DNA of 64,000 bases from Primorskyibacter sedentarius (GTDB lineage Bacteria; Pseudomonadota; Alphaproteobacteria; Rhodobacterales; Rhodobacteraceae), in contig NZ_SLZU01000002.1 in assembly GCF_004342065.1 (NCBI RefSeq), forward strand, positions 124,001-188,000, read 5' to 3'. This document shows positions 1 through 64,000 of this stretch, piece by piece. The position numbers and the translations under genes were made by a program. How positions within the stretch are numbered: the first letter of the stretch is position 1; every line of letters begins with the position of its first letter. The notes below the pieces were generated by a model. That model had not been told where the DNA came from and did no database searches. It saw nothing but the letters and a program-made list of their open reading frames with translations.

Positions 1-62
1 TGAGCAGTGGCTGAAAAGCACACCAAAAGAACTGCGAGAGCCGCAAGCAAAAGCTGTTTCAT
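1..62 (-). CDS. urtB: urea ABC transporter permease UrtB, N-terminal fragment (runs off the window)
   Basis: Only about 20 codons are visible. They start at an ATG whose first base is at 62 and encode a hydrophobic signal-peptide-like segment (MKQLLLAALAVLLVCFSATA). UrtB proteins typically carry such a segment before the permease domain, and urtB normally follows urtA on the same strand, as here. The name rests on position and the leader only, because the permease domain lies outside the window. Confidence 0.6.
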   Translation of the reverse strand, partial: MKQLLLAALAVLLVCFSATA

Positions 63-87
63 GTCAGGAAAATCCGTGCGCCGTGGG

Positions 88-111
88 GAGAGGGCCAAAG
101 GCGGCCCCCTC
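88..111 (-). terminator. urtA-urtB intergenic hairpin (attenuator-like)
   Basis: Read on the minus strand, positions 111-103 pair with 96-88. The stem has 9 base pairs including one G-U and encloses a 6-base loop. It lies 15 bases after the urtA stop and has no long U tract. It could protect the urtA 3' end or partly terminate transcription, so that binding protein exceeds permease. Confidence 0.5.
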
Positions 112-125
112 CGATTGATTTGAGA

Positions 126-1406
126 TCAGTAGTTCGACAGTGTCTGAACGCAGGTCTCTGTCTCGGTGTTGTACATGCCGCAGCCAAGCTCTTTCCAGTC
201 AGACTTCAGAACCGCAGATTCCGGCAGGAAGTCGGTCCAGGCGTCGCCCGGCACTTCTACGGTCTGGCTGATGATGTCGAACTGGCCATCTTCCTGAATC
301 TCGCCGATCAGAACCGGCTTTGCCAGATGGTGGTTCGGCAGCATCACGGCCGTGCCACCCGTCAGGTTGGCGTATTCCTGACCGTACATCGCGTCGCGCA
401 CGGCATCCACATCGGTGGTGCCCGCTTCGGTCGCCGCGTTCACCCACATGTTGAAGCCGATGAAATGCGCCTCCATCGGGTCATTCGTGACGCGGTCTTC
501 ACCCATCTTGGCTTTCCACGTCTCGATGAATTCGTCGTTCAGATCGGATTCAGCGGATTGGAAGTAGTTCCAAGCGGCGAGGTGGCCGACAAGGTTCGCG
601 GTGTCCAGGCCGGACAGCTCTTCTTCGCCCACCGAGAAGGCCACGACAGGGATGTCATCGGCGGAGACGCCAGCAGCGGCCAGTTCCTTGTAGAAACCGA
701 TATTGGCGTCACCGTTGATGGTCGAAATCACGCCGACTTTCTTGCCGTCCGCGCCCAATGCGACAACATCCGCCACGATCTTGGACCAGTCGGAATGTCC
801 AAAGGGGGTGTAGTTGACGAAGATATCCTCGTCCGCGATGCCCTTACCCTTGAGGTAGCTTTCCAGGATATTGTTCGTGGTCCGCGGGTAGACATAATCG
901 GTGCCCAGCAGCGCGAATTTTTCGACGCCCAGTTCATCAAGGAAGTAATCGGTGGCCGGGATCGCCTGCTGGTTCGGCGCAGCACCGGTGTAAAAGACGT
1001 TTTTCGACGATTCTTCGCCCTCATACTGGACCGGGTAGAACAGCAGGCCGTTCAGCTCTTCGATGACCGGCAGAACCGATTTGCGGCTGACGCTGGTCCA
1101 GTTGCCGAAAATCACGTCGACATCATGCACGGTCAGCAGTTCGCGCGCCTTTTCGGCGAAAAGCGGCCAGTCCGACGCAGGGTCTACGACGACAGCCTCA
1201 AGCTGCTTGCCCAGCAAACCACCCTTGGCGTTCTGCTGCTCGATCAGCATCAGCATCGTGTCTTTCAGGGTCGTTTCGGAAATGGCCATCGTACCCGACA
1301 AGGAATGCAGGACGCCGACCTTGATTGTGTCTTCTGCGGATAGTGCGGATGTGGCCAAGCTGGCAAAGACCATCGATCCGGCAAGTGTGGATTTCAGAAA
1401 GTTCAT
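126..1406 (-). CDS. urtA: urea ABC transporter substrate-binding protein UrtA
   Basis: This 426-residue periplasmic binding protein of the Leu/Ile/Val-binding (type I) fold captures urea for the UrtABCDE importer. The ATG at 1406 is chosen because AGGAG lies just upstream and translation gives a clean signal peptide (MNFLKSTLAGSMVFASLATSALSA) followed by DTIKVGVLHSLSGTMA, the usual start of the mature protein. The open frame extends 18 codons further upstream without a better start. The length is normal for UrtA. It faces the urease operon, so the imported urea would be hydrolysed by its neighbours. In other bacteria this transporter is induced by nitrogen limitation. Confidence 0.95.
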   Translation of the reverse strand: MNFLKSTLAGSMVFASLATSALSAEDTIKVGVLHSLSGTMAISETTLKDTMLMLIEQQNAKGGLLGKQLEAVVVDPASDWPLFAEKARELLTVHDVDVIFGNWTSVSRKSVLPVIEELNGLLFYPVQYEGEESSKNVFYTGAAPNQQAIPATDYFLDELGVEKFALLGTDYVYPRTTNNILESYLKGKGIADEDIFVNYTPFGHSDWSKIVADVVALGADGKKVGVISTINGDANIGFYKELAAAGVSADDIPVVAFSVGEEELSGLDTANLVGHLAAWNYFQSAESDLNDEFIETWKAKMGEDRVTNDPMEAHFIGFNMWVNAATEAGTTDVDAVRDAMYGQEYANLTGGTAVMLPNHHLAKPVLIGEIQEDGQFDIISQTVEVPGDAWTDFLPESAVLKSDWKELGCGMYNTETETCVQTLSNY

Positions 1407-1834
1407 ACTGTTCTCCTGGCGGGGTTGTCGGGGGTACAGCTTGCGTGCAAGCGCGCCCATTCATCGACTGTCCCTGCATCTTCATGTTGCGCTCCGCGTG
1501 GCTGCTGCGTTTGTAGACTCTGACGCGTTGCTGCCACCCACCCCCGATCCCAGACATCGTGTCCCCCGGCGGATGGCCTTTACGAATTTGCAAAGGGGGG
1601 TAGTTTGGCAAACGCAAGCGCAGTGCATTTCCTCGCACCGGCTTTGATTGCCCGCTTTTTAATCACATTTCGCGGGCGTTGACTAATTTATTGGCAATAC
1701 TGCGGAAGCGAAACCCAAACCCGCCCTATTCGGTGGCGTTTGATTAGCAAAAAGGCAAAAACGTAAACGAATCTGGCTCCGAGGACATTCTGATCACACA
1801 GCAGGCCGCCATAATTCCCAACCGGGCCAGAGCG
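1407..1834. promoter_or_regulatory. divergent intergenic region between urtA and ureD
   Basis: This 428-base stretch must contain the urtA promoter and the urease operon promoter. It has an AT-rich core around 1655-1700. A 6-bp inverted repeat (1650-1655 with 1672-1677) flanks an AT-rich loop, and a perfect GTGC-N8-GCAC inverted repeat lies at 1623-1638. I checked for a sigma-54 element (GG-N10-GC in either direction) and found none that fits well. No protein or RNA gene is evident. Confidence 0.5.
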
Positions 1835-2632
1835 TTGCAGCCCCGTGCAAACGGGAAGCTGCATCTAAGCACCAAGCGTGCGGGCAACCGGAGCGTTCTT
1901 GACGCGCTGCACCAATCGGGATCTTCGAAATGTCTGTTTCCGCGGTCGGCGAGGCAAGGCCTTGAGGCCGTCATTCTGAATACGGCGGGTGGGGTGACAG
2001 GGGGCGATGCCTTTTCGTTTTCCGCCCATGCGGCCGCAGACACTGAACTGACGATGACAACGCAGGCCTGTGAACGCGCCTACAAGGCGCAGCCCGGCCA
2101 GACGGGACGCATCAGGAACCGCTTGCAGATCGCGGCAGGGGCCCGTGTCAACTGGCTGCCGCAGGAAACCATCCTGTTTGATGGCTGCGCGCTGGAACGG
2201 CGCCTGTCGGTCGACATGGACAAGGACGCCAGCCTGCTGATGGTAGAGCCGATGGTCTTTGGCCGCCATGCGATGGGCGAAACCCTGACGGATGTACATC
2301 TGTCTGACCGGATCGAAATCAGGCGCGCCGACCAGATGCTCTATCTTGATGCTGTGCGGCTTAATGGGAATGCTCAGGCGCATCTTGCACAAGCTTTCAT
2401 CGCTGGCGGTGCCGGGGCGATGGCATCCGTTGTCTATATTGCCGACGACGCCGAGGCGCGCTTAGATGGGATCCGCACGGCCCTGCCCGAAACGGCCGGT
2501 GCAAGCCTGATCAAGAAGGATGTGCTGGTGCTTCGTATCCTTGCGCAAGATAGCTTTGTCCTGCGGCTTTCGCTGCTTCCAATTCTTCGCCGCCTCAATG
2601 GCAGCGATCTACCCCGATGCTGGATGACCTGA
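1835..2632 (+). CDS. ureD: urease accessory protein UreD
   Basis: This 265-residue accessory protein binds apo-urease with UreF and UreG during nickel insertion. The family signature [10 protein letters not shown] is near residue 50, followed by [10 protein letters not shown] and the QETILFDG block. The start shown is a TTG with no strong ribosome site. The frame stays open upstream to beyond position 1760 but offers only weaker start codons, so the exact N-terminus is uncertain. Its stop lies one base before the ureA ATG. It is first in the order ureD-A-B-x-y-C-E-F-G, which is common in Rhodobacteraceae. Confidence 0.92.
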
Positions 2633-2633
2633 C

Positions 2634-2936
2634 ATGAACCTGACCCCCAGAGAAAAAGACAAGCTGTTGGTGGCCCTTGCCGCCGAAGTGGCACGCAAGA
2701 GACTGGCGCGCGGCGTCAAGCTGAACCACCCCGAGGCGATCGCCCTGATCACCGATGCCGTGGTCGAAGGCGCGCGCGACGGGCGGTCCGTGGCCGAGAT
2801 GATGGAGGCAGGTGCAAAAGTTTTAACACGCGATCAGTGCATGGAAGGGATCCCGGAGATGATCCATGACGTTCAGGTAGAGGCCACCTTTCCAGATGGC
2901 ACCAAACTCGTCACTGTCCACAACCCCATTCGCTGA
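2634..2936 (+). CDS. ureA: urease subunit gamma UreA
   Basis: This is the 100-residue gamma subunit of the nickel urease, the canonical family length. The start [20 protein letters not shown] and the block [21 protein letters not shown] are typical. It is cytoplasmic and forms the (alpha-beta-gamma)3 enzyme with UreB and UreC. It follows ureD immediately and precedes ureB by 10 bases. Confidence 0.98.
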
Positions 2937-2946
2937 AGGAATACCC

Positions 2947-3252
2947 ATGATCCCCGGAGAGCTTTTCCCCGCAAGCGGAGACCTGACCCTGAACGCAGGT
3001 CGCCCCGTCACAGTCCTTATGGTGGCCAATACCGGCGACCGGCCCGTACAGGTGGGCAGCCATTTTCATTTCGCCGAAACAAACCCGGCGCTTGATTTCG
3101 ACAGGGCCGCCGCACGCGGTCAACGGCTCGACATCGCCTCTGGCACCGCGGTGCGTTTCGAACCCGGACAGCGCCGGGAGGTCGCGCTTATCCCGCTATC
3201 GGGTGATCGGCGCGTCTATGGGTTCAACCAGCAAGTCATGGGGGATCTGTGA
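2947..3252 (+). CDS. ureB: urease subunit beta UreB
   Basis: This is the 101-residue beta subunit. The ATG at 2947 is chosen because AAGGA precedes it and the product begins [16 protein letters not shown], the standard UreB start; an earlier in-frame ATG at 2896 lies inside ureA. The motif [17 protein letters not shown] is diagnostic. Its stop codon overlaps the start of the next gene by one base, suggesting coupled translation. Confidence 0.98.
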
Positions 3253-3566
3253 TGTTTCGCGCACCCTCACCTTTTGATCTGTTGTCGAATGTCTACGAAG
3301 TCGGCATGCTGCTGGCCGAAGCCAATGCCGTCATCACCATGCGGATGTTGGGCATGGCCGGGCTGTGGTCTGTCACACCGGGTGAAAACAACCGGATGGT
3401 TTCCGAAAAGATCGAAGCGCTCAATCGTTCTGTCACAGCGGCGAACCGAGCTGCCATGACGGGCCAGAGGCCCGACCAGATTGCAGCGGCCGCCCTGAAG
3501 CCCATGCGCCAGAAAACCCGCGCCAACAGCAAGCGACTGGCCAAGCGGGGTCCGAAAATTGGCTGA
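3252..3566 (+). CDS. small conserved protein in the urease operon, function unknown
   Basis: This 104-residue protein starts at an ATG overlapping the ureB stop. It is predicted cytoplasmic, with no signal peptide. It has a helical, alanine- and methionine-rich centre (MRMLGMAGLWSVTPGENNRMV) and a strongly basic tail ending KRLAKRGPKIG. The shape resembles small phasin-like proteins, and I recall similar ones in Rhodobacteraceae annotated as antifreeze proteins, a name with no functional support here. Its place between ureB and ureC suggests a role in urease biogenesis or simple co-expression. I do not recognise a catalytic motif. Confidence 0.75.
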   Translation: MFRAPSPFDLLSNVYEVGMLLAEANAVITMRMLGMAGLWSVTPGENNRMVSEKIEALNRSVTAANRAAMTGQRPDQIAAAALKPMRQKTRANSKRLAKRGPKIG

Positions 3567-4035
3567 GCAGAGCCTGTTTTCCCACCGGCTGTCTGACCCT
3601 GCCTGCCCGTCGCGCCGGATGCGCGGGCGGCGGGCAGGTGCGTTTTGGCTGATTTGCGCAGGGTTGGCCCTGTGTTTTGGCGTCGCTGCGGAGGCGCAGA
3701 CGCTGGACTGCCAGAACCCGACCACGCAAATCGAGATGACCGGCTGTGCGGCGAAAGCGTACGAGGCTGCCGATGGTGACTTGAACCTTGCCTATAAGAT
3801 TGCCGTCGAACGGGCCAAGCAGATGGACACCTATCTGCCCGAAGGCGACGTGCCTGCCCGGATCATCCTGCGCGATGCTCAACGCGCGTGGCTGCCGTTC
3901 CGCGACAAAGCCTGCGAGGCCGAGAGCCTGCTTGCGCGTGGCGGGTCGATGCAAAACCAGATCTTCTACATTTGCCTCGAGCGTCTGACCCGTCAGCGCA
4001 CCGAGGATTTGCGTCTTTTCGGCGAAGTATACTGA
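3559..4035 (+). CDS. secreted LprI/DUF1311-family protein in the urease operon
   Basis: The C-terminal 110 residues match the lysozyme-inhibitor LprI-like family: LDCQNPTTQIEMTGCAAKAY, then an aspartate- and arginine-rich helical region with RDAQRAWLPFRDKACEAE and further cysteines that should form disulfides. The start shown is a TTG overlapping the previous gene by 8 bases. An ATG at 3619 gives a cleaner signal peptide (MRGRRAGAFWLICAGLALC) and may be the true start. The product should be periplasmic, which is odd inside a cytoplasmic urease operon. It ends 15 bases before ureC. Confidence 0.75.
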   Translation: MAEQSLFSHRLSDPACPSRRMRGRRAGAFWLICAGLALCFGVAAEAQTLDCQNPTTQIEMTGCAAKAYEAADGDLNLAYKIAVERAKQMDTYLPEGDVPARIILRDAQRAWLPFRDKACEAESLLARGGSMQNQIFYICLERLTRQRTEDLRLFGEVY

Positions 4036-4050
4036 ACGAGGGAGCCTACG

Positions 4051-5796
<1,746 letters not shown>

Positions 5797-5824
5797 TCGA
5801 AACAGCCTACCGGAAAGACCCTTC

Positions 5825-6277
5825 ATGACCACTTTGATGCTGACTGCGCGCACTTATCACGACCACGCCCACGGGCCTGAATTCGCGCAGGTGTCGCTCG
5901 ATTACGAAGGCCGGTTCCTGCGCCGCAAGGTTCTGGCCACTGATGATGGCCAGCAATTCCTCGTCGATCTGCCCAGCACCACCTCGCTGGACCATGGCGG
6001 CGTCCTTTTGCTGGAAGACGGCCGCGAAATCCGCATCGTTGCCGCGCCCGAAGAATTGCTGGAAGTCACCGGCGACGACATGCCCCGCATCGCCTGGCAT
6101 ATCGGCAACCGCCACACGCCATGCCAGATCGAAGCCGGGCGCCTGCTGATCCAGCGTGACCACGTGATCCGCGACATGCTGGGCAAGATCGGCGCGACGG
6201 TGCGCGAGGTTGTCGAACCTTTCAAGCCAGAGGGCGGCGCCTATGGTCACGGACGCACCCATAGCCATGCCCACTGA
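5825..6277 (+). CDS. ureE: urease nickel metallochaperone UreE
   Basis: This 150-residue protein binds nickel and delivers it to the UreDFG-apourease complex. The family features are the central RIAWHIGNRHTPCQ block with the metal-binding histidine, the QRDHVIRDML helix and a short histidine-containing C-terminal tail ([11 protein letters not shown]). The ATG is preceded by GGAAAG. The gene overlaps ureF by 11 bases. Confidence 0.96.
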   Translation: MTTLMLTARTYHDHAHGPEFAQVSLDYEGRFLRRKVLATDDGQQFLVDLPSTTSLDHGGVLLLEDGREIRIVAAPEELLEVTGDDMPRIAWHIGNRHTPCQIEAGRLLIQRDHVIRDMLGKIGATVREVVEPFKPEGGAYGHGRTHSHAH

Positions 6278-6914
6278 CAAGCACATACTGACGTTGGCGC
6301 AGATGTTCTCTCCGGCGTTTCCGGTGGGGGCGTTTGCCTATTCGCACGGGCTTGAATGGGCCATTGACTGCGGCGATGTCACCGACACGACGACCACAAA
6401 GCATTGGATTGAAAGCGTTCTTCAACATGGCTCGGGCCGCAATGACTGCATCTTTCTGGGGGCGGCATTACGGGCGGATACGCCCGAAGAGGTCGCAGAG
6501 CTCGACGCGCTGTGCCGTGCCTTTGCCCCCTCTCGCGAGCGTTTGTCAGAGACGGAGCTGCAAGGCGCCGCGTTCTGCGATACAACCAAGGCCGTGTGGC
6601 AGGCTGAATTCGGCTCGCTGTGCTATCCCGTCGCCGTTGGCCGCGCTGCGCGCGCATTGGACTTGCCGCTGGAGCTGACCGGGCAGATGTATCTTCAGGC
6701 CTTCATGAGCAACCTTGCCGCCGCCGCCATGCGGCTTGTCCCCCTCGGCCAGACCGATGGGCAACGCCTGATACAAGAGCTGACACAGCTGACCTCCGCC
6801 ATAGCACCCGAAGCCGTGCAGGCCGATCTTGATGCCATCGGCTCCACCGCATTTCTGTCCGACATCGCGTCGATGAAGCACGAAACCCAGTATTCAAGGA
6901 TATTCCGCACATGA
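6267..6914 (+). CDS. ureF: urease accessory protein UreF
   Basis: This 215-residue protein is thought to act as a gate for UreG GTPase activity in the activation complex. The ATG at 6267 is preferred because it yields [20 protein letters not shown], the usual UreF beginning; an ATG at 6243 would add eight residues. The [16 protein letters not shown] motif is diagnostic. The stop shares ATGA with the ureG start. Confidence 0.96.
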
Positions 6915-7558
6915 CCCAGATGAACGGCCCGCTTCGCGTTGGTATCGGCGGCCCTGTCGGCGCTGGCAAGACCACCCTGACAGCCGCCCTGTGCGAGGCT
7001 TTGCGTGACACCCATTCCGTGGGCGTCGTTACCAATGACATCTACACGCAAGAGGACGCCGAAGCGCTGATGCGGTTGCAGGTTCTTCCGCAGGACCGCA
7101 TCATCGGGGTAGAGACCGGCGGCTGTCCGCATACCGCGATCCGCGAGGATGCCTCGATCAACCTGGCCGCCGTCGCTGAGATGACAAAGCGCCATCCGGA
7201 GGTCGAGATCGTGCTGATCGAAAGCGGTGGCGACAACCTGTCGGCGACCTTCAGCCCGGAACTGGCGGATGTGACGCTCTACGTGATCGACGTGGCCGCA
7301 GGCGAGGAAATCCCGCGCAAGGGTGGCCCCGCGATTACGAAGTCGGACATTCTGGTAATCAACAAGACCGACCTTGCCCCGCATGTGGGCGCATCGCTGG
7401 AGGTCATGGACCGTGACGCCACGCGGATGCGGGCCGGGCGGCCATTCGTCTTTGCCTCGCTGCGCCACCGCAAAGGCGTGTCGCAGATCGTTTCGCTTCT
7501 GGGCGAAATCGGCGGGTTCTCGACCGCCAAGGCCGACGCCATGGCCACCGGGGGCTAG
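6911..7558 (+). CDS. ureG: urease accessory GTPase UreG
   Basis: This 215-residue SIMIBI-class GTPase powers nickel insertion into urease. The P-loop GPVGAGKT is at residues 14-21, the nickel-binding Cys-Pro-His at 72-74 and the guanine-specificity motif NKTD at 151-154. The start overlaps ureF by four bases. It is the last gene of the urease operon and converges on arsH, with only 30 bases between the stops. Confidence 0.98.
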
Positions 7559-7588
7559 ACCCGGTCTACGGCGCCGTGGCCCGCGGGA

Positions 7589-8299
7589 TCAGATGGCCCG
7601 TTGGTTCACCCGCCGGGACAGCTCGGCCGCGCTCTCCTTGCGTTCGCTATAGCGGTCCAGAAGGTAGCCGGTCTGATCGCGGGTCAGCAGGGTGAATTTC
7701 ATCAACTCCTCCATCACATCGACCACCCGGTCGTAAAACGGCGATGGCTTCATCCGGCCTGCATCATCGAACTCCAGATACGCCTTGGGCGTGGAGGATT
7801 GGTTGGGGATCGTCAGCAGGCGCATCCAGCGGCCCAGGATGCGCAACTGGTTCACCGCGTTAAAGCTTTGCGACCCGCCACTGACCTGCATGACCGCAAG
7901 CGTCTTGCCTTGCGTGGGCCGCACGGCGCCTACCGACAGGGGGATCCAGTCGATCTGGGTTTTCATGATGCCGGTCATTGCCCCGTGCCGTTCGGGCGAA
8001 CACCAGACCATCCCCTCGGACCAGGTCACAAGCTCGCGCAGCTCCTGCACCTTGGGGTGAGAATCGTCGGCATCATCCGGCAGCGGCAGGCCTGCGGGGT
8101 TGAATGTCCGCGTCTCGGCGCCCAGCCGTGTCAGGATACGCGCCGCCTCTTCCGTCATCAGGCGGCTATAGGACCGATCCCGCAAAGACCCGTAGAGCAA
8201 CAGGATGCGGGCAGGATGAGCAGAGCGGGCAGGGCTTAGCAGCGCGTCCGTATCAATCTCGTGAAAGAGGTCGTCATCAATGTTGGGGGTATCGGTCAT
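7589..8299 (-). CDS. arsH: arsenical resistance flavoprotein ArsH
   Basis: This 236-residue NADPH-dependent FMN protein oxidises trivalent organoarsenicals and reduces quinones in characterised homologues. The FMN-phosphate loop [10 protein letters not shown] begins at residue 36. The ArsH-specific [21 protein letters not shown] block follows, then [21 protein letters not shown]. It is the last gene of the arsR-acr3-arsH operon, 56 bases after acr3. Confidence 0.95.
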
Positions 8300-8355
8300 G
8301 TCTGTGTCCAGTTACGCCAGTTTCTTGTTGCGCCACACTTGGGGGCGCGCGTCCG

Positions 8356-9423
8356 TCATGTCCGGGTCTTCTCAGCCGGAAACCAGTGCTTTGTGCGGTT
8401 GGCGAAGGCGACAAGCGACAGCATTACGGGCACCTCCACCAGCACTCCGACGACCGTTGCCAGTGCCGCGCCAGAGCCCAGCCCGAACAGGCTGATCGCG
8501 ACGGCAACGGCAAGTTCAAAGAAGTTCGACGTGCCGATCAGCGCGCAGGGTGCAGCCACATTGAAAGGGATGCCCCAGGCCCGCGCGGCGCCATAAGCGA
8601 TCATGAAAATCCCGTAGGACTGGATCAGCAGCGGCACGGCGATCAGGGCGATCACCAGCGGACGGTCGAGGATGACCTCTCCCTGAAAGCCGAACAGCAG
8701 AACGACGGTCACAAGAAGCCCGATGATCGAGAAGGGCTGCACCCGTGTCTTGAAGGCGTCAACCGCAGCCTCCCCCCCTTGTCGGACCAGCCTCTTGCGG
8801 GTGAAGAAACCCGCTGTCAGGGGCAGCAGCACGTAGAGGCACACCGACAGCAGAAGCGTGTCCCACGGCACAACAATGTCGGTGACCCCCAGCAGGAAGG
8901 CCACGATAGGCGCGAAGGCGAAGATCATGACGACGTCATTCACGCTGACCTGCACCAGCGTATATGTGGGGTCGCCGCGCGTGAGGTTCGACCAGACGAA
9001 AACCATCGCGGTGCAGGGCGCGGCCCCCAGCAGAATGACCCCCGCCAGATAGGCCTGCGCATCCTCGGGCGGGATCAGGCCCGCAAAGACGTAGTTGAAA
9101 AACACAACGCCCAGCGCGGCCATGGTGAAGGGTTTGATCAGCCAGTTGACCACCAGCGTCACAACGAGGCCCTTGGGCTTGTCCCCGACATGGGACAACG
9201 CCCCGAAATCCACGCCCACCATCATCGGGTAGACCATCGCCCAGATCAGCACGGCAACCGGCAGGTTGACCGAAGCGACCTCCAACGAGGCCAGAAGCGC
9301 AAAGACGCCCGGAAACAGGTTGCCAAGCAACAGACCGGCGCCAATGGCCAGCGCCACCCAGACCGAGAGCCAGCGTTCAAACGTACCAAGGCCGGCCGTT
9401 GCGGGATGAAGTGTATCGGACAT
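8356..9423 (-). CDS. acr3: arsenite efflux permease Acr3
   Basis: This 355-residue inner-membrane carrier of the bile/arsenite/riboflavin transporter superfamily has about ten hydrophobic segments. The conserved transport cysteine is Cys137 in [13 protein letters not shown], and the second motif [13 protein letters not shown] is present. It exports As(III), using the proton gradient. It is 63 bases downstream of arsR and has no partner ATPase. Confidence 0.95.
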
Positions 9424-9486
9424 GTGAGGAATCTCTGGGTTGGGGAACGGTGCGGTAGGGCTTCGGTCGGGGGGCGCCGCCCGTAA

Positions 9487-9840
9487 TCAGGGGCCGTGGG
9501 CCTTGCCCATGCAGCTGCAGGCAATGTCGTCAAGGAAGGGGCGACACATCTCAGGGTTGCCGCCGCAGCAATCCTCCAGCAGGAACGACAAGAGCCCGCC
9601 CATTCCCCGCATATCGGCAAAATAGCGGATACCCCGGCCCTGTCTTTCGTTCCGGACAAGGCCCGCGCGCGCAAGGATTGACAGGTTTGCGGACATGGTG
9701 TTCTGGCGCACGTCGAGCTGCGCGCTGATTTCGCCGGCCATCATGCCTGCATCACCAACCTTGATCAGCAGGCGGATAACGTCCAGCCGGGTGGGTTGAC
9801 TGAGCGCGGCAAAGGCTTCGAGGGCGTCTTTCTTTTCCAT
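9487..9840 (-). CDS. arsR: ArsR-family arsenite-responsive repressor
   Basis: This 117-residue winged-helix repressor has recognition-helix region RQNTMSANLSILARAGLV. The As(III) site is of the C-terminal type: Cys91-Cys92 and Cys98 in EDCCGGNPEMC, a CC-x5-C arrangement like that of Acidithiobacillus ArsR. Two further cysteines (108 and 110) lie near the end. No ribosome-binding site precedes the ATG. The promoter spacing instead predicts transcription starting at or next to the ATG, so the mRNA is probably leaderless. Confidence 0.93.
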   Translation of the reverse strand: MEKKDALEAFAALSQPTRLDVIRLLIKVGDAGMMAGEISAQLDVRQNTMSANLSILARAGLVRNERQGRGIRYFADMRGMGGLLSFLLEDCCGGNPEMCRPFLDDIACSCMGKAHGP

Positions 9841-9854
9841 ATATCATGATTTAT
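9839..9854. promoter_or_regulatory. putative ArsR operator
   Basis: This is a 16-base imperfect palindrome (ATATATCATGATTTAT, 14 of 16 positions symmetrical). It covers the -10 box, the predicted transcription start and part of the arsR start codon. This is where an autoregulating ArsR repressor would be expected to block RNA polymerase. Confidence 0.55.
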
Positions 9855-9876
9855 TGAATTGATTGAGCCGAGTCAA
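9848..9876 (-). promoter_or_regulatory. arsR operon promoter
   Basis: On the minus strand, TTGACT (9876-9871) and TAAATC (9853-9848) are separated by exactly 17 bases. The -10 box ends 7 bases before the arsR ATG. Initiation at the usual distance would therefore begin at or beside the start codon. Confidence 0.6.
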
Positions 9877-9926
9877 TCTGCGACTTGCTCTTCCGGTACA
9901 AGTATTCGGCGCCTCTTTGGCTGTGC

Positions 9927-9943
9927 GTAACCGGACCGGTTAC
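9927..9943. repeat. perfect 8+1+8 inverted repeat at the end of the MEMO-CapA gene
   Basis: GTAACCGG and CCGGTTAC are separated by one base. The repeat touches the last base of the stop codon of the 9943-11601 gene and lies about 50 bases upstream of the ars promoter. It has no U tract. It could be a weak terminator stem or a protein-binding site. Confidence 0.4.
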
Positions 9944-11601
9944 TACTGCCCTGCCCGCAGCATTTCGAAGTAGTTCGACACCGGGATAAGCCGCAGCGCA
10001 ACCGTGCCCTTGGCGAAACGTCGCAGTTCGACCAGCGCGCCCGAGACTTCTCCGGTCTGATCGAAGAACAGGTTCCCCATCGAAAACGCCGCCTGAAGCC
10101 GCCCCCCGCCATGCACCGTCACCGTGGCAGAGGCTTGATGCGTATGCGCCCCGATCACCGCCATCACCCCGCAATCTGCAAGCCTTTCCATTGCGGCGCT
10201 CTCGTCCGGGCCGGGACTGTTCGTGTAATCGGCGCCCCAGTGGGTCAGGATGACAATCGGAAGCTCCGTTTGCAGGTCGCAGACCAGATCGAGTTGGTCA
10301 GGGTGGCGAATGACCGGGTGATCGTAAAAGAACCCTCGCTTGAAGCTGAGAGGCAGCAGTGCCAGGTCTGCGATCTCTTGCAGCTCTCCATGCATCAGCG
10401 GTTTGATACCGGCGGCTGACAGAAGCTCTCCGCTGATCTCCAGCCCCTCCAGACCGAAGTCATGGCCATGGTTGTTGGCGGTATTGGCGGCCGTTGCCCC
10501 GATCCTGCGCAGAATAGGCACTGCCAGCCGCTCCAGCATCAGATGCTGAACGGAATTCGCCCCGGCGGGATGTTCCGGCAATATCACCCCTTCAAGGTTA
10601 ATGATGAAAGCGCCGTCCCCGCGCCGCAAAGCCAGATCCCTGATCGCCGGGCCAAGTCGATCCTCGTGCAGCGTGCCCGTCCAGCCACGCCCAAGAAACA
10701 CGTCGCCACCAAAAACCACGCGGGTCTGATCCGGCCAGTCCAGCCGCGAAAGCGCGCCCGGATCGGGCGCATAGAGCGTGACGATATAGCTGGTCGTTGG
10801 CCCATTCGAACTGCCGGGCACATAGTCATGCGCGTGGCGATGCGCCACCACCATCGGCTTGCCGCCCAGAAGGCCCTGCAACCGCATTTGAAGATATTGC
10901 GACGCCTTGCTGTCCATATGCGCGGGTTGAGCAAGCGAAAGCACCGCCTGCGGATCGTTTGCCGCGATCACGCCAAGCGTTTCGATATCGCGCTGCACGG
11001 CGATGTCGCGCGGCAGGAAATGAGAGTAGTCCGTCGATTGCACGACCAGCACATTGTCCGTCAGCTGGGGGGCGATCAGCGCGATTGCCGCCTCCCATTC
11101 CTTTGGGCGGCTTGCTGTTGCTGTGGTAATGGCCGTCACGGGCACACCGGGAAACAGTGCGGCGATGAAGGGTGCAACCGCATGGATGGCGTGCTCGCGC
11201 GTCGCAGCACCCACGTCAGAAAAGAGGGAGGGTCGCGAGGCCAGCTGTGCTGACAAAGAGCCTGCGGGGACCCGTCCCATCACCGTGTCCAGAGGGGCGC
11301 TCAGCACACCGAACGGCGTCTCAAGGCTGCGGAAATGGTCAGGGCCGATCAGGATGATATGATCAACCTGCTGCCCGCTTGCCACCCGCAATCCCCGCAC
11401 GATCAGATCGGCAGCAAGGATGTGATGTGGCACCGTCACGCCGGTGATGCGCGCGTCAGACACAACCTGCTCTGCCTCCAGCGCGGCAGTAATGAGCCGG
11501 GCATCCCGCGCCGCCGTGATGAAGCGCGACGAGGTCTGCGCCGCCACTGACTGTGACCAGACCAGCAGCAAGACAAGGAAACAAATGCGTGACCGAAACA
11601 T
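9943..11601 (-). CDS. secreted MEMO-like (AmmeMemoRadiSam B) and CapA-like phosphoesterase fusion
   Basis: The 552-residue product starts at the ATG at 11601 and has a signal peptide ending near VAAQ. Residues 45-280 resemble the MEMO/AmmeMemoRadiSam-B fold, with a PHH near 59, IGPDHF near 87 and STDYSHF near 190 as the expected metal-binding positions. Residues 295-545 match the CapA/PgsA metallophosphatase-like family: VVFGGDVFLGRGW, INLEGV, TANNHGHDFG, LTHWGADY and GAHTHQ. CapA proteins act in poly-gamma-glutamate or capsule biology. MEMO proteins bind metal, but their bacterial role is unclear. The substrate is unknown. The gene is divergent from the MORN gene, with 49 bases between the starts. 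Confidence 0.8.
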   Translation of the reverse strand: MFRSRICFLVLLLVWSQSVAAQTSSRFITAARDARLITAALEAEQVVSDARITGVTVPHHILAADLIVRGLRVASGQQVDHIILIGPDHFRSLETPFGVLSAPLDTVMGRVPAGSLSAQLASRPSLFSDVGAATREHAIHAVAPFIAALFPGVPVTAITTATASRPKEWEAAIALIAPQLTDNVLVVQSTDYSHFLPRDIAVQRDIETLGVIAANDPQAVLSLAQPAHMDSKASQYLQMRLQGLLGGKPMVVAHRHAHDYVPGSSNGPTTSYIVTLYAPDPGALSRLDWPDQTRVVFGGDVFLGRGWTGTLHEDRLGPAIRDLALRRGDGAFIINLEGVILPEHPAGANSVQHLMLERLAVPILRRIGATAANTANNHGHDFGLEGLEISGELLSAAGIKPLMHGELQEIADLALLPLSFKRGFFYDHPVIRHPDQLDLVCDLQTELPIVILTHWGADYTNSPGPDESAAMERLADCGVMAVIGAHTHQASATVTVHGGGRLQAAFSMGNLFFDQTGEVSGALVELRRFAKGTVALRLIPVSNYFEMLRAGQ

Positions 11602-11650
11602 CAAAACCCACTAGCGTCGTGCGAGAACTTTGCATGAATACCTATCGCCC

Positions 11651-13387
11651 ATGAAATTTCCTGTCTTCCTCTTTCTCTGGCTTGCCCTTGCGCTGCCCGC
11701 TTCGGCAGAGACCCCTTCGCCCGTTCTGTCGTTGCGCGAAGTCACCGTGCCACAGGATGCCGGCAGGGTCCCGGTGGCCGGTCAGGGTGCCTGGCGCGAT
11801 CACGTGCAACTCGTGTGGTCCCCGTCGGCCAAGACACTGTCGCGCCGCAGCTACCGGATCTTCGATCCTTTCGCCGAGGACGGCTTTGACCTTTTCTGGC
11901 AACCCCGTGATCCCGCTACGGACAAGGCCGGGCCATTGACGGGCGAAGGCATCCTGACATGGCGCCGGAAAGGCAGCTTTCGGCAGTCCGAAGACGGGAT
12001 CGCCGCCCAGTTCATCGGGCATATGCAGGATGGCCGCGCCACGGGGTTTGGCCGTTTCTCCGATGCGTCTGGCCTGCGTTACACGGGCCTGTGGCGGGGC
12101 GGGCTGATGCATGGGGCGGGACAGCTTCAGACGGCACTTGGTGACGCGCTTGTCGGCACGTTTCAGGACGGGCTTCCCGCCGGGCAGGGTCGGCTTGTCG
12201 ATGTCACGGGCGCGACCTATGCGGGCCCCTTTGAAAACGGTGCGCCGCTTCTGGCACAATCAGGGCCGGCCGGGTTGGCCATCGCGTTGAGTGTCGGTGG
12301 GGACAGGGATTTCTGCTGCGGTTTTCGCGGGCCGGACCTTGGCTATGCCAGCCTGTCGGAGCCCGGCAAACTGTCGATCTTTCCGGACGATCCGAGGCTG
12401 ATGGATGCGTGGCGCGGCCGCGCGAACGTGGTCGTTCAGGACCCCGTGGAATTTGACTGGGCCCGCGCGTTGGAGTGGCAATACAGTTTTCTGAACTACC
12501 ACAAGGATCTTCGCACGACTTTGCCGCTGCGCTTTGGCCTTCGCAACACGACGACACAGGGCGCGCAGATTATCGGCGCCTATCTTGATATCGACAGGTC
12601 GCGCATCGATGCCCAACCGATGATGCAGGCCGTAGTGCTGAAGCCGCTCAGCCCGTCCAACACCGATTTCAGCCTGGAGAATTACGGCTGGTCCAGTGCT
12701 ACTGACGTAACCCTGACGGCGCGTTTCGTACGTGGCGACGCCGAAACCCCGTCATTCACGATGTCCCTGCCGGATATTGAGGATATCAATGCGTTTTCCT
12801 TCATCCCCGTCCTGCGCGACTTTGGCGTTGCAACAGACCGCCTGCCAGAGGTCGCGACCGCCTGCGCGGGCCAGTTCGGCCAAGACAGCAACCCGGCGGG
12901 CTGCACGGATCGCATTCGTCAAAGCGGCATTTTCGGCAACCTTGCGCCCTTGCTCACTGAAAATGAAGGTGCCAGCAGCTTTGGCGTGAATTTCAAGGGC
13001 ACGCTGGGCTATGGCTGGCTGGACGCAGATGGCGGCAGGCGGCGGACAGAGGCGCCGTTCGAGGGTCATATCCCACTTGCCGCACTGACCAGCCGGGCCG
13101 AATGCGAGGGTGGCGATTTCGAACCGGTGAACCTTGGCCAGCCTTTCGACATGGAGCTTGCCGCCGATGGCTACCGGATCAACATGCCCGTCTTTGGCGG
13201 CGTGCAAGCGGGCGAGGAGCGCCGCTGGGAAGTGCTTCTGGATGCCGCGAAATCCTCCAACCATGACATGCGGGTGGTGATCCTGCTGGCGGATGGGCGC
13301 GAGGTCGTCTCGCGCGACATCGCCGCCCTGATTTTCAACGCCCGGCGCTACAGCGCCGACATCAGACCGTTTCAGCCAAGATGTTGA
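11651..13387 (+). CDS. secreted MORN-repeat protein, first gene of a three-gene operon
   Basis: The 578-residue product starts at the ATG at 11651, which gives a clear signal peptide (MKFPVFLFLWLALALPASA). About three MORN-like repeats occupy residues 120-198: FIGHMQDGRATGFGRF, YTGLWRGGLMHGAGQL and VGTFQDGLPAGQGRL. The rest, roughly residues 220-570, has beta-rich character and several cysteines (CCGF, CAGQFG, AGC, AEC) but no family I recognise. MORN repeats commonly bind lipids or proteins at membranes. The coding end overlaps the next gene by seven bases. I cannot assign a function. Confidence 0.8.
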   Translation: MKFPVFLFLWLALALPASAETPSPVLSLREVTVPQDAGRVPVAGQGAWRDHVQLVWSPSAKTLSRRSYRIFDPFAEDGFDLFWQPRDPATDKAGPLTGEGILTWRRKGSFRQSEDGIAAQFIGHMQDGRATGFGRFSDASGLRYTGLWRGGLMHGAGQLQTALGDALVGTFQDGLPAGQGRLVDVTGATYAGPFENGAPLLAQSGPAGLAIALSVGGDRDFCCGFRGPDLGYASLSEPGKLSIFPDDPRLMDAWRGRANVVVQDPVEFDWARALEWQYSFLNYHKDLRTTLPLRFGLRNTTTQGAQIIGAYLDIDRSRIDAQPMMQAVVLKPLSPSNTDFSLENYGWSSATDVTLTARFVRGDAETPSFTMSLPDIEDINAFSFIPVLRDFGVATDRLPEVATACAGQFGQDSNPAGCTDRIRQSGIFGNLAPLLTENEGASSFGVNFKGTLGYGWLDADGGRRRTEAPFEGHIPLAALTSRAECEGGDFEPVNLGQPFDMELAADGYRINMPVFGGVQAGEERRWEVLLDAAKSSNHDMRVVILLADGREVVSRDIAALIFNARRYSADIRPFQPRC

Positions 13388-14517
13388 GGGTTTTGGTCCT
13401 CCTGATGGCGCTGGCCACCGCTAGCCAAGCGCAAGAGATGGTGATTGCGCCACACTATGACGGCGCGGGAACATTCCATGCGGGCATGGCGCCGGTAAAG
13501 GTTGGTGAGCTTTGGGGTTTCGTCGACCGCACCGGCAAGATGATCGTCGCGCCGCAATATGCGAATGTCCGCCCCGGTCAGGACGGCGTGCATCTTGTGC
13601 AGGACGAATTCCAGTCTTGGCGCGCATTGGGGCCGAATGTGGAGGATGCCAATTGGGTCTCCTACCGCGATATGATGAGCTACAAGAACGGCTGGGCGAG
13701 CGTTTGGCAGCGTTCGGGGAGCGAGGAGAAATGGTTCCTGATCGACCTGGAAGGCGACCGCACCTCCAGCACGGGTTTTGACCAGATGATCGACTGGGAC
13801 CCGCCCTTCGCGCTCGTTCGCGAGGCGGGGTCACTCTACGTGATCCATGTCGGAGAGTTTGGATATGTCAACGCGGTTGAGGTGCCCGAGTTTTCGGCCT
13901 TTCGGAATGCGACCGGCCTGTCTGGCCTGACGGGCAGGCACTTCATCGCCACGTCACCGCAAGGCCACGCATTGCTGGAGATTCGCTTTGACGATTATCG
14001 TCCTGAACCGATGATAGCGGGCAGCATCTGGGACCAATCAACGCGTCAGGAAGCCCGTTTCAGCCGCCTCTCACCGCCCAGCGAAGGCTACGTCGCCTTG
14101 CAGCGGCAAGACGGCGCGTGGGGGTTCTACCACCTTGCGACCGCGAATTTCGTCTGGATGGGCCGTTTCGAACAGCTGCGCAGCTTCTCCGAAGGCTATG
14201 CGGCGGTGAAATCAAACGGCAAATGGGGGTATATCAACCGCCGCGGCGAAGTGGTGGTGCAGCCGGTCTATGACCGCGCATATGACTTCCATGACGGGTT
14301 TGCGGTCATCCGGCAGGGCGAATTGCGCGGCTTCATGTCAATCGACCCGGATCGCGGCATCACGGAATTCATCGCTCCGCAATATCAGGACGTCTTTCGC
14401 TTTCGCGAAGGGCTGGCACCGGCGAAGGCGGATGGCAAATGGGGCTTTGTCAGCAACGGACAGGCCCCCGCGCCCGAACTGATCCAGTCGGGCGTCCAGA
14501 AACTGGTTCCAAACTGA
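13381..14517 (+). CDS. secreted WG-repeat protein, second gene of the operon
   Basis: The 378-residue product has a short signal peptide (MLRVLVLLMALATASQA). At least four WG beta-repeat units are visible: ELWGFVDRTGKMIVAPQY near residue 45, DGAWGFYHLATANFVW, GKWGYINRRGEVVVQPVY, and GKWGFV near the end. The middle is more divergent. WG repeats are predicted peptide-binding beta modules. The ATG lies inside the end of the MORN gene, and three bases separate its stop from the STAND gene start, so all three are probably one transcript. Confidence 0.85.
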   Translation: MLRVLVLLMALATASQAQEMVIAPHYDGAGTFHAGMAPVKVGELWGFVDRTGKMIVAPQYANVRPGQDGVHLVQDEFQSWRALGPNVEDANWVSYRDMMSYKNGWASVWQRSGSEEKWFLIDLEGDRTSSTGFDQMIDWDPPFALVREAGSLYVIHVGEFGYVNAVEVPEFSAFRNATGLSGLTGRHFIATSPQGHALLEIRFDDYRPEPMIAGSIWDQSTRQEARFSRLSPPSEGYVALQRQDGAWGFYHLATANFVWMGRFEQLRSFSEGYAAVKSNGKWGYINRRGEVVVQPVYDRAYDFHDGFAVIRQGELRGFMSIDPDRGITEFIAPQYQDVFRFREGLAPAKADGKWGFVSNGQAPAPELIQSGVQKLVPN

Positions 14518-14520
14518 TCC

Positions 14521-17500
14521 ATGTCCCGCCGGTATCGCCTGTTCCTGTCCTCCCCCGGTGATGTCGCCACCGAACGCGGGATCGTGGAAGAGGTCGTCCG
14601 GCGGATCAATGACCGGCTGGGCGACGACGGGTTCGACCTCTATCGCTGGGAGGCGGAGCATTACACCGCCGCGTCCACCTTTCAGGACCAGATCCCGCAT
14701 GCCAACGAATCCGATCTGGTCATCTGCATCTTCTGGAAACGGCTGGGCAGCGAGTTGCCAGAGGAATTCGCACGGCCGGACGGGTCGATCCCCACCGGGT
14801 CTGAATACGAATTCGAACAGGCAATCCAGCAAGCCACCTCGTCGGACGATCAACTGCCCGACATCTATGTCTATCGCTCCGAAGAAGAGGTCACCTTCTC
14901 GCAAAAGACGCTGGAGCTGGAAAAGCTGCAATTCGACAAGCTCGAAACGTTCTGGAAGCGCTGGTTCCGCAATGAGCGCGGGCATTTCACCGCCGCCTTC
15001 GACACCTATACAGACGACGCCCAGTTCGAGGCCAAGATAGAGGCCGCGCTGAACGATTGGCTGTCCAAGCGACAGGGAACGGCCGTCTGGACCGAAGGAT
15101 CGCCCTTCCGGGGTCTGCAACCCTTCGAGGCAAAGCATGCCCCGATCTTCTTTGGCCGCCGCCGCGAAACGGCTCGTGCACGCGCCCGGCTGATGGTGCT
15201 GGCACTGGCAGGCCAGCGCTTCTTGCTGATCTCCGGGCCTTCGGGATCTGGCAAATCCTCGCTTGTGCGCGCAGGGCTGATCCCGGCGCTGGCACGCCCC
15301 GGCGCGGGCGATGTGCTGCCAGATCAGCGCCTTCACATTGCAACCTCGCCCGCGCTTCTTTGCCCAGATCCGGACCATGCGCCCGACTGGGCCCTGCCGC
15401 TTGCACGGGTCGTTTTTTCCCATCCCGATTTGGCCAAGGCGCTCAGCGCGGGCGATTTCGCTTCACCAGAGGCGCTGGCCCCCCTTCTGGCGACGGGCGC
15501 GCCCGCTGCGACGCCCCTTGTCGGCGCGCTGAAGAGGATTGGCGACGGTTTGATCCCAGCGCGCCCTGTGGGGCTGGTTCTATTGATCGATCAGCTGGAA
15601 GAGGTCTTTGCCTGGCCCGACCCGGACCCGTTCTTCGCCCTGTTAGATGCCTTGGCACGTTCAGCGCCCGGTGCGGCTGGCATTACCGTCATTGCCACCA
15701 TGCGATCGGAATTCCGGCACCGGCTTCCAGAGATCCCAGCGCTTGCGAAACTTGTGCAGTTCGATGCCGTGCCCGGCCCGGACGATCCCGACCCGGTGCT
15801 GGACATCACTCTGCCTGCCCATGCGGATATTCGCGACATGGTCGAAGGGCCAGCCGCCGCTGCGGGGCTGACCTATGAAGGCCCGGTTGGCGACGTGCCA
15901 GCGCTTGTTTCCCGCATTGAGGCCGAAGCCACCCCCGCCGCCCTGCCTGCCCTGCAATACCTGCTGACCCAGCTGGAACTGCGCAGCACGGACAGTCTGA
16001 TGACGCATGCCGATTTTGACGAGCTGGGCGGCGTGGCGGGCGTGATGGCCCATCAGGGCGAAGAGATCATCGCCCGCGAGGGTGCCGATCACCTGCCCGC
16101 CATCATTCGTGCGCTGGTAAAAAGCGGCACACCGCCCACGGCGCGGCGGGTTGAGACGCAGGTGCTGACCGCAGACCGCGCGATAGCCCGGACCGTGGCG
16201 GCCTTCGTTGACGCGGGCCTGATCGTTTCGGACGGCACGACGCTGCGATTGGCCCATGAAAGCCTGATCACTTCTTGGGATCGCCTGACCCAGATTGTGG
16301 AACGCGAACGCCGCCTGTTCGACGCCCGCGACCGTCTGGCCGCACTGACCCCGCGCTTTGTAGCGGGCGAAATCGGCCCGCTCGAAGGGTTTCTTCTTAG
16401 CGAAGCGCAGGAACTGTCCGACGCCTGGGGGCCCTCCTTGGTCGCAGAGGCGCATCCGAAGCTGCCGGAATTCATCGCAACCTCGATCAAGGCGGCCCGT
16501 AACAAACGCCGACGCAAGGTGGCGGGCTTCGCCTCGCTTGGCTTTGCTGTCGTCGCGGCGGCCATCGGTTTCGGGCTTTATCAGGCGAGCGTGGCGGCCG
16601 AACGCGCACGTATCGTCGCCGCCACCGAACGCCAATATGGGATCGCGCAATCGGAAAGCGCCACGCGCGAAGGCAACCGCGCAGAGGCGCTGGATTTTGC
16701 GCTCTTCGCGCATGAGCGCGGGCCGAATGCAGATACGGCCTCGCTCATCATCGAGAAATCATTACTCCTGTCCTCGCCCGGTCATTTATGGACCCGCACG
16801 GGCGAGTTCGAGGCCGTCACCTGGGACAGCTCTGGCCGTCTGATCGCGGCAACCACGGCGGCAGAGATCGTGACGCTGGGCGAAGATGGTCAATCGACAC
16901 TGGCCCGCATCCCGCAGCTTGACCCGTCCCTTCATCCCGGCACCCAACCCATCAAAAAGATGGCCGCGCTGCCGGACGGTAGCCTCGTCTTCCTGACACG
17001 GGACAGCAAGGCGGCCGTTCTGGACCCAGCGATGCTGACGGGCGATGCGGCGCAGCCTGGCTGGATCAGCCCCGACAATGACGGCACACCGACCGCTCTT
17101 GGCGAGCTGCTTTTCGACACCAGTGCCTCTGCCATTGCGCCCCTTGGGGCGGGGCTGGCTGTCGCTATCAGGAACGACCGCACGAACGCGATCAACCTCA
17201 CCCGCTGCCCCGCGCTGCCACCCGTAGACTGCACGACGATGCGCGCGCCCTTGGGTGGGAACAGAACCCCGATCACCATATCCGGCGAGCTGCTTGTTTC
17301 CGCCACACTTCCCGCCATGCGCTACCTCAATATCGCGGGTCAGGCGCTCGCCGTGGAGCCATCGCAGGTTGATATCTTCGTGGAAATTGATGCTGAAGAA
17401 CCTCTTCCGCGCGCATCAGGCATTGCCGCCAACGACGATCTGGTGACGGTTTTCATGACGCAAGGGCCGCAGGATGCGCTTTCCAGAACGGTGCGGCTGT

Positions 17501-18729
17501 CTACCGGTGAATACTTGCCTGGCCTCGCCGCTGACCGTGGGTTGTTGGGAACAGACACATTCGTGACGGGTTCGGCGCTTTCTTCGACCCCGCAAAACCG
17601 GCTTGTCGTCGGATTGGCGCAGAACCTTCTTGCGCTCAAACGCGTCACGGACCCAGAGCTGTCAGAGGTCATCACCTTCTTTCGCCATCCTGCGGCCACC
17701 GTGGCCGACATTTCCTTTCACCCTGACGGGGACCTTTTGGCGCTGCGTCACCACGACCGGTCAGTCTCTGTCTTTTCGCTACGCCGGATGCGCGAGGCCG
17801 GGCCGCTGACCCGATTGCCCACGGCGTCTGACGCGATGCCCGCAATCCATGTGCGCCAGAATGGCGAGGTGCTCTACGCTGGCCAGACATTGCCCAATGG
17901 CGCCCGCCTTGAAGGGCCGGACAGAGGTCCGCTCGTCTTCATGGCCAGTGGTCCGGGTGGAGAGGTCGCAGGCGTGGACGGCGCCAGTGAGGCGTATCTT
18001 TGGTCCCCCCAAGACCCCACAGAACCGCGACAGATCGGAACGGCCGAAAGGCTCGCCTATACTGTTGACGGGCAACTTGTACTTGCCGCGCCCAGTGAAC
18101 TGCGGGCGGGCGACGCACGCACCCTGCCGGAAACGGGGACTGTGATTGGCGGAGTGGTCGCAGACCCTCTCACACCGGGGCGCGTCTTCTACAGCGACAG
18201 CGCTGGTCGTCTGTGGCGGTGGGATATCGGCCCTGACGCGCCCGTCCTGGCGGTTCCCGAGGCGGATAGTGGCGACGACACTGCGGGCCTTTCGCTTGCG
18301 GTCGACCCAAGCGGGCGGTGGCTGACCTCAACACGCTCGGACACACAGATCAGGATCTACGACCTGACCGGCGAAATTCGCCCGCCAAGACTGGAACTGG
18401 ACAGCGCCAACAGCAAGGTCGTCGATTTCAGCCCCGATGGGCGGCATGTTGCGGCGTTGACTGCCGCCGGGCGCGTCCATGTCTGGGCCTTCGATCCGAC
18501 CAGCGGGACCGCAGAGCGCATCTTTTCGGCAGATCCGATGCCCCTGCCCGTCCCCTATCTTCCTGACAGCACGAGGGCGGCCCAATGGATCGACTGGCAG
18601 GACGATAGCCACATCGCCATCGCCACATCGCACGGGGAGGTGCTGTCGATGTCCATTGATGTCGATCTTTGGGAGGCACATGCAAGGCGAATCCTGCCGC
18701 GTAGCGTTCCTGTGCAGGCTGCGAATTGA
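14521..18729 (+). CDS. DUF4062-STAND NTPase-transmembrane-WD40-like sensor protein
   Basis: The 1402-residue protein begins with a DUF4062 domain (RLFLSSPGDVATERG, residues 5-100), a TIR-like fold often placed as effector or adaptor. An nSTAND1-type ATPase follows: SPFRGLQPFEAKHAPIFFGR near 194, Walker A GPSGSGKSS at 239-247, Walker B LLIDQLEEVF near 354, TMRSEFRHRL near 393, and a winged-helix region near 565-600. One transmembrane helix (about 667-687) is followed by a charged helix. The remaining 650 residues are beta-propeller-like, with WD40-type units such as SPDGRHVAALTAAGRVHVW. STAND proteins oligomerise when the C-terminal sensor detects a ligand. The architecture suggests a stress or anti-invader sensor; the trigger is unknown. 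Confidence 0.85.
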   Translation: MSRRYRLFLSSPGDVATERGIVEEVVRRINDRLGDDGFDLYRWEAEHYTAASTFQDQIPHANESDLVICIFWKRLGSELPEEFARPDGSIPTGSEYEFEQAIQQATSSDDQLPDIYVYRSEEEVTFSQKTLELEKLQFDKLETFWKRWFRNERGHFTAAFDTYTDDAQFEAKIEAALNDWLSKRQGTAVWTEGSPFRGLQPFEAKHAPIFFGRRRETARARARLMVLALAGQRFLLISGPSGSGKSSLVRAGLIPALARPGAGDVLPDQRLHIATSPALLCPDPDHAPDWALPLARVVFSHPDLAKALSAGDFASPEALAPLLATGAPAATPLVGALKRIGDGLIPARPVGLVLLIDQLEEVFAWPDPDPFFALLDALARSAPGAAGITVIATMRSEFRHRLPEIPALAKLVQFDAVPGPDDPDPVLDITLPAHADIRDMVEGPAAAAGLTYEGPVGDVPALVSRIEAEATPAALPALQYLLTQLELRSTDSLMTHADFDELGGVAGVMAHQGEEIIAREGADHLPAIIRALVKSGTPPTARRVETQVLTADRAIARTVAAFVDAGLIVSDGTTLRLAHESLITSWDRLTQIVERERRLFDARDRLAALTPRFVAGEIGPLEGFLLSEAQELSDAWGPSLVAEAHPKLPEFIATSIKAARNKRRRKVAGFASLGFAVVAAAIGFGLYQASVAAERARIVAATERQYGIAQSESATREGNRAEALDFALFAHERGPNADTASLIIEKSLLLSSPGHLWTRTGEFEAVTWDSSGRLIAATTAAEIVTLGEDGQSTLARIPQLDPSLHPGTQPIKKMAALPDGSLVFLTRDSKAAVLDPAMLTGDAAQPGWISPDNDGTPTALGELLFDTSASAIAPLGAGLAVAIRNDRTNAINLTRCPALPPVDCTTMRAPLGGNRTPITISGELLVSATLPAMRYLNIAGQALAVEPSQVDIFVEIDAEEPLPRASGIAANDDLVTVFMTQGPQDALSRTVRLSTGEYLPGLAADRGLLGTDTFVTGSALSSTPQNRLVVGLAQNLLALKRVTDPELSEVITFFRHPAATVADISFHPDGDLLALRHHDRSVSVFSLRRMREAGPLTRLPTASDAMPAIHVRQNGEVLYAGQTLPNGARLEGPDRGPLVFMASGPGGEVAGVDGASEAYLWSPQDPTEPRQIGTAERLAYTVDGQLVLAAPSELRAGDARTLPETGTVIGGVVADPLTPGRVFYSDSAGRLWRWDIGPDAPVLAVPEADSGDDTAGLSLAVDPSGRWLTSTRSDTQIRIYDLTGEIRPPRLELDSANSKVVDFSPDGRHVAALTAAGRVHVWAFDPTSGTAERIFSADPMPLPVPYLPDSTRAAQWIDWQDDSHIAIATSHGEVLSMSIDVDLWEAHARRILPRSVPVQAAN

Positions 18730-18918
18730 TCCTGCCGCGATACGGCCTGATAGCCTGCGCAAGCACAGATCAGACACGAATTTGGCCAAAACCGGTCAAA
18801 TGATGTCGCCACAGAGCTTGCCCGGCCCGGCCTTGCGACCGCAGACTTGCAGCGAAGTCACATGCCGAATGGCGACCTGCACCCCCGCAGGGGGCAGAAC
18901 AATTTGGGAGTTTTCGCG

Positions 18919-20439
18919 ATGACCGCAGCGCGCAGCAAAAGAGCCGGACGTGAACAGCGGCTTGCGAAACGGGCCGCGAAACCGGTCTTTGATCCCTGCC
19001 CGCCCGGACAGCGCGGCGGCGCTTACAAGCCCCTGACCGAAAGCGAAATCCAAACCATCTTTGACACGGCCCTGCGCCTTCTGGAACAGCTTGGCATGGG
19101 CGAAGTTCCTGCCCGGCTGCAGGCGGACCTGCTGGCCGCAGGCGCGACCGAGGACGGTCGGGGCCGACTGCTCTTTCCCTGGGCGATGGTCGAAGCCACG
19201 CTGAAAATGGCGGCAAAAACCTTTTTTCTGCACGGCAAGGATGCCAGCCGTTCGATCGAGGTGGGCGGCGACCGTGTCTATTTCGGCACTGGCGGGGCGG
19301 CGGTGCAGACCCTTGATATGGAGAGCGGTGTCTACCGGCCCTCCACCCTCGCGGATCTGCATGACTTCACGCGATTGCAGGACACACTCGCCAATGTCAG
19401 CTGGTTCACGCGTTGCTGCGTTGCGACGGATGTTCCCGATAACCTCGATCTGGATGTGAACACGGTCTACGCGCTGATCCGCAACACGACAAAACCTGTG
19501 GCCACGTCTTTCACGCTTGCCGCGCATGTCGCCCCGATTATCGAGATGCTGGACATCGCAGCCGGTGGCCCCGGCGAATTTGCGAAACGGCCGTTTCTTG
19601 CGGCGCATATCAGCCCGGTGATCTCTCCGATGCGGTTCGGCGAAGATGCGGTCGACGTGGTGTACGAATGCGTCCGTCACAACATCCCGATGAGCTGCAT
19701 CACCGCGGCGCAGGCGGGCGCGACGGCCCCCGCCACGCTGGCCGGGTTTCTTGCGCAATCGCTGGCTGAAACACTGGCAAGCCTCGTGATGGTCAACGCC
19801 ATCAGCCCGGGCTTTCCGATGATCTTTTCCAACTGGCCCTTTGTCATCGACCTGCGCACGGGTGCCTTTTCCGGCGGCAGCGGCGAGACGGCGGTTCTTA
19901 ACGCCGCATCAGCGCAGATTTCCAACTGGCTGGGCCTGCCTTCGGGCGTCGCCTGCTCCATGTCGGATGCCAAGGCGATCGACGCGCAATACGGCATGGA
20001 AAAGGGCATCACCTCACTGGCGGCGGCGCTTGCGGGCGGCAATATGATCTATGAAAGCTCCGGCATGACAGCCTCGCTTCTGGGCGTCAGCTTCGAGGGC
20101 TTCGTGCTGGATGACGAGATGCATTCCAACACATATCGCGCTTTGCGGGGGATCGAGGTGACCGAAGAGAACCTTGGCTTTGATGCCATATGCGACGCGG
20201 TGCTGGGCGATGGTCATTTCCTTGGCGGCGCGCACACTTTCGCCGCGATGGAGCGGGACTATTTCTACCCCACGCTGGCGGACCGGAACGAGCCGCGCAC
20301 ATGGGCACAGTCCGGTGCGCGGGATGCCTGGGACCTCGCGCGCGACCTTGCAAAGCAGATCCTTGACAGCCATCACCCCACCTACCTGACAGAGGCTCAG
20401 GACAAAGCCATTCGCGAGAAGCTCAACATCCTTCTGTGA
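18919..20439 (+). CDS. MttB-family methyltransferase (non-pyrrolysine)
   Basis: This 506-residue protein belongs to the trimethylamine/glycine betaine methyltransferase MttB superfamily (FPWAMVEATLKMAAKTFFLHG, VYFGTGGAAVQTLD, and the LGGAHTF block near the C-terminus). No in-frame UAG is needed to reach full length, so it lacks the pyrrolysine of the archaeal trimethylamine enzyme. Homologues without pyrrolysine demethylate betaine-type quaternary amines onto a corrinoid protein. No corrinoid protein gene is adjacent, so the methyl acceptor must be encoded elsewhere. GGGAG precedes the ATG at 18919. The substrate is unknown. Confidence 0.88.
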   Translation: MTAARSKRAGREQRLAKRAAKPVFDPCPPGQRGGAYKPLTESEIQTIFDTALRLLEQLGMGEVPARLQADLLAAGATEDGRGRLLFPWAMVEATLKMAAKTFFLHGKDASRSIEVGGDRVYFGTGGAAVQTLDMESGVYRPSTLADLHDFTRLQDTLANVSWFTRCCVATDVPDNLDLDVNTVYALIRNTTKPVATSFTLAAHVAPIIEMLDIAAGGPGEFAKRPFLAAHISPVISPMRFGEDAVDVVYECVRHNIPMSCITAAQAGATAPATLAGFLAQSLAETLASLVMVNAISPGFPMIFSNWPFVIDLRTGAFSGGSGETAVLNAASAQISNWLGLPSGVACSMSDAKAIDAQYGMEKGITSLAAALAGGNMIYESSGMTASLLGVSFEGFVLDDEMHSNTYRALRGIEVTEENLGFDAICDAVLGDGHFLGGAHTFAAMERDYFYPTLADRNEPRTWAQSGARDAWDLARDLAKQILDSHHPTYLTEAQDKAIREKLNILL

Positions 20440-20451
20440 AAACTGCGAAAT

Positions 20452-20490
20452 TGACCCACCGGGCGCATGTCAGGTGACACTGGTGGGTCA
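20452..20490 (+). terminator. hairpin after the MttB gene
   Basis: TGACCCACC (20452-20460) pairs perfectly with GGTGGGTCA (20482-20490), 12 bases after the stop codon. There is no following U tract, so it may end the transcript weakly or protect it from 3' decay. Confidence 0.45.
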
Positions 20491-20600
20491 GGGCAACGGG
20501 CTGCGGGCGTGCGCCTAAACTTTGGGCGCCTGTAAAAATTCGCCTGCGAATGAGGCGATCCACGTTGCAGCCAGTGCCGGATCGCAGCAATGTGGCGGCC

Positions 20601-21407
20601 ATGACACAAGCGCCTCCTCTCATGGTCTTTACCGATCTCGACGGTACTTTGCTTGATCATGACAGTTATCGCTGGGATGCCGCGACACACGCGCTGGATG
20701 CGTTGCGCGCGGTCGGCGCCGCCGTTGTTCTGGCCAGCAGCAAGACCGCGGCAGAGATCATACCCCTTCGCGAAGAGCTGGGCTTTTCCCACTGGCCTGC
20801 AATCGTGGAAAACGGGGCCGGCCTGCTGGCGGCTAGCGAAACCCATGTTGGCCCTACTGCGGATTATGAGCGACTGCGGACGCTCTTGAACAAGGTGCCA
20901 ATGGGGGTCCGAACGGGCTTTCGCGGTTTTGGTGATATGACAGTGGCGGAGGTGGCACAGATCACCGGCCTTGCCACCGATGCCGCCACCCTGGCCAAAC
21001 AGCGCGCCTTTTCAGAGCCGGGGCTTTGGGCAGGCAGTGACGAAGGTCGCCGGCATTTCATCGCCACGCTTGCAGAGATGGGCGTGTCGGCGCGCGAAGG
21101 CGGCCGGTTCCTGACGCTTTCTTTCGGTCAGACAAAAGCCGACCAGATGGCGACAATCATCGATGAATTCCGGCCGGGGCAGACAATGGCCCTTGGCGAT
21201 GCCCCGAATGACGTGGAAATGCTGCAAACCGCAGGGCTCGGCGTCATCGTGGCCAATCCTCACCGCCCGCCGCTGCCGCCGTTGCCCGGCGAAGGGACCG
21301 GGCGCATCATCCGAACCGACCGACCCGGCCCGATTGGCTGGAACTCTGCGGTGCTCAGCGTCGTTGAACGGCTGGGAAAAGACAGGAAAGACAATATTCA
21401 TGGCTGA
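20601..21407 (+). CDS. HAD-superfamily phosphatase, mannosyl/glucosyl-3-phosphoglycerate phosphatase type
   Basis: This 268-residue HAD-IIB enzyme has the nucleophile motif FTDLDGTLLD (Asp12, Asp14), the motif II region VVLASSKTAAEI and motif IV LGDAPNDVEML. The family (YedP/MPGP) dephosphorylates mannosyl- or glucosyl-3-phosphoglycerate to the compatible solute. The ATG at 20601 is chosen because the family begins a few residues before the FTDLDGT motif. It overlaps the next gene, a glucosyl-phosphoglycerate synthase, by 8 bases, which supports the glucosylglycerate role. Confidence 0.85.
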   Translation: MTQAPPLMVFTDLDGTLLDHDSYRWDAATHALDALRAVGAAVVLASSKTAAEIIPLREELGFSHWPAIVENGAGLLAASETHVGPTADYERLRTLLNKVPMGVRTGFRGFGDMTVAEVAQITGLATDAATLAKQRAFSEPGLWAGSDEGRRHFIATLAEMGVSAREGGRFLTLSFGQTKADQMATIIDEFRPGQTMALGDAPNDVEMLQTAGLGVIVANPHRPPLPPLPGEGTGRIIRTDRPGPIGWNSAVLSVVERLGKDRKDNIHG

Positions 21408-22620
21408 TTTTCACCAGAACGGCAACGTCGCGACGATGCACAACCTGCGCACGCGCTCCAGCGAGGACCTGACCTACCAGCTGGAAACCTTCGCCCAGAC
21501 CCGCAAGATCACCCTGATCCTGCCCAGCCTCTATTCCGAACTGGAAGGCGAGGCCCTGCCCCATATCCTGTCAGAGCTTTCGAAAGCCAAATACCTGCAC
21601 AGGATCATCATCGGGCTCGACCGCGCGGATGAGGCGCAATATCGCGAGGCCAAGCAGTTCTTCGGCTGTCTGCCGCAAAACCACATCGTGATCTGGAACG
21701 ACAGCCCGCGGATGCTGGAGCTGGGCGCGCGTCTGGAAACGATGGGTCTGGCCCCGGCAGAGCAAGGCAAGGGCAAGAATGTCTGGTCCTGTCTGGGCTA
21801 TCTTCTGGCCTGCGCCGACAGCGACGTGATGGCCATTCACGACTGCGATATTCTGACCTATGACAGCGACATGCTGGCACGGCTGGTCTTTCCTGTGGTG
21901 AACCCGAACTTCTCTTATCAGGTGTCCAAGGGCTATTATCCGCGCATCGGTGGCGGCAAGCTGAACGGGCGGGTCACGCGGCTTCTGGTCAGCCCGCTGT
22001 TGATTGCGCTCAAGCGCGTCGTGGGCGACCGCGATTACCTCGATTACCTGCGCAGCTTTCGCTACCCGCTATCGGGTGAATTTGCCATGCGCACGGCGAT
22101 CCTGCCGGATCTGCGTATCCCGTCGGACTGGGGGCTGGAAATTGGCGTTCTGTCAGAGGCATGGCGCAACCTTGGCCCGAAATCCGTCTGCCAGGTCGAG
22201 ATTTCGGATGCCTATGACCACAAGCACCAGTCGCTGAGCGAAGAGGACGCCGCCGCCGGGCTGAACCGCATGTCGACGGATATCTGCAAGGCGATCTTCC
22301 GCAAGCTTGCCGCCGACGGGACGATCTTCACGTCCAATATCTTCCGCACGCTGAAGGCCACCTATTACCGTACGGCTCTTGACCTGCTGGAGGCCTATTA
22401 CAACGACGCGAAGATGAACGGCCTGTCCATCGACCGCCACAGTGAGGAACGCTCGATCGAGCTTTTCGCCGAGAACATCATGCGCGCGGGTGCCTCGTTC
22501 ATCGAAAACCCCTATGAGACGCCGTTCATCCCGTCATGGAACCGCGTGCATTCGGCGGACCCGGACTTCTTGAAGGACATGCGAACCGCTGTCGCCGCCG
22601 ATGACGCCGAATTCACCTAG
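21400..22620 (+). CDS. gpgS: glucosyl-3-phosphoglycerate synthase-like glycosyltransferase
   Basis: This 406-residue GT-A-fold glycosyltransferase has a metal-binding DCD motif at residues 148-150 (IHDCDILTYD), the upstream block LILPSLYSELEGEALP, and the later LRIPSDWGLEIGVLSE segment typical of GT81-like synthases. It would join NDP-glucose to 3-phosphoglycerate. The start overlaps the phosphatase gene, and its stop overlaps the stop of the convergent GH13 gene by four bases. The donor sugar (glucose rather than mannose) is inferred from the GH13_18 neighbour. Confidence 0.8.
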   Translation: MADFHQNGNVATMHNLRTRSSEDLTYQLETFAQTRKITLILPSLYSELEGEALPHILSELSKAKYLHRIIIGLDRADEAQYREAKQFFGCLPQNHIVIWNDSPRMLELGARLETMGLAPAEQGKGKNVWSCLGYLLACADSDVMAIHDCDILTYDSDMLARLVFPVVNPNFSYQVSKGYYPRIGGGKLNGRVTRLLVSPLLIALKRVVGDRDYLDYLRSFRYPLSGEFAMRTAILPDLRIPSDWGLEIGVLSEAWRNLGPKSVCQVEISDAYDHKHQSLSEEDAAAGLNRMSTDICKAIFRKLAADGTIFTSNIFRTLKATYYRTALDLLEAYYNDAKMNGLSIDRHSEERSIELFAENIMRAGASFIENPYETPFIPSWNRVHSADPDFLKDMRTAVAADDAEFT

Positions 22621-24359
22621 TTGCTGATCCAGCGGCACTGATAGGGCGCAAGGGTGATTTCCTCGGTGTTGGAATCGAACGCATCGCCGCTGAGCAGATC
22701 TGTCCAATGGGTGTCGTCGATCATGTTGATATCGGCGGTGGAAATCGATACCTCCTCGTCGCTGATATTGTGCAGCGCGAAGATGGACTGATGGCGCTTA
22801 AGGCTCTGCCGCCACAGCCCGAAAACCCGGTCGTCACCGACATTCAGCGTGAACTGTGTCGCATTGGGGTGGAACGCCACTTGCTTCTTCCGTATGTCCA
22901 AGCGCCGGGAAAACGCCGCCATGACCTTTGACTGGTTCGATTGCGGATCTTCCAGCAGGCCGCGCAGGGTCGGGTAATCCCAGTTATGCCGGTTGATTGC
23001 GCGGTTCATGCCGCGCTTTTCGACCTGCGCGTGATCATTGGGCGTGGCCAGCATGGAGTGGATGTAGAAGGCGGGGATACCCTCCAGCGACATCACGATG
23101 GTCTGGGAACACAGGAACCGTTCAAGGTGATAGGCGTCCTCCCCCTTGAACGTGCGGCTCATCGCGTCCCAGAAGGTGGTGTTCAACTCGTAGGGGGACT
23201 GCCCCCCGTCCGGCAGCGTGCGCATCGACACGAGCCCGCCCAGATCCTTCACCGTGTCGATCACCCGGCCGATTTCCTCGGGCGGCAGCACACCCTCGGC
23301 CGGACGCATACCGATGCCATCGTGGCTTGCGGTGAAGTTGAGGTAAGTGCAGCCCAGCGGCGCGGGCGGCATTCCGCGCTGCCAGCGCCTGAGATGCTTC
23401 GACGATCCCGACATCATCGCGTGCAGGATCAGCGGCGGCAGTGGGAAATTGTAGATCGCATGCGCCTCGTCATGGTTGCCGAAATAGCTGAGGTTTTCGG
23501 CCTTGGGCACGTTGGTTTCGGTCAGCAGGACGACCGGCTCTGTCGCGTAATCGCACAGCGTGCGCAGCAGTTTGATCACCGCATGGGTCTGGGGCAGGTG
23601 GATCGACTTGGTCCCCGCCTCTTTCCAAAGGAACGCCACCGCGTCCAGCCGGATGATCCCGACACCATTGTCGATATGCAGGCGTATAATCCGCAGGAAT
23701 TCCAGCAGCACTTCGGGGTTGCGGAAATCCACGTCAATCTGGTCATGGCTGAACGTGCACCACACGTGGCGCGGCCCGTTCACCGTCTCGACCTCCTGCA
23801 AAAGCGGGGTAGTCCGGGGGCGCACCACCTCTGACAGGTCATCCTCGGGCGAGGCTTCGAAGAAGAACCTGTCATAAGGCGCCTGGCCCTGACGATAGGC
23901 GTTGAACCAGTTGCTTTGGCTGGAGACATGGTTCAGCACCAGGTCCGACATCAGCTTGAAGCTACCGGCGATCCGGTTGATATCCGACCATTCGCCAAGC
24001 TGCGGATTGACCGATCGGAAATCCGACACTGCGAACCCATCATCCGACGTGAAGGGAAAGAACGGCAGGATGTGGACGCTGTTCACGGTCCCTTTGAGAT
24101 AGCGCAGCAGGAAGTCGTACAGCAGATCAAGCGGCTTGTGCGCCCCGTCAATCAGCGAGTTCCCATACGTGATAAGAAGCGCGTCTTTTTCAGACCAGCG
24201 CGTGTTGCTGGGATGCTGTCCCCGTTTGCGCCGGGCTTTCCCTTCGGGCCAGAACGCCTCGACGATCTGACTCGACAGGATATCGGCATCGAGGTCCGGA
24301 TAGATTTTCCGCACATGCGTCAGCAGCGTGCGGTTGAAGGAGGATGTTAGCTCGGTCAT
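22617..24359 (-). CDS. GH13_18 phosphorylase, probable glucosylglycerate phosphorylase
   Basis: This 580-residue protein is of the sucrose-phosphorylase subfamily GH13_18. The catalytic triad is visible: nucleophile Asp239 (IIRLDAVAF), acid/base Glu281 (LLTETNVP) and Asp347 (TASHDGIG). Members include sucrose phosphorylase and glucosylglycerate phosphorylase, which split the glycoside with phosphate to glucose-1-phosphate. Genes for the glucosylglycerate route lie directly against it, so glucosylglycerate is the likeliest substrate. The length exceeds classical sucrose phosphorylases (about 490-505) and fits the other branch. It is predicted cytoplasmic. Confidence 0.82.
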   Translation of the reverse strand: MTELTSSFNRTLLTHVRKIYPDLDADILSSQIVEAFWPEGKARRKRGQHPSNTRWSEKDALLITYGNSLIDGAHKPLDLLYDFLLRYLKGTVNSVHILPFFPFTSDDGFAVSDFRSVNPQLGEWSDINRIAGSFKLMSDLVLNHVSSQSNWFNAYRQGQAPYDRFFFEASPEDDLSEVVRPRTTPLLQEVETVNGPRHVWCTFSHDQIDVDFRNPEVLLEFLRIIRLHIDNGVGIIRLDAVAFLWKEAGTKSIHLPQTHAVIKLLRTLCDYATEPVVLLTETNVPKAENLSYFGNHDEAHAIYNFPLPPLILHAMMSGSSKHLRRWQRGMPPAPLGCTYLNFTASHDGIGMRPAEGVLPPEEIGRVIDTVKDLGGLVSMRTLPDGGQSPYELNTTFWDAMSRTFKGEDAYHLERFLCSQTIVMSLEGIPAFYIHSMLATPNDHAQVEKRGMNRAINRHNWDYPTLRGLLEDPQSNQSKVMAAFSRRLDIRKKQVAFHPNATQFTLNVGDDRVFGLWRQSLKRHQSIFALHNISDEEVSISTADINMIDDTHWTDLLSGDAFDSNTEEITLAPYQCRWISN

Positions 24360-24541
24360 GGTCTGCTGGGCCCCGGAATGGTCTCGAACCTGAAAACTGC
24401 CGGAATTTTGACCATCTCACAACCACGACCCCTGAAAATAGTCGCGGATCGGGCCGCGTTGAGACCGCAATCGCCCTCGGAATGGGCAGATGCGCCCGTG
24501 GCGGTTGGCGCGTTTCCCGCATGCCCCGGCACCGGGTTGTG

Positions 24542-25591
24542 TCAGACGCAGGCCTGTCCAGCCTCTCCCCCGATCCGGAGGGAGCTTTCGCCGGACGCCA
24601 AGGCACAATCCTTGGGCAGGCTTAGGAAAATGATCGTTCGGTTCTTGATCCCGTTGCCTCGCAACGTGTCCGCAATCGCTGTCGGCCCGCAGCGCAAGGC
24701 ACGCTGGCCCGGCATCTGCGCATCTGCGACGATCTCCACCTGAATGTGATCGCGCCACGCATGATCCGAAAGGGTGGCCTCGATCCGTCCAGCCTCTGCC
24801 ACGCCCATGTAGATGGCGACCTTGCACCCCGGGCGCAAAGCCGGGAGCCAGTCAGCATCCGCCCCGGCAACCTCTGTTCGGCCGGTCGTCAGGACCAGCG
24901 TGTCGATGGTCCCGCGCTCTGTCAGAAAGCCACCGGTTGCTGCGGCAGCCGCGCTGGCTGCGGTCACGCCCGGCACGATTTCATAGTCGATGCCTGCCAT
25001 GCGGAGCGCGTCTGCTTCCTCGGCGCCGCGCGCGAATACGCCGGGATCGCCGCATTTCAGCCGGACAACGCGCTTGCCCTGCTGCGCCGCCACGACCAGC
25101 GCCTCACTGATGCGAGCTTGTGACCAGGAATGGCGGCCCGGCGCTTTACCGACATAGACAAGCTCTGCCTCGGGTCGCGTCAGGTCCAGCAGCTCCGGAT
25201 CAACCAGACGGTCAAAGAAGACGATATCCGCAGCCTCAAGCCGCCGGACACCACGCAAGGTGATCAGATCCTTTGCCCCCGGTCCCGCCCCGACAAGCGC
25301 AACGGCATGATTGCCGCCGCGGTGGTCTGCCGCCCGACCCGTCGCCAAGCGGTCGCCTTGCAGATCGTTGGTGCCCCCCAGAAAGGCCGAGCGCCACAGC
25401 CCGCCCAAGCCCTGCGGTGCTGAACCGGACCGGGGCTGCGCTGCACCGCGAAACGAGGCGAGGGCACCAGCCCGCGCACCCACGCCCGGTATCGACGGCC
25501 CCAACGCCTCTGTCCGGGCGCACTCACCGCCTGGTGCGAATGCCCGCGTCACAGCGCGCGCCAACATGTTGGGGATCTGAAACAGGGTCAT
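24542..25591 (-). CDS. cobA: uroporphyrinogen-III C-methyltransferase (SUMT) with an N-terminal extension
   Basis: The SUMT domain occupies about residues 96-340: VALVGAGPGAKDLITLRGVRRL, VYVGKAPGRHSW, RLKCGDPGVFARGAEE, PGVTAASAAAAATGG and FLSLPKD. It makes precorrin-2 for sirohaem, the cofactor of the NirB encoded upstream. The ATG at 25591 overlaps the nasA stop (ATGA). Ahead of the domain are about 95 residues rich in glycine, alanine and arginine with no family resemblance. No internal in-frame ATG gives a normal start, so either the extension is real or a non-ATG start is used. Confidence 0.88.
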   Translation of the reverse strand: MTLFQIPNMLARAVTRAFAPGGECARTEALGPSIPGVGARAGALASFRGAAQPRSGSAPQGLGGLWRSAFLGGTNDLQGDRLATGRAADHRGGNHAVALVGAGPGAKDLITLRGVRRLEAADIVFFDRLVDPELLDLTRPEAELVYVGKAPGRHSWSQARISEALVVAAQQGKRVVRLKCGDPGVFARGAEEADALRMAGIDYEIVPGVTAASAAAAATGGFLTERGTIDTLVLTTGRTEVAGADADWLPALRPGCKVAIYMGVAEAGRIEATLSDHAWRDHIQVEIVADAQMPGQRALRCGPTAIADTLRGNGIKNRTIIFLSLPKDCALASGESSLRIGGEAGQACV

Positions 25592-28170
25592 TCGGCTGCC
25601 ACCTTCATCTGTGCTGCTGCGATAAGCCCCGCCAATTCGGACCGGCAAGAGCCGCAATTCGTACCCGCGCAGGTTTGTTCGCCCAGCGCCGCAACCGTTG
25701 TCGCCCCCGAGGCGATGGCGCTGCGCAGCGTGTTCACACCCACATCGTGACAGGCGCAGACGATGGCGCCGGGATCGGGTTGAGACTGGCCCGCCCGCCC
25801 GGACAGTGCCAGCAACACCTCGGCCTCGGTGCCGATCTGGGACACGGCATGCCTGCGCGAAAGCGCCACCGGTTCAGGCCCCGCAAACAAGAGCGCGACA
25901 AGCCTGCCTTCGCGGCGGATCGCCACGCGGGTCAGATGTCTGCGCGGATCATGCATGGAAGCGACCTCGCCATCGGCAATGCCGGTCAGTTGCCGGATCA
26001 TGGCTTCCCAATCGTCCGGGGCGGTCTCGCCCGCAAGCTCTGCCTGCCAGCCCGTCGGCGTCTTGGCGATGGCGGCATAACCCGTCTGCGGCGTCAAAGG
26101 CTCGGCACTGGCTAGAAATCCGTACCAGGCTGCGTCATATCGTTCGACCCTGACAGGCGCGTGCTTGAAGGATGGCTGCCCGGAAACCGGGTCCACGTCA
26201 GCGCGGGTCGCGACGTTCACCCTGCCTGCCGATGTCAGCTGCCCGGTCCAGTGCATAGGTGCGAAAGGTGCGCCTTTTGGCGCGGTCGCGCTGATCCAGA
26301 CGCGCAGGATCGCGTCGCCACCCGACGCCCCGCGCACCCTTGCCAGATCGGCCGGGCGAAGGCCGCACGCTTCGGCATCGGCCGGGTTGATCTCTAGATA
26401 GGGTTCAGCCAGATGCGCGCTAAGCCGGGCGGATTTACCGGTGCGTGTCATCGTGTGCCATTGGTCACGATTTCGCCCGTTATTGAGCATCAGCCCGGTC
26501 GGCACCGCAGCAGTTGCGGCCGGGGTCGCAATCATCCTTGCGCGCCCATCGGGATGAAAGAACGCCCCGTCGCCGAAGAACCGCGTGTCATCCTGCGGCC
26601 ACTGGCGCGGCGCCATGGTTGCATAGTCAATCGCAGCCCATGCGGAAAGGTCCAGATCCTTGCCAAAGCCCTTCGCCGCTTTGGAAAGGGCCACGTATTC
26701 CGCAAAGATTTCGGACGGATCGGCATAGTTGAACGCCTCGCCCCACCCCATTGCCGAGGCCACATCGCAGATGATCCGCCAATCGGGGCGGGCCTGCCCC
26801 GGCGCGGGCAGAAACGCCCGCTGGCGCGAGATGCGCCGTTCGGAATTTGTGACGGTGCCGTCCTTTTCGCCCCATCCGGTTGCAGGCAGCATGACGTCTG
26901 CCAGATCGCCCGTATCCGTCCCCGCCATGATATCGCTGACCGCCACGAACGGGACGTTTTCGATGGCTCTCGCCACATGATCTGCATTCGGCATACTGAC
27001 GGCGGGGTTGGTCGAGATCACCCATAGCGCCTTGATCCGCCCGTCCGCACAGGCATCGAACAGATCAACCGCCTTCAACCCCGGCCTGGTGCAGATCGTG
27101 GGGCTTTGCCAGAAAGCCTGCACCGCTGCGCGATGATCTTCGTTCTCGATGTCCAGGTGGTTCGCCAGCATATTTGCCAGCCCACCGACCTCTCTACCGC
27201 CCATCGCATTGGGCTGGCCGGTCACGGAAAACGGGCCCATGCCCGGCTTGCCGATGCGACCCGTCGCCAGATGACAATTGAGGATCGCGTTCACCTTATC
27301 GGTGCCGATGGAGGATTGGTTCACGCCTTGCGAATAGACCGTGACAACCTTCTCTGTTCCGGCCCAAAGGCTGTAGAATTCTTCAAGCTGCTGCGTGTCC
27401 AGCCCCGTCACCGACAGATCAGTTCGGCGCGCTTCTGTCACGGCATCAAGGCACCCGTTCACATGGTCCTGGACAAATCCCAGATCAATCGCGTCCGTCG
27501 CCGCCAAATGCGCAAGAAGGCCGTTGAACAGGGCCACATCCCCATCCGGAGCGACGCCCAGATGCAGATCGGCCAGATCGCTGGTGGCAGTGCGGCGCGG
27601 GTCGATATTGACCACCCGCATCTCTGGCCGGGCTTGCTTGGCAGCGACGATGCGCTGGTACAGAACCGGGTGGCACCACGCCAGATTGGACCCGACCAGC
27701 ACGATCAGATCGGCCTCTTCCAGATCCTCGTATGTGCCGGGGACGGTGTCGGTGCCAAAGGCGCGCTTGTGGCCGGCAACCGAGGAGGCCATGCATAGCC
27801 GCGAGTTGGTGTCGATATTCGCCGCGCCGATGAAACCCTTCATCAGCTTGTTGGCGACATAGTAATCTTCGGTCAGGGATTGGCCGGAGACATAAAGCGC
27901 CACCGAATCCGGGCCGTGGTCCCGAATGGCCGCGCGGAACGCATCAGCCACGCGGTTGATGGCCGTATCCCAATCGGCAGGTTTGCCGTCGACCCGAGGT
28001 GCCAGTAAGCGACCCTCCAGATCAAGGGTATCGCCCAGCGCCGCCCCTTTGGAACACAGACGCCCCAGATTGGCGGGATGCGCGGGGTCGCCCTTGATGG
28101 TGCCATCCGCGGCCGCCAGAACGCCGCAACCAACGCCGCAATAGGGGCAGGTTGTGCGCGTCAGCGTCAT
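25588..28170 (-). CDS. nasA: assimilatory nitrate reductase catalytic subunit NasA
   Basis: This 860-residue molybdenum bis-MGD enzyme reduces nitrate to nitrite in the cytoplasm. An N-terminal [4Fe-4S] site is formed by Cys8, Cys11, Cys15 and Cys39 (CPYCGVGC...LCSKG). The NTNP-like block TNSRLCMASSVAGHKRAFG follows. The C-terminus adds a BFD-like [2Fe-2S] domain (VCACHDVG ... CAGTNCGSCR, about residues 800-845), a form seen in bacterial Nas enzymes that accept electrons without a separate small subunit. The start overlaps the nirD stop by four bases. Confidence 0.96.
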   Translation of the reverse strand: MTLTRTTCPYCGVGCGVLAAADGTIKGDPAHPANLGRLCSKGAALGDTLDLEGRLLAPRVDGKPADWDTAINRVADAFRAAIRDHGPDSVALYVSGQSLTEDYYVANKLMKGFIGAANIDTNSRLCMASSVAGHKRAFGTDTVPGTYEDLEEADLIVLVGSNLAWCHPVLYQRIVAAKQARPEMRVVNIDPRRTATSDLADLHLGVAPDGDVALFNGLLAHLAATDAIDLGFVQDHVNGCLDAVTEARRTDLSVTGLDTQQLEEFYSLWAGTEKVVTVYSQGVNQSSIGTDKVNAILNCHLATGRIGKPGMGPFSVTGQPNAMGGREVGGLANMLANHLDIENEDHRAAVQAFWQSPTICTRPGLKAVDLFDACADGRIKALWVISTNPAVSMPNADHVARAIENVPFVAVSDIMAGTDTGDLADVMLPATGWGEKDGTVTNSERRISRQRAFLPAPGQARPDWRIICDVASAMGWGEAFNYADPSEIFAEYVALSKAAKGFGKDLDLSAWAAIDYATMAPRQWPQDDTRFFGDGAFFHPDGRARMIATPAATAAVPTGLMLNNGRNRDQWHTMTRTGKSARLSAHLAEPYLEINPADAEACGLRPADLARVRGASGGDAILRVWISATAPKGAPFAPMHWTGQLTSAGRVNVATRADVDPVSGQPSFKHAPVRVERYDAAWYGFLASAEPLTPQTGYAAIAKTPTGWQAELAGETAPDDWEAMIRQLTGIADGEVASMHDPRRHLTRVAIRREGRLVALLFAGPEPVALSRRHAVSQIGTEAEVLLALSGRAGQSQPDPGAIVCACHDVGVNTLRSAIASGATTVAALGEQTCAGTNCGSCRSELAGLIAAAQMKVAAE

Positions 28171-28502
28171 GCGACGGCCCGGGCGCGCAGGAATGTGCCG
28201 TCCAACAGGATGCGACCGTCCTGAACCCGCGCCGGATAGGTTGAAACCTGCCCCTCATCCACACCCATGACGCTGCCTGTCTCAAGCGAGATGGCCCAAT
28301 TGTGCAAGGGGCATGTCACCGCCTTGCCATGCACGATGCCCTCGGACAGTGGCCCCTTCTTGTGCGGGCAGGCGTTATCAAGGGCAAAGACCTCGTCCTC
28401 GGCGGTGCGGAACACGGCGACACAGCCATGCGCCGTCTTGACCACGCGGGCACCGCGCCGCGGCACATCGTTCAACTCGGCAATATCGATCCAGTCGGTC
28501 AT
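28167..28502 (-). CDS. nirD: nitrite reductase small subunit NirD
   Basis: This 111-residue Rieske-fold subunit of the NADH-dependent assimilatory nitrite reductase has both [2Fe-2S] ligand pairs present (ACPHKKGPL and CPLHNW). It is cytoplasmic. The start overlaps the nirB stop and the end overlaps the nasA start, each by four bases. Confidence 0.96.
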   Translation of the reverse strand: MTDWIDIAELNDVPRRGARVVKTAHGCVAVFRTAEDEVFALDNACPHKKGPLSEGIVHGKAVTCPLHNWAISLETGSVMGVDEGQVSTYPARVQDGRILLDGTFLRARAVA

Positions 28503-30934
28503 TCCGCAGCCTCCAGGGTAAGATTTGCAAGCGGTTGATAGGACTCCGCACGTTCCTTGACATGTTCGGCCCAGGGATCTGTCCGATAGATGGATTGCGA
28601 CAGCTCGAACCGTTCGACCAAAGCCTTGCGGCTTTCGAGATCATCGACGACGCGCTCTTTCACCCAATCGAGCCCGACCTTCGCGATCCACTTGTAGGGA
28701 CGGTCAAGGTATTTGCCGTTCTCGCGGTAGAGCTGCATGAAGGCGGTCGCCAGTTCGATGGCATCCTCTTCGGTCGCCGCGTCGGCAAGACGCTCTGTCT
28801 CTTTCACATCCATACCGGCCGCGCCGCCCACGCCGATCTGATAGCCGCTGTCCACACAGACGACACCGATATCCTTGCAGGTCGCCTCGGCACAGTTGCG
28901 CGGACATCCCGACACGGCCAGCTTTACCTTGTGCGGCGTCCACGATCCCCACAGCTTTTTCTCAAGCTTGATGCCAAGGCCGGTGCTGTCCTGCGTGCCA
29001 AAGCGGCAATGATCCGTGCCAACGCATGTCTTTACCGTGCGCAGACCCTTGGAATAGGCATGGCCCGACACAAGCCCGGCCTTGTTCAGATCCGCCCAGA
29101 TCGCAGGAAGATCCTCGCCCTTCACGCCCAGAAGGTCGATCCGCTGGCCCCCCGTCACGTGGACGGTCGGCACGTTGTATTTCTCGGCCGCGTCGGCAAT
29201 GGCGCGCAGTTCGGCCGGGTTGGTCATCCCTCCCCACATGCGCGGCACAACGCTGAACGTGCCATCCTTCTGGATGTTGGCGTGCTTGCGCTCGTTGATG
29301 AACCGGCTTTGCGGGTCGTCCTTGTAGTCCAGCGGCCAGTCGGCCAGCAGATAATAGTTCAGCGCCGGACGGCAGATGTGACAGCCGCAAGAGGTTTTCC
29401 AGCCGCATTCCTGCCAGACGGCGGGCATGGATTTCAGCTCTTGCGACTTGATCATCCGCCGCACGTCTTCATGCGTCATGTCGGTGCAGCCGCAGATGCT
29501 TTGCGCGGCGGGCATCTTGAAATCATCGCCCAGCGTGACAGACAGAACCTGCTCGACAAGCCCGGTGCATGTCCCGCAAGACCCCGAGGCCTTGGTGATG
29601 GCACGAACCGCGCCAAGGTCGGTCGCCCCGCCCGCAATCGCGTCTTCGATCTGACCTTTGCAAACGCCGTTGCAGCCGCAAATTTCCGCGTCACGCGGCA
29701 ATGCTGCAACGGCTGAGAGAGGGTCCACGGGGGAGCCTCCCTGATAGGCGGGCCCGAAGATCAGTGTCTCTCGCATGTCCGAGATGTCTTCACCGTCGCG
29801 GATCAGACCGAAGAACCAATTGCTGTCCGACGTATCGCCATAGAAGACGGCGCCTTTCAGCTGATCGTCTTCGATAACGAGACGCTTGTAGACCCCGCGC
29901 GACGGATCGCGGAACACGATGTCTTCGCGCCCTTCGCCATCGGCGAAATCACCGGCACTGAAAAGATCGCAGCCGGTGACTTTCAACTTGGTCGACAGCT
30001 CTTTCGGGGTAAACGCGGCAGGCTGGTCCAGCAGTGTCGCCGCCACGACCTTGGCCTGATCGTAAAGCGGGGCGACAAGGCCAAAGAGCTGCCCGTCGAA
30101 TTCCACGCATTCCCCGACCGCCAGAATATCCGGGTCAGAGGTCACCATCTGCGCATCGACGCTGATGCCGCGGCCAACGTCCAGACCTGCATCAGTCGCC
30201 GCGCGTGTCTCGGGGCGGATGCCTACGGCCATCACCACCAAATCGGCGTCATAGACGGTGCCGTCTTCCAGCAGGACGGCCTCGGCGCGGTCCTCGCCAA
30301 GGATCGCCTTGGTCGCGCCCTGGCAATGCACCTTGATGCCGCGCTTTTCGAGATCCTTTTGCAGCAGATAGCCCGCCGCCGGATCAAGCTGCCGCTCCAA
30401 CAGGTGTCCCATAAGGTGAATGACCGTCACCGACATGCCGCGCAGCGCCAGCCCGGCTGCCGCTTCCAGACCCAACAGCCCGCCACCGATCACCACGGCG
30501 GATTTGCCCGGTGCATCTGCGGCATTGATCATCGCGTTGGTATCGTCCAGATCGCGGTAGGCAATCACACCGGGCTTGTCATGACCGGGCACCGGAATGA
30601 TGAACGGCGCAGACCCCGTGGCGATCAGCAGCTTGTCGTAAGGGACTTCGCCCTTCGTGCCAATGACGACCTTGCGGTCCCGGTCGATCCCGGTCACCGG
30701 CTCTCCGAAACGGCAAGTCACGTTGTTCTGCGCATACCAGTCGTCGTCATGGGTGACGATTTCGGCATAGCTCTTCTCGCCCGACAGGACGGGGGACAGC
30801 ATGATGCGGTTGTAGTTTCCGCGCGGCTCTGCGTTGAACAGGGTCACGTCATACGCTTCGGGGTCGGCGTCGATCAGACGTTCCAGCGCGCGGCCAGAGG
30901 CCATGCCAGCGCCAATGATAACCAGTTTTTTCAT
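28499..30934 (-). CDS. nirB: NADH-dependent nitrite reductase large subunit NirB
   Basis: This 811-residue enzyme reduces nitrite to ammonia. In order it has an FAD/NAD(H) domain (VIIGAGMASGRALE near the start), a BFD-like [2Fe-2S] region (CGCNGVCKG ... GSCGTCTG) with a further cysteine-rich stretch, and the sirohaem-[4Fe-4S] domain (TCVGTDHCRFG and CPRNCAEATC). The start has an AAGGAG ribosome site. Sirohaem can be supplied by cobA of the same operon. It follows the GAF protein gene by 11 bases. Confidence 0.97.
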   Translation of the reverse strand: MKKLVIIGAGMASGRALERLIDADPEAYDVTLFNAEPRGNYNRIMLSPVLSGEKSYAEIVTHDDDWYAQNNVTCRFGEPVTGIDRDRKVVIGTKGEVPYDKLLIATGSAPFIIPVPGHDKPGVIAYRDLDDTNAMINAADAPGKSAVVIGGGLLGLEAAAGLALRGMSVTVIHLMGHLLERQLDPAAGYLLQKDLEKRGIKVHCQGATKAILGEDRAEAVLLEDGTVYDADLVVMAVGIRPETRAATDAGLDVGRGISVDAQMVTSDPDILAVGECVEFDGQLFGLVAPLYDQAKVVAATLLDQPAAFTPKELSTKLKVTGCDLFSAGDFADGEGREDIVFRDPSRGVYKRLVIEDDQLKGAVFYGDTSDSNWFFGLIRDGEDISDMRETLIFGPAYQGGSPVDPLSAVAALPRDAEICGCNGVCKGQIEDAIAGGATDLGAVRAITKASGSCGTCTGLVEQVLSVTLGDDFKMPAAQSICGCTDMTHEDVRRMIKSQELKSMPAVWQECGWKTSCGCHICRPALNYYLLADWPLDYKDDPQSRFINERKHANIQKDGTFSVVPRMWGGMTNPAELRAIADAAEKYNVPTVHVTGGQRIDLLGVKGEDLPAIWADLNKAGLVSGHAYSKGLRTVKTCVGTDHCRFGTQDSTGLGIKLEKKLWGSWTPHKVKLAVSGCPRNCAEATCKDIGVVCVDSGYQIGVGGAAGMDVKETERLADAATEEDAIELATAFMQLYRENGKYLDRPYKWIAKVGLDWVKERVVDDLESRKALVERFELSQSIYRTDPWAEHVKERAESYQPLANLTLEAAE

Positions 30935-30945
30935 GTTACGGCTCC

Positions 30946-31881
30946 TTAGCGGTACCAGGCAACGATGTGCGAAAGCGCACCGCCAACGTGAATGGGAAGG
31001 GCAACGATGGAGGCATAGCCCGCAGGCAGCCCCGCACCGTCGCTTTCAACAACGGGCTGACCGCTGCCCAGAACGCGACCGATACGGCCCTGCCACGCGG
31101 TCGCACGGCGGGGGTTTTCGTCGTCCCACAGCTTGCCCTCGCGTTCGCAAATTCCGTCGATCAGCACCGCTTCGTTGGAGTGACCCATCGTCGCGGCGCG
31201 GGCGTCCCAAATCTCGAAACGACGGGCGATGGGAGTCCCAAGCGCGGACAGAAGCGTCAGGATGAAGACGTCGCCGCCCGGCACGGGGACCGGCAGGCCA
31301 AGCCCTGTTGTCAGACCTGCCTTCCCGGCGCTTTCGGCACGGATGAATTTATATCCCGACCCCAGATCGCGCATCAGCATCGGGGTGCTGGCGGCCCAGA
31401 CGCCCCCGGGCAGGCCTTGCCCACGTGGGAACTGTGTGTGCTGCGAAACCCATTCGAACTGCTTGGCGGCGCCGTAATAGCCATCGTCGAGCTTCAGAAC
31501 GCCGTCGGCTTCGGTCCAGACCTCGATCGCGCCGATGCGTTCGTCATCATCCCCGCACAGGACGGTCAGAACCGCCTTCAGCTCGTCACCTGCAAAGACG
31601 GGGATCGCAACGCCGCTGGTCAGCCCGGCCTCTTTGGCGGCCTCGGCACGTTTGAAGTAGGAATTTTCAAACCCCTTCAGCACCACAGGGCGCGCATCGG
31701 CCCAGGCCTTGCCGGGCAAACCTTCGCCTTTGGCGAAGCTCTCTTTGCCCGAAGCCGCCTTGAAAGCGTCAAGGTCACCATAGTTGCCGCTTGCCAGAAC
31801 AAGCTTGCCGTCTTGCGGAACCCAAACCTCGGTTACCTGAATGAAAGTGCGTGCAGCGGCGTCGAGGACAGTGTCCATCAT
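30946..31881 (-). CDS. triple GAF-like domain protein in the nitrate assimilation operon
   Basis: This 311-residue cytoplasmic protein is built of three related modules (about residues 15-112, 115-208 and 215-311). The first two share EVW, a GYYG/GNYG turn, KGEGLPGxxWA or [21 protein letters not shown] or [10 protein letters not shown], and a GVAIPV-like strand. The third is more degenerate. This is the GAF-like fold used for small-ligand sensing. No enzymatic or DNA-binding domain is attached. It overlaps the transporter ATPase gene by four bases. A role in sensing nitrogen or redox state, or in assisting the enzymes, is inference from position only. Confidence 0.75.
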
Positions 31882-33581
31882 GCGGCCTCCTGATTGGCTG
31901 GTTTCGCGGATTTGGCAGCATCTTTCTTGCTGGTGGCCCCATGCTCATACTCTTCGAGAAAGCTGAGAACCTGCTCGCGGTAGAGGTAGTAATCGGGGTG
32001 TTCCAACAGCGCTTTGCGGCTGCGCGGGCGCGGCAGATCCACATCCACGATCCGCCCGATTGTTGCCTGCGGCCCGTTGGTCATCATCACCACGCGGTCG
32101 GCCAGAAGGATCGCTTCGTCAACATCATGGGTGACGCAAACGGCGGTGACCTTCGTGCGGCTCCAGACCTCCATCAGCACCTCTTGCAACTCCCACCGGG
32201 TGAGGCTGTCAAGCATGCCGAAAGGTTCGTCCAGCAGCAGCAATTTCGGCGACAGGGCAAAGGCCCGTGCAATGCCAACACGCTGCTTCATGCCGTTGGA
32301 CATGGAGGCCGCGCCCTTGTCCATCGCGTCCGCCAGACCAACGCGCTCAAGGTAGTATTCCACCACGTCCTGACGTTCAGCCTGCGAGGCACGGGGGTAG
32401 ACCTTGTCCACACCGATCGCCACGTTCTCCTTGGCGGTCAGCCACGGGAACAGGTTGGGCGACTGAAAAACCACCGCGCGTTCCGGATCGGCGCCTTCGA
32501 CGTGCCGACCGTCAAGTTTGATCGCGCCTTTCGAGATTTCGTTCAGGCCAGCAGCCATCGTCAGAACCGTGGATTTACCGCAGCCCGAATGGCCGATCAG
32601 ACTGATGAATTCGCCCTTGTTGACCTTCAGATTGAAATCCTCGACCACGGTCAGCGGGCCTTTTGGCGTGGGATAGACTTTGTGCAACTGGCTGAAATCC
32701 AGAAACCGCTCTTCGATCATCCCGGCCTGAGCATCGACAACAGCCGACGGCACGCCGTGAATGGGTGTCACATCCGGCAGCGAGCGGCTGTCTTCGACCT
32801 TGGCCTCGATCCCGACATCCATCAGATATTTGGTGACCTCGGCGCGCAGCTTTTTGAAGCCTTCGTCGTGGTTCATCTCCATCCGGTCACGCGGGCGCGG
32901 CAGTGTTACGTCGAACGCCGCACCCAGGGTGCCATCGGGGTTAAGCGGGATGATCCGGTCAGCAAGGATGATCGCCTCATCCACATCATTGGTGATAAGA
33001 ATGCAGGTCTTTTTGTCCTGCTCCCAGATATCCAGGATCTCATCGGCAAGATTTGCCCGCGTCAGCGCATCCAGCGCGGACAGGGGTTCGTCCAGCAGCA
33101 GAACTTCGGGATTCATTGCCAGCGCCCGCGCCACCGAAACCCGCTGGCGCATCCCGCCAGACAGTTCCGCCGGCCGGCGCCCGGTCGCGTGGCCCAGACC
33201 AACCATATTCACGTAGTGATCGATCTTGGCCTGTCGGTCCGCCTTGGCAAGCTTTGGGAAAACCGCGTCGACTGCCAGCCCGACATTGCCCCCCACCGTA
33301 AGCCACGGCATCAGCGAATAGCTTTGGAAGACCAGACCACGCTCCGGGCCCGGTCCGGTGATCGGCTTGCCCTTGAACTCCACGCTGCCCCGGTCGGGCG
33401 ACTCGAGCCCGGCCATCAGGTTCATCAGGGTGGATTTCCCGGTGCCGGAAAACCCGAGGATCGCGACGAACTCGCCTTCTTTGACATCGAGATTGATGTT
33501 TCTCAGGACTTCGGTGCGGTGCGTGCCCTGACCAAAACCCTTCTGGACGTTCTTGAAATTGATGATCCCCATGTCGATCAC
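31878..33581 (-). CDS. nrtCD: nitrate ABC transporter ATPase, two nucleotide-binding domains in one chain
   Basis: The 567-residue protein contains two complete ABC ATPase domains. The first has Walker [10 protein letters not shown], signature LSGGMRQR and Walker [12 protein letters not shown]. The second has [17 protein letters not shown] and [11 protein letters not shown]. Both belong to the nitrate/sulfonate/taurine subfamily. In cyanobacteria these domains come from NrtC and NrtD, and here they are fused without the NrtA-like regulatory domain of NrtC. The second signature motif is degenerate (SNG for SGG). The start overlaps nrtB by four bases. Confidence 0.92.
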
Positions 33582-34651
33582 CGCGTGCCCGAATAGGTGA
33601 ACATGGATTGCAGCGCGTACATCACCCGGTCGAGCAGGAAGCCGATGATCCCGATGGTCAGAACCGCCACCATGATCTTGGCAAGGCTTTGCGAGCTGCC
33701 GTTCTGGAACTCATCCCAGACGAATTTGCCCAAGCCGGGGTTCTGCGCCAGCATTTCCGCAGCGATCAGCACCATCCAGCCCACACCCAGCGACAGGCGA
33801 AGCCCGGTAAAGATCAAGGGCAGCGCGGAGGGCAGGACCAGCTTGGTGATCTTGGTCCAGGTGTTCATCTTGAGAACCTTGGAAACGCTGACCAGATCCT
33901 TGTCGATACTGGCCACACCAAGCGCGGTGTTGATCAGCGTCGGCCACAAGGAACACAGCGTCACCGTGATGGCCGAAACCAGAAAGGATTTGGAGAACAT
34001 CCCGTCATTGGTCGCATAGACGGCAGAGACGATCATCGTGACGATCGGCAGCCATGCCAGCGGCGAGACAGGCTTGAAAATCTGGATCATCGGGTTGATC
34101 GCGGCATTGGCCGTCGGGGACAGCCCCGCCATGATCCCCAGCGGAATCGCAACAACAGACGCGATCAGAAAGCCGAAGAAGACCGTTTTGATAGAGGTCC
34201 AGATCTGCTGGTAATAGGTCGGCTGGCCGGTAAAGGTGCGGATCTTGACGTCTTCGGCGCGGCCATCTGCAACCAGCTTGGCATTGCGCTCTTCCTGACG
34301 TTCGTAAAAGGCCGCTTCCTTTTCCCGGGTGCGGACCGCATCGGCATTGAGGTTGACCGCTTGCTCCCAAACCTGTGCCGGGCCGGGAATGGCGCCCAGC
34401 GACGTCTGCACCGTGGGGGCCAGCGTGGCCCAGCCCACCAGAAACACAAGGATCGCCAAGACCGGTACGCCCAAAAGGCGCCAAATTTCCGAGAATTGCG
34501 CGCGCGGGTTGTCGCCCGCAGCTGCTTTCAGGATCGGCGTGACCCAGGCTAGGCCCAGAACCTGGAACCAGGCATCAGCCTTGTTGATCCGTGTGAACAA
34601 GCGGGCACGGCGTGCTTCGCTATCCAGACTGGAGGGATCGATTGCGGTCAT
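33578..34651 (-). CDS. nrtB: nitrate ABC transporter permease NrtB
   Basis: This 357-residue inner-membrane permease has the binding-protein-dependent EAA-type loop (near [17 protein letters not shown]). It is longer than typical NrtB because of a soluble insertion around residues 90-150 ([20 protein letters not shown]), predicted to lie between the first two membrane segments. AGGACA precedes the ATG. It is separated from nrtA by 70 bases that contain a strong hairpin. Confidence 0.93.
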
Positions 34652-34684
34652 GTCACTGTCCTGTTTTCAAATGTTTGCGGGCGA

Positions 34685-34713
34685 CCCGCCCTGACCGCTC
34701 GGATCAGGGCGGG
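34685..34713 (-). terminator. nrtA-nrtB intergenic hairpin
   Basis: A perfect 10-bp stem (34685-34694 with 34704-34713) starts 8 bases after the nrtA stop. There is no U tract, so complete termination is unlikely. It fits 3' protection of the nrtA message and a lower level of the downstream genes. Confidence 0.55.
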
Positions 34714-34721
34714 AAACTGGC

Positions 34722-36092
34722 TTAGCCTTGCACTTCGTTGCCAACGACGATCTGCTCGCCTTTCAGGCCGATCGGCAGGCTTTCGAGATAGGCGTTGGGC
34801 GCGCGGCCGTCATAGGCGATGCCGTCGATGACATCCTCTGCCGGGGTGGGTGCTTTGAACCCGTCGCTGTCCCATGGGAAATCCGCCTCGTTGGCCAGAC
34901 CTTCATCGACCAGCATCCGCGCGGCGCTGAGATAGATTGCGGGCTTGTAGACGTTCTTGGCCGTCTCGACGTACCACTCGTCGGATTTCGCCTCGGGGAT
35001 CTGGCCCCAGCGGCGCATCTGCGTCAGGTACCAGATCGCGTCCGAGTAGAAGGGATAGGTCGCGTTGTAGCGGAAGAACACGTTGAAATCGGGAACTTCA
35101 CGCTTGTCGCCCTTTTCGTATTCGAACGTGCCGGTCATCGAGTTGGCGATCACTTCGGCATCCGCGCCCACATATTCGGACCGCGCCAGGATCTCGACCG
35201 CTTCTTCGCGGTTGGCGTTGTCATTCTCGTCCAGCCAGATGGCCGCGCGGATCAGCGCCTTGGTGATGGCGAGCGTGGTGTTGGGGTTCTCTTCGGCAAA
35301 TCCGGCGCTGAGGCCAAACACTTTTTCCGGGTTGTTTTTCCACAGCTCATAGTCGGTGATGACCGGAACGCCGATCCCCTTGAACACCGCCTGCTGGTTC
35401 CAGGGCTCGCCCACGCAATAGCCATAGATCGTGCCCGCTTCCATCGTCGAGGGCATCTGCGGCGGCGGTGTCACGGACAAAAGAACATCCGCACCGATCT
35501 GGCCGGAAATGTCGTCTGTCGAATAGAAACCGGGCTGCAAACCGCCTGCGGCCAGCCAGTAACGCAGTTCGTAATTATGGGTGGAGACCGGGAAAACCAT
35601 GCCCATGTTGAACGGCTTGCCTTCGTCGCGATAGCTCTCGACCACTGGCTTGAGTGCGGAGGCAGAGATCGGGTGCTGCGGACGGCCGTCATCCATCACG
35701 GGGATATTCGGCTTCATCTGTTCCCAGATTTCGTTCGACACGGTGATGCCGTTGCCGTTCAGGTCCATGGAAAACGGGGTGATGATATGCGCCTCTGTGC
35801 CATAGCCGATGGTGGCGGCCAGTGGCTGACCTGCCAGCATGTGCGCCCCGTCAAGCTGACCGTCGATCACACCGTCCAGAAGAACCTTCCAGTTCGCTTG
35901 CGCTTCCAGCGTGACGAACAGGCCCTCGTCCTCGAAGTAGCCGTTTTCATAGGCAACGGCGAGTGGCGCCATATCCGTCAGCTTGATGAACCCGAAGGTC
36001 AGCTCGTCCTTTTCAAGGTCAAGCAGCTCTGCCATGGCAGGCGTGGTGGCAAGCATTGTCAGACCTACGGCCCATGTCGTGAGTGTTTTCAT
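34722..36092 (-). CDS. nrtA: nitrate ABC transporter substrate-binding protein NrtA
   Basis: This 456-residue periplasmic nitrate/nitrite-binding protein has the ATG at 36092, chosen for its signal peptide [21 protein letters not shown] and the AGGGA upstream. Family blocks include [47 protein letters not shown] and [14 protein letters not shown]. It resembles the cytoplasmic sensor NasS encoded just upstream. Its transcript begins with a 5' leader that carries two ANTAR-type hairpins and a terminator. Confidence 0.94.
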
Positions 36093-36128
36093 TCCCTGTA
36101 CCCTCTTTTTACTGATGTTCGCGGCCAT

Positions 36129-36171
36129 AAAAAAAACCGCCCGATCCGACCGCGCGGGAGGAGGGCGCGGT
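36129..36171 (-). terminator. leader terminator ahead of nrtA
   Basis: On the minus strand a GC-rich stem (about 36171 to 36137, ACC-GCCC-TCC paired with GGA-GGGC-GGT, with small bulges) is followed by eight U residues (36136-36129). This is an intrinsic terminator 36 bases before the nrtA start codon. An alternative 7-bp hairpin (ACCGCGC with GCGCGGT) shares its left arm. Transcription of the whole nitrate operon should stop here unless antitermination occurs. Confidence 0.75.
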
Positions 36172-36204
36172 GTGAATCGAGCGGCTTTGCTCTTGGTATT
36201 CCCT

Positions 36205-36222
36205 GCCGCCCACATTGGCGGC
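36205..36222 (-). ncRNA. ANTAR-target hairpin P2 in the nrtA leader
   Basis: A 6-bp perfect stem GCCGCC/GGCGGC encloses the six-base loop AATGTG. The first loop base is A and the fourth is G, the two positions required in ANTAR-recognised hexaloops. It lies three bases downstream of P1. Confidence 0.8.
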
Positions 36223-36225
36223 TAT

Positions 36226-36241
36226 CGGGCTGCGATGCCCG
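36226..36241 (-). ncRNA. ANTAR-target hairpin P1 in the nrtA leader
   Basis: A 5-bp perfect stem CGGGC/GCCCG encloses the hexaloop ATCGCA, again with A at position 1 and G at position 4. Two such hairpins separated by a few bases and followed by a terminator are the known target of ANTAR-domain antiterminators, and NasT is encoded in the same cluster. Confidence 0.8.
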
Positions 36242-36252
36242 TATACCTAACG

Positions 36253-36280
36253 GTAATATACTGCGGTGCCTGACGTCCAA
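36253..36280 (-). promoter_or_regulatory. weak candidate promoter of the nrtA leader
   Basis: On the minus strand, TTGGAC (36280-36275) and TATTAC (36258-36253) are 16 bases apart and would place the transcript start just before hairpin P1. Both boxes match the consensus poorly. The position is the main support. Confidence 0.3.
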
Positions 36281-36328
36281 GGAATCGCGCTGCAATTGCA
36301 CGGTAAATCGCTGCGATGCAGAAATCGC

Positions 36329-37519
36329 CTAAGTTATAGGCGCTTTGCTGGGGGCCGCGCCGAAAATCGCGCCGTCGAAAAATGCGTCCGGGCCTAGAAT
36401 CATGTGCCCCCGGGTCGAGGCGACGGCCGTCCGATGCACCATCGCACCTTCCAGTTTCTCCGATGCTCCGGGCAGATCGACACTCATCGGCCCAAGTGCC
36501 CGCCGGTAAAGATCGCTGCGGAAACTGTCTTTGGCGGTCTGCTGGGCCGGTCCGGGGTCCAATCCATGCAGCTGCGCCAATTGCTCGCCGATCCACGCCG
36601 CTTGGCTGCGCCATGGAAAATTGGCCGCCTGCCGGTGGAACATCAGGAAATTCTCACTGTCGACGGCTGGCGTGCCCAACCGGGTCACAATGCGCCCGGT
36701 GATTGCAGGTTCCAGCGTTTGCTCGGCCACGTCCAGATGCCGGCTTCGGGTCAGAATCTCGATGGCCAGCGGCTTGTTGTCGGGGACGTCAAGCCAGCGC
36801 GCGGCATTGTAGACGGCGCGCATCAGCGCCTCGCAGGTCCGTGGGTTGGTCTGAGTGAATTCGTGACGGACCCCCAGCACCTTTTCAGGTGAGAACTGCC
36901 AGATCGCAGAGCTTGGCAGCAACAGCGTCGCATCTGCCCTCTGCACCGCGATGGACCCCCAGGGCTCTCCCACGCAGAAGACATCCAGCGCGCCTTCGGC
37001 CAATGCTTCGGCCATACGGGGCGGCGGAATGGTAACGATTTCCAGACGACCATCCGAACACGCCGGATGCGATTGCAGCCAATAGTTCAACAGCAGGCGG
37101 TGCATGGAGAACGGAAATGGCACCCCGATGCGGAGTGGCGTTGGGGAGGCCGCAAGCAATGCATTTGCCGTGCCGACCGGATCGCCGAACCCGCCGGCCC
37201 AGCCGACCTCCCGCATACGGTCCGCCAGCGCATTGGATGCACCGATCACGGTGCCATTGACCGACATCACCATCAGTGCGTCGATCTTTGCCGACAGACC
37301 GCCAAGGCCAAGCGACATGACCACGGGCATGGGCGAGAGCATATGCGCCGCGTCCAGATGGCCAAGCGCAAGCATGTCGCGCAGCGCCGACCAGGACGGT
37401 TGCCGAACGAGGTTCAGATCCAGCCCTTCTTGCGCTGCGAATTTCAGGGTCTGAGCGACGATCAGCGGCGCACTATCCACCAGCGGAAGAAAACCGCAAT
37501 TTACCGGTGTCAGTCTCAT
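36329..37519 (-). CDS. nasS: nitrate sensor NasS
   Basis: This 396-residue protein is homologous to NrtA (MRLTPVNCGFLPLVDSAPLIV, AAHMLSPMPVVMSLG, FCVGEPWGSIAV) but begins without a signal peptide, so it stays in the cytoplasm. In Paracoccus and Azotobacter, NasS binds nitrate or nitrite and otherwise sequesters NasT. The start overlaps the nasT stop by four bases. Confidence 0.94.
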   Translation of the reverse strand: MRLTPVNCGFLPLVDSAPLIVAQTLKFAAQEGLDLNLVRQPSWSALRDMLALGHLDAAHMLSPMPVVMSLGLGGLSAKIDALMVMSVNGTVIGASNALADRMREVGWAGGFGDPVGTANALLAASPTPLRIGVPFPFSMHRLLLNYWLQSHPACSDGRLEIVTIPPPRMAEALAEGALDVFCVGEPWGSIAVQRADATLLLPSSAIWQFSPEKVLGVRHEFTQTNPRTCEALMRAVYNAARWLDVPDNKPLAIEILTRSRHLDVAEQTLEPAITGRIVTRLGTPAVDSENFLMFHRQAANFPWRSQAAWIGEQLAQLHGLDPGPAQQTAKDSFRSDLYRRALGPMSVDLPGASEKLEGAMVHRTAVASTRGHMILGPDAFFDGAIFGAAPSKAPIT

Positions 37520-38100
37520 CGCAGCAAATCCGCCGAAGTCACCAGCGCCTGCGCCACGTCGATGACCTTGCGCCCTTGATCCATCGCCGCCTTGCGAAGC
37601 AGCGAATAGGCTTCTTCCTCTGTCACGCCACGCGCCTGCATCAGCAGCCCCTTGGCGCGGTCAATGGTCTTGCGGTCCACCAGGGCGCGCTTTGCGGCGT
37701 CCAGTTCGGACTGCATCTTGACCATCATGTTGAACCGCGCGATCGCGGTCTGAAGCACCGGTTTGATGCGGTTCTTCTGCAACCCGTCGACGACATAGGC
37801 GCTAAGACCCGCGCCAATTGCGGCCTGCGACAGGTCGGCATCCGTGCGATCCACGAACATCGCCACCGGGCGGGACCGCGCATCGCTGGCGATGCTCAAC
37901 TGTTCCAGCGTGTCACGGTCGGGATGAGAGATGTCGATGAGCACAATATCAGGATCGGCATCCACGATGGCGCGGGCGAGCCCGACAGAGCTTTCCATCA
38001 CAGTCACGTTTGCCCAGCCGCCATCAACCAGCGCTTCGGTGATATCCCGCGCGCGCTCACGTTCTGCTTCCACAACCAGGATCTTGAGCGTTGTCTCCAT
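37516..38100 (-). CDS. nasT: ANTAR-domain antiterminator NasT
   Basis: This 194-residue protein has an N-terminal receiver-like domain (KILVVEAERERARDIT, IVLIDISHPDRD, about residues 5-115) and a C-terminal ANTAR RNA-binding domain (DRKTIDRAKGLLMQARGVTEEEAYSLLRKAAM). The receiver keeps an aspartate in IDISHPDRD. When released from NasS by nitrate it should bind the two hexaloops in the nrtA leader and prevent termination. The ATG at 38100 is used; an in-frame TTG lies two codons upstream. Confidence 0.94.
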   Translation of the reverse strand: METTLKILVVEAERERARDITEALVDGGWANVTVMESSVGLARAIVDADPDIVLIDISHPDRDTLEQLSIASDARSRPVAMFVDRTDADLSQAAIGAGLSAYVVDGLQKNRIKPVLQTAIARFNMMVKMQSELDAAKRALVDRKTIDRAKGLLMQARGVTEEEAYSLLRKAAMDQGRKVIDVAQALVTSADLLR

Positions 38101-38420
38101 GTGCAATCGCTAGCAAACCCAACCGGAAAGACGAGGCGTGGCGGCGCGGCACCCTTTGACAACTCAAAGTTCGCCCATTTACCGGGCAGTTTCGGGGTGG
38201 CTGCCTATTTTGTCGGCGACTTCAGTCCGGATGGCTGCGCGACGGCGCGAATTCCCTCTGTGTCTGGGTCCGAACGATCAGACCCTATGCGCTTTTGTCC
38301 GCGCCAAGGCGATTTCGCCATGTACTTTCCACACGAACTTCGTTATTGGGGCTGATCCCGCGCGGCATCGGCCTGGCGCATTCGGGCGGCGCACGCCCCA
38401 GACCTACGGAACTCCTTGCA
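38101..38420. promoter_or_regulatory. divergent intergenic region between nasT and the RNA helicase gene
   Basis: This stretch of about 320 bases separates nasT (minus) from the helicase gene (plus) and must hold both promoters. A TTGACA lies on the plus strand at about 38157-38162 but has no good -10 box at normal spacing. A short inverted repeat (CTTTG/CAAAG) overlaps it. I see no gene here. Confidence 0.4.
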
Positions 38421-40547
38421 ATGATCCCAACCCTTTCCGCAGCGCTCGCCGAGCGTGGCTACGACACTCTTACTCCTGTACAGGAGGCCGTGACCGACCC
38501 CGAGCTTGAAAGCTCTGACCTGCTGGTTTCGGCGCAAACGGGCTCTGGCAAGACGGTGGGATTCGGGCTTGCCATCGCAACGACCCTTCTGGGCACCTCT
38601 GACCATTTCGGACCCGCTGCCGCCCCCTTGGCGCTTGTTATCGCCCCGACGCGCGAACTGGCCTTTCAGGTCATGCGCGAGCTCAGCTGGCTTTACGCCC
38701 GTGCGGGTGCACGGGTGGCGTCTTGCGTTGGCGGGATGGACATGCGCGACGAACGCCGGACGCTTGAGCGCGGCGCACATATCGTCGTGGGGACGCCCGG
38801 CCGTTTGCGCGACCACATCCAGCGCGGATCGCTCGATATGTCGGCACTGCGAGCCGTCGTTCTGGACGAAGCGGATGAGATGCTGGATCTCGGTTTCCGC
38901 GAGGATCTTGAATTCATGCTTGGCGAGGCGCCCGAAGACCGGCGTACCTTGATGTTTTCGGCCACTGTCCCGCCGATGATCGCAACGCTTGCAAAGCAAT
39001 ACCAGCGCGATGCCCGCCGCGTCAGCACGCTTGGCGGCGCGCAACAGCATGCCGACATCGCCTATCAGGCCGTGCGCGTCGCACAGTCCGACAGCGAGCA
39101 TGCGATCTTCAATATCTTGCGCTATCACGAATCCGAAAGTGCCATCGTCTTTGCCAATACCCGCGCCGCTGTCAGCCACCTGACCGCGCGCCTTGCCAAC
39201 CGGGGCTTTGCCGTCGTCAGCCTGTCCGGAGAGCTGAGCCAGACAGAGCGGACCCATGCCTTGCAAGCCATGCGGGACGGGCGCGCGCGGATCTGTGTCG
39301 CAACCGATGTGGCCGCACGTGGTATCGACCTTCCCAACCTGAACCTCGTGATCCATGCCGATCTGCCGACGAATACCGAAAGCCTGCTGCACCGGTCCGG
39401 GCGTACGGGCCGCGCCGGCCGCAAGGGGATCTCTGCCCTGATCGTGCCGCCAAAGGCCGTCAAGAAGGCCGAGCGGACCCTGAAATGGGCCAAGATCAAC
39501 GCCGAATGGGTCACTGCCCCCTCTGCCGAAGAGATCCTGCAACGCGATGAGGAACGTCTGCTGAACGACCCAGCTTGGACCGAACCGCTCAGCGACGACC
39601 AGACCGCCTTTGCCGCCAAACTGCTGGCGCAGCATTCGCCCGAAGCGGTCGCAGCGGCCTTTTTACGGCTTTACCGCGCCAAGCGGTCGGCCCCCGAAGA
39701 ACTCTTGCCCCCCGATACCAAGGCCCCCGCCCGAGAGCACAAGGCCTTTGGCCCCAGCCAGTGGTTCGCGCTGTCAGTGGGCCAGAAGGACCGTGCCGAG
39801 GCGCGCTGGCTGCTGCCGCTTCTGTGTCGCGCGGGCAACCTCGACAAATCTTCGATCGGCGCGATCCGCGTGCAGGATTCCGAAACTTTCGTAGAGCTGA
39901 CAAAGGCCAGTGCTGACGGGTTTCAGTCCGCTCTGGGCCCCGATGGAACGCTCGAAGAAGGCATCACGGCACGCAAGCTCGACAGCGCGCCGAACATTGC
40001 GCCGCAAAAAGGCGGCCAAGGTCGCGGACCCAAGGGCGGGCGCGGCGGTGATCGGTCCGATGACCGGCGCCACGACCGGAAGCCGCGTGCCGATGCCAGC
40101 GCGCCAACTGCCCCGCGCGCACGCGATGACCACGCAAAGCCAGCCCCCGCGCCCAAGCCTGCGGCCGCTCCCGCAGAGGCTGCCGCAAAGCTGCCCTATG
40201 AGGAAGCGCACGGCCCCGCGAAGGCAAAACATGCCCCAGCCCGCGCGGAAAAGACCGACGCACGTGGCGGCAAGCCCGGTGGGTCGAAATTCGGCGGGTC
40301 CAAGCCGGGCGGCGCGAAACCGGCTGGCGGCAAACCGGCTGGCAAACCCAAAGGCGGCAAGCCTCCATTTGGGAAATCCGCAGGTGCCAAACCGAAGGGT
40401 AAGCCTGCACGCTCTGGAAGTGACGCGCGCGACAGTTCCAAAAGGTTCACACCACCGGGCAAACCCGCCGCAGGGCCGCGCAAGTCGGTGTCAGCATCCC
40501 GACCAAGCAAGGGCGGGAACGAGCCGCCGCGCCGTAGCAAACGCTAA
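38421..40547 (+). CDS. DEAD-box ATP-dependent RNA helicase (DeaD/CsdA-like)
   Basis: The 708-residue helicase has all core motifs: AQTGSGKT (38-45), PTREL (76-80), TPGR (125-128), DEAD (149-152), SAT (180-182), ARGID and HRSGRTGRAG. After residue about 370, and before the tail, there is a DbpA-like RNA-binding domain (SVGQKDRAEARWLLPLL). The last 190 or so residues are a basic, low-complexity glycine/lysine/proline/alanine tail with GGSK and GGKP repeats. The ATG at 38421 is chosen because homologues begin at MIPTLSAALAERGYD. Likely roles are ribosome assembly and RNA decay, often induced by cold. Confidence 0.93.
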   Translation: MIPTLSAALAERGYDTLTPVQEAVTDPELESSDLLVSAQTGSGKTVGFGLAIATTLLGTSDHFGPAAAPLALVIAPTRELAFQVMRELSWLYARAGARVASCVGGMDMRDERRTLERGAHIVVGTPGRLRDHIQRGSLDMSALRAVVLDEADEMLDLGFREDLEFMLGEAPEDRRTLMFSATVPPMIATLAKQYQRDARRVSTLGGAQQHADIAYQAVRVAQSDSEHAIFNILRYHESESAIVFANTRAAVSHLTARLANRGFAVVSLSGELSQTERTHALQAMRDGRARICVATDVAARGIDLPNLNLVIHADLPTNTESLLHRSGRTGRAGRKGISALIVPPKAVKKAERTLKWAKINAEWVTAPSAEEILQRDEERLLNDPAWTEPLSDDQTAFAAKLLAQHSPEAVAAAFLRLYRAKRSAPEELLPPDTKAPAREHKAFGPSQWFALSVGQKDRAEARWLLPLLCRAGNLDKSSIGAIRVQDSETFVELTKASADGFQSALGPDGTLEEGITARKLDSAPNIAPQKGGQGRGPKGGRGGDRSDDRRHDRKPRADASAPTAPRARDDHAKPAPAPKPAAAPAEAAAKLPYEEAHGPAKAKHAPARAEKTDARGGKPGGSKFGGSKPGGAKPAGGKPAGKPKGGKPPFGKSAGAKPKGKPARSGSDARDSSKRFTPPGKPAAGPRKSVSASRPSKGGNEPPRRSKR

Positions 40548-40557
40548 GCAGTCTGCA

Positions 40558-40586
40558 CCGGCGGGGCCTGTAAGGGGCCCTGCCGG
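40558..40586. terminator. hairpin between the helicase gene and the gntR gene
   Basis: An 11-bp stem with one G-U pair (CCGGCGGGGCC with GGCCCTGCCGG) and a 7-base loop lies between two converging genes, 11 bases after the helicase stop. It could serve both directions although it has no clear U tract on either side. Confidence 0.5.
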
Positions 40587-40592
40587 ATAACT

Positions 40593-41273
40593 TCACTCGA
40601 AATATCCGCCATGCTCGCGCTGGATTTTGTCGACAACGGAATCCAATCGCGACAGATGCTTGCGAATTGCTGCTTCGACGGGTGCGAAATCTGCCCCGCC
40701 CAGCGCCGCGATGATGGTCTTGTGATCGTCAAGCAGCACATCCATTTCGGCGTTCTCTTCAAGCGACAGAAGACACAGGCGATCCACCTTTGTCTTCATC
40801 TCCGCGATGGTCTCGAAGGCCAGTTCCAAACCTGACGCGGCGCACAGCATCTTGTGGAACTCATAGTCCAGCTCGTGAAAAAGGTCCGAATCCTTCGCCT
40901 CAATCGCGGCTGCCTGCTGCTCGATATTGTCCTGAAACCCGGTGGTGTCGATCTTTGGCCAATTCGCCTGGGCGGCCCTCAGGACCTCTACCTCGATCGC
41001 GGTTCTGACAAAGCGGGCATTGGCAATTTCCGGCGCCGAGAATTTGCGCACAACCGTCGCCTTCTGCGGCCGGATAAGCAGAAGCCCAAGATTTCCCAGA
41101 CGCGAGAACGCATCCCGGACGGGCTGGCGCGACACGGAAAACTGGCTGGCGACTTCGGCTTCAGAGATCTTTCGCCCCGGCATCAGCTTCAGCGTGACGA
41201 TGTCGTGATACAACGCCTCAAAGACCTCGTCGGCGCTGGTGCGGCCTTCTGGTACAGGTCTCGCTTGTGCCAT
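40593..41273 (-). CDS. GntR-family regulator, FCD (FadR) subfamily
   Basis: The 226-residue protein has a winged-helix domain (residues 12-75, SEAEVASQFSVSRQPVRDAFSRL) and an all-helical FCD ligand-binding domain with the metal-site histidines (ELDYEFHKML, DDHKTIIAAL, IRKHLSRLDS). GGAGG precedes the ATG. It is transcribed in the same direction as, and directly after, the TRAP transporter genes, so it probably represses them until the substrate arrives. A matching palindrome lies at the dctP promoter. Confidence 0.92.
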   Translation of the reverse strand: MAQARPVPEGRTSADEVFEALYHDIVTLKLMPGRKISEAEVASQFSVSRQPVRDAFSRLGNLGLLLIRPQKATVVRKFSAPEIANARFVRTAIEVEVLRAAQANWPKIDTTGFQDNIEQQAAAIEAKDSDLFHELDYEFHKMLCAASGLELAFETIAEMKTKVDRLCLLSLEENAEMDVLLDDHKTIIAALGGADFAPVEAAIRKHLSRLDSVVDKIQREHGGYFE

Positions 41274-41358
41274 GTCAGTCCTCCGCTCCCTGATCCTTGA
41301 TCGCTCCGATGCGAATTCTGGCAGATACTCCGTTTGAATATTTAATCCAAGGACGCGC

Positions 41359-42639
41359 TCACTCGAAATGCGATGGCAGCCAGAGCGAGATCTGCGGCAC
41401 GAAAGTGACCAGCAGAAGCGCGCCCAGGATCGCGATATAGAAGGGCCAGATTGATTTCAGCGCCTGTTCGATCTTGATCTTGCCAACGGCGCAGCCGACG
41501 AAAAGGCAGGTCCCTACCGGCGGCGTGCAAAGCCCCAGACCAAGGTTTATCAGCATCATGATCCCGAATTGGATCGGATCCATGCCCAGCCCCTTGGCGA
41601 TGGGCAGAAAGATCGGCGTACAGATCAGGATCAGCGCGGCCATATCCATGATCATTCCGAGGATCAGCAGGATCACGTTGATCATCAGCAGGATGATGAT
41701 CGGGTTTTCGGAGATCGAGACCAGCAAGTTGCTCAGCTGCGTGGGCACCTGATAGAGCGCCAGCAGATAGGCAAAGGAACTCGCGAAGGCGATCAGGATC
41801 ATCACCATTGCCGTGGTGCGAACTGCGCCCGTAACCGACCGTACGAACGCTTCGAAGCTGAGGCTGCGATAGTAGAATGTCGTGAGCAGCACCGCGTAGA
41901 TCGCGCCAAACGCGCCGGATTCGGTCACCGTGAAGACGCCTGACAATGTGCCGCCAACGATGATCACCGCGGTCATGAAGCCGGGAATGGCATCTGCCGC
42001 ACTGCGCCCGACCTCGCCCCAGCCCGGAAACGGATCTGACGGATAGTTGTGCTTTACCGAAAGGATATAGGCGGCAATGGCAAGACACACGCACATCAGG
42101 ATGCCCGGCAGCACCCCCGCAAGGAACAGCTTTGAGACCGAGATTCCGCCGCCTGCTGCGACGGCGAAGATGATCATGTTGTGGCTGGGCGGGATGACGA
42201 TCCCGGCGATGGATGACGTGACCGTGACGTTGACCGCGAAATCCGGCCGGTAGCCGCGCTGCTTCATCACCGGCACGAGCAGCGAGCCAAGGGCAGAGAT
42301 GTCTGCCACGGCAGAGCCCGATATGCCCCCGAAGAGCATGCTGGAGAAGATGTTGACCATCGCCAGCCCGCCCCGCAGATGGCCAACTAGGGCCGAGGCC
42401 AGCTTGACCAGTCGTTTGGCGATACCGCCATGCAGCATGATCTCTCCGGCGAAGACGAAAAACGGGATCGCCAGCAGGGAAAAGACCGATACACCCGCCG
42501 TCGCCCGCTGAAAGGTGATCAGCATGGGAAAGCCTTCGTACCAGAAGGCCGCCGCCGCAGCGATGCCCATGGCAAAGGCCACAGGCGCACCAATCACGAC
42601 GCCCGCACCGAAGACGCATAGCAGAATGGCCAGACCCAT
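41359..42639 (-). CDS. dctM: TRAP transporter large permease DctM
   Basis: This 426-residue inner-membrane protein is of the DctM family, with about 12 hydrophobic segments. Blocks such as SMLFGGISGSAVADISALG, PPSHNMIIFAVAAGG and NLGLGLCTPPVGTCLFVGCAVG are typical. It carries the sodium-coupled transport function. It starts two bases after the dctQ stop. Confidence 0.95.
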   Translation of the reverse strand: MGLAILLCVFGAGVVIGAPVAFAMGIAAAAAFWYEGFPMLITFQRATAGVSVFSLLAIPFFVFAGEIMLHGGIAKRLVKLASALVGHLRGGLAMVNIFSSMLFGGISGSAVADISALGSLLVPVMKQRGYRPDFAVNVTVTSSIAGIVIPPSHNMIIFAVAAGGGISVSKLFLAGVLPGILMCVCLAIAAYILSVKHNYPSDPFPGWGEVGRSAADAIPGFMTAVIIVGGTLSGVFTVTESGAFGAIYAVLLTTFYYRSLSFEAFVRSVTGAVRTTAMVMILIAFASSFAYLLALYQVPTQLSNLLVSISENPIIILLMINVILLILGMIMDMAALILICTPIFLPIAKGLGMDPIQFGIMMLINLGLGLCTPPVGTCLFVGCAVGKIKIEQALKSIWPFYIAILGALLLVTFVPQISLWLPSHFE

Positions 42640-42641
42640 GC

Positions 42642-43169
42642 TCAGAACTCCTCGGCTTCGGCTTCAGGCTCCCAGGCCTGGAATGTCAGGATGCGGAAAA
42701 GGCCGCGCGTGCCCGCAAATGCAAAGATCAAAGCGCCACAAGAGGTGATGGCCAGCGTTCTGAAACTCTCGGGGATGTTCAGCATCGGCAGCAAAGTGTC
42801 CCAGCCGAATTGCATCAGGGTCACGCCGGCGATCAGCATGATCGCGCCAAACGCCGCCAGAATAAGGTCGATGCCAATCATCAGGATCTTTTGCACGGCG
42901 TTGGGCATCATGTCGCGAAAAAGCGTGACGCCGATATGGGTGTTTTCGCTGATGCCTGCGGCCGCGCCCAGAAACGAGATGTAGCAGATCAGCAAAAGCG
43001 CCAGCTGTTCGACCCAGGTCGGCGTGACGTTCAGCACGTAGCGGCCGAAAACGAGCCACCCGAACGTCACGACCAGAACGACAAGCGCGCAGGCTGCGAC
43101 GAGGATGCAAAGGGCGCGGACCCGGTCGAGGGCCGATTCCACCAGCCGGATGAACGAAGGCTTTGACAT
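42642..43169 (-). CDS. dctQ: TRAP transporter small permease DctQ
   Basis: This 175-residue inner-membrane protein has four predicted membrane helices and the DctQ-type motif VTPTWVEQLALLLICYISFLGAA. It bridges the binding protein and DctM. GGAG precedes the ATG. Confidence 0.93.
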   Translation of the reverse strand: MSKPSFIRLVESALDRVRALCILVAACALVVLVVTFGWLVFGRYVLNVTPTWVEQLALLLICYISFLGAAAGISENTHIGVTLFRDMMPNAVQKILMIGIDLILAAFGAIMLIAGVTLMQFGWDTLLPMLNIPESFRTLAITSCGALIFAFAGTRGLFRILTFQAWEPEAEAEEF

Positions 43170-43205
43170 CGGGCGCTCCGCTGACGATGTGAGGGGTTGG
43201 TATTG

Positions 43206-43237
43206 AAAGGCCCGCCACCAAAATGCGGCGGGCCTTT
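43206..43237 (-). terminator. strong hairpin between dctP and dctQ
   Basis: A perfect 11-bp stem (AAAGGCCCGCC with GGCGGGCCTTT) with a 10-base loop follows the dctP stop by 16 bases. The stem ends in three Us only. It probably stops part of the transcription after dctP, or shields the dctP mRNA, keeping the binding protein more abundant than the permeases. Confidence 0.7.
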
Positions 43238-43253
43238 GCGTATCAGGCCGTGA

Positions 43254-44249
43254 TCAGTCCGCGTTGCGGATCATGTTGACCAGATCGGTCAGATCAGGGT
43301 TGTCGGCCAGGAACTTGTCGTAAACCGGGGCCATTGCCGCCTGGAACGGGGCCTTGTCCTCGATCGTGTTCACCACTGTGCCGCCAGCCTGAACTTTTTC
43401 CATGCTCGCCGCTTCACGCGCCTGCCACAGCTCACGCTGTTTCACGGCGCTCTTGTGGCCAGCGTCCAGCAGGATTTCCTGCTGCTCGGGCGTCATCTTT
43501 TCCCAGGTCTTGAGGCTCATGCACAGGCATTCCGGGATGATCAGGTGTTCGGTCAGCGAGTAGTATTTCGCGACTTCGAAATGGTTTGTCGATTCGTAGG
43601 AGGGCGGGTTGTTCTCTGCCCCGTCCACGACGCCGGTCTTAATCGATTGGTAGACCTCGCCAAACGCCATCGGGGTGGCGTTGCCATCCATCGATTCAAC
43701 CATGCTGACGAACAGGTCGTTGCTCATGACGCGAACCTTCAGACCGGTCACATCGGCAGGCGTGTTGATCGGCGTCTTGGAATTGTAGAACGACCGCGCA
43801 CCGGCATCATACCAACCAAGCGGCACCATGCCCTTGGCCTTCATACCTTCGCCAATCGCGGCACCGACTTCGCCGTCCATCAGCTCGTACATCTGCGGGA
43901 TGCTTTTGAAGATGAAGGGCAAGGACACCACGTTGGTTTCCGGAATGGACTGACCCATCGGCCCAAGGCTGAATTCACCAAAGTCGATCACGCCAAGGCG
44001 GATCTGCTCGATCGCGTCGGGCTGGTTGCCCAGAACGCCGTTGTGGAAAATCTTGCCGGTCACTTCGCCGTTGCTCCGCTCGGCCACTTCGGCCATGAAC
44101 GACTCCATGGCGATGGAAACCGGGTAATCCTCGACATGGATGTTCCAGCCGCGCAGATCTGCGGCACTGGCTGTCGTGGCTGCCACGGCAAGGCATCCCC
44201 CCAGCATGGCGCCGGACACAGTTGTGGTAATGTTCGAAAAGAATTTCAT
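43254..44249 (-). CDS. dctP: TRAP transporter substrate-binding protein DctP
   Basis: This 331-residue periplasmic protein has the ATG at 44249, supported by GGGAGG upstream and a signal peptide (MKFFSNITTTVSGAMLGGCL...ASAAD). Family features are LKVRVMSND, which contains the arginine that pairs with the substrate carboxylate, and VDGAENNPPSYESTNHFEVAKYYSLTEH. The family mostly binds C4-dicarboxylates, sugar acids or related anions; the FCD regulator next door fits a sugar acid or another carboxylate. The exact substrate is not determined. Confidence 0.93.
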   Translation of the reverse strand: MKFFSNITTTVSGAMLGGCLAVAATTASAADLRGWNIHVEDYPVSIAMESFMAEVAERSNGEVTGKIFHNGVLGNQPDAIEQIRLGVIDFGEFSLGPMGQSIPETNVVSLPFIFKSIPQMYELMDGEVGAAIGEGMKAKGMVPLGWYDAGARSFYNSKTPINTPADVTGLKVRVMSNDLFVSMVESMDGNATPMAFGEVYQSIKTGVVDGAENNPPSYESTNHFEVAKYYSLTEHLIIPECLCMSLKTWEKMTPEQQEILLDAGHKSAVKQRELWQAREAASMEKVQAGGTVVNTIEDKAPFQAAMAPVYDKFLADNPDLTDLVNMIRNAD

Positions 44250-44352
44250 GCGATCCTCCCTAATCACGCGCTTGCACGGTTGCCGTTTGAACCGTGCCCT
44301 GCCACCTTATCTTGGCGGTACGGGCGATCCCTCGGCTGGCCGCGTCAGGTAT

Positions 44353-44366
44353 TCTAGTATACCAGA
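44353..44366. promoter_or_regulatory. putative GntR/FCD operator at the dctP promoter
   Basis: TCTAGTATACCAGA is a palindrome except for one symmetric pair, with the GTATAC core often seen in operators of FCD-type GntR regulators. It overlaps the -10 box of the dctP promoter. Confidence 0.5.
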
Positions 44367-44382
44367 TTACGCGACCTGTAAA
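44356..44382 (-). promoter_or_regulatory. candidate dctP promoter
   Basis: On the minus strand, TTTACA (44382-44377) is followed after 15 bases by TATACT (44361-44356), which has an extended -10 TGG in front. The spacing is short but the extended -10 can compensate. The start codon of dctP is about 107 bases downstream. Confidence 0.45.
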
Positions 44383-44525
44383 TTGTATTCTTCCGGGGCA
44401 TGCGAATTACAGATCGATCCGTCCTTACAAGCGCGCCGGATTCCGGGCGCATTTGCTCCTTGACCAGCGGTGCCGGGGACGGTCTACCACCACCACACAT
44501 ACCGCATCGCAAAGGCCACGTGACC

Positions 44526-45740
44526 ATGACCAAAGCTGCCGGGCATCGTGAGCGGATCGTTCTATATGCGCTGCTGACCTCGCTCACGGCTGTCAGCATC
44601 GACGCGCTTCTGCCCGCGCTTCCAGTAATCGCGGTCGAGCTTGACCCGGCGCCTTTCCTGTCCACGCAGCATGTCATCTCGCTCTTCATCTTCGGGATGG
44701 TTTTTGGCGAGCTTTGCCTCGGGCCGATTTCGGACGCGATAGGTCGCAAGAAGGCGCTTCTTGGCGGTCTGAGCGTTTTTGCCGCCGGGACAGCCATAGC
44801 GATGAGCGCCGGTTCGCTGGAAATGCTGGTGCTTGGCCGCATTCTGCAAGGTGTCGGGGTGTCCGGCCCCAAGATCGCGACCCGTGCGATGATCCGGGAT
44901 CAATACGAAGGTGACGCCATGGCGCGGGTGATGTCCTTCATGTTCACCCTCATCATCCTTGTGCCGATGCTGGCACCATTTCTAGGGCAGGCGATCATGA
45001 CAGCGGGCGGATGGAGGGCGGTTTTCCTGCTCTACCTCGCGATGGGGATGGTCTGTGCGATATGGCTGGCGCTTCGGCAGCCGGAAACGCTGGCCCGTGG
45101 GAAACGCAGGCGGATTTCGGTCTCGCTTCTGACACAAAATGCGAAACGAATCCTCGCCAATCGCCGCGTTTCGCTTCTTATCCTCGCGACGGGCTTTGTA
45201 TTCGGCATACAGCTTTTATACCTCAGCACCGCTGTCGACCTCTTTGCTGATGCCTACGGGATCACCCGCAAGTTTCCCGCCTATTTCGCGGCCCTTGCCC
45301 TTGCGACCGGGCTTGCGACACTGCTCAACGGCACACTCGTCATGAAATTCGGCATGGACCGGATGGCACGCGCGGGCTTCGTTGGTCTGACCGCAGTTGG
45401 CGTTTTTCTGCTGCTTGGATCGGCGCTTTGGGACGGGCGCCCGCCGCTGGCCCTTTTCATGCTGCTCGGCTTCGCGGGCTTCTTTTCGGTCGGGATACTG
45501 TTCGGGAACATGAATGCCATGGCAATGCGATCGCTTGGCGAGGTTGCGGGGCTGGGGGCCTCGCTGATCGCATCGGGATCAAGCCTCGTGGCGACGGGTT
45601 TCGCGCTGGGGTTCGGCGCGCTTTACGAGGGGACAACCGACTACCTTGCGCTCGGCTTCCTTGTCGCCGGGGCCGCCTCCATGGTCCTGTCCGAGGTTTC
45701 CGCAAGCGGCGATCCTTCCCCGGTCAGACCCGCGCGCTGA
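44526..45740 (+). CDS. Bcr/CflA-family MFS efflux transporter
   Basis: The 404-residue, twelve-helix major facilitator protein has the Bcr/CflA signature SIDALLPALPVIAVEL in the first helix and the loop motif GPISDAIGRKKALLGG. LGRILQGVGVSGPKIATRAMIRD is the usual fourth/fifth helix block. It would export drugs or metabolites with protons. The ATG at 44526 follows a long untranslated stretch. It is divergent from dctP and could be co-controlled. Confidence 0.9.
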   Translation: MTKAAGHRERIVLYALLTSLTAVSIDALLPALPVIAVELDPAPFLSTQHVISLFIFGMVFGELCLGPISDAIGRKKALLGGLSVFAAGTAIAMSAGSLEMLVLGRILQGVGVSGPKIATRAMIRDQYEGDAMARVMSFMFTLIILVPMLAPFLGQAIMTAGGWRAVFLLYLAMGMVCAIWLALRQPETLARGKRRRISVSLLTQNAKRILANRRVSLLILATGFVFGIQLLYLSTAVDLFADAYGITRKFPAYFAALALATGLATLLNGTLVMKFGMDRMARAGFVGLTAVGVFLLLGSALWDGRPPLALFMLLGFAGFFSVGILFGNMNAMAMRSLGEVAGLGASLIASGSSLVATGFALGFGALYEGTTDYLALGFLVAGAASMVLSEVSASGDPSPVRPAR

Positions 45741-46081
45741 ACGTCAGCGGTCAGCTTTCGATGAAATTTCCGGGAAGAGCGCCGGAGGGGTCGGCCCACT
45801 ACCTGATCTGCCCGGCCTTTCCTCGACTTTGCGGCCCGGTCACCAACTTCGGGATTCAATCGGCGAACGCCATTTCCCTCTTGGAAAACCTACGTAACAC
45901 AAACGAATCGAGCAGCGTTGCGCAGAAGACTCCCTCTTCACCAGATCCGGCCCAACAGGCGCGCTATAGATGACAGAACGCCCAGACAGGCGTATGAATT
46001 ATTCACAGGACACGGCGCCCTAAACGCCAATAAAGCGCGAAACAAAACCGGCTTCAAACGCCAGCATGGGACACATCCGCC
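45741..46081. promoter_or_regulatory. intergenic region between the MFS gene and the CofD-like gene
   Basis: This 341-base stretch holds no credible gene. A possible promoter for the downstream gene is ATGACA (45970-45975), 17 bases, TATGAA (45993-45998). I found no strong terminator after the MFS gene. Confidence 0.4.
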
Positions 46082-47263
46082 ATGACCACGATCCGGATCG
46101 AACGGGATTTGCGGCTGCCTGACGATCTTCGCGTGGCACGGGCCCAAAGCGCGCCGCATCTTGGCCCGCGCATCCTGTTTTTCAGCGGCGGCAGCGCCCT
46201 GAACGGCATTTCGCGCCAGCTCAAACGCTACAGCTTCAACTCCATGCACCTGATCACGCCCTTCGACAGCGGCGGAAGCTCGCAAATCCTGCGCGAAGCC
46301 TTTGACATGCCCGCGGTGGGTGATCTGCGCAGCCGGTTGATGGCGCTGGCCGACGAATCCGTTCTTGGCCAGCCGGATGTCTACGCGTTGTTCAGCCACC
46401 GTCTGCCAAAGACGGCCCCCCAGCAAGAGCTTCAGGCAGATGTGGCGCGGATCATCGCGGGAAAACACCCGCTGATTTCGGCCATATCGCAACCCATGCG
46501 CCAGCTGATCCAAACCTTGATGACCAGCTTTGCCGAACATGTGCCCTCGGGTTTCGACTATCGCAATGCCAGCATCGGCAACCTGATCCTTGCAGGCGGG
46601 TATCTCAGCAACGGTCGCGCGTTGGAGCCGGTGCTGTTCCTGATGTCCAAGATGGTAGACGTTCGGGGCACCGTCCGGGCCGTGGTGGATGAAAACCTCC
46701 ATCTTGGCGTCGATCTGGCCGACGGGCGCAGGATCATCAGCCAGCGCCTGATCAGCGGCAAGGAAGCGCCCCCGATCGACAGCCCGATCGCACGCTGTTT
46801 CCTCAGCGACGGTGCGTCAGAGCTTTCGCCGGACGCGGTCGCGTTGCCAAAACGAAACCGCCGACTGATCGACCAGGCGGACGTGATCTGCTACCCGCCA
46901 GGCAGTCTCTATTCCAGCGTGATTGCCAATCTTCTGCCCGCCGGGGTTGGCAAAGCCATCGCAAAGCGCCCGGTCCCGAAAGTCTATCTTCCCAGCCTTG
47001 GCACCGATCCCGAGGCGCTGGGGCACCGGCTCGTGGATCAGGTAAACGCCATTCTGGCGCCATTGCGGTCAGATGCCGGGCCGGAGGCGAAAGCCACCGA
47101 TCTGCTAACGCATGTCCTGTGCGACGAAGACCTGCCGGAGCATCAATGCACCGAGCTGACAGAGCGAACCGGGATTCAGTGTCATCGGATGCCGCTACGC
47201 CTTGCTGAAGAGATGAAATACGACCCCGACAAGATCGCCCGAATCCTCGTGTCGTTGGACTGA
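46082..47263 (+). CDS. CofD/YvcK-like protein (GAK-type)
   Basis: The 393-residue protein has the nucleotide/phosphate-binding beginning ILFFSGGSALNGISRQLK, then SMHLITPFDSGGSSQILREAFDMPAVGDLRSRLMAL, the CofD/YvcK block, and later DVICYPPGSLYSSVIANLLPAGV. CofD transfers phospholactate to F420 precursors, while YvcK proteins act in UDP-sugar sensing and wall metabolism. This subgroup was described as accompanying an ATP-grasp and an HPr-kinase-like gene (GAK system), but neither is adjacent here. Function is open. Confidence 0.75.
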   Translation: MTTIRIERDLRLPDDLRVARAQSAPHLGPRILFFSGGSALNGISRQLKRYSFNSMHLITPFDSGGSSQILREAFDMPAVGDLRSRLMALADESVLGQPDVYALFSHRLPKTAPQQELQADVARIIAGKHPLISAISQPMRQLIQTLMTSFAEHVPSGFDYRNASIGNLILAGGYLSNGRALEPVLFLMSKMVDVRGTVRAVVDENLHLGVDLADGRRIISQRLISGKEAPPIDSPIARCFLSDGASELSPDAVALPKRNRRLIDQADVICYPPGSLYSSVIANLLPAGVGKAIAKRPVPKVYLPSLGTDPEALGHRLVDQVNAILAPLRSDAGPEAKATDLLTHVLCDEDLPEHQCTELTERTGIQCHRMPLRLAEEMKYDPDKIARILVSLD

Positions 47264-47302
47264 CTGGCGCTTTTTCAGGCGGAGGTCGGCACGGACGCGC
47301 GC

Positions 47303-47746
47303 TTAGGGGTCTGATTCCAGCTTCAGCCGCAGCTCCCGCAACACTGGCAGGACGGCTTTGACGCGCGCGTCGCCAAGATCCGAGACGAGATCCGCGATCA
47401 TCGGCGTGATCGCCGCGACGGCCGCATCCCGCGCAGCAAGGCCTGCGGGGCTGATCGCGACCAGTTTGCGGCGGGCGTCCTCCCAATCGGGCCGGATGTG
47501 AACATAGCCAGAGGTTTCGAGCCTCGTCAGCGTGTTCGTCATGGCGCCACGCGTCAGGTGGAACGCGCGGGCAAGCTGGGCCGGGGTCCGCTCATCCGCA
47601 GAGCGGGCAAGATGGTTCAGCACCGAGAAATGCGAGATCTCCATCTTGTTCGGCAGCACCTTGTTCAGACGGTTCCGCAAGAGCTGATCGGCAGTCAGCA
47701 ATTCGCTGAAGAGCAGAACGGCGGTGGCGTTGATCGATTCCGACAT
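47303..47746 (-). CDS. MarR-family transcriptional regulator
   Basis: This 147-residue winged-helix regulator has recognition region TPAQLARAFHLTRGAMTNTLTRLETSGYV followed by the wing with DARRKLVAISPAG. It is the last gene of comF-grxC-nitrilase-marR. Its ATG overlaps the nitrilase stop by one base, so translation is coupled. The target is unknown. Confidence 0.9.
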   Translation of the reverse strand: MSESINATAVLLFSELLTADQLLRNRLNKVLPNKMEISHFSVLNHLARSADERTPAQLARAFHLTRGAMTNTLTRLETSGYVHIRPDWEDARRKLVAISPAGLAARDAAVAAITPMIADLVSDLGDARVKAVLPVLRELRLKLESDP

Positions 47747-48576
47747 CAGGGGCCTTCAAAGCTGCGGTCATGGCTGAGCGAGGGGATGCGCGACCGTGCC
47801 GTCGCAACCTCATCCAGGTCAAGATCGACGATGGTCAGCCCCGGTACGGTCCCCGCATCGGCCACGATCTCTCCCCAGGGGGAGATGACCATGGAATGCC
47901 CGTAGGTCGTGCGGCTTTTCCCGGCGCTGGCGGGGTGTGTGCCGGTTTGTGCGGGCGCCAAAACCCAAGCACCGGCTTCTATGGCGCGGGCGCGCAGCAG
48001 AGGTTCCCAATGGGCCGCGCCAGTGACCGGAGAGAAGGCCGAGGGCACTGTCAAGATTTGTGCGCCCGCCTGCGCAAGTGCGCGGTAAAGATGCGGAAAG
48101 CGGATGTCGTAGCAAATGCTGAGACCCAGCGTGCCGAAAGACGTTTGCGCGACCACGGCACGGGCGCCGGGGGCGTAGCCAGAGGATTCGCGGTAGCTTT
48201 CCGTTTCTGACACGTCCACGTCGAACATGTGGATCTTGTCATACCGCGCGCGGACCCCGCCATCGGGCGCAATCAGGAAAGACCGGTTGGCAAAGCGGCC
48301 CTCTGGCGGGTCGGATTTCACCGCGAGCGAGCCGATCAACAGCCAGATGCCCAGTTCTGACGCGGTGTCTCGCAGCCCCGCCAAGGTTTCATCCTGCGCT
48401 TCGGGGCGAAGCGTCTGTGCCTGATGCGGCCTGCTCATCGACACGCAATTCGTCACTTCGGGGGTCAGGGCAAACCCTGCGCCTGCCGCAGCGGCCTCGT
48501 GCAGAAGACCCCGGACAGTCCCGAGGTTCTGTGCCGGATCATCCGACGAGGTCAGTTGCAGCAGGGCCGTGCGCAT
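47746..48576 (-). CDS. carbon-nitrogen hydrolase (Nit2-like amidase)
   Basis: This 276-residue nitrilase-superfamily enzyme has the catalytic triad Glu40 (LTPEVTN), Lys114 (RYDKIHMFD) and Cys155 (LSICYDIRFP). Bacterial Nit2-like members repair deaminated glutathione or hydrolyse omega-amides. The glutaredoxin partner gene directly upstream favours the deaminated-glutathione role. The ATG at 48576 begins MRTALLQLTSSDDP and overlaps the grxC stop by one base. Confidence 0.93.
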   Translation of the reverse strand: MRTALLQLTSSDDPAQNLGTVRGLLHEAAAAGAGFALTPEVTNCVSMSRPHQAQTLRPEAQDETLAGLRDTASELGIWLLIGSLAVKSDPPEGRFANRSFLIAPDGGVRARYDKIHMFDVDVSETESYRESSGYAPGARAVVAQTSFGTLGLSICYDIRFPHLYRALAQAGAQILTVPSAFSPVTGAAHWEPLLRARAIEAGAWVLAPAQTGTHPASAGKSRTTYGHSMVISPWGEIVADAGTVPGLTIVDLDLDEVATARSRIPSLSHDRSFEGP

Positions 48577-48833
48577 CAGCTGGCCAAGAGCGAATCCAGC
48601 TTGCCCGCGCGTTCCAGCGCGTAAAGCTCGTCGCAGCCGCCGACATGGGTTTCGCCGACAAAGATCTGCGGCACGGTGCGCCCGCCATTGGCGCGCTGGA
48701 TCATTTCGGGCTTGCGACTGGGATCGGCCAGCACGTCGATTTCTGTGAAGGTCACGTCCTTCTGGGTCAGCAACCGCTTGGCCGCGTGACAAAAGCCGCA
48801 AAGCGGCGAGGTGTAGATTTCCACGTCTTGCAT
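48576..48833 (-). CDS. grxC: glutaredoxin 3
   Basis: This 85-residue dithiol glutaredoxin has the active site Cys12-Gly-Phe-Cys15; the more common form is CPYC. The TVPQIFVGETHVGGCDEL block binds glutathione. AAGGGA precedes the ATG. It is cytoplasmic. Confidence 0.95.
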   Translation of the reverse strand: MQDVEIYTSPLCGFCHAAKRLLTQKDVTFTEIDVLADPSRKPEMIQRANGGRTVPQIFVGETHVGGCDELYALERAGKLDSLLAS

Positions 48834-48869
48834 GTCTGGTCCCTTCTGACAGGCTTGCTTGTCAGGGAT

Positions 48870-49619
48870 TTAGGACTCGTTTGCAACGCGCGTCAGTGCG
48901 ATGACACAAACTTCACGCGCTCGGGAAGCGTAGCAGGCCTCTGTTGCCGCCGCCAGGGTCGCCCCGGATGTCATCACGTCATCGACCAGCAGGATCGAGC
49001 GGCCCTCCATCAAGGCGGTGCGTTTCGGGTGGGCGCGGATGCTGCCCATAAGGGTGGCGAAGCGTTCATTCCGCGTCAGCCCCTCCAGCGAGCGGGTCCG
49101 GTTGGCGCGGATCAGCAGGTCGGGGCAGGATGTGCGGCCTGTTTCGCGCGCCAGAGCGTCGGCCAAGAGGGCCGATTGGTTGAAACGACGGCGCGCCATG
49201 CGGGACCAGTGCAGTGGGATGGGCGCGATCAGCGTATCCTCGCGCAGAAGCGGCCTGGCGGAATGAGCCATCCACTTGGCCGCGGGGCGGACAACATCGT
49301 GCCGGTCGCCGTGCTTGAGCGACAGAACCAGCCGCCGCCCGGAATCGCGGTACATCAACGCGGCGCGGCCCTGTTGCCACGGGCGCTCCGTGGTCATGCA
49401 GCTGTCGCAATGGACCGGCACACCATCGTCGACCCCCGGAAGCGGTGTACCACACAGGTCGCAGACCAGCCCGCCGATAAATGGCGTGTCCCGCCAGCAG
49501 GGTCCGCAAAGGCCAAAGTCGCTTTCGACCATGCCGCCACAGGTCAGGCAGCGGGGCGGATAGATCAGTTGCAGTGCTGTTTGCAAACCCGCCCAAGCCA
49601 CCTTATGTCTCCGCCCCAT
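48870..49619 (-). CDS. comF: ComF-family phosphoribosyltransferase-like protein
   Basis: The 249-residue protein has an N-terminal zinc-ribbon (RCLTCGG, LCGPCW, CDLCG, CDSC) and a type I phosphoribosyltransferase domain with the PRPP loop LLVDDVMTSGATLAAA. The family acts in DNA uptake in some bacteria. The ATG at 49619 overlaps the start codon of the opposite-strand methyltransferase gene (shared bases in CATG). AGGGG lies about ten bases upstream. Confidence 0.92.
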   Translation of the reverse strand: MGRRHKVAWAGLQTALQLIYPPRCLTCGGMVESDFGLCGPCWRDTPFIGGLVCDLCGTPLPGVDDGVPVHCDSCMTTERPWQQGRAALMYRDSGRRLVLSLKHGDRHDVVRPAAKWMAHSARPLLREDTLIAPIPLHWSRMARRRFNQSALLADALARETGRTSCPDLLIRANRTRSLEGLTRNERFATLMGSIRAHPKRTALMEGRSILLVDDVMTSGATLAAATEACYASRAREVCVIALTRVANES

Positions 49620-50436
49620 GACTGCTGTGCCCCTGACCGACCTTGCGGCGCTTGACCGCAACCGCGCCCGTGCCGCGCGTGCGCCCGCAATGTTCCTGCA
49701 CGAGGCTGCACGGGATGAGGTCGAGGATCGACTCTCGATGGTTAACAGGCAGTTTACCAATCCAGCGATCATCACGCCTTTTCCCGAAATATGGCAGGAT
49801 TTCCTGCCCGGCGCGAAGATCGTGGCCGATACCGAGGTTCTGGCGCTGCAAGAGGGCGCGCATGATCTGGTAATCCATGCGCTTGCGCTGCATTGGGCGA
49901 ATGATCCGGTAGGGCAGCTGATTCAGTGTCGGCGCGCGTTGCGGCCCGATGGGCTGCACCTGTCGGTGGCATTTGGCGGACAAACGCTGCACCAGCTGCG
50001 CAGCGCATTGGCGCAGGCAGAAAGCGCCGTCACAGGCGGGTTGTCGCCGCGTGTCGCCCCCATGGCAGAGATACGCGATCTGGGCGCGCTGTTGCAACGG
50101 GCGGGGTTCAACCTGCCTGTCGCGGACAGCCTGCCCATGACCGCCAGCTATGCGACCCCGCTGCACCTGATGCAGGACCTGCGGGCAATGGGCGAAGGCA
50201 ACGCGCTGAGCGCCCGGCTGCGCCATTTCACCCGCCGCGACGTGATCGCCGAGGCCACCCGGATCTATGCCGAAACATGGGGCGCCGCTGACGGCCGCAT
50301 CCCCGCCACGTTCGAGATGATTTTCCTGACCGGCTGGGCCCCACATGACAGCCAGCCAAAGCCCCTGCGGCCCGGAACTGCGGCGCATCGTCTTGCCGAC
50401 GCGCTTGGGGCGCGCGAAACGCCGCTGAAAGATTGA
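49618..50436 (+). CDS. SAM-dependent methyltransferase, NDUFAF5/BioC-like
   Basis: The 272-residue class I methyltransferase resembles proteins of the NDUFAF5 type: LTDLAALDRNRARAARAPAMFLHEAA at the start, then LVIHALALHWANDPVGQLIQCRRALRPDGL. No ribosome site precedes the ATG. A possible promoter TTGCAA-N16-TTATGT ends about ten bases upstream, so the mRNA may be nearly leaderless. Substrate unknown; mitochondrial relatives modify respiratory complex I. Confidence 0.85.
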   Translation: MTAVPLTDLAALDRNRARAARAPAMFLHEAARDEVEDRLSMVNRQFTNPAIITPFPEIWQDFLPGAKIVADTEVLALQEGAHDLVIHALALHWANDPVGQLIQCRRALRPDGLHLSVAFGGQTLHQLRSALAQAESAVTGGLSPRVAPMAEIRDLGALLQRAGFNLPVADSLPMTASYATPLHLMQDLRAMGEGNALSARLRHFTRRDVIAEATRIYAETWGAADGRIPATFEMIFLTGWAPHDSQPKPLRPGTAAHRLADALGARETPLKD

Positions 50437-50491
50437 CCTATGCTGCATTCAGGATATGTCGGACTTAACCAAATCGAACGGATGCCCGCCA

Positions 50492-51553
50492 ATGCTTGAT
50501 GCCACCCCCTCTGCCAGCCGTCCCGCCCATGCGCCCGCCGACCATCCAAAGGTGCAGGCCCCAAAGATCGGCGTGCTTCTTGCCAATCTTGGCACGCCGG
50601 ACGGGCATGATTACTGGTCGATGCGGCGCTACCTGAACGAATTCCTTTCAGACCAGCGGGTTATCGACTACCCGCGCTGGAAGTGGCAGCCGCTGTTGCA
50701 ATTGATCATCCTGACGAAACGTCCCTTCAGCTCCGGTGCCGCGTATCGGTCGATCTGGAACGAAGAGAAGGACGAAAGCCCGCTGATGACGATCACCCGC
50801 GACCAGACCGCAGCGATCGCGGCCGAGGTGAAGGCGCGGCATGGCGATCAGGTGATGGTGGATTTCTGCATGCGCTATGGCAACCCGTCGACCGAATCGA
50901 AGGTCCGCACGATGGTCGAGGCCGGCTGCCACAAGATCCTGTTTTTCCCGCTCTATCCGCATTACGCCGGCGCGACCTCCGGCACGGCCAATGACCAGTT
51001 CTTTCGTGCCTTGATGAAGGAAACCTGGCAGCCGACCGCCCGCGTGGTGGACCCCTATTTCGATCAACCGCTCTATATCGAGGCGTTGGCGCAATCAGTG
51101 GAACGTGCCTATGCCGAAATGGCGGAAAAGCCCGACATCTTGGTCTGTTCGTATCACGGAATGCCGAAACGCTACCTGATGCAGGGCGACCCCTACCATT
51201 GCCAGTGCCAAAAGACGACGCGACTGCTGAAAGAGCGGCTGGGTTGGGCGGATACCAAGATCTGCACCACTTTCCAGTCGGTCTTTGGCCCCGAAGAGTG
51301 GCTGAAACCCTATACGGTGAAAGAGGTCGCCCGGCTGGCAGAGGAAGAGGGCAAGAAGAAGATCGCGGTCATCGCGCCGGCGTTTTCTGCCGATTGCATC
51401 GAGACTCTGGAAGAGATCAACGAAGAGATTCGCGAAAGCTTTGAAGAAGCGGGCGGTGAGCAGTTCACCTATATTCCCTGCCTCAACGACGATCCGGCGC
51501 ATGTCGCCGCGCTGGCAACGGTTATCGACGACAATCTGAAAGGCTGGGTCTGA
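50492..51553 (+). CDS. hemH: ferrochelatase HemH
   Basis: This 353-residue enzyme inserts ferrous iron into protoporphyrin IX. Family motifs are GVLLANLGTPDG, YWSMRRYLNEFLSDQRVIDYP, LFFPLYPHYAGATSGT, SYHGMPKRYLMQGDPY with the catalytic histidine, and IAPAFSADCIETLEEI with the catalytic glutamate. The ATG at 50492 (MLDATPSASRPAHAPADHP) is preferred on family length; an in-frame ATG at 50456 would add 12 residues. It ends at a bidirectional terminator. Confidence 0.95.
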   Translation: MLDATPSASRPAHAPADHPKVQAPKIGVLLANLGTPDGHDYWSMRRYLNEFLSDQRVIDYPRWKWQPLLQLIILTKRPFSSGAAYRSIWNEEKDESPLMTITRDQTAAIAAEVKARHGDQVMVDFCMRYGNPSTESKVRTMVEAGCHKILFFPLYPHYAGATSGTANDQFFRALMKETWQPTARVVDPYFDQPLYIEALAQSVERAYAEMAEKPDILVCSYHGMPKRYLMQGDPYHCQCQKTTRLLKERLGWADTKICTTFQSVFGPEEWLKPYTVKEVARLAEEEGKKKIAVIAPAFSADCIETLEEINEEIRESFEEAGGEQFTYIPCLNDDPAHVAALATVIDDNLKGWV

Positions 51554-51583
51554 TCCCGCCTTTCGCTATCATCCAGGCATGAA

Positions 51584-51617
51584 AAAAGGGCGGCGCAATC
51601 GCACCGCCCTTCTTTTT
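51584..51617. terminator. bidirectional intrinsic terminator
   Basis: AAGGGCGG (51586-51593) pairs with CCGCCCTT (51604-51611). The plus strand continues with CTTTTT and the minus strand with a run of six Us. It separates the convergent hemH and 66-residue protein genes. Confidence 0.85.
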
Positions 51618-51637
51618 GTCTAAATCCCTAGGGGATA

Positions 51638-51838
51638 TTAGTCAGCAACGGCTGCTGCGATCACTGCCAGCAGAACCAGCGGAATGATCAGACCAGCGGA
51701 AGAGGAAGAAGCTTGTGCTTCTTCAACAACCACGACGGGCTCCATAACCACGTCGTCTTTTGCTGCGGAACCCATGGAACCAGCCATTGCGGTCGAAGCG
51801 GCTGCTGTCATTACAGCGGCGAGTGCGAGTTTCTTCAT
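51638..51838 (-). CDS. 66-residue secreted or membrane-anchored small protein
   Basis: The ATG at 51838 has a textbook GGAGG site six bases upstream. The product has a signal peptide (MKKLALAAVMTAAASTAMAG), a short acidic/valine-rich stretch (DDVVMEPVVVVEEAQ), four serines, and a C-terminal hydrophobic helix (GLIIPLVLLAVIAAAVAD). It would have the N-terminus in the periplasm after cleavage and one membrane anchor. I know of similar small proteins downstream of hemH in Rhodobacteraceae, but no function. Good translation signals suggest strong expression. Confidence 0.8.
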   Translation of the reverse strand: MKKLALAAVMTAAASTAMAGSMGSAAKDDVVMEPVVVVEEAQASSSSAGLIIPLVLLAVIAAAVAD

Positions 51839-51987
51839 TGTATACCTCCAGTAATACGCTTGCCGTATCCACGCATGGAATAAACGGCAAGCACCCAAGA
51901 CTTACCTCGTAACTCTGTCTAAGCAGCAATTTGGGCCGAATGCAAACCCAAGTTGGAGGCTCTGGAAACCGCTCCGGCGCAATGTCG

Positions 51988-52590
51988 TCAAATTAGCAAC
52001 ACTTGCGTTCCGACCTTGGCCAGACTGAACAGCTCTGCGATGTGTTCGTTGTACAAGCCGATGCAACCATTGGAAGAACGGCGTCCGATCTTGCGGGTGT
52101 CGTGCGTGCCGTGGATGCGATAATACTGCCAGCTGAGATAAAGCGCATGAGTCCCCAGCGGGTTATCCGGGCCGGGGCCGACATAATCCGGCCACTCCGG
52201 ATTTCGCTGTTTCATCGACGGGGTCGGGCGCCATTCGGGGCCTTCGACCTTGCGCACAACGCTTGTCCGGCCGCGGCGCGTCAGATCCTCTGTCAATGGC
52301 ACGGAGGAGGGGTAGAGCTTGTAGATCCGCTCATCCTCGGACCAGTAATGCAGCGCGCGTGACGTCAGATCGACCAGAACCGCACCATTATTCAGCGAAC
52401 TGAAATACGGGCGCCAGTCCAGCGACCGAAAGCTGGATATGTTGCGGCGGACCGCACGGGAAATGTCACGTTCGATCTCGACGGTATCGGCACCATCCAC
52501 ATCCTGCGCCAAGGCGGGAGTGGCGGCAAAGGCGGCACCTGCGGCAAGAAAGCCGCGGCGGTCAAAAGCAGGAATGCTCGGCTTTTTCAT
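51988..52590 (-). CDS. L,D-transpeptidase (YkuD domain) with a Tat-like signal
   Basis: This 200-residue protein has a twin-arginine type leader DRRGFLAAGAAFAATPALAQ and a YkuD domain. The catalytic region runs HGTHDTRKIGRRSSNGCIG with His160 and Cys176, fitting the HGx...S-x-GC pattern. It would cross-link peptidoglycan or attach proteins to it. GGAG precedes the ATG. The usual arginine after the catalytic loop (GC-I-R) is replaced by a glycine. Confidence 0.88.
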   Translation of the reverse strand: MKKPSIPAFDRRGFLAAGAAFAATPALAQDVDGADTVEIERDISRAVRRNISSFRSLDWRPYFSSLNNGAVLVDLTSRALHYWSEDERIYKLYPSSVPLTEDLTRRGRTSVVRKVEGPEWRPTPSMKQRNPEWPDYVGPGPDNPLGTHALYLSWQYYRIHGTHDTRKIGRRSSNGCIGLYNEHIAELFSLAKVGTQVLLI

Positions 52591-52757
52591 CTTGGTACTC
52601 CATGAGTAAATCAGGCATTTGATACCATATTTATGGCTGGAATGCCTCAGTCGCAATCCAAACCGGCGTCATTGTGCCATTTCACACGGAAGTGGGTTTG
52701 AATAGCAACCAAAGCGGCGTTATGGCTGAATTAAACTAAAGAACGGATGACAGACTC

Positions 52758-53276
52758 ATGATGCGCGTGACCTTTTTGATGATTTCGTTGGCGCTGGGGC
52801 TCGCAGCTTGTGCACCCGCGCCTGTCATCACCACCCCTGTTCTGGCAGATGGCAAACCCGCGCCATCAGTCTATCGGATCAGTTCGGCCCAGTCGGACCG
52901 CATCCAGTTCAGAATGCTTGATTCGGTCAACGCCCTGCGCCAGGAGGTCGGGGCGCAGCCGGTACAGCTGAATGCACAGCTCAACGCCGCCGCCGCCACG
53001 CATGCGCGCGACATGTCGGTGCAGAATCGCCCTTGGCACTTCGGATCGGACGGGTCCTCGCCCCTCGATCGCGTTCGCCGCGTCGGTTACACTGGCCAGA
53101 TGCTGGGCGAGAACATCTCGGAAACCTACGAGACGGAACTCGAAACCCTCGCCGCCTGGATGGAATCCGAGGGAACGCGAACCGTGATCGTCGACCCGGA
53201 TGCCCGCGAAATGGGCTTTTCCTGGTACCAGGAACCGAATGGCAAGATCTGGTGGACCCTTGTGATGGGCGGCTGA
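52758..53276 (+). CDS. CAP/SCP-domain lipoprotein
   Basis: This 172-residue protein has a lipoprotein leader (LGLAACAP, lipid-modified Cys18). The CAP domain keeps THARDMSVQNRPWHFGSDG, the region containing the CAP histidines, and GENIS, followed by a tail with EMGFSWYQEPNGKIWWTLVMG. It sits between two L,D-transpeptidase genes and probably acts at the cell envelope. Confidence 0.88.
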   Translation: MMRVTFLMISLALGLAACAPAPVITTPVLADGKPAPSVYRISSAQSDRIQFRMLDSVNALRQEVGAQPVQLNAQLNAAAATHARDMSVQNRPWHFGSDGSSPLDRVRRVGYTGQMLGENISETYETELETLAAWMESEGTRTVIVDPDAREMGFSWYQEPNGKIWWTLVMGG

Positions 53277-53306
53277 CGCGCCACATCTGCCACCCCGCGA
53301 TGCGTA

Positions 53307-53327
53307 GCCCCGGCCTTGAGCCGGGGC
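53307..53327. terminator. hairpin terminator between the CAP and L,D-transpeptidase genes
   Basis: GCCCCGGC and GCCGGGGC form a perfect 8-bp stem around a 5-base loop, 30 bases after the CAP gene stop. It lies between convergent genes. U tracts are weak. Confidence 0.6.
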
Positions 53328-53340
53328 CTTGCGTTTCAAA

Positions 53341-53835
53341 TCACGGCTGGATCGAGATCGGCGTCCCGTTCCGGACCATCGCGTAGATCTTTTCCATCTC
53401 ACGGTCAGTCACGGCAATGCATCCGGCCGTCCAGTCACGCCCGCCTTTGCGGTATTTCTTGGGTCGGCCGTGAATGAAAATGTCGCCGCCCGGGCTTTCG
53501 CCCATCGCCAACGCCTCCGCGATATCGGCCTCGTTGGGATAGTTGATCCCGATCGAAAGATGGAATTCGCTGTTCGGATTACGCCGGTCGATAAGGTAGT
53601 TGCCCTCGGGCGTGCGCCCGTCGCCGCTGATCTTCTTGTCACCATTTGGCGAGAAGCCCAGCCCGATGTCATAGGCCTCAAGCACTTCGGTGTGGTGCAG
53701 CAGATACATCCGCCGCGCGCCCTTGTTGACGACGATCTGCGTCACCTCGGGACCATTGTAAGATTTGAACTTGCTCGCGCAGCCTGCCACGCCGATGATC
53801 AGCATGGCCGCCACGATTAACCTGATTACTCGCAT
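53341..53835 (-). CDS. L,D-transpeptidase family lipoprotein (YkuD domain)
   Basis: This 164-residue protein has a lipobox ending at Cys19 (GVAGC). The YkuD domain carries the catalytic motif IFIHGRP...DWTAGCIAVTD with His122 and Cys139. It is anchored in the periplasmic space by lipid and should act on peptidoglycan or Braun-type attachments. It is the last gene of the long minus-strand series that starts at hslO. Confidence 0.9.
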   Translation of the reverse strand: MRVIRLIVAAMLIIGVAGCASKFKSYNGPEVTQIVVNKGARRMYLLHHTEVLEAYDIGLGFSPNGDKKISGDGRTPEGNYLIDRRNPNSEFHLSIGINYPNEADIAEALAMGESPGGDIFIHGRPKKYRKGGRDWTAGCIAVTDREMEKIYAMVRNGTPISIQP

Positions 53836-53935
53836 ATCTCTGCCCGTATCGTTTCTTATTGTCAGTGGGCGCAGAATACATTTTCACGGCGTTCAGAGGT
53901 AGAGGCAATTTTGACAAGCCCTCTGTTCGTCAGTT

Positions 53936-55150
53936 TTACAGACTGAACGCGGCGACAAGCTCGACATGAGTTGACCAGCGAAACTGGTCGACGACATCCA
54001 GCCAATCCAACTGGTAACCTGCATCGACAAGCAGCTTTGCGTCGCGGGCAAACGTCACCGGGTTGCAGGAAACATGGGCGATGACGGGAATCCCGCTCTT
54101 TGCCAGCTCTGCCACCTGCGCCTGCGCCCCTGCGCGCGGTGGGTCGATCACAGCCGCGTCGAACCCCTTCAGTTCAGCGGCATCCAGCGGATTGCGGAAA
54201 AGATCGCGCGTGGCATGGGTAACGGCGCGCAACCCTTGGGATTTGCGCCACCCGGCGTCCAGCGCCTTCATCATCTCGGCATCGCCTTCAACAGCGTGGA
54301 CCGCTGCCTTTTCCGCCAATGGCAGGGCAAATGTCCCGCATCCGGCGAAAAGGTCGATGATTCGCGGGGCATTCCCGACTGCCTCGCTGACGGCACCACG
54401 CAGCGCAGCCTCGCCCTCGGGCGTGGCTTGCAGGAATGCCCCTGATGGCGGCACGACACGAACCGAGCCAAAGATCTGCTCTGCCGGACGCCGGTTCAAA
54501 GAAATCTCATCGCCCCATGACAGGCGCGCCAGATCGAACTGCTCTGCAATGGCGGCGATCTGCATCTGAAGCTGCGGATCAACCTCCTTGCCGCCCGACA
54601 CGGCAACATCCAGCCCCATCAGCGAGGCTGTGACCATCACCGACAGCTCCGCCTTGCGACTGGTCCCGACAATGGCCAGCGCCTCGACCATCGGAAGCGC
54701 TGCGGCAATGGCAGGATCAACCAGCAGGCAATCAGGCACCTCGACAATCACGTCGGCGCCGCGCTTGTGGAACCCGGCCATCGCGCCCTTTTTGGTCCGC
54801 TTTGCTGAAAACCCCGCGCGGCGGCGGGTGGAGGGCGGCGACGTCACGATCCGGCGCGGCACCACATCCAACCCATGGGCAGAGAGCGCATGCCGGACCA
54901 TTCCGATCTTCCAATCCGCAACGAACTGGTCAGACGCATGTTGAAGCTGGCACCCCCCGCAAGCCCCGGCATGGCGGCATGGCGGCTTCACCCGATCCGA
55001 GGAGGGCGTCACGATCTTCGGCTGAGGCATGGCCGTGCCATGTATGTCGCCCGCGACCACTTCGCCCGGCAAGGTGCGCGGCACAAAGACCGGCCCCGGC
55101 GCAATTCCGTCGCCGTGATGTCCCAGCCGTTCTATCGTCAGTCTTGTCAT
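53936..55150 (-). CDS. RlmD/TrmA-family RNA (uracil-5) methyltransferase
   Basis: This 404-residue class I methyltransferase has an N-terminal TRAM-like region, a [4Fe-4S] site (Cys58, Cys64, Cys67 in CRHAGACGGC, and a fourth in VPDCLLVD), SAM-binding IIDLFAGCGTFALPLA, and the catalytic HVSCNPVTFARD. It should methylate a uracil in 23S rRNA or tRNA; which one is not clear. It lies 46 bases after the ABC transporter pair. Confidence 0.92.
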   Translation of the reverse strand: MTRLTIERLGHHGDGIAPGPVFVPRTLPGEVVAGDIHGTAMPQPKIVTPSSDRVKPPCRHAGACGGCQLQHASDQFVADWKIGMVRHALSAHGLDVVPRRIVTSPPSTRRRAGFSAKRTKKGAMAGFHKRGADVIVEVPDCLLVDPAIAAALPMVEALAIVGTSRKAELSVMVTASLMGLDVAVSGGKEVDPQLQMQIAAIAEQFDLARLSWGDEISLNRRPAEQIFGSVRVVPPSGAFLQATPEGEAALRGAVSEAVGNAPRIIDLFAGCGTFALPLAEKAAVHAVEGDAEMMKALDAGWRKSQGLRAVTHATRDLFRNPLDAAELKGFDAAVIDPPRAGAQAQVAELAKSGIPVIAHVSCNPVTFARDAKLLVDAGYQLDWLDVVDQFRWSTHVELVAAFSL

Positions 55151-55196
55151 GGTGCTGCACTACCCCGGCGCGGCGGTACGATCCAGCCCGGATTGG

Positions 55197-57029
55197 TTAC
55201 TCCGCAGCATCCTGCGCCCCGATGAACCCGCCCGACTGGCGACCCCAATAACGTGCATACAGCCCGCCGCGCGCCAGAAGCTGCGCATGCGTGCCTGTTT
55301 CTACAATACGCCCATCATCCATGACGATGATCCGGTCCATGGTTGAAAGCGTTGACAGACGGTGCGCGATGGCAAGGACGGTCTTACCCCGCATGACGCG
55401 TTCCAGCGCGTCCTGAATGGAGGCTTCGACCTCGGAATCCAAAGCACTCGTCGCCTCGTCCAGAACCAGGATCGGGGCATCCTTCAGGATGGCGCGGGCC
55501 AAGGCGATGCGCTGACGCTGACCGCCGGACAGCTTGACGCCCCGCTCGCCCAGATGCGCGTCATAGCCTTCGCGGCCCAGATGGTCCCGCATCTTGAGGA
55601 TGAATTCATGCGCCTCCGCCTGTTTGGCCGCTTCGATCACCTCTTCGCTCGTCGCATCGGGGCGCCCGTATCGAATGTTGTCCAGCGCAGAGCGATTGAA
55701 CATCGCGGTTTCCTGGGTGACCATCCCGATCGCACGGCGGAGCGATTCCTGCGTCACGCCGCCAATCTCCTGCCCGTCAATGCGGATCGTGCCATCTTCG
55801 GCATCGTAGAGCCGTAGCAGCAGCGCGACGAGCGTGGATTTCCCCGCGCCCGAAGCACCAACGATCCCCAGTTTCTCTTGCGGGCTAATCATCAGCGAAA
55901 CACGCTCGATCCCGCCGCTTTGCCGCCCATAGGCAAAGCTGACATCGCGGAATTCCACGCGGGCATCCGACACGACCAGATCCTGCGCATCGGCCTTGTC
56001 CACCAGCGTATGGGACGGGGTCAGCGTACGCATCCCGTCCTCAACCTCGCCAATATTGGCGTACAGGTTCATCAGGGTGAAACTGACCCACCCGGTCATC
56101 TGCGCCAGCCGAAGCGAAACCGCCCCGGTGGCGGCAATGTCGCCGGCGCTCACCAGACCGAGGCTCCAGTAAAACAGCGCGCCACCCACCAGCAGAACCG
56201 GCAAGACGCCGGCCAGCGCCATCAGCCAGAACCGAAATGCAACCGAGATATGGCCAAACTCCACCGACCTGTCGCGATAGGTCTGCATGGCCCCCAATGC
56301 CGCGCGATCCTCGTAGTCGGCATGGGCGAACAGCTTGACCGTCTTGATATTGGTGATCGTGTCCACAATCTGGCCCGTAGCCATCGCCCGCGCCCCGGCC
56401 CGCGCCTTGGATCGTTTGCGGATGCGCGGCATGAAATGGCGGATAAGAAAGCCGTAGCCAAAGATCCAGACCAGCAGTCCGGCCGCGATCCGCAGGTCCA
56501 CCGTGCCCAGCATCAACACGGCACCGACAACCGATGCCAGAGCGAACAGAACGGTGTGCAGCGTCTCGACCACCGAGTCGTTCATCGCCCGTGCTGTCTG
56601 CCACTCTTTCTGCGCAATGCGCCCGGCAAAATCATTGTCAAAGAAGGTCACCGCATGGCCCAGCGTGTACCGATGCAGGCGCGACAGGATCAGGTTCAGC
56701 ACATTGGGCTGCACCATCACCGACTGCGTGACTGAGGCAAGCCCCAGCACCGTCGGGCGAAGCAGCAGGAAAAAGACCAGCGACCAGATCAGGATGCCGC
56801 GCTGGTCGGTGAAGATCGATCCAGAATCGGAGGCCAGCGCAGCATCGACCACCCAGCCCAGAAGAAGGGCGGCCACGACCTCTGTTATCCCGGCAATGAC
56901 CGACACGACCCCGGCAAGCGCCAAAACGCGTTCCGCACCGCGCAAGCCCCAGCGAAAAAACGCAAGCAGCGTATGCGGCGGCGGGTCATCCGCAGGCGCG
57001 AAATGGTCGATCCAATTGGCAAGGTTCAT
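55197..57029 (-). CDS. ABC exporter half-transporter 2 (membrane domain plus ATPase)
   Basis: The 610-residue protein has six predicted membrane helices (residues about 20-320) and an ATPase domain with Walker A GASGAGKST, signature LSGGQRQRIALARAI, Walker B ILVLDEATSALD and the switch AHRLST, all complete. It overlaps the other exporter by four bases and is likely to pair with it as a heterodimer. The cargo is unknown; lipids or drugs are typical for the class. Confidence 0.93.
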   Translation of the reverse strand: MNLANWIDHFAPADDPPPHTLLAFFRWGLRGAERVLALAGVVSVIAGITEVVAALLLGWVVDAALASDSGSIFTDQRGILIWSLVFFLLLRPTVLGLASVTQSVMVQPNVLNLILSRLHRYTLGHAVTFFDNDFAGRIAQKEWQTARAMNDSVVETLHTVLFALASVVGAVLMLGTVDLRIAAGLLVWIFGYGFLIRHFMPRIRKRSKARAGARAMATGQIVDTITNIKTVKLFAHADYEDRAALGAMQTYRDRSVEFGHISVAFRFWLMALAGVLPVLLVGGALFYWSLGLVSAGDIAATGAVSLRLAQMTGWVSFTLMNLYANIGEVEDGMRTLTPSHTLVDKADAQDLVVSDARVEFRDVSFAYGRQSGGIERVSLMISPQEKLGIVGASGAGKSTLVALLLRLYDAEDGTIRIDGQEIGGVTQESLRRAIGMVTQETAMFNRSALDNIRYGRPDATSEEVIEAAKQAEAHEFILKMRDHLGREGYDAHLGERGVKLSGGQRQRIALARAILKDAPILVLDEATSALDSEVEASIQDALERVMRGKTVLAIAHRLSTLSTMDRIIVMDDGRIVETGTHAQLLARGGLYARYWGRQSGGFIGAQDAAE

Positions 57030-58915
57030 TCTGCAGCCTCGGTGTCATCAGCATCGTCGGTTTTCAGGAAGCCGCCGGATTGGCGGGCCCAGAACCCGGC
57101 ATATAGCCCGCCTTTTGCCAAAAGCGCGTCATGAGTGCCCTCTTCGACAATTCGGCCCTGATCCATCACGAGGATGCGGTCCATATGGGCAATGGTGGAC
57201 AGGCGGTGCGCGATGGCGATCACCGTTTTCCCCTCCATCATGCCGTAAAGCGTTTGCTGGATCGCGGCCTCGACCTCGGAGTCCAGCGCGCTCGTTGCTT
57301 CATCCAGCAGCAGAATGGGCGCGTCCTTGAGGATCACCCGTGCCAGCGTCACCCGCTGACGCTGCCCGCCCGAGAGTTTGACCCCACGCTCGCCAACATG
57401 CACGTCATAGCCTGTCCGCCCGTTCGGGTCCTGCAGGGTCTGGATGAAGTCATGCGCCTCGGCCTTCCTGGCGGCTGCGATCATCTGCTCTTCAGTTGCC
57501 TCCGGCCGACCGTAAAGGATGTTGTCGCGGATTGACCGGTGCAGCAGCGCGCTGTCCTGTTGCACCATCCCGATCTGGCTGCGCAGACTGTCCTGCGTCA
57601 CCGCCGAAATGTCCTGCCCGTCGATCAGGATGCGACCCTGTTCCACGTCGTAGAACCGCAGTAGCAGCTTGACCAGGGTCGACTTTCCGGCGCCAGACCG
57701 TCCAACGAGCCCAACCTTCTCTCCCGGCCGGATGCTGAGCGAGACGGTGTTCAACCCCCCTGCCCCGCGCCCGTAGTGATGCGACAGGTCTTCAATCTCG
57801 ATCTGTCCGTCGGTCAGCGCAAGCGCCGGGGCGCCGGGCTTGTCCACCAATGTGATCGGCTGCGCAATCGTCTCCATCCCTTCGGCCACGACACCAAGCT
57901 GGCGGAAAAAGCTGGTCAGCGCCCACATGATCCATCCGGTCATCGCATTCAGCCGCAAGGTCAGCGCGGTCGCTGCCGCGACAACACCGACGGAAGCCGC
58001 CCCTTGCATCCACAACACAAGCGCCCAGCCAACAACCGCGGCAATCAGCAGCCCGTTCAGAATGACCAGCGCGACATCCATGATCGTGAAAATGCGCATC
58101 TCCGTGGCGAATGTCTCGCGCGCCTGCTCTATCGCTTCGCGGGCGAAATCAAGCTCGCGGTCGTGATGCGCAAACATCTTGACCGAATGGATGTTGGAAT
58201 AGCTGTCGACCACCCGGCCCGTGACAAGGCTGCGGGCGTCGGATGCCGCTTTGGACGCGGGCCCCACACGCTTGATGGTCCAGCGGATCAGCAATCCGTA
58301 AAGGCCCAGCCACAGAACGAGCGGCACCATCAGCCGCGCATCGGCCTGGCCCAGCATGATCAGCGCACCGACCACGTAAGCCAGCGCGAAAGTGATGGCG
58401 TCAAAGACCTGAAACACCGCCTCGCCGGCGGCGGGCGGGGTTTGCATGATGCGGTTGGCAATGCGCCCGGCAAAGTCATTCTCGAACCACCCGACGGATT
58501 GCCGCAAGACATGCCCATGCGCGCGCCAGCGGATCAGCGTCCCGAAATTCGGCAGGATCGCGTTGTTCAGCAGCATCACATCCACCATCTGCAGCAGAGG
58601 GCGCAAGAACAGGATGAAGAGCGCCAACAGGATGAGGGTCGTGCCGTGATCCGCCCAGACCTGCTCTGGCTCGCCACTCAGCACGTCCACGATCCAGCCC
58701 ATCGCCCAGATCAGCAGGATCTCGACCGCGGCGACGATGACGGACATCACCCCGGCATAGACAAAAACACGCCGAAACGGCACGGAATAGTCCCACATGA
58801 ATGGCCACAGCCTCGTCGGCGGCCGATCCTTCTGGGGATAGTCGCAATAGGGATCAACAAGGCGTTCGAATAAGCGAAACACTGGACGGGACTCAACTTG
58901 GCTGGATGGGCGCAC
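57026..58915 (-). CDS. ABC exporter half-transporter 1 (membrane domain plus ATPase)
   Basis: The 629-residue half-transporter has Walker A GRSGAGKST, signature LSGGQRQRVTLARVI, Walker B ILLLDEATSALD and AHRLST. The start shown is a GTG at 58915. A second in-frame GTG at 58882 would begin at FRLFERLVDPYCDYP, which matches family N-termini better. Both ATPase sites of the pair look competent, unlike many heterodimeric exporters in which one is degenerate. Confidence 0.92.
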   Translation of the reverse strand: MRPSSQVESRPVFRLFERLVDPYCDYPQKDRPPTRLWPFMWDYSVPFRRVFVYAGVMSVIVAAVEILLIWAMGWIVDVLSGEPEQVWADHGTTLILLALFILFLRPLLQMVDVMLLNNAILPNFGTLIRWRAHGHVLRQSVGWFENDFAGRIANRIMQTPPAAGEAVFQVFDAITFALAYVVGALIMLGQADARLMVPLVLWLGLYGLLIRWTIKRVGPASKAASDARSLVTGRVVDSYSNIHSVKMFAHHDRELDFAREAIEQARETFATEMRIFTIMDVALVILNGLLIAAVVGWALVLWMQGAASVGVVAAATALTLRLNAMTGWIMWALTSFFRQLGVVAEGMETIAQPITLVDKPGAPALALTDGQIEIEDLSHHYGRGAGGLNTVSLSIRPGEKVGLVGRSGAGKSTLVKLLLRFYDVEQGRILIDGQDISAVTQDSLRSQIGMVQQDSALLHRSIRDNILYGRPEATEEQMIAAARKAEAHDFIQTLQDPNGRTGYDVHVGERGVKLSGGQRQRVTLARVILKDAPILLLDEATSALDSEVEAAIQQTLYGMMEGKTVIAIAHRLSTIAHMDRILVMDQGRIVEEGTHDALLAKGGLYAGFWARQSGGFLKTDDADDTEAAE

Positions 58916-58951
58916 TCTCTCTGATTTGGTCGCCGAATGCCATGCCCAAGC

Positions 58952-60106
58952 TCAGGATTGGCGGAGCAATGCCTGCCGGTCCAATGTGAAATCGGACGCG
59001 ATCCAACGGTCCTGGAGCTCTTTCAGCTTTGCGCCCAGCGCCGGGCCGGTCAATGCAGGCATCAGATCTGCGGCCCTGATCGGGAATTCGCGTGACGCCG
59101 CCTCGGCCGTGATACGTGGCCAATCCGGGTCTGGTGCGACCTCCAACATCGCGGCACGCAGAAGAAGCACCGAAAGCGCCACCTCAGCGCCATGAACGTA
59201 GCCCAGCGCGTTGGGACCGTCCGTTCCTCCGACCAGATCAAGCAACAAGGCAAGCTGGCGCTGCTGGGCCTTGGACAAACGAAGCGACGCACCATCCCCA
59301 TAGCCCAGCGCAGCGATACGCCGCAGTGGTTCGGGCGCAAGGCCAAGGGCTGCCTCATGATGAATCAGCGGCGCCAGCGACCGGGTTGTCGCCCCGGGCA
59401 TGATCACCCTCAGAACCCCGGTTTGCTCCATTACCGCCGCAGCCGGGGCGGGATCAGGCGCTGAGAACAGCTTGAGGATCTCGGCGCCAACCCGTTCGCG
59501 CGACAGGGTATCAAGCCCCTCTAGGTTGTCGGCAATCGCGGCGAGCGCCTCTGGGTCGAACCCCTGTTCGGGGTCGCCATACCATGCAGCGAAGCGGAAA
59601 AACCGCAGAGAGCGCAGGTAATCCTCGCGAATACGGTCAGCTGCGTTCAGGATGAACCGCACGCGCCGCGCCCGCAAATCCGGCAAGCCGTTCAGCGGGT
59701 CATGCACCCGGCCCGAGGCATCGGCGTAGAGCGCGTTCATGGTCAGATCCCGGCGCTTGGCATCCTCGACTATATCCTTTGAAAAGGCGACGACAGCGCG
59801 GCGACCGTCGGTTTCGACATCTGCGCGAAAGGTTGTCACCTCATGCGGGATGCCGCGCGCGACAATGGTGATGGTGCCGTGTTCGATCCCGGTCGGGACC
59901 GGCTTCAGCCCCGCGGCCTCTGCCAGTGCGACCACCTCGTCCGGTACCGCATCTGTCGCGATGTCCATGTCACTGACCGCAACGCCCAGCAGGTCGTTTC
60001 GGACGCATCCGCCCACAAGATATGCTTGATGCCCACCCGCTTGCAGTGCCTTCAGGACCGCCTGAGTTTCCGGGTTTCGGTACCAATCACCTGTCAGCTG
60101 CGTCAT
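58952..60106 (-). CDS. pcnB: CCA tRNA nucleotidyltransferase / poly(A) polymerase family
   Basis: The 384-residue class II nucleotidyltransferase has the GG motif (VGGCVRNDLLG), the catalytic DMD at residues 46-48, the RRDLTMNAL block and EDYLRSLRFFRFAAW. It adds or repairs the CCA end of tRNA, or adds poly(A); sequence alone does not separate these. The ATG at 60106 overlaps the nudix gene by four bases. Confidence 0.92.
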   Translation of the reverse strand: MTQLTGDWYRNPETQAVLKALQAGGHQAYLVGGCVRNDLLGVAVSDMDIATDAVPDEVVALAEAAGLKPVPTGIEHGTITIVARGIPHEVTTFRADVETDGRRAVVAFSKDIVEDAKRRDLTMNALYADASGRVHDPLNGLPDLRARRVRFILNAADRIREDYLRSLRFFRFAAWYGDPEQGFDPEALAAIADNLEGLDTLSRERVGAEILKLFSAPDPAPAAAVMEQTGVLRVIMPGATTRSLAPLIHHEAALGLAPEPLRRIAALGYGDGASLRLSKAQQRQLALLLDLVGGTDGPNALGYVHGAEVALSVLLLRAAMLEVAPDPDWPRITAEAASREFPIRAADLMPALTGPALGAKLKELQDRWIASDFTLDRQALLRQS

Positions 60107-60702
60107 TGCGATAGTCTTTCTGCCAACCCCCGCAGAATACGGGCGGTGGCACCCCATATATAATAGGGACCGTAGGGCACGGCAAAATAGTGGCGCCTTT
60201 GCCCGCGCCAGCGTCGCCACTGCACCCCGTAATTGGCCGGATCCGCAAGGTGGCTGAGCGGCACGCGAAAGATTTCGTCAACCTCGCCGGGTTCCGGAAC
60301 CGGGTCAAAATCCTGTGTGACCAGCCCAATGACGGGTGTGACGGTAAATGCCGTGACGGTCTCGTGGATAGGCAGGGTGCCCACAACCTCGACCAATTCG
60401 GACGGCAAACCGATTTCTTCGCGTGCTTCGCGCAGCGCGGCCGCAACGACATCCGGGTCGCCTTCATCCTGCTTGCCGCCGGGAAAGGCGATCTGACCAG
60501 GATGGTGTTTCAGGGCAGAGGACCGTTTGGTCAGGATCACCTCGGGGCCGCCCGGGCCTTCTGTCACCGCCACCAAGACACCGGCAGGCCGCAGCTTGCG
60601 ACCCTCCGGCAGCACCACGCCCGGATTGAGATCAAAATCCGAGGAGGCACTGCCCGGTCTGTTCTGCGCGGCGCGCAAACGGGTCAGGGTGTCAGCTGTC
60701 AC
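60103..60702 (-). CDS. NUDIX hydrolase, CoA pyrophosphatase-like
   Basis: The 199-residue protein has the nudix box GGKQDEGD...REAREEIGL and the CoA-pyrophosphatase motif LTKRSSALKHHPGQIAFPGG. It would split CoA and its derivatives. The GTG at 60702, overlapping the end of hslO by 11 bases, is chosen because the protein then starts VTADTLTRLRAAQ, as homologues do; the frame continues upstream within hslO. Confidence 0.9.
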   Translation of the reverse strand: MTADTLTRLRAAQNRPGSASSDFDLNPGVVLPEGRKLRPAGVLVAVTEGPGGPEVILTKRSSALKHHPGQIAFPGGKQDEGDPDVVAAALREAREEIGLPSELVEVVGTLPIHETVTAFTVTPVIGLVTQDFDPVPEPGEVDEIFRVPLSHLADPANYGVQWRRWRGQRRHYFAVPYGPYYIWGATARILRGLAERLSQ

Positions 60703-61687
60703 CCTCGGCACCTTTCGCTTCGAACCCGACGGTGGCCGGGTCCAACACGTAATGTGCGCCACAGAACTGGCAATCGGCGGTGACATGGCCATCTTCGGTT
60801 GTCATCTTCTCGATATCCTTCGCAGAATAGATCGAGAGGCTTTGCCGCACACGATCTTCCGAACATGTACACCCGAAACGAACCGGCTGCGTGTCGAAGA
60901 CGCGCGGGTTTTCCTCGTGGAACAGACGCACCAAAAGGTCGGTCGCAGGCAGGCTCGGGCCGATCAACTCCATGTCTTCCACCGTGTCGAGCAGCAGGTT
61001 CGCCCGGTCCCAGTTTTCGGAGGCATCATCGTCCAGAACGTCATCCGCCGCCAACAGGCCACCTTCGCCGGACCCGCCGTCGCCGCTTGTCCCCGCAGAC
61101 GCCTTGGGCATAGTCTGCAACATGATCCCGCCTGCGCGCCAGTGCTCCGGCGCGCCCGGCTCTGTCGAGCGTCCAAAACTCAACGCGAACCGCGTCGGCA
61201 GCTGTTCCGATTGCGCAAAATACGTCTCTGCACAGGCCGAAAGCGTCGCACCCGTCAATGGCGTGATCCCCTTATATGGCGTCATGCCTTTGCCCTGATC
61301 GACCATGATCGCAAAATAACCCTCGCCCACGTTTTCACGGATCGATCCTTCGGTCAGCCGACTGGCATCATAGCTAGCATAGGCACGGATGCGGGCCGGC
61401 TCGCCCTCTTTGCTGGGGCCGTAGAAATCAGTGGCAATCATCCGGACCGGGCCCTTTGATTGGACTTGCAGGGACAGTTTCCAGCGCAGTTTGATCGACT
61501 CGCCGATGAGTGCTGTCAACAAGGCCATCTCGGCAATCAACGCTTCGACCTGCGGCGGGTAGTCGTGCTGCTTCAGAATGCCGTCCAATACACCGTCAAG
61601 CCGGGTAATCCGGCCGCGAATGTCAGAGCGGTCAAGCTGAAAGGGCAGGACTGTATCGTCCCAGGCGAGTTTAGATCCGAGTGTCAT
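60692..61687 (-). CDS. hslO: Hsp33 redox-regulated chaperone HslO
   Basis: The 331-residue holdase chaperone is activated by oxidation of its zinc centre. The four zinc cysteines are visible: Cys273 and Cys275 (CTC) and Cys306 and Cys309 (CQFC). A glycine-rich, acidic insertion (SGDGGSGEGG) lies near residue 200. AAGGAAA precedes the ATG at 61687. Confidence 0.95.
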   Translation of the reverse strand: MTLGSKLAWDDTVLPFQLDRSDIRGRITRLDGVLDGILKQHDYPPQVEALIAEMALLTALIGESIKLRWKLSLQVQSKGPVRMIATDFYGPSKEGEPARIRAYASYDASRLTEGSIRENVGEGYFAIMVDQGKGMTPYKGITPLTGATLSACAETYFAQSEQLPTRFALSFGRSTEPGAPEHWRAGGIMLQTMPKASAGTSGDGGSGEGGLLAADDVLDDDASENWDRANLLLDTVEDMELIGPSLPATDLLVRLFHEENPRVFDTQPVRFGCTCSEDRVRQSLSIYSAKDIEKMTTEDGHVTADCQFCGAHYVLDPATVGFEAKGAEGDS

Positions 61688-61766
61688 GGGGGTTTCCTTG
61701 GACGTGGCGTCTTGGCATACCGCTTCCATATAGGCACGACAAGTGATCGGCCAAGGGGGCAATCGA

Positions 61767-62210
61767 GTGACACGGCAGTTCGGCAACAGTCCAGCAGCAG
61801 GAAGAGCCTATGTGGCCCGCCCCGGAGTTTACGCAATACTGCCGGGGCCCGGTGGCCTGTTGTTGACGCACCAATCCCAGCCCACCCCGGAATTCCAGCT
61901 GCCGGGAGGCGGCGTTGACGCAGGCGAACAGCCGCTGCATGCCCTGCACCGGGAAGTCCGGGAAGAGACAGGCTGGCGCATCGCCCGGCCGCGTCGGCTG
62001 GGGGTGTTCCGGCGGTTCACCTTCATGCCCGAATATGACATCTGGGCGGAGAAAATCTGCACGATCTACGTAGCGCACCCGGTCCGCCAGGACGGACCGC
62101 CCACAGAGCCCGGCCATGCCGCCTGCTGGATGAACGCGCGCGATGCCGCTCTTGCGTTGGGCAATCCCGGCGACCGGCATTTCGTTTCCAAGCTTTTAGG
62201 GTTGGTCTGA
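61767..62210 (+). CDS. NUDIX hydrolase
   Basis: The 147-residue protein has the nudix box GGGVDAGEQPLHALHREVREETGW. The GTG at 61767 is chosen over the GTG at 61743 because AGGGGG lies nine bases before it. Substrate unknown. It is divergent from hslO with 79 bases between the starts. Confidence 0.88.
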   Translation: MTRQFGNSPAAGRAYVARPGVYAILPGPGGLLLTHQSQPTPEFQLPGGGVDAGEQPLHALHREVREETGWRIARPRRLGVFRRFTFMPEYDIWAEKICTIYVAHPVRQDGPPTEPGHAACWMNARDAALALGNPGDRHFVSKLLGLV

Positions 62211-62213
62211 CAC

Positions 62214-63494
62214 CTAGATCGCGTTCGGCCCGGGGAATTCGAGCAGAGCCGCCGACACATCGTCACTCAGCTGCCCGGGATCTGCCATGTTCTCAGCCAG
62301 TCGCCAGAACATGTCCTGCAGGAAGTCCGATCCAGACCCTTCATAGGGCGTGGTTTGTGCAAGTTGCCGAAGCCCCTCGTCATCTAGCATTTTGCCATTA
62401 TTCATCTGGCATTCCGGAAAGCCGTCGGAATAGAGAAGCAGCCTGTCACCGGGTGTCAGCTGTACCTGCGACTGTTCATAGCTCACGCCGGAAACGAGCC
62501 CCACCGGAACACCCCCGCATCCGATAAACTCCGTGCTGCCATCGGCCCGCATCAGCAACGGATGCGGATGGCCGGCTTGAACGAATTTTGCAACACCAGT
62601 GCGCAGGTCAACCACCGCATATAGCATCGACAGATATTCCTCGACGCCCGCATCTGCGTTCAGCCTGTCATTCAACATGCGCGCGACGACCTCTGGGGGG
62701 CGAAAGCTGAACGACTCGTCAGCCTCGCGCACCATGGCAATATTCTGATCCGGAAATGCGCTGTTGAGGTAGCCCGCCACACGTGCGGTCATCAGGGCCG
62801 AGGTGATGCCATGCCCTGACACGTCTATGCTGTAAAACCCAAGCTGCATGTCGTCGGGGCTGAACATGCCCACCAGATCACCGCCGACGTGACCACAGGG
62901 CTTCAACAGCAGGCTGACACGCGATTTTCCAAAGGACCGAACAGTTTCCGGAACGAGCGATTCCTGAATTTTGCGCGCCTGTTTGAGGTCTTTGTCGATG
63001 GCGTCATACAGCGTCTGCAAGGTTGCCAGCGTTTCCGAGATCACGCGGTTCTTCTGGCTGAGTTCACGCTCCATTTTCAGGATACGCCCGCCTGCCGTGA
63101 TCCGGGCGCGCAGCTCTGCAGCATTGACCGGCTTGGTCAGGAAATCATCCGCACCGGCATCAAGCCCCCGCGCGATTTCGTCCTTTTCGCCTTTGGAAGT
63201 CAGCAGGATGAAATAGCCGTAGCTATCACGGCGCATCGCCCGGAATTGTCGGCAGAATTCCAATCCGTCCATGCCGGGCATCATCCAGTCGGACAAGACG
63301 AGATCAGGCTCTTGCGTCTTGCAGATCTCGATCGCCTCATCGCCCGAGGCGGCCTCGATCACGTCGAGATCCCATTTGCGCAACAGGCTGCTCATGATCT
63401 TGCGCTGGAGTCGGCTATCATCGACCACCAGGGCCAAACGCAAAGTTGCGCTGCCTGAAATGGACTTTAGTGATTTGTCCACCGCCGCGGTCAC
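62214..63494 (-). CDS. response regulator with PP2C-type phosphatase output (RsbU-like)
   Basis: The 426-residue protein has a receiver domain (about 20-135, phosphorylation site Asp69 in LVLSDWMMPGMDG, lysine in LTKPVN), a helical linker (ISETLATLQTLYDAIDKDLKQA) and a SpoIIE-type serine phosphatase domain (VGGDLVGMF, FYSIDVSGHGITSALM, LLLYSDGFPE). It starts at a GTG. Such proteins dephosphorylate anti-sigma-factor antagonists in partner-switching systems. No kinase or antagonist is adjacent. It is divergent from an Hpt protein, a possible phosphoryl donor. Confidence 0.92.
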   Translation of the reverse strand: MTAAVDKSLKSISGSATLRLALVVDDSRLQRKIMSSLLRKWDLDVIEAASGDEAIEICKTQEPDLVLSDWMMPGMDGLEFCRQFRAMRRDSYGYFILLTSKGEKDEIARGLDAGADDFLTKPVNAAELRARITAGGRILKMERELSQKNRVISETLATLQTLYDAIDKDLKQARKIQESLVPETVRSFGKSRVSLLLKPCGHVGGDLVGMFSPDDMQLGFYSIDVSGHGITSALMTARVAGYLNSAFPDQNIAMVREADESFSFRPPEVVARMLNDRLNADAGVEEYLSMLYAVVDLRTGVAKFVQAGHPHPLLMRADGSTEFIGCGGVPVGLVSGVSYEQSQVQLTPGDRLLLYSDGFPECQMNNGKMLDDEGLRQLAQTTPYEGSGSDFLQDMFWRLAENMADPGQLSDDVSAALLEFPGPNAI

Positions 63495-63655
63495 CGGAAC
63501 ACCCTTGTTTAAATACTGGTCAACGTATTGATAGATTTAGACTCAGCCGGATTAAGCAATGATGAATCCAGCGAAAATTTGGCAAAATCCTGTCGCAATT
63601 AAGATCGTAACAGCTCGTTAGCACTTTCCCGTTAATGTTTGCGCAGGAGGTCGCG

Positions 63656-63973
63656 ATGATAGACTGGCAGCGCATAGCGCAACTACGCGATGAAATCGGG
63701 GTGGAAGACTTCGAAGAAGTGATCGAATTGTTTCTTGCTGAGGTTGAAGAAACGCTTGGCGCACTTCAGGATGCGCCAGAGGCGGAGCTGGAAGCCATGT
63801 TTCACCTGCTCAAGGGCTGCGCGCTGAACCTGGGTTTCCAAGGGTTCGCAGACGCCTGCCTGCGTGCCGAACTGGCCGCAAGAAATGGCGATTTCGCAAA
63901 GGTGGATAGATCAGCGGTAAAACAGATCTATGACGCCTCGCGCCATGATTTTCTTGCCGACGCCCCTGCCTGA
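63656..63973 (+). CDS. single-domain histidine phosphotransfer (Hpt) protein
   Basis: The 105-residue protein has the Hpt helix with His50 in FHLLKGCALNLGF. The ATG at 63656 follows a perfect AGGAGG. It is predicted cytoplasmic and should relay phosphate between a kinase and a receiver, perhaps the Asp69 of the divergent regulator. The usual serine after the LKG motif is a cysteine here. Confidence 0.9.
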   Translation: MIDWQRIAQLRDEIGVEDFEEVIELFLAEVEETLGALQDAPEAELEAMFHLLKGCALNLGFQGFADACLRAELAARNGDFAKVDRSAVKQIYDASRHDFLADAPA

Positions 63974-64000
63974 AAGACGCTGACCCCGCTATCCCGGCCT

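What the first reader, a model, noticed from the sequence alone, without database searches (positions are those of the whole stretch)
9943..11601. Fusion of a MEMO-like domain to a CapA-like phosphoesterase in one secreted protein
I know the AmmeMemoRadiSam B and CapA families mostly as separate proteins. Here both carry their typical metal-binding motifs in one exported chain, divergent (49 bases between starts) from the MORN-WG-STAND operon. It may form part of the same system.
Basis: partly seen in the sequence, partly recalled or inferred. Interest (0 to 1): 0.62.

Follow-up and report, generated by a model that had tools for sequence, protein, structure and literature searches.

The report
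Exported two-metal enzyme with death-signalling neighbours
A rare exported bacterial protein joins two metal-binding enzyme domains, and its relatives are encoded with one constant partner and with caspase- or TIR-type signalling proteins, which suggests an undescribed cell-envelope alarm system whose purpose is still untested.

Summary
Window 9943-11601 (-) encodes one 552-residue chain, exported by its N-terminus, with a Memo/LigB-fold half and a CapA (PGA_cap) half. Pfam, NCBIfam and a confident AlphaFold2 model agree. The CapA site residues checked are invariant in 24 of 24 relatives. The Memo half keeps both histidine ligands, but MEMO1's cysteine ligand is missing in all 24.

The fusion is rare (5 of 394, 1 of 385, 2 of 299 and 14 of 247 genomes in overlapping samples) and linked to its neighbours. 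The C-terminal domain of the MORN partner was found in the same genomes only (14 of 247, 5 of 355). All 24 loci have a WD40 signalling protein: nSTAND1-WD40 in 6 (TIR at the front in 5) or WD40-caspase in 18, where 14 genes overlap the fusion's start by 4 bases.

Best reading: an exported metalloenzyme of a horizontally spread envelope signalling module, probably of the conflict or programmed-death kind. The module is shown by comparison. Substrate, signal and outcome are inferred. New variant of a known kind.

The parts
9943..11601 (-). Memo-CapA fusion protein P0001, 552 aa, predicted exported
10762..11529 (-). Memo/LigB-fold domain, residues 25-280; H59, H89, H137, D191, H194 invariant in 24 of 24; MEMO1 cysteine ligand absent
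9946..10734 (-). CapA/PGA_cap domain (calcineurin-like fold), residues 290-552; D300, N335, E337, N377, H378, D381, H454, H486, H488 invariant in 24 of 24
11602..11650 (.). 49-base divergent intergenic gap between the fusion and the MORN partner
11651..13387 (+). Partner P0002: MORN-repeat protein, 578 aa, signal-peptide-like start
12242..13387 (+). C-terminal beta-rich domain of P0002, found only in the genomes that have the fusion in two samples
13381..14517 (+). P0003: WG-repeat protein (5 repeats), signal-peptide-like start; homologue also in L005
14521..18729 (+). P0004: DUF4062-like N-terminus (weak), nSTAND1 NTPase, hydrophobic helix, WD40 propeller, 1402 aa
16519..16575 (+). Predicted transmembrane helix of P0004 (residues 667-685) between nSTAND1 and WD40, which would place the propeller outside the cytoplasm
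   Evidence: hydropathy only

Best explanation
P0001 is the exported metalloenzyme of a small, horizontally transferred cell-envelope signalling module of Alphaproteobacteria. Shown by comparison, in the 24 members examined: its two domains are fused, an exported-looking MORN/beta-domain partner is encoded in the same genome, and a WD40 protein tied to a signalling or death-type domain lies close by (nSTAND1-WD40 with a TIR or DUF4062-like front and a hydrophobic helix before the propeller, or a WD40-caspase). Inferred: in the periplasm the CapA half (two-metal, YmdB-like residue set) and the Memo half (LigB-like redox metal site) act on one ligand; the MORN partner and the WD40 propeller read the ligand or the enzyme's state; and the propeller switches on the STAND-TIR or caspase output, giving growth arrest or death of the invaded or damaged cell. 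My estimates: fusion 0.98, module membership 0.9, conflict/death role 0.5, both halves catalytic on one pathway 0.35.
For: Both domains found in 24 of 24 members. MORN homologue beside 23 of 24, and on the same contig about 152 kb away in the last, G1093. Same genome sets for fusion and partner: 14 of 247, and the same 5 genomes in the window's family (5 of 394 for the fusion; 5 of 355 for the partner). Distance matrices of fusion and partner correlate at r = 0.948, with 0 of 5000 permutations as high (22 genomes). WD40 signalling protein in 24 of 24 loci: nSTAND1 and WD40 by Pfam in 6 of 6, WD40 in 18 of 18 of the caspase type. 14 of 18 WD40-caspase genes overlap the fusion's start by 4 bases and the other four have an in-frame start within 14 bases. 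Hydrophobic helix between nSTAND1 and WD40 in 6 of 6. Caspase-type His and Cys invariant in 18 of 18 and 15 of 15. Control: 0 of 8 loci of ordinary Memo or CapA genes had P0002, P0003 or P0004 homologues at E 1e-4. The window gene groups with Hyphomicrobiales genes, not with its own family, and a same-genus genome lacks it.
Against: No experiment, no known substrate, and no defence-library match for P0001-P0003. Caspase, STAND, WD40, MORN and WG proteins also serve non-immune roles. The distance correlation partly reflects shared species history. The partner profile used for the co-occurrence test was built from members of these same loci, so a very divergent partner elsewhere could be missed. 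The WG gene is in only 2 of 24 loci, and gene order and orientation vary. Pfam sees the caspase domain in only 15 of 18 and 11 of 15. The Memo half lacks the cysteine ligand of MEMO1, so it may be a binding domain. Signal peptides and topology rest on reading and hydropathy. The window's protein has a long branch.
Confidence: 0.5

Rival explanations
1. An envelope housekeeping or stress module: Memo-CapA processes a cell-wall or capsule component, and the WD40/caspase/STAND proteins monitor envelope damage without any role against invaders.
For: Export-like start, CapA family name, export-like partners, MORN and WG repeats; not seen in phages: no match among 50,697 phage records and no confirmed viral-contig relative.
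Against: Patchy distribution and transfer across families, swapping of output arms between TIR-STAND and caspase, and one copy on a conjugative Rhizobium plasmid next to other TIR and CHAT genes fit conflict systems better.
Confidence: 0.3
2. Peptide modification: the CapA half works like the lasso-peptide epimerase MslH on a secreted peptide, and the module matures or senses a peptide signal.
For: MslH is the best solved match of the C-terminal half (Z about 22, 22-23% identity over about 250 residues; profile match 9.2e-7). Its catalytic D11, H88, D91, H295 and metal ligands E44, N87 have invariant counterparts. A small export-like Cys-containing protein (cl8, three sequences read) recurs in the caspase-type operons.
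Against: The family keeps both histidines of GxHxH, as in two-metal phosphoesterases, where MslH has GHGPH and a single Ca; YmdB-like and 5'-nucleotidase folds also match (Z 14-18). No peptide precursor was identified or searched for.
Confidence: 0.15
3. Chance neighbourhood of a solitary exported redox enzyme.
For: Gene order and orientation differ: divergent in the window, convergent or co-directional elsewhere.
Against: Same genome sets of fusion and partner in two samples, 24 of 24 loci with a WD40 signalling protein, overlapping genes.
Confidence: 0.03

Closest known systems
AmmeMemoRadiSam system protein B (TIGR04336; Memo, PF01875; human MEMO1)
   Same: Fold (Z 25.6-25.9 to MEMO1), TIGR04336 match, two His ligands and second-shell His/Asp residues.
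   Different: Export-like start, fused to CapA instead of AMMECR1, no cysteine ligand, no AMMECR1 match in the window's genome. Ordinary Memo proteins from the same searches were AMMECR1 fusions in 7 of 8 scanned.
CapA / PGA_cap proteins and lasso peptide epimerase MslH (8gq9)
   Same: PGA_cap domain in 24 of 24; MslH is the best structural match of the C-terminal half.
   Different: N-terminal Memo half; keeps GxHxH; linked to signalling genes. No capsule or lasso-peptide gene was identified among the neighbours scanned by Pfam, which are not all neighbours.
NTP-dependent biological conflict systems (STAND, TIR, caspase, trypsin; PMC7159879, passages read)
   Same: nSTAND1, TIR, caspase, trypsin-like, FGE and WD40 domains occur around the fusion.
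   Different: The Memo-CapA enzyme and MORN partner were not found in that paper's main text: 'MORN' 0 hits, 'Memo' 1 hit (Memo-Ammecr1 radical SAM), and the 3 'CapA' hits were the word 'capacity'. Its supplements were not searched.
Prokaryotic metacaspases with WD40 (PMC3501461, passages read)
   Same: WD40 is the most numerous extra domain of bacterial caspases there, and export of some is suggested.
   Different: No Memo-CapA association appears in the passages read.

Membership tests
AmmeMemoRadiSam system protein B / Memo | Memo profile and LigB-like fold | tested here: met
AmmeMemoRadiSam system protein B / Memo | AMMECR1 partner in the same genome or chain | tested here: not met
   PF01871: 0 in own genome (the sister search with PF01875, missed P0001's own divergent domain, so sensitivity is limited); the 24 chains match only PGA_cap and Memo apart from one weak match in one chain. 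Own genome only; other fusion genomes not searched
AmmeMemoRadiSam system protein B / Memo | Two His plus Cys metal ligands (H49, H81, C244 of MEMO1) | tested here: not met
   His kept, Cys position variable, no Cys at 226-233 in 24 (ligands from PMC11081632, passages)
AmmeMemoRadiSam system protein B / Memo | Radical SAM partner | not tested
   no search run
CapA / PGA_cap | PGA_cap profile and calcineurin-like fold with D, E, N-H, H, GxHxH residues | tested here: met
CapA / PGA_cap | Poly-gamma-glutamate capsule genes (capB, capC) alongside | not tested
   not searched; none among the neighbours scanned by Pfam
MslH-type peptide epimerase | Catalytic dyads H88/D91 and H295/D11 and ligands E44, N87 | tested here: met
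   aligned residues invariant in 24 of 24; the H295 stretch aligned only weakly (1.5 bits)
MslH-type peptide epimerase | Single Ca site with H259 and H261 | tested here: inconclusive
   only H454 of HWG is conserved near there, and residue 452 is L/F/M/Y; that region was not aligned by profile
STAND/caspase biological conflict systems | Signalling or death-type domains encoded with variable partners | tested here: met
STAND/caspase biological conflict systems | Protects against phage or kills the cell on trigger | not testable with these tools
   needs experiment
Known defence systems in PADLOC | Model match over most of the protein | tested here: not met
   P0001-P0003 none at E 1; P0004 best is residues 1-183 to PDC-S60; of 9 proteins of relatives, 6 matched TIR, caspase or WD40-region stretches and 3 none

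The most novel reading that the evidence does not exclude
Memo-CapA plus its MORN/beta-domain partner is the constant input arm of an undescribed trans-envelope immune or programmed-death system of Alphaproteobacteria. It senses a periplasmic event with a two-metal enzyme, and its output arm is interchangeable between TIR-STAND inside the cell and caspases (with trypsins) outside the cytoplasm.
Probability: 0.35. Interest if true: 0.82.

Novelty: new variant of a known kind. Interest (0 to 1): 0.6.

Why it matters
Known STAND, TIR and caspase systems are mostly thought to sense inside the cytoplasm (my general knowledge). A constant exported enzyme-plus-partner pair that keeps company with either a membrane-spanning TIR-STAND or an exported WD40-caspase would be a candidate for sensing at the envelope. 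It would give a concrete setting in which to ask what a Memo domain does chemically; [quoted passage not shown]

Tried and rejected
Chance neighbourhood: rejected by matching genome sets. Phage or viral origin: no phage match, no confirmed viral-contig relative. A 2-His-1-Asp triad with D230 in place of MEMO1 C244: attractive because D230 is invariant, but six MAFFT settings and hhalign put C244 against the variable residue 232, so it is left open. Fold of the partner's C-terminal domain: model pLDDT 78.8, only generic beta-sandwich matches (RbmA Z 9.6 over 109 residues; no Foldseek match at E 0.001 or better), so no function is claimed. Empty insertion site: the FMN reductase-SBF-ArsR block at 7589-9863 is conserved in G001 and G007, but no right-hand flank was found in those stretches, so the borders of an island are not set. 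Literature: no paper on a Memo-CapA fusion was seen in the listings of searches; the 2019 LigB/Memo superfamily paper (recalled, Burroughs and others; cited in PMC7159879) is not held, so prior mention there cannot be excluded.

Rows dropped before counts: L006 and L007 (CapA-only partial hits) and the 17 partial hits were not counted as fusions. G1180 (L089) and the plasmid row were not in the 22-genome correlation, and L100 (second partner copy of G1070) was left out of it. L102 and L104 were replaced by the ORFs of L030 and L029 for the same genomes. A first alignment with a wrong frame for L003 was replaced.

Full report
What is there. The ORF at 9943-11601 (-) is a 552-residue protein with a signal-peptide-like start. 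Pfam Memo (2.1e-7, residues 74-221) and PGA_cap (8.7e-23) both exceed their cut-offs, and NCBIfam TIGR04336 matches residues 38-229 at 2.6e-17. An AlphaFold2 model from an alignment of 23 sequences has pLDDT 87.9 and pTM 0.88. VIA-align places residues 24-280 on MEMO1 (Z 25.6-25.9, rmsd 2.9-3.1, 249-251 residues) and residues 290-552 on the lasso peptide epimerase MslH (Z 21.8-22.1, rmsd 3.3-3.4, 22-23% identity). Further matches are LigB-type dioxygenases (about Z 16-19) for the first half, and for the second half YmdB-like phosphatases (Z 17-18), 5'-nucleotidases and Mre11 (Z 14-15). It is therefore a genuine fusion of two metalloenzyme folds.

Metal sites. Across 24 relatives, D300, N335, E337, N377, H378, D381, H454, H486 and H488 of the CapA half are invariant. 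Through, D300, N335, E337, N377, H378, D381 and H488 correspond to MslH D11, N42, E44, N87, H88, D91 and H295 (the last in a weakly aligned stretch). The GxHxH pair resembles two-metal phosphoesterases such as YmdB (recalled), whereas MslH reads GHGPH and binds one Ca (PMC10406935, Discussion section read). In the Memo half, H59, H89, H137, D191 and H194 are invariant and match MEMO1 H49, H81, H131, D189 and H192. MEMO1 binds Fe or Cu through H49, H81 and C244 (PMC11081632, passages read). The C244 position is variable here, and no cysteine lies at residues 226-233 in any of the 24; the nearest invariant candidates are D230 and S231, with H228 in 23 of 24. The third ligand is unresolved.

How rare it is. 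Full-length fusions were found in 5 of 394 genomes of the window's family, 1 of 385 of the class (the window's own), 2 of 299 of the phylum and 14 of 247 of the family of G1013. These samples overlap, and one search used a single sequence while the others used a profile with strict limits. A pattern scan of genome contigs gave 4 full-length relatives and 2 CapA-only ones. One of 72,556 plasmid records has it, a conjugative Rhizobium leguminosarum plasmid where it is annotated amrB; no phage record does and no viral contig relative was confirmed. The 24 members in hand all match both Memo and PGA_cap. Ordinary Memo proteins from the same searches are AMMECR1 fusions in 7 of 8 scanned, and 2 of 2 CapA-type hits scanned are CapA alone.

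The neighbourhood. A homologue of the MORN protein P0002 lies beside 23 of 24 fusions. The exception, G1093, has it on the same contig about 152 kb away. Its C-terminal domain was searched on its own: at E 1e-10 it occurs in the same 14 of 247 genomes as the fusion, and in 5 of 355 genomes of the window's family, the same five that have the fusion in the sample of 394. The profile was built from these loci, so a very divergent partner elsewhere could escape. The plasmid version lacks the MORN repeats but keeps this domain. Pairwise distances of fusion and partner correlate at r = 0.948 over 22 genomes, with none of 5000 permutations reaching it (maximum 0.53); species history contributes to this. 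As a control, 8 loci of ordinary Memo or CapA genes from genomes of the same family had no homologue of P0002, P0003 or P0004 at E 1e-4.

Two output types. In 6 loci (window, L002-L005, plasmid L059) the neighbour is an nSTAND1 protein with WD40 or beta-propeller matches, by Pfam in 6 of 6. The N-terminus is a TIR domain in 5 of these and DUF4062-like in the window (Pfam 0.072, below cut-off; PADLOC PDC-S60 4.5e-12 over residues 1-183). All 6 have a hydrophobic stretch between nSTAND1 and WD40 as their most hydrophobic 19 residues (mean hydropathy 1.77-2.48). In 18 loci the neighbour directly upstream is a WD40-caspase protein: WD40 in 18 of 18 and Peptidase_C14 in 15 of 18 by Pfam, with the His and Cys of the caspase dyad invariant in 18 of 18 (H900 and C951 in the first row; the residue roles are recalled). 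The 6 whose N-termini were read carry a hydrophobic export-like segment near the start. In 14 of these 18 the caspase gene's stop overlaps the fusion's start by 4 bases, and in the other 4 an in-frame start lies within 14 bases. Fifteen of the 18 have a second caspase-like gene (Pfam C14 in 11 of 15, dyad invariant in 15 of 15), and 13 have a trypsin-like gene with TAAHC and GDSGGP invariant in 13 of 13 (Pfam checked in L081). In the three Devosia-type loci (L002-L004) a caspase-FGE protein and an RyR-domain protein lie on the other side of the fusion (Pfam in 3 of 3; homology), so caspases also occur with the STAND type.

History. The tree separates the 18 caspase-linked fusions (99/97) from the 6 STAND-linked ones. 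The window's protein sits with L002-L005 from Hyphomicrobiales (100/99), apart from the four caspase-linked members of its own family. Its branch is long, so its exact place is unsure. The same-genus genome G001 lacks the fusion. In G001 and G007 the adjacent FMN reductase-SBF-ArsR block is conserved but the match stops at about 9848-9863. This fits horizontal acquisition next to that block.

How it probably works. Shown: fusion, conserved sites, constant partner, constant WD40 signalling neighbour. Inferred: all exported parts meet in the periplasm; the two-metal CapA half and the redox-type Memo half act on or bind a common ligand; the partner and the propeller pass the state to a STAND-TIR or caspase output. 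A conflict or programmed-death role is plausible from the company of TIR, STAND, caspase, trypsin and FGE domains; caspase, trypsin, TIR and STAND recur in described conflict systems (PMC7159879, passages read). It has not been shown here. The main rivals are an envelope-maintenance system with the same parts, and a peptide-modifying system built on MslH-like chemistry.

What is known. Searches of the paper library listed no description of a Memo-CapA fusion. A 2025 paper mentions Memo-like domain fusions among proteins retrieved with RiPP recognition elements, a different architecture (PMC12710340, passage read). The LigB/Memo superfamily survey of 2019 is not held, so an earlier mention is possible. 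I rate the finding a new variant of a known kind.

Noticed in passing
window 7589-9840: FMN reductase, SBF-family transporter and ArsR-type regulator (Pfam) form an arsenic-type block on the minus strand next to the fusion; the block is conserved at 77-82% DNA identity in G001 and G007.
   Followed up: partly
window 14521-15069 (residues 1-183 of P0004): The N-terminus of the STAND protein matches PADLOC candidate family PDC-S60 (4.5e-12), although Pfam DUF4062 is below its cut-off.
   Followed up: no
L053 and L073-L085: Recurring order in 14 loci: export-like caspase, small Cys-containing protein (labelled in 11 of 14), a protein related to the DUF4760 membrane protein of L053, WD40-caspase, Memo-CapA, then (13 of 14, not L079) a convergent MORN gene and a trypsin-like gene.
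   Followed up: partly
L076 9654-13383: Two tandem copies of the MORN partner follow the fusion in this locus.
   Followed up: no
L059 13639-14865: The plasmid version of the partner lacks the MORN repeats and keeps only the C-terminal domain, which suggests that domain is the essential part.
   Followed up: partly
L002 6144-9930: Caspase-FGE protein and RyR-domain protein in tandem upstream of the fusion, also in L003 and L004.
   Followed up: partly
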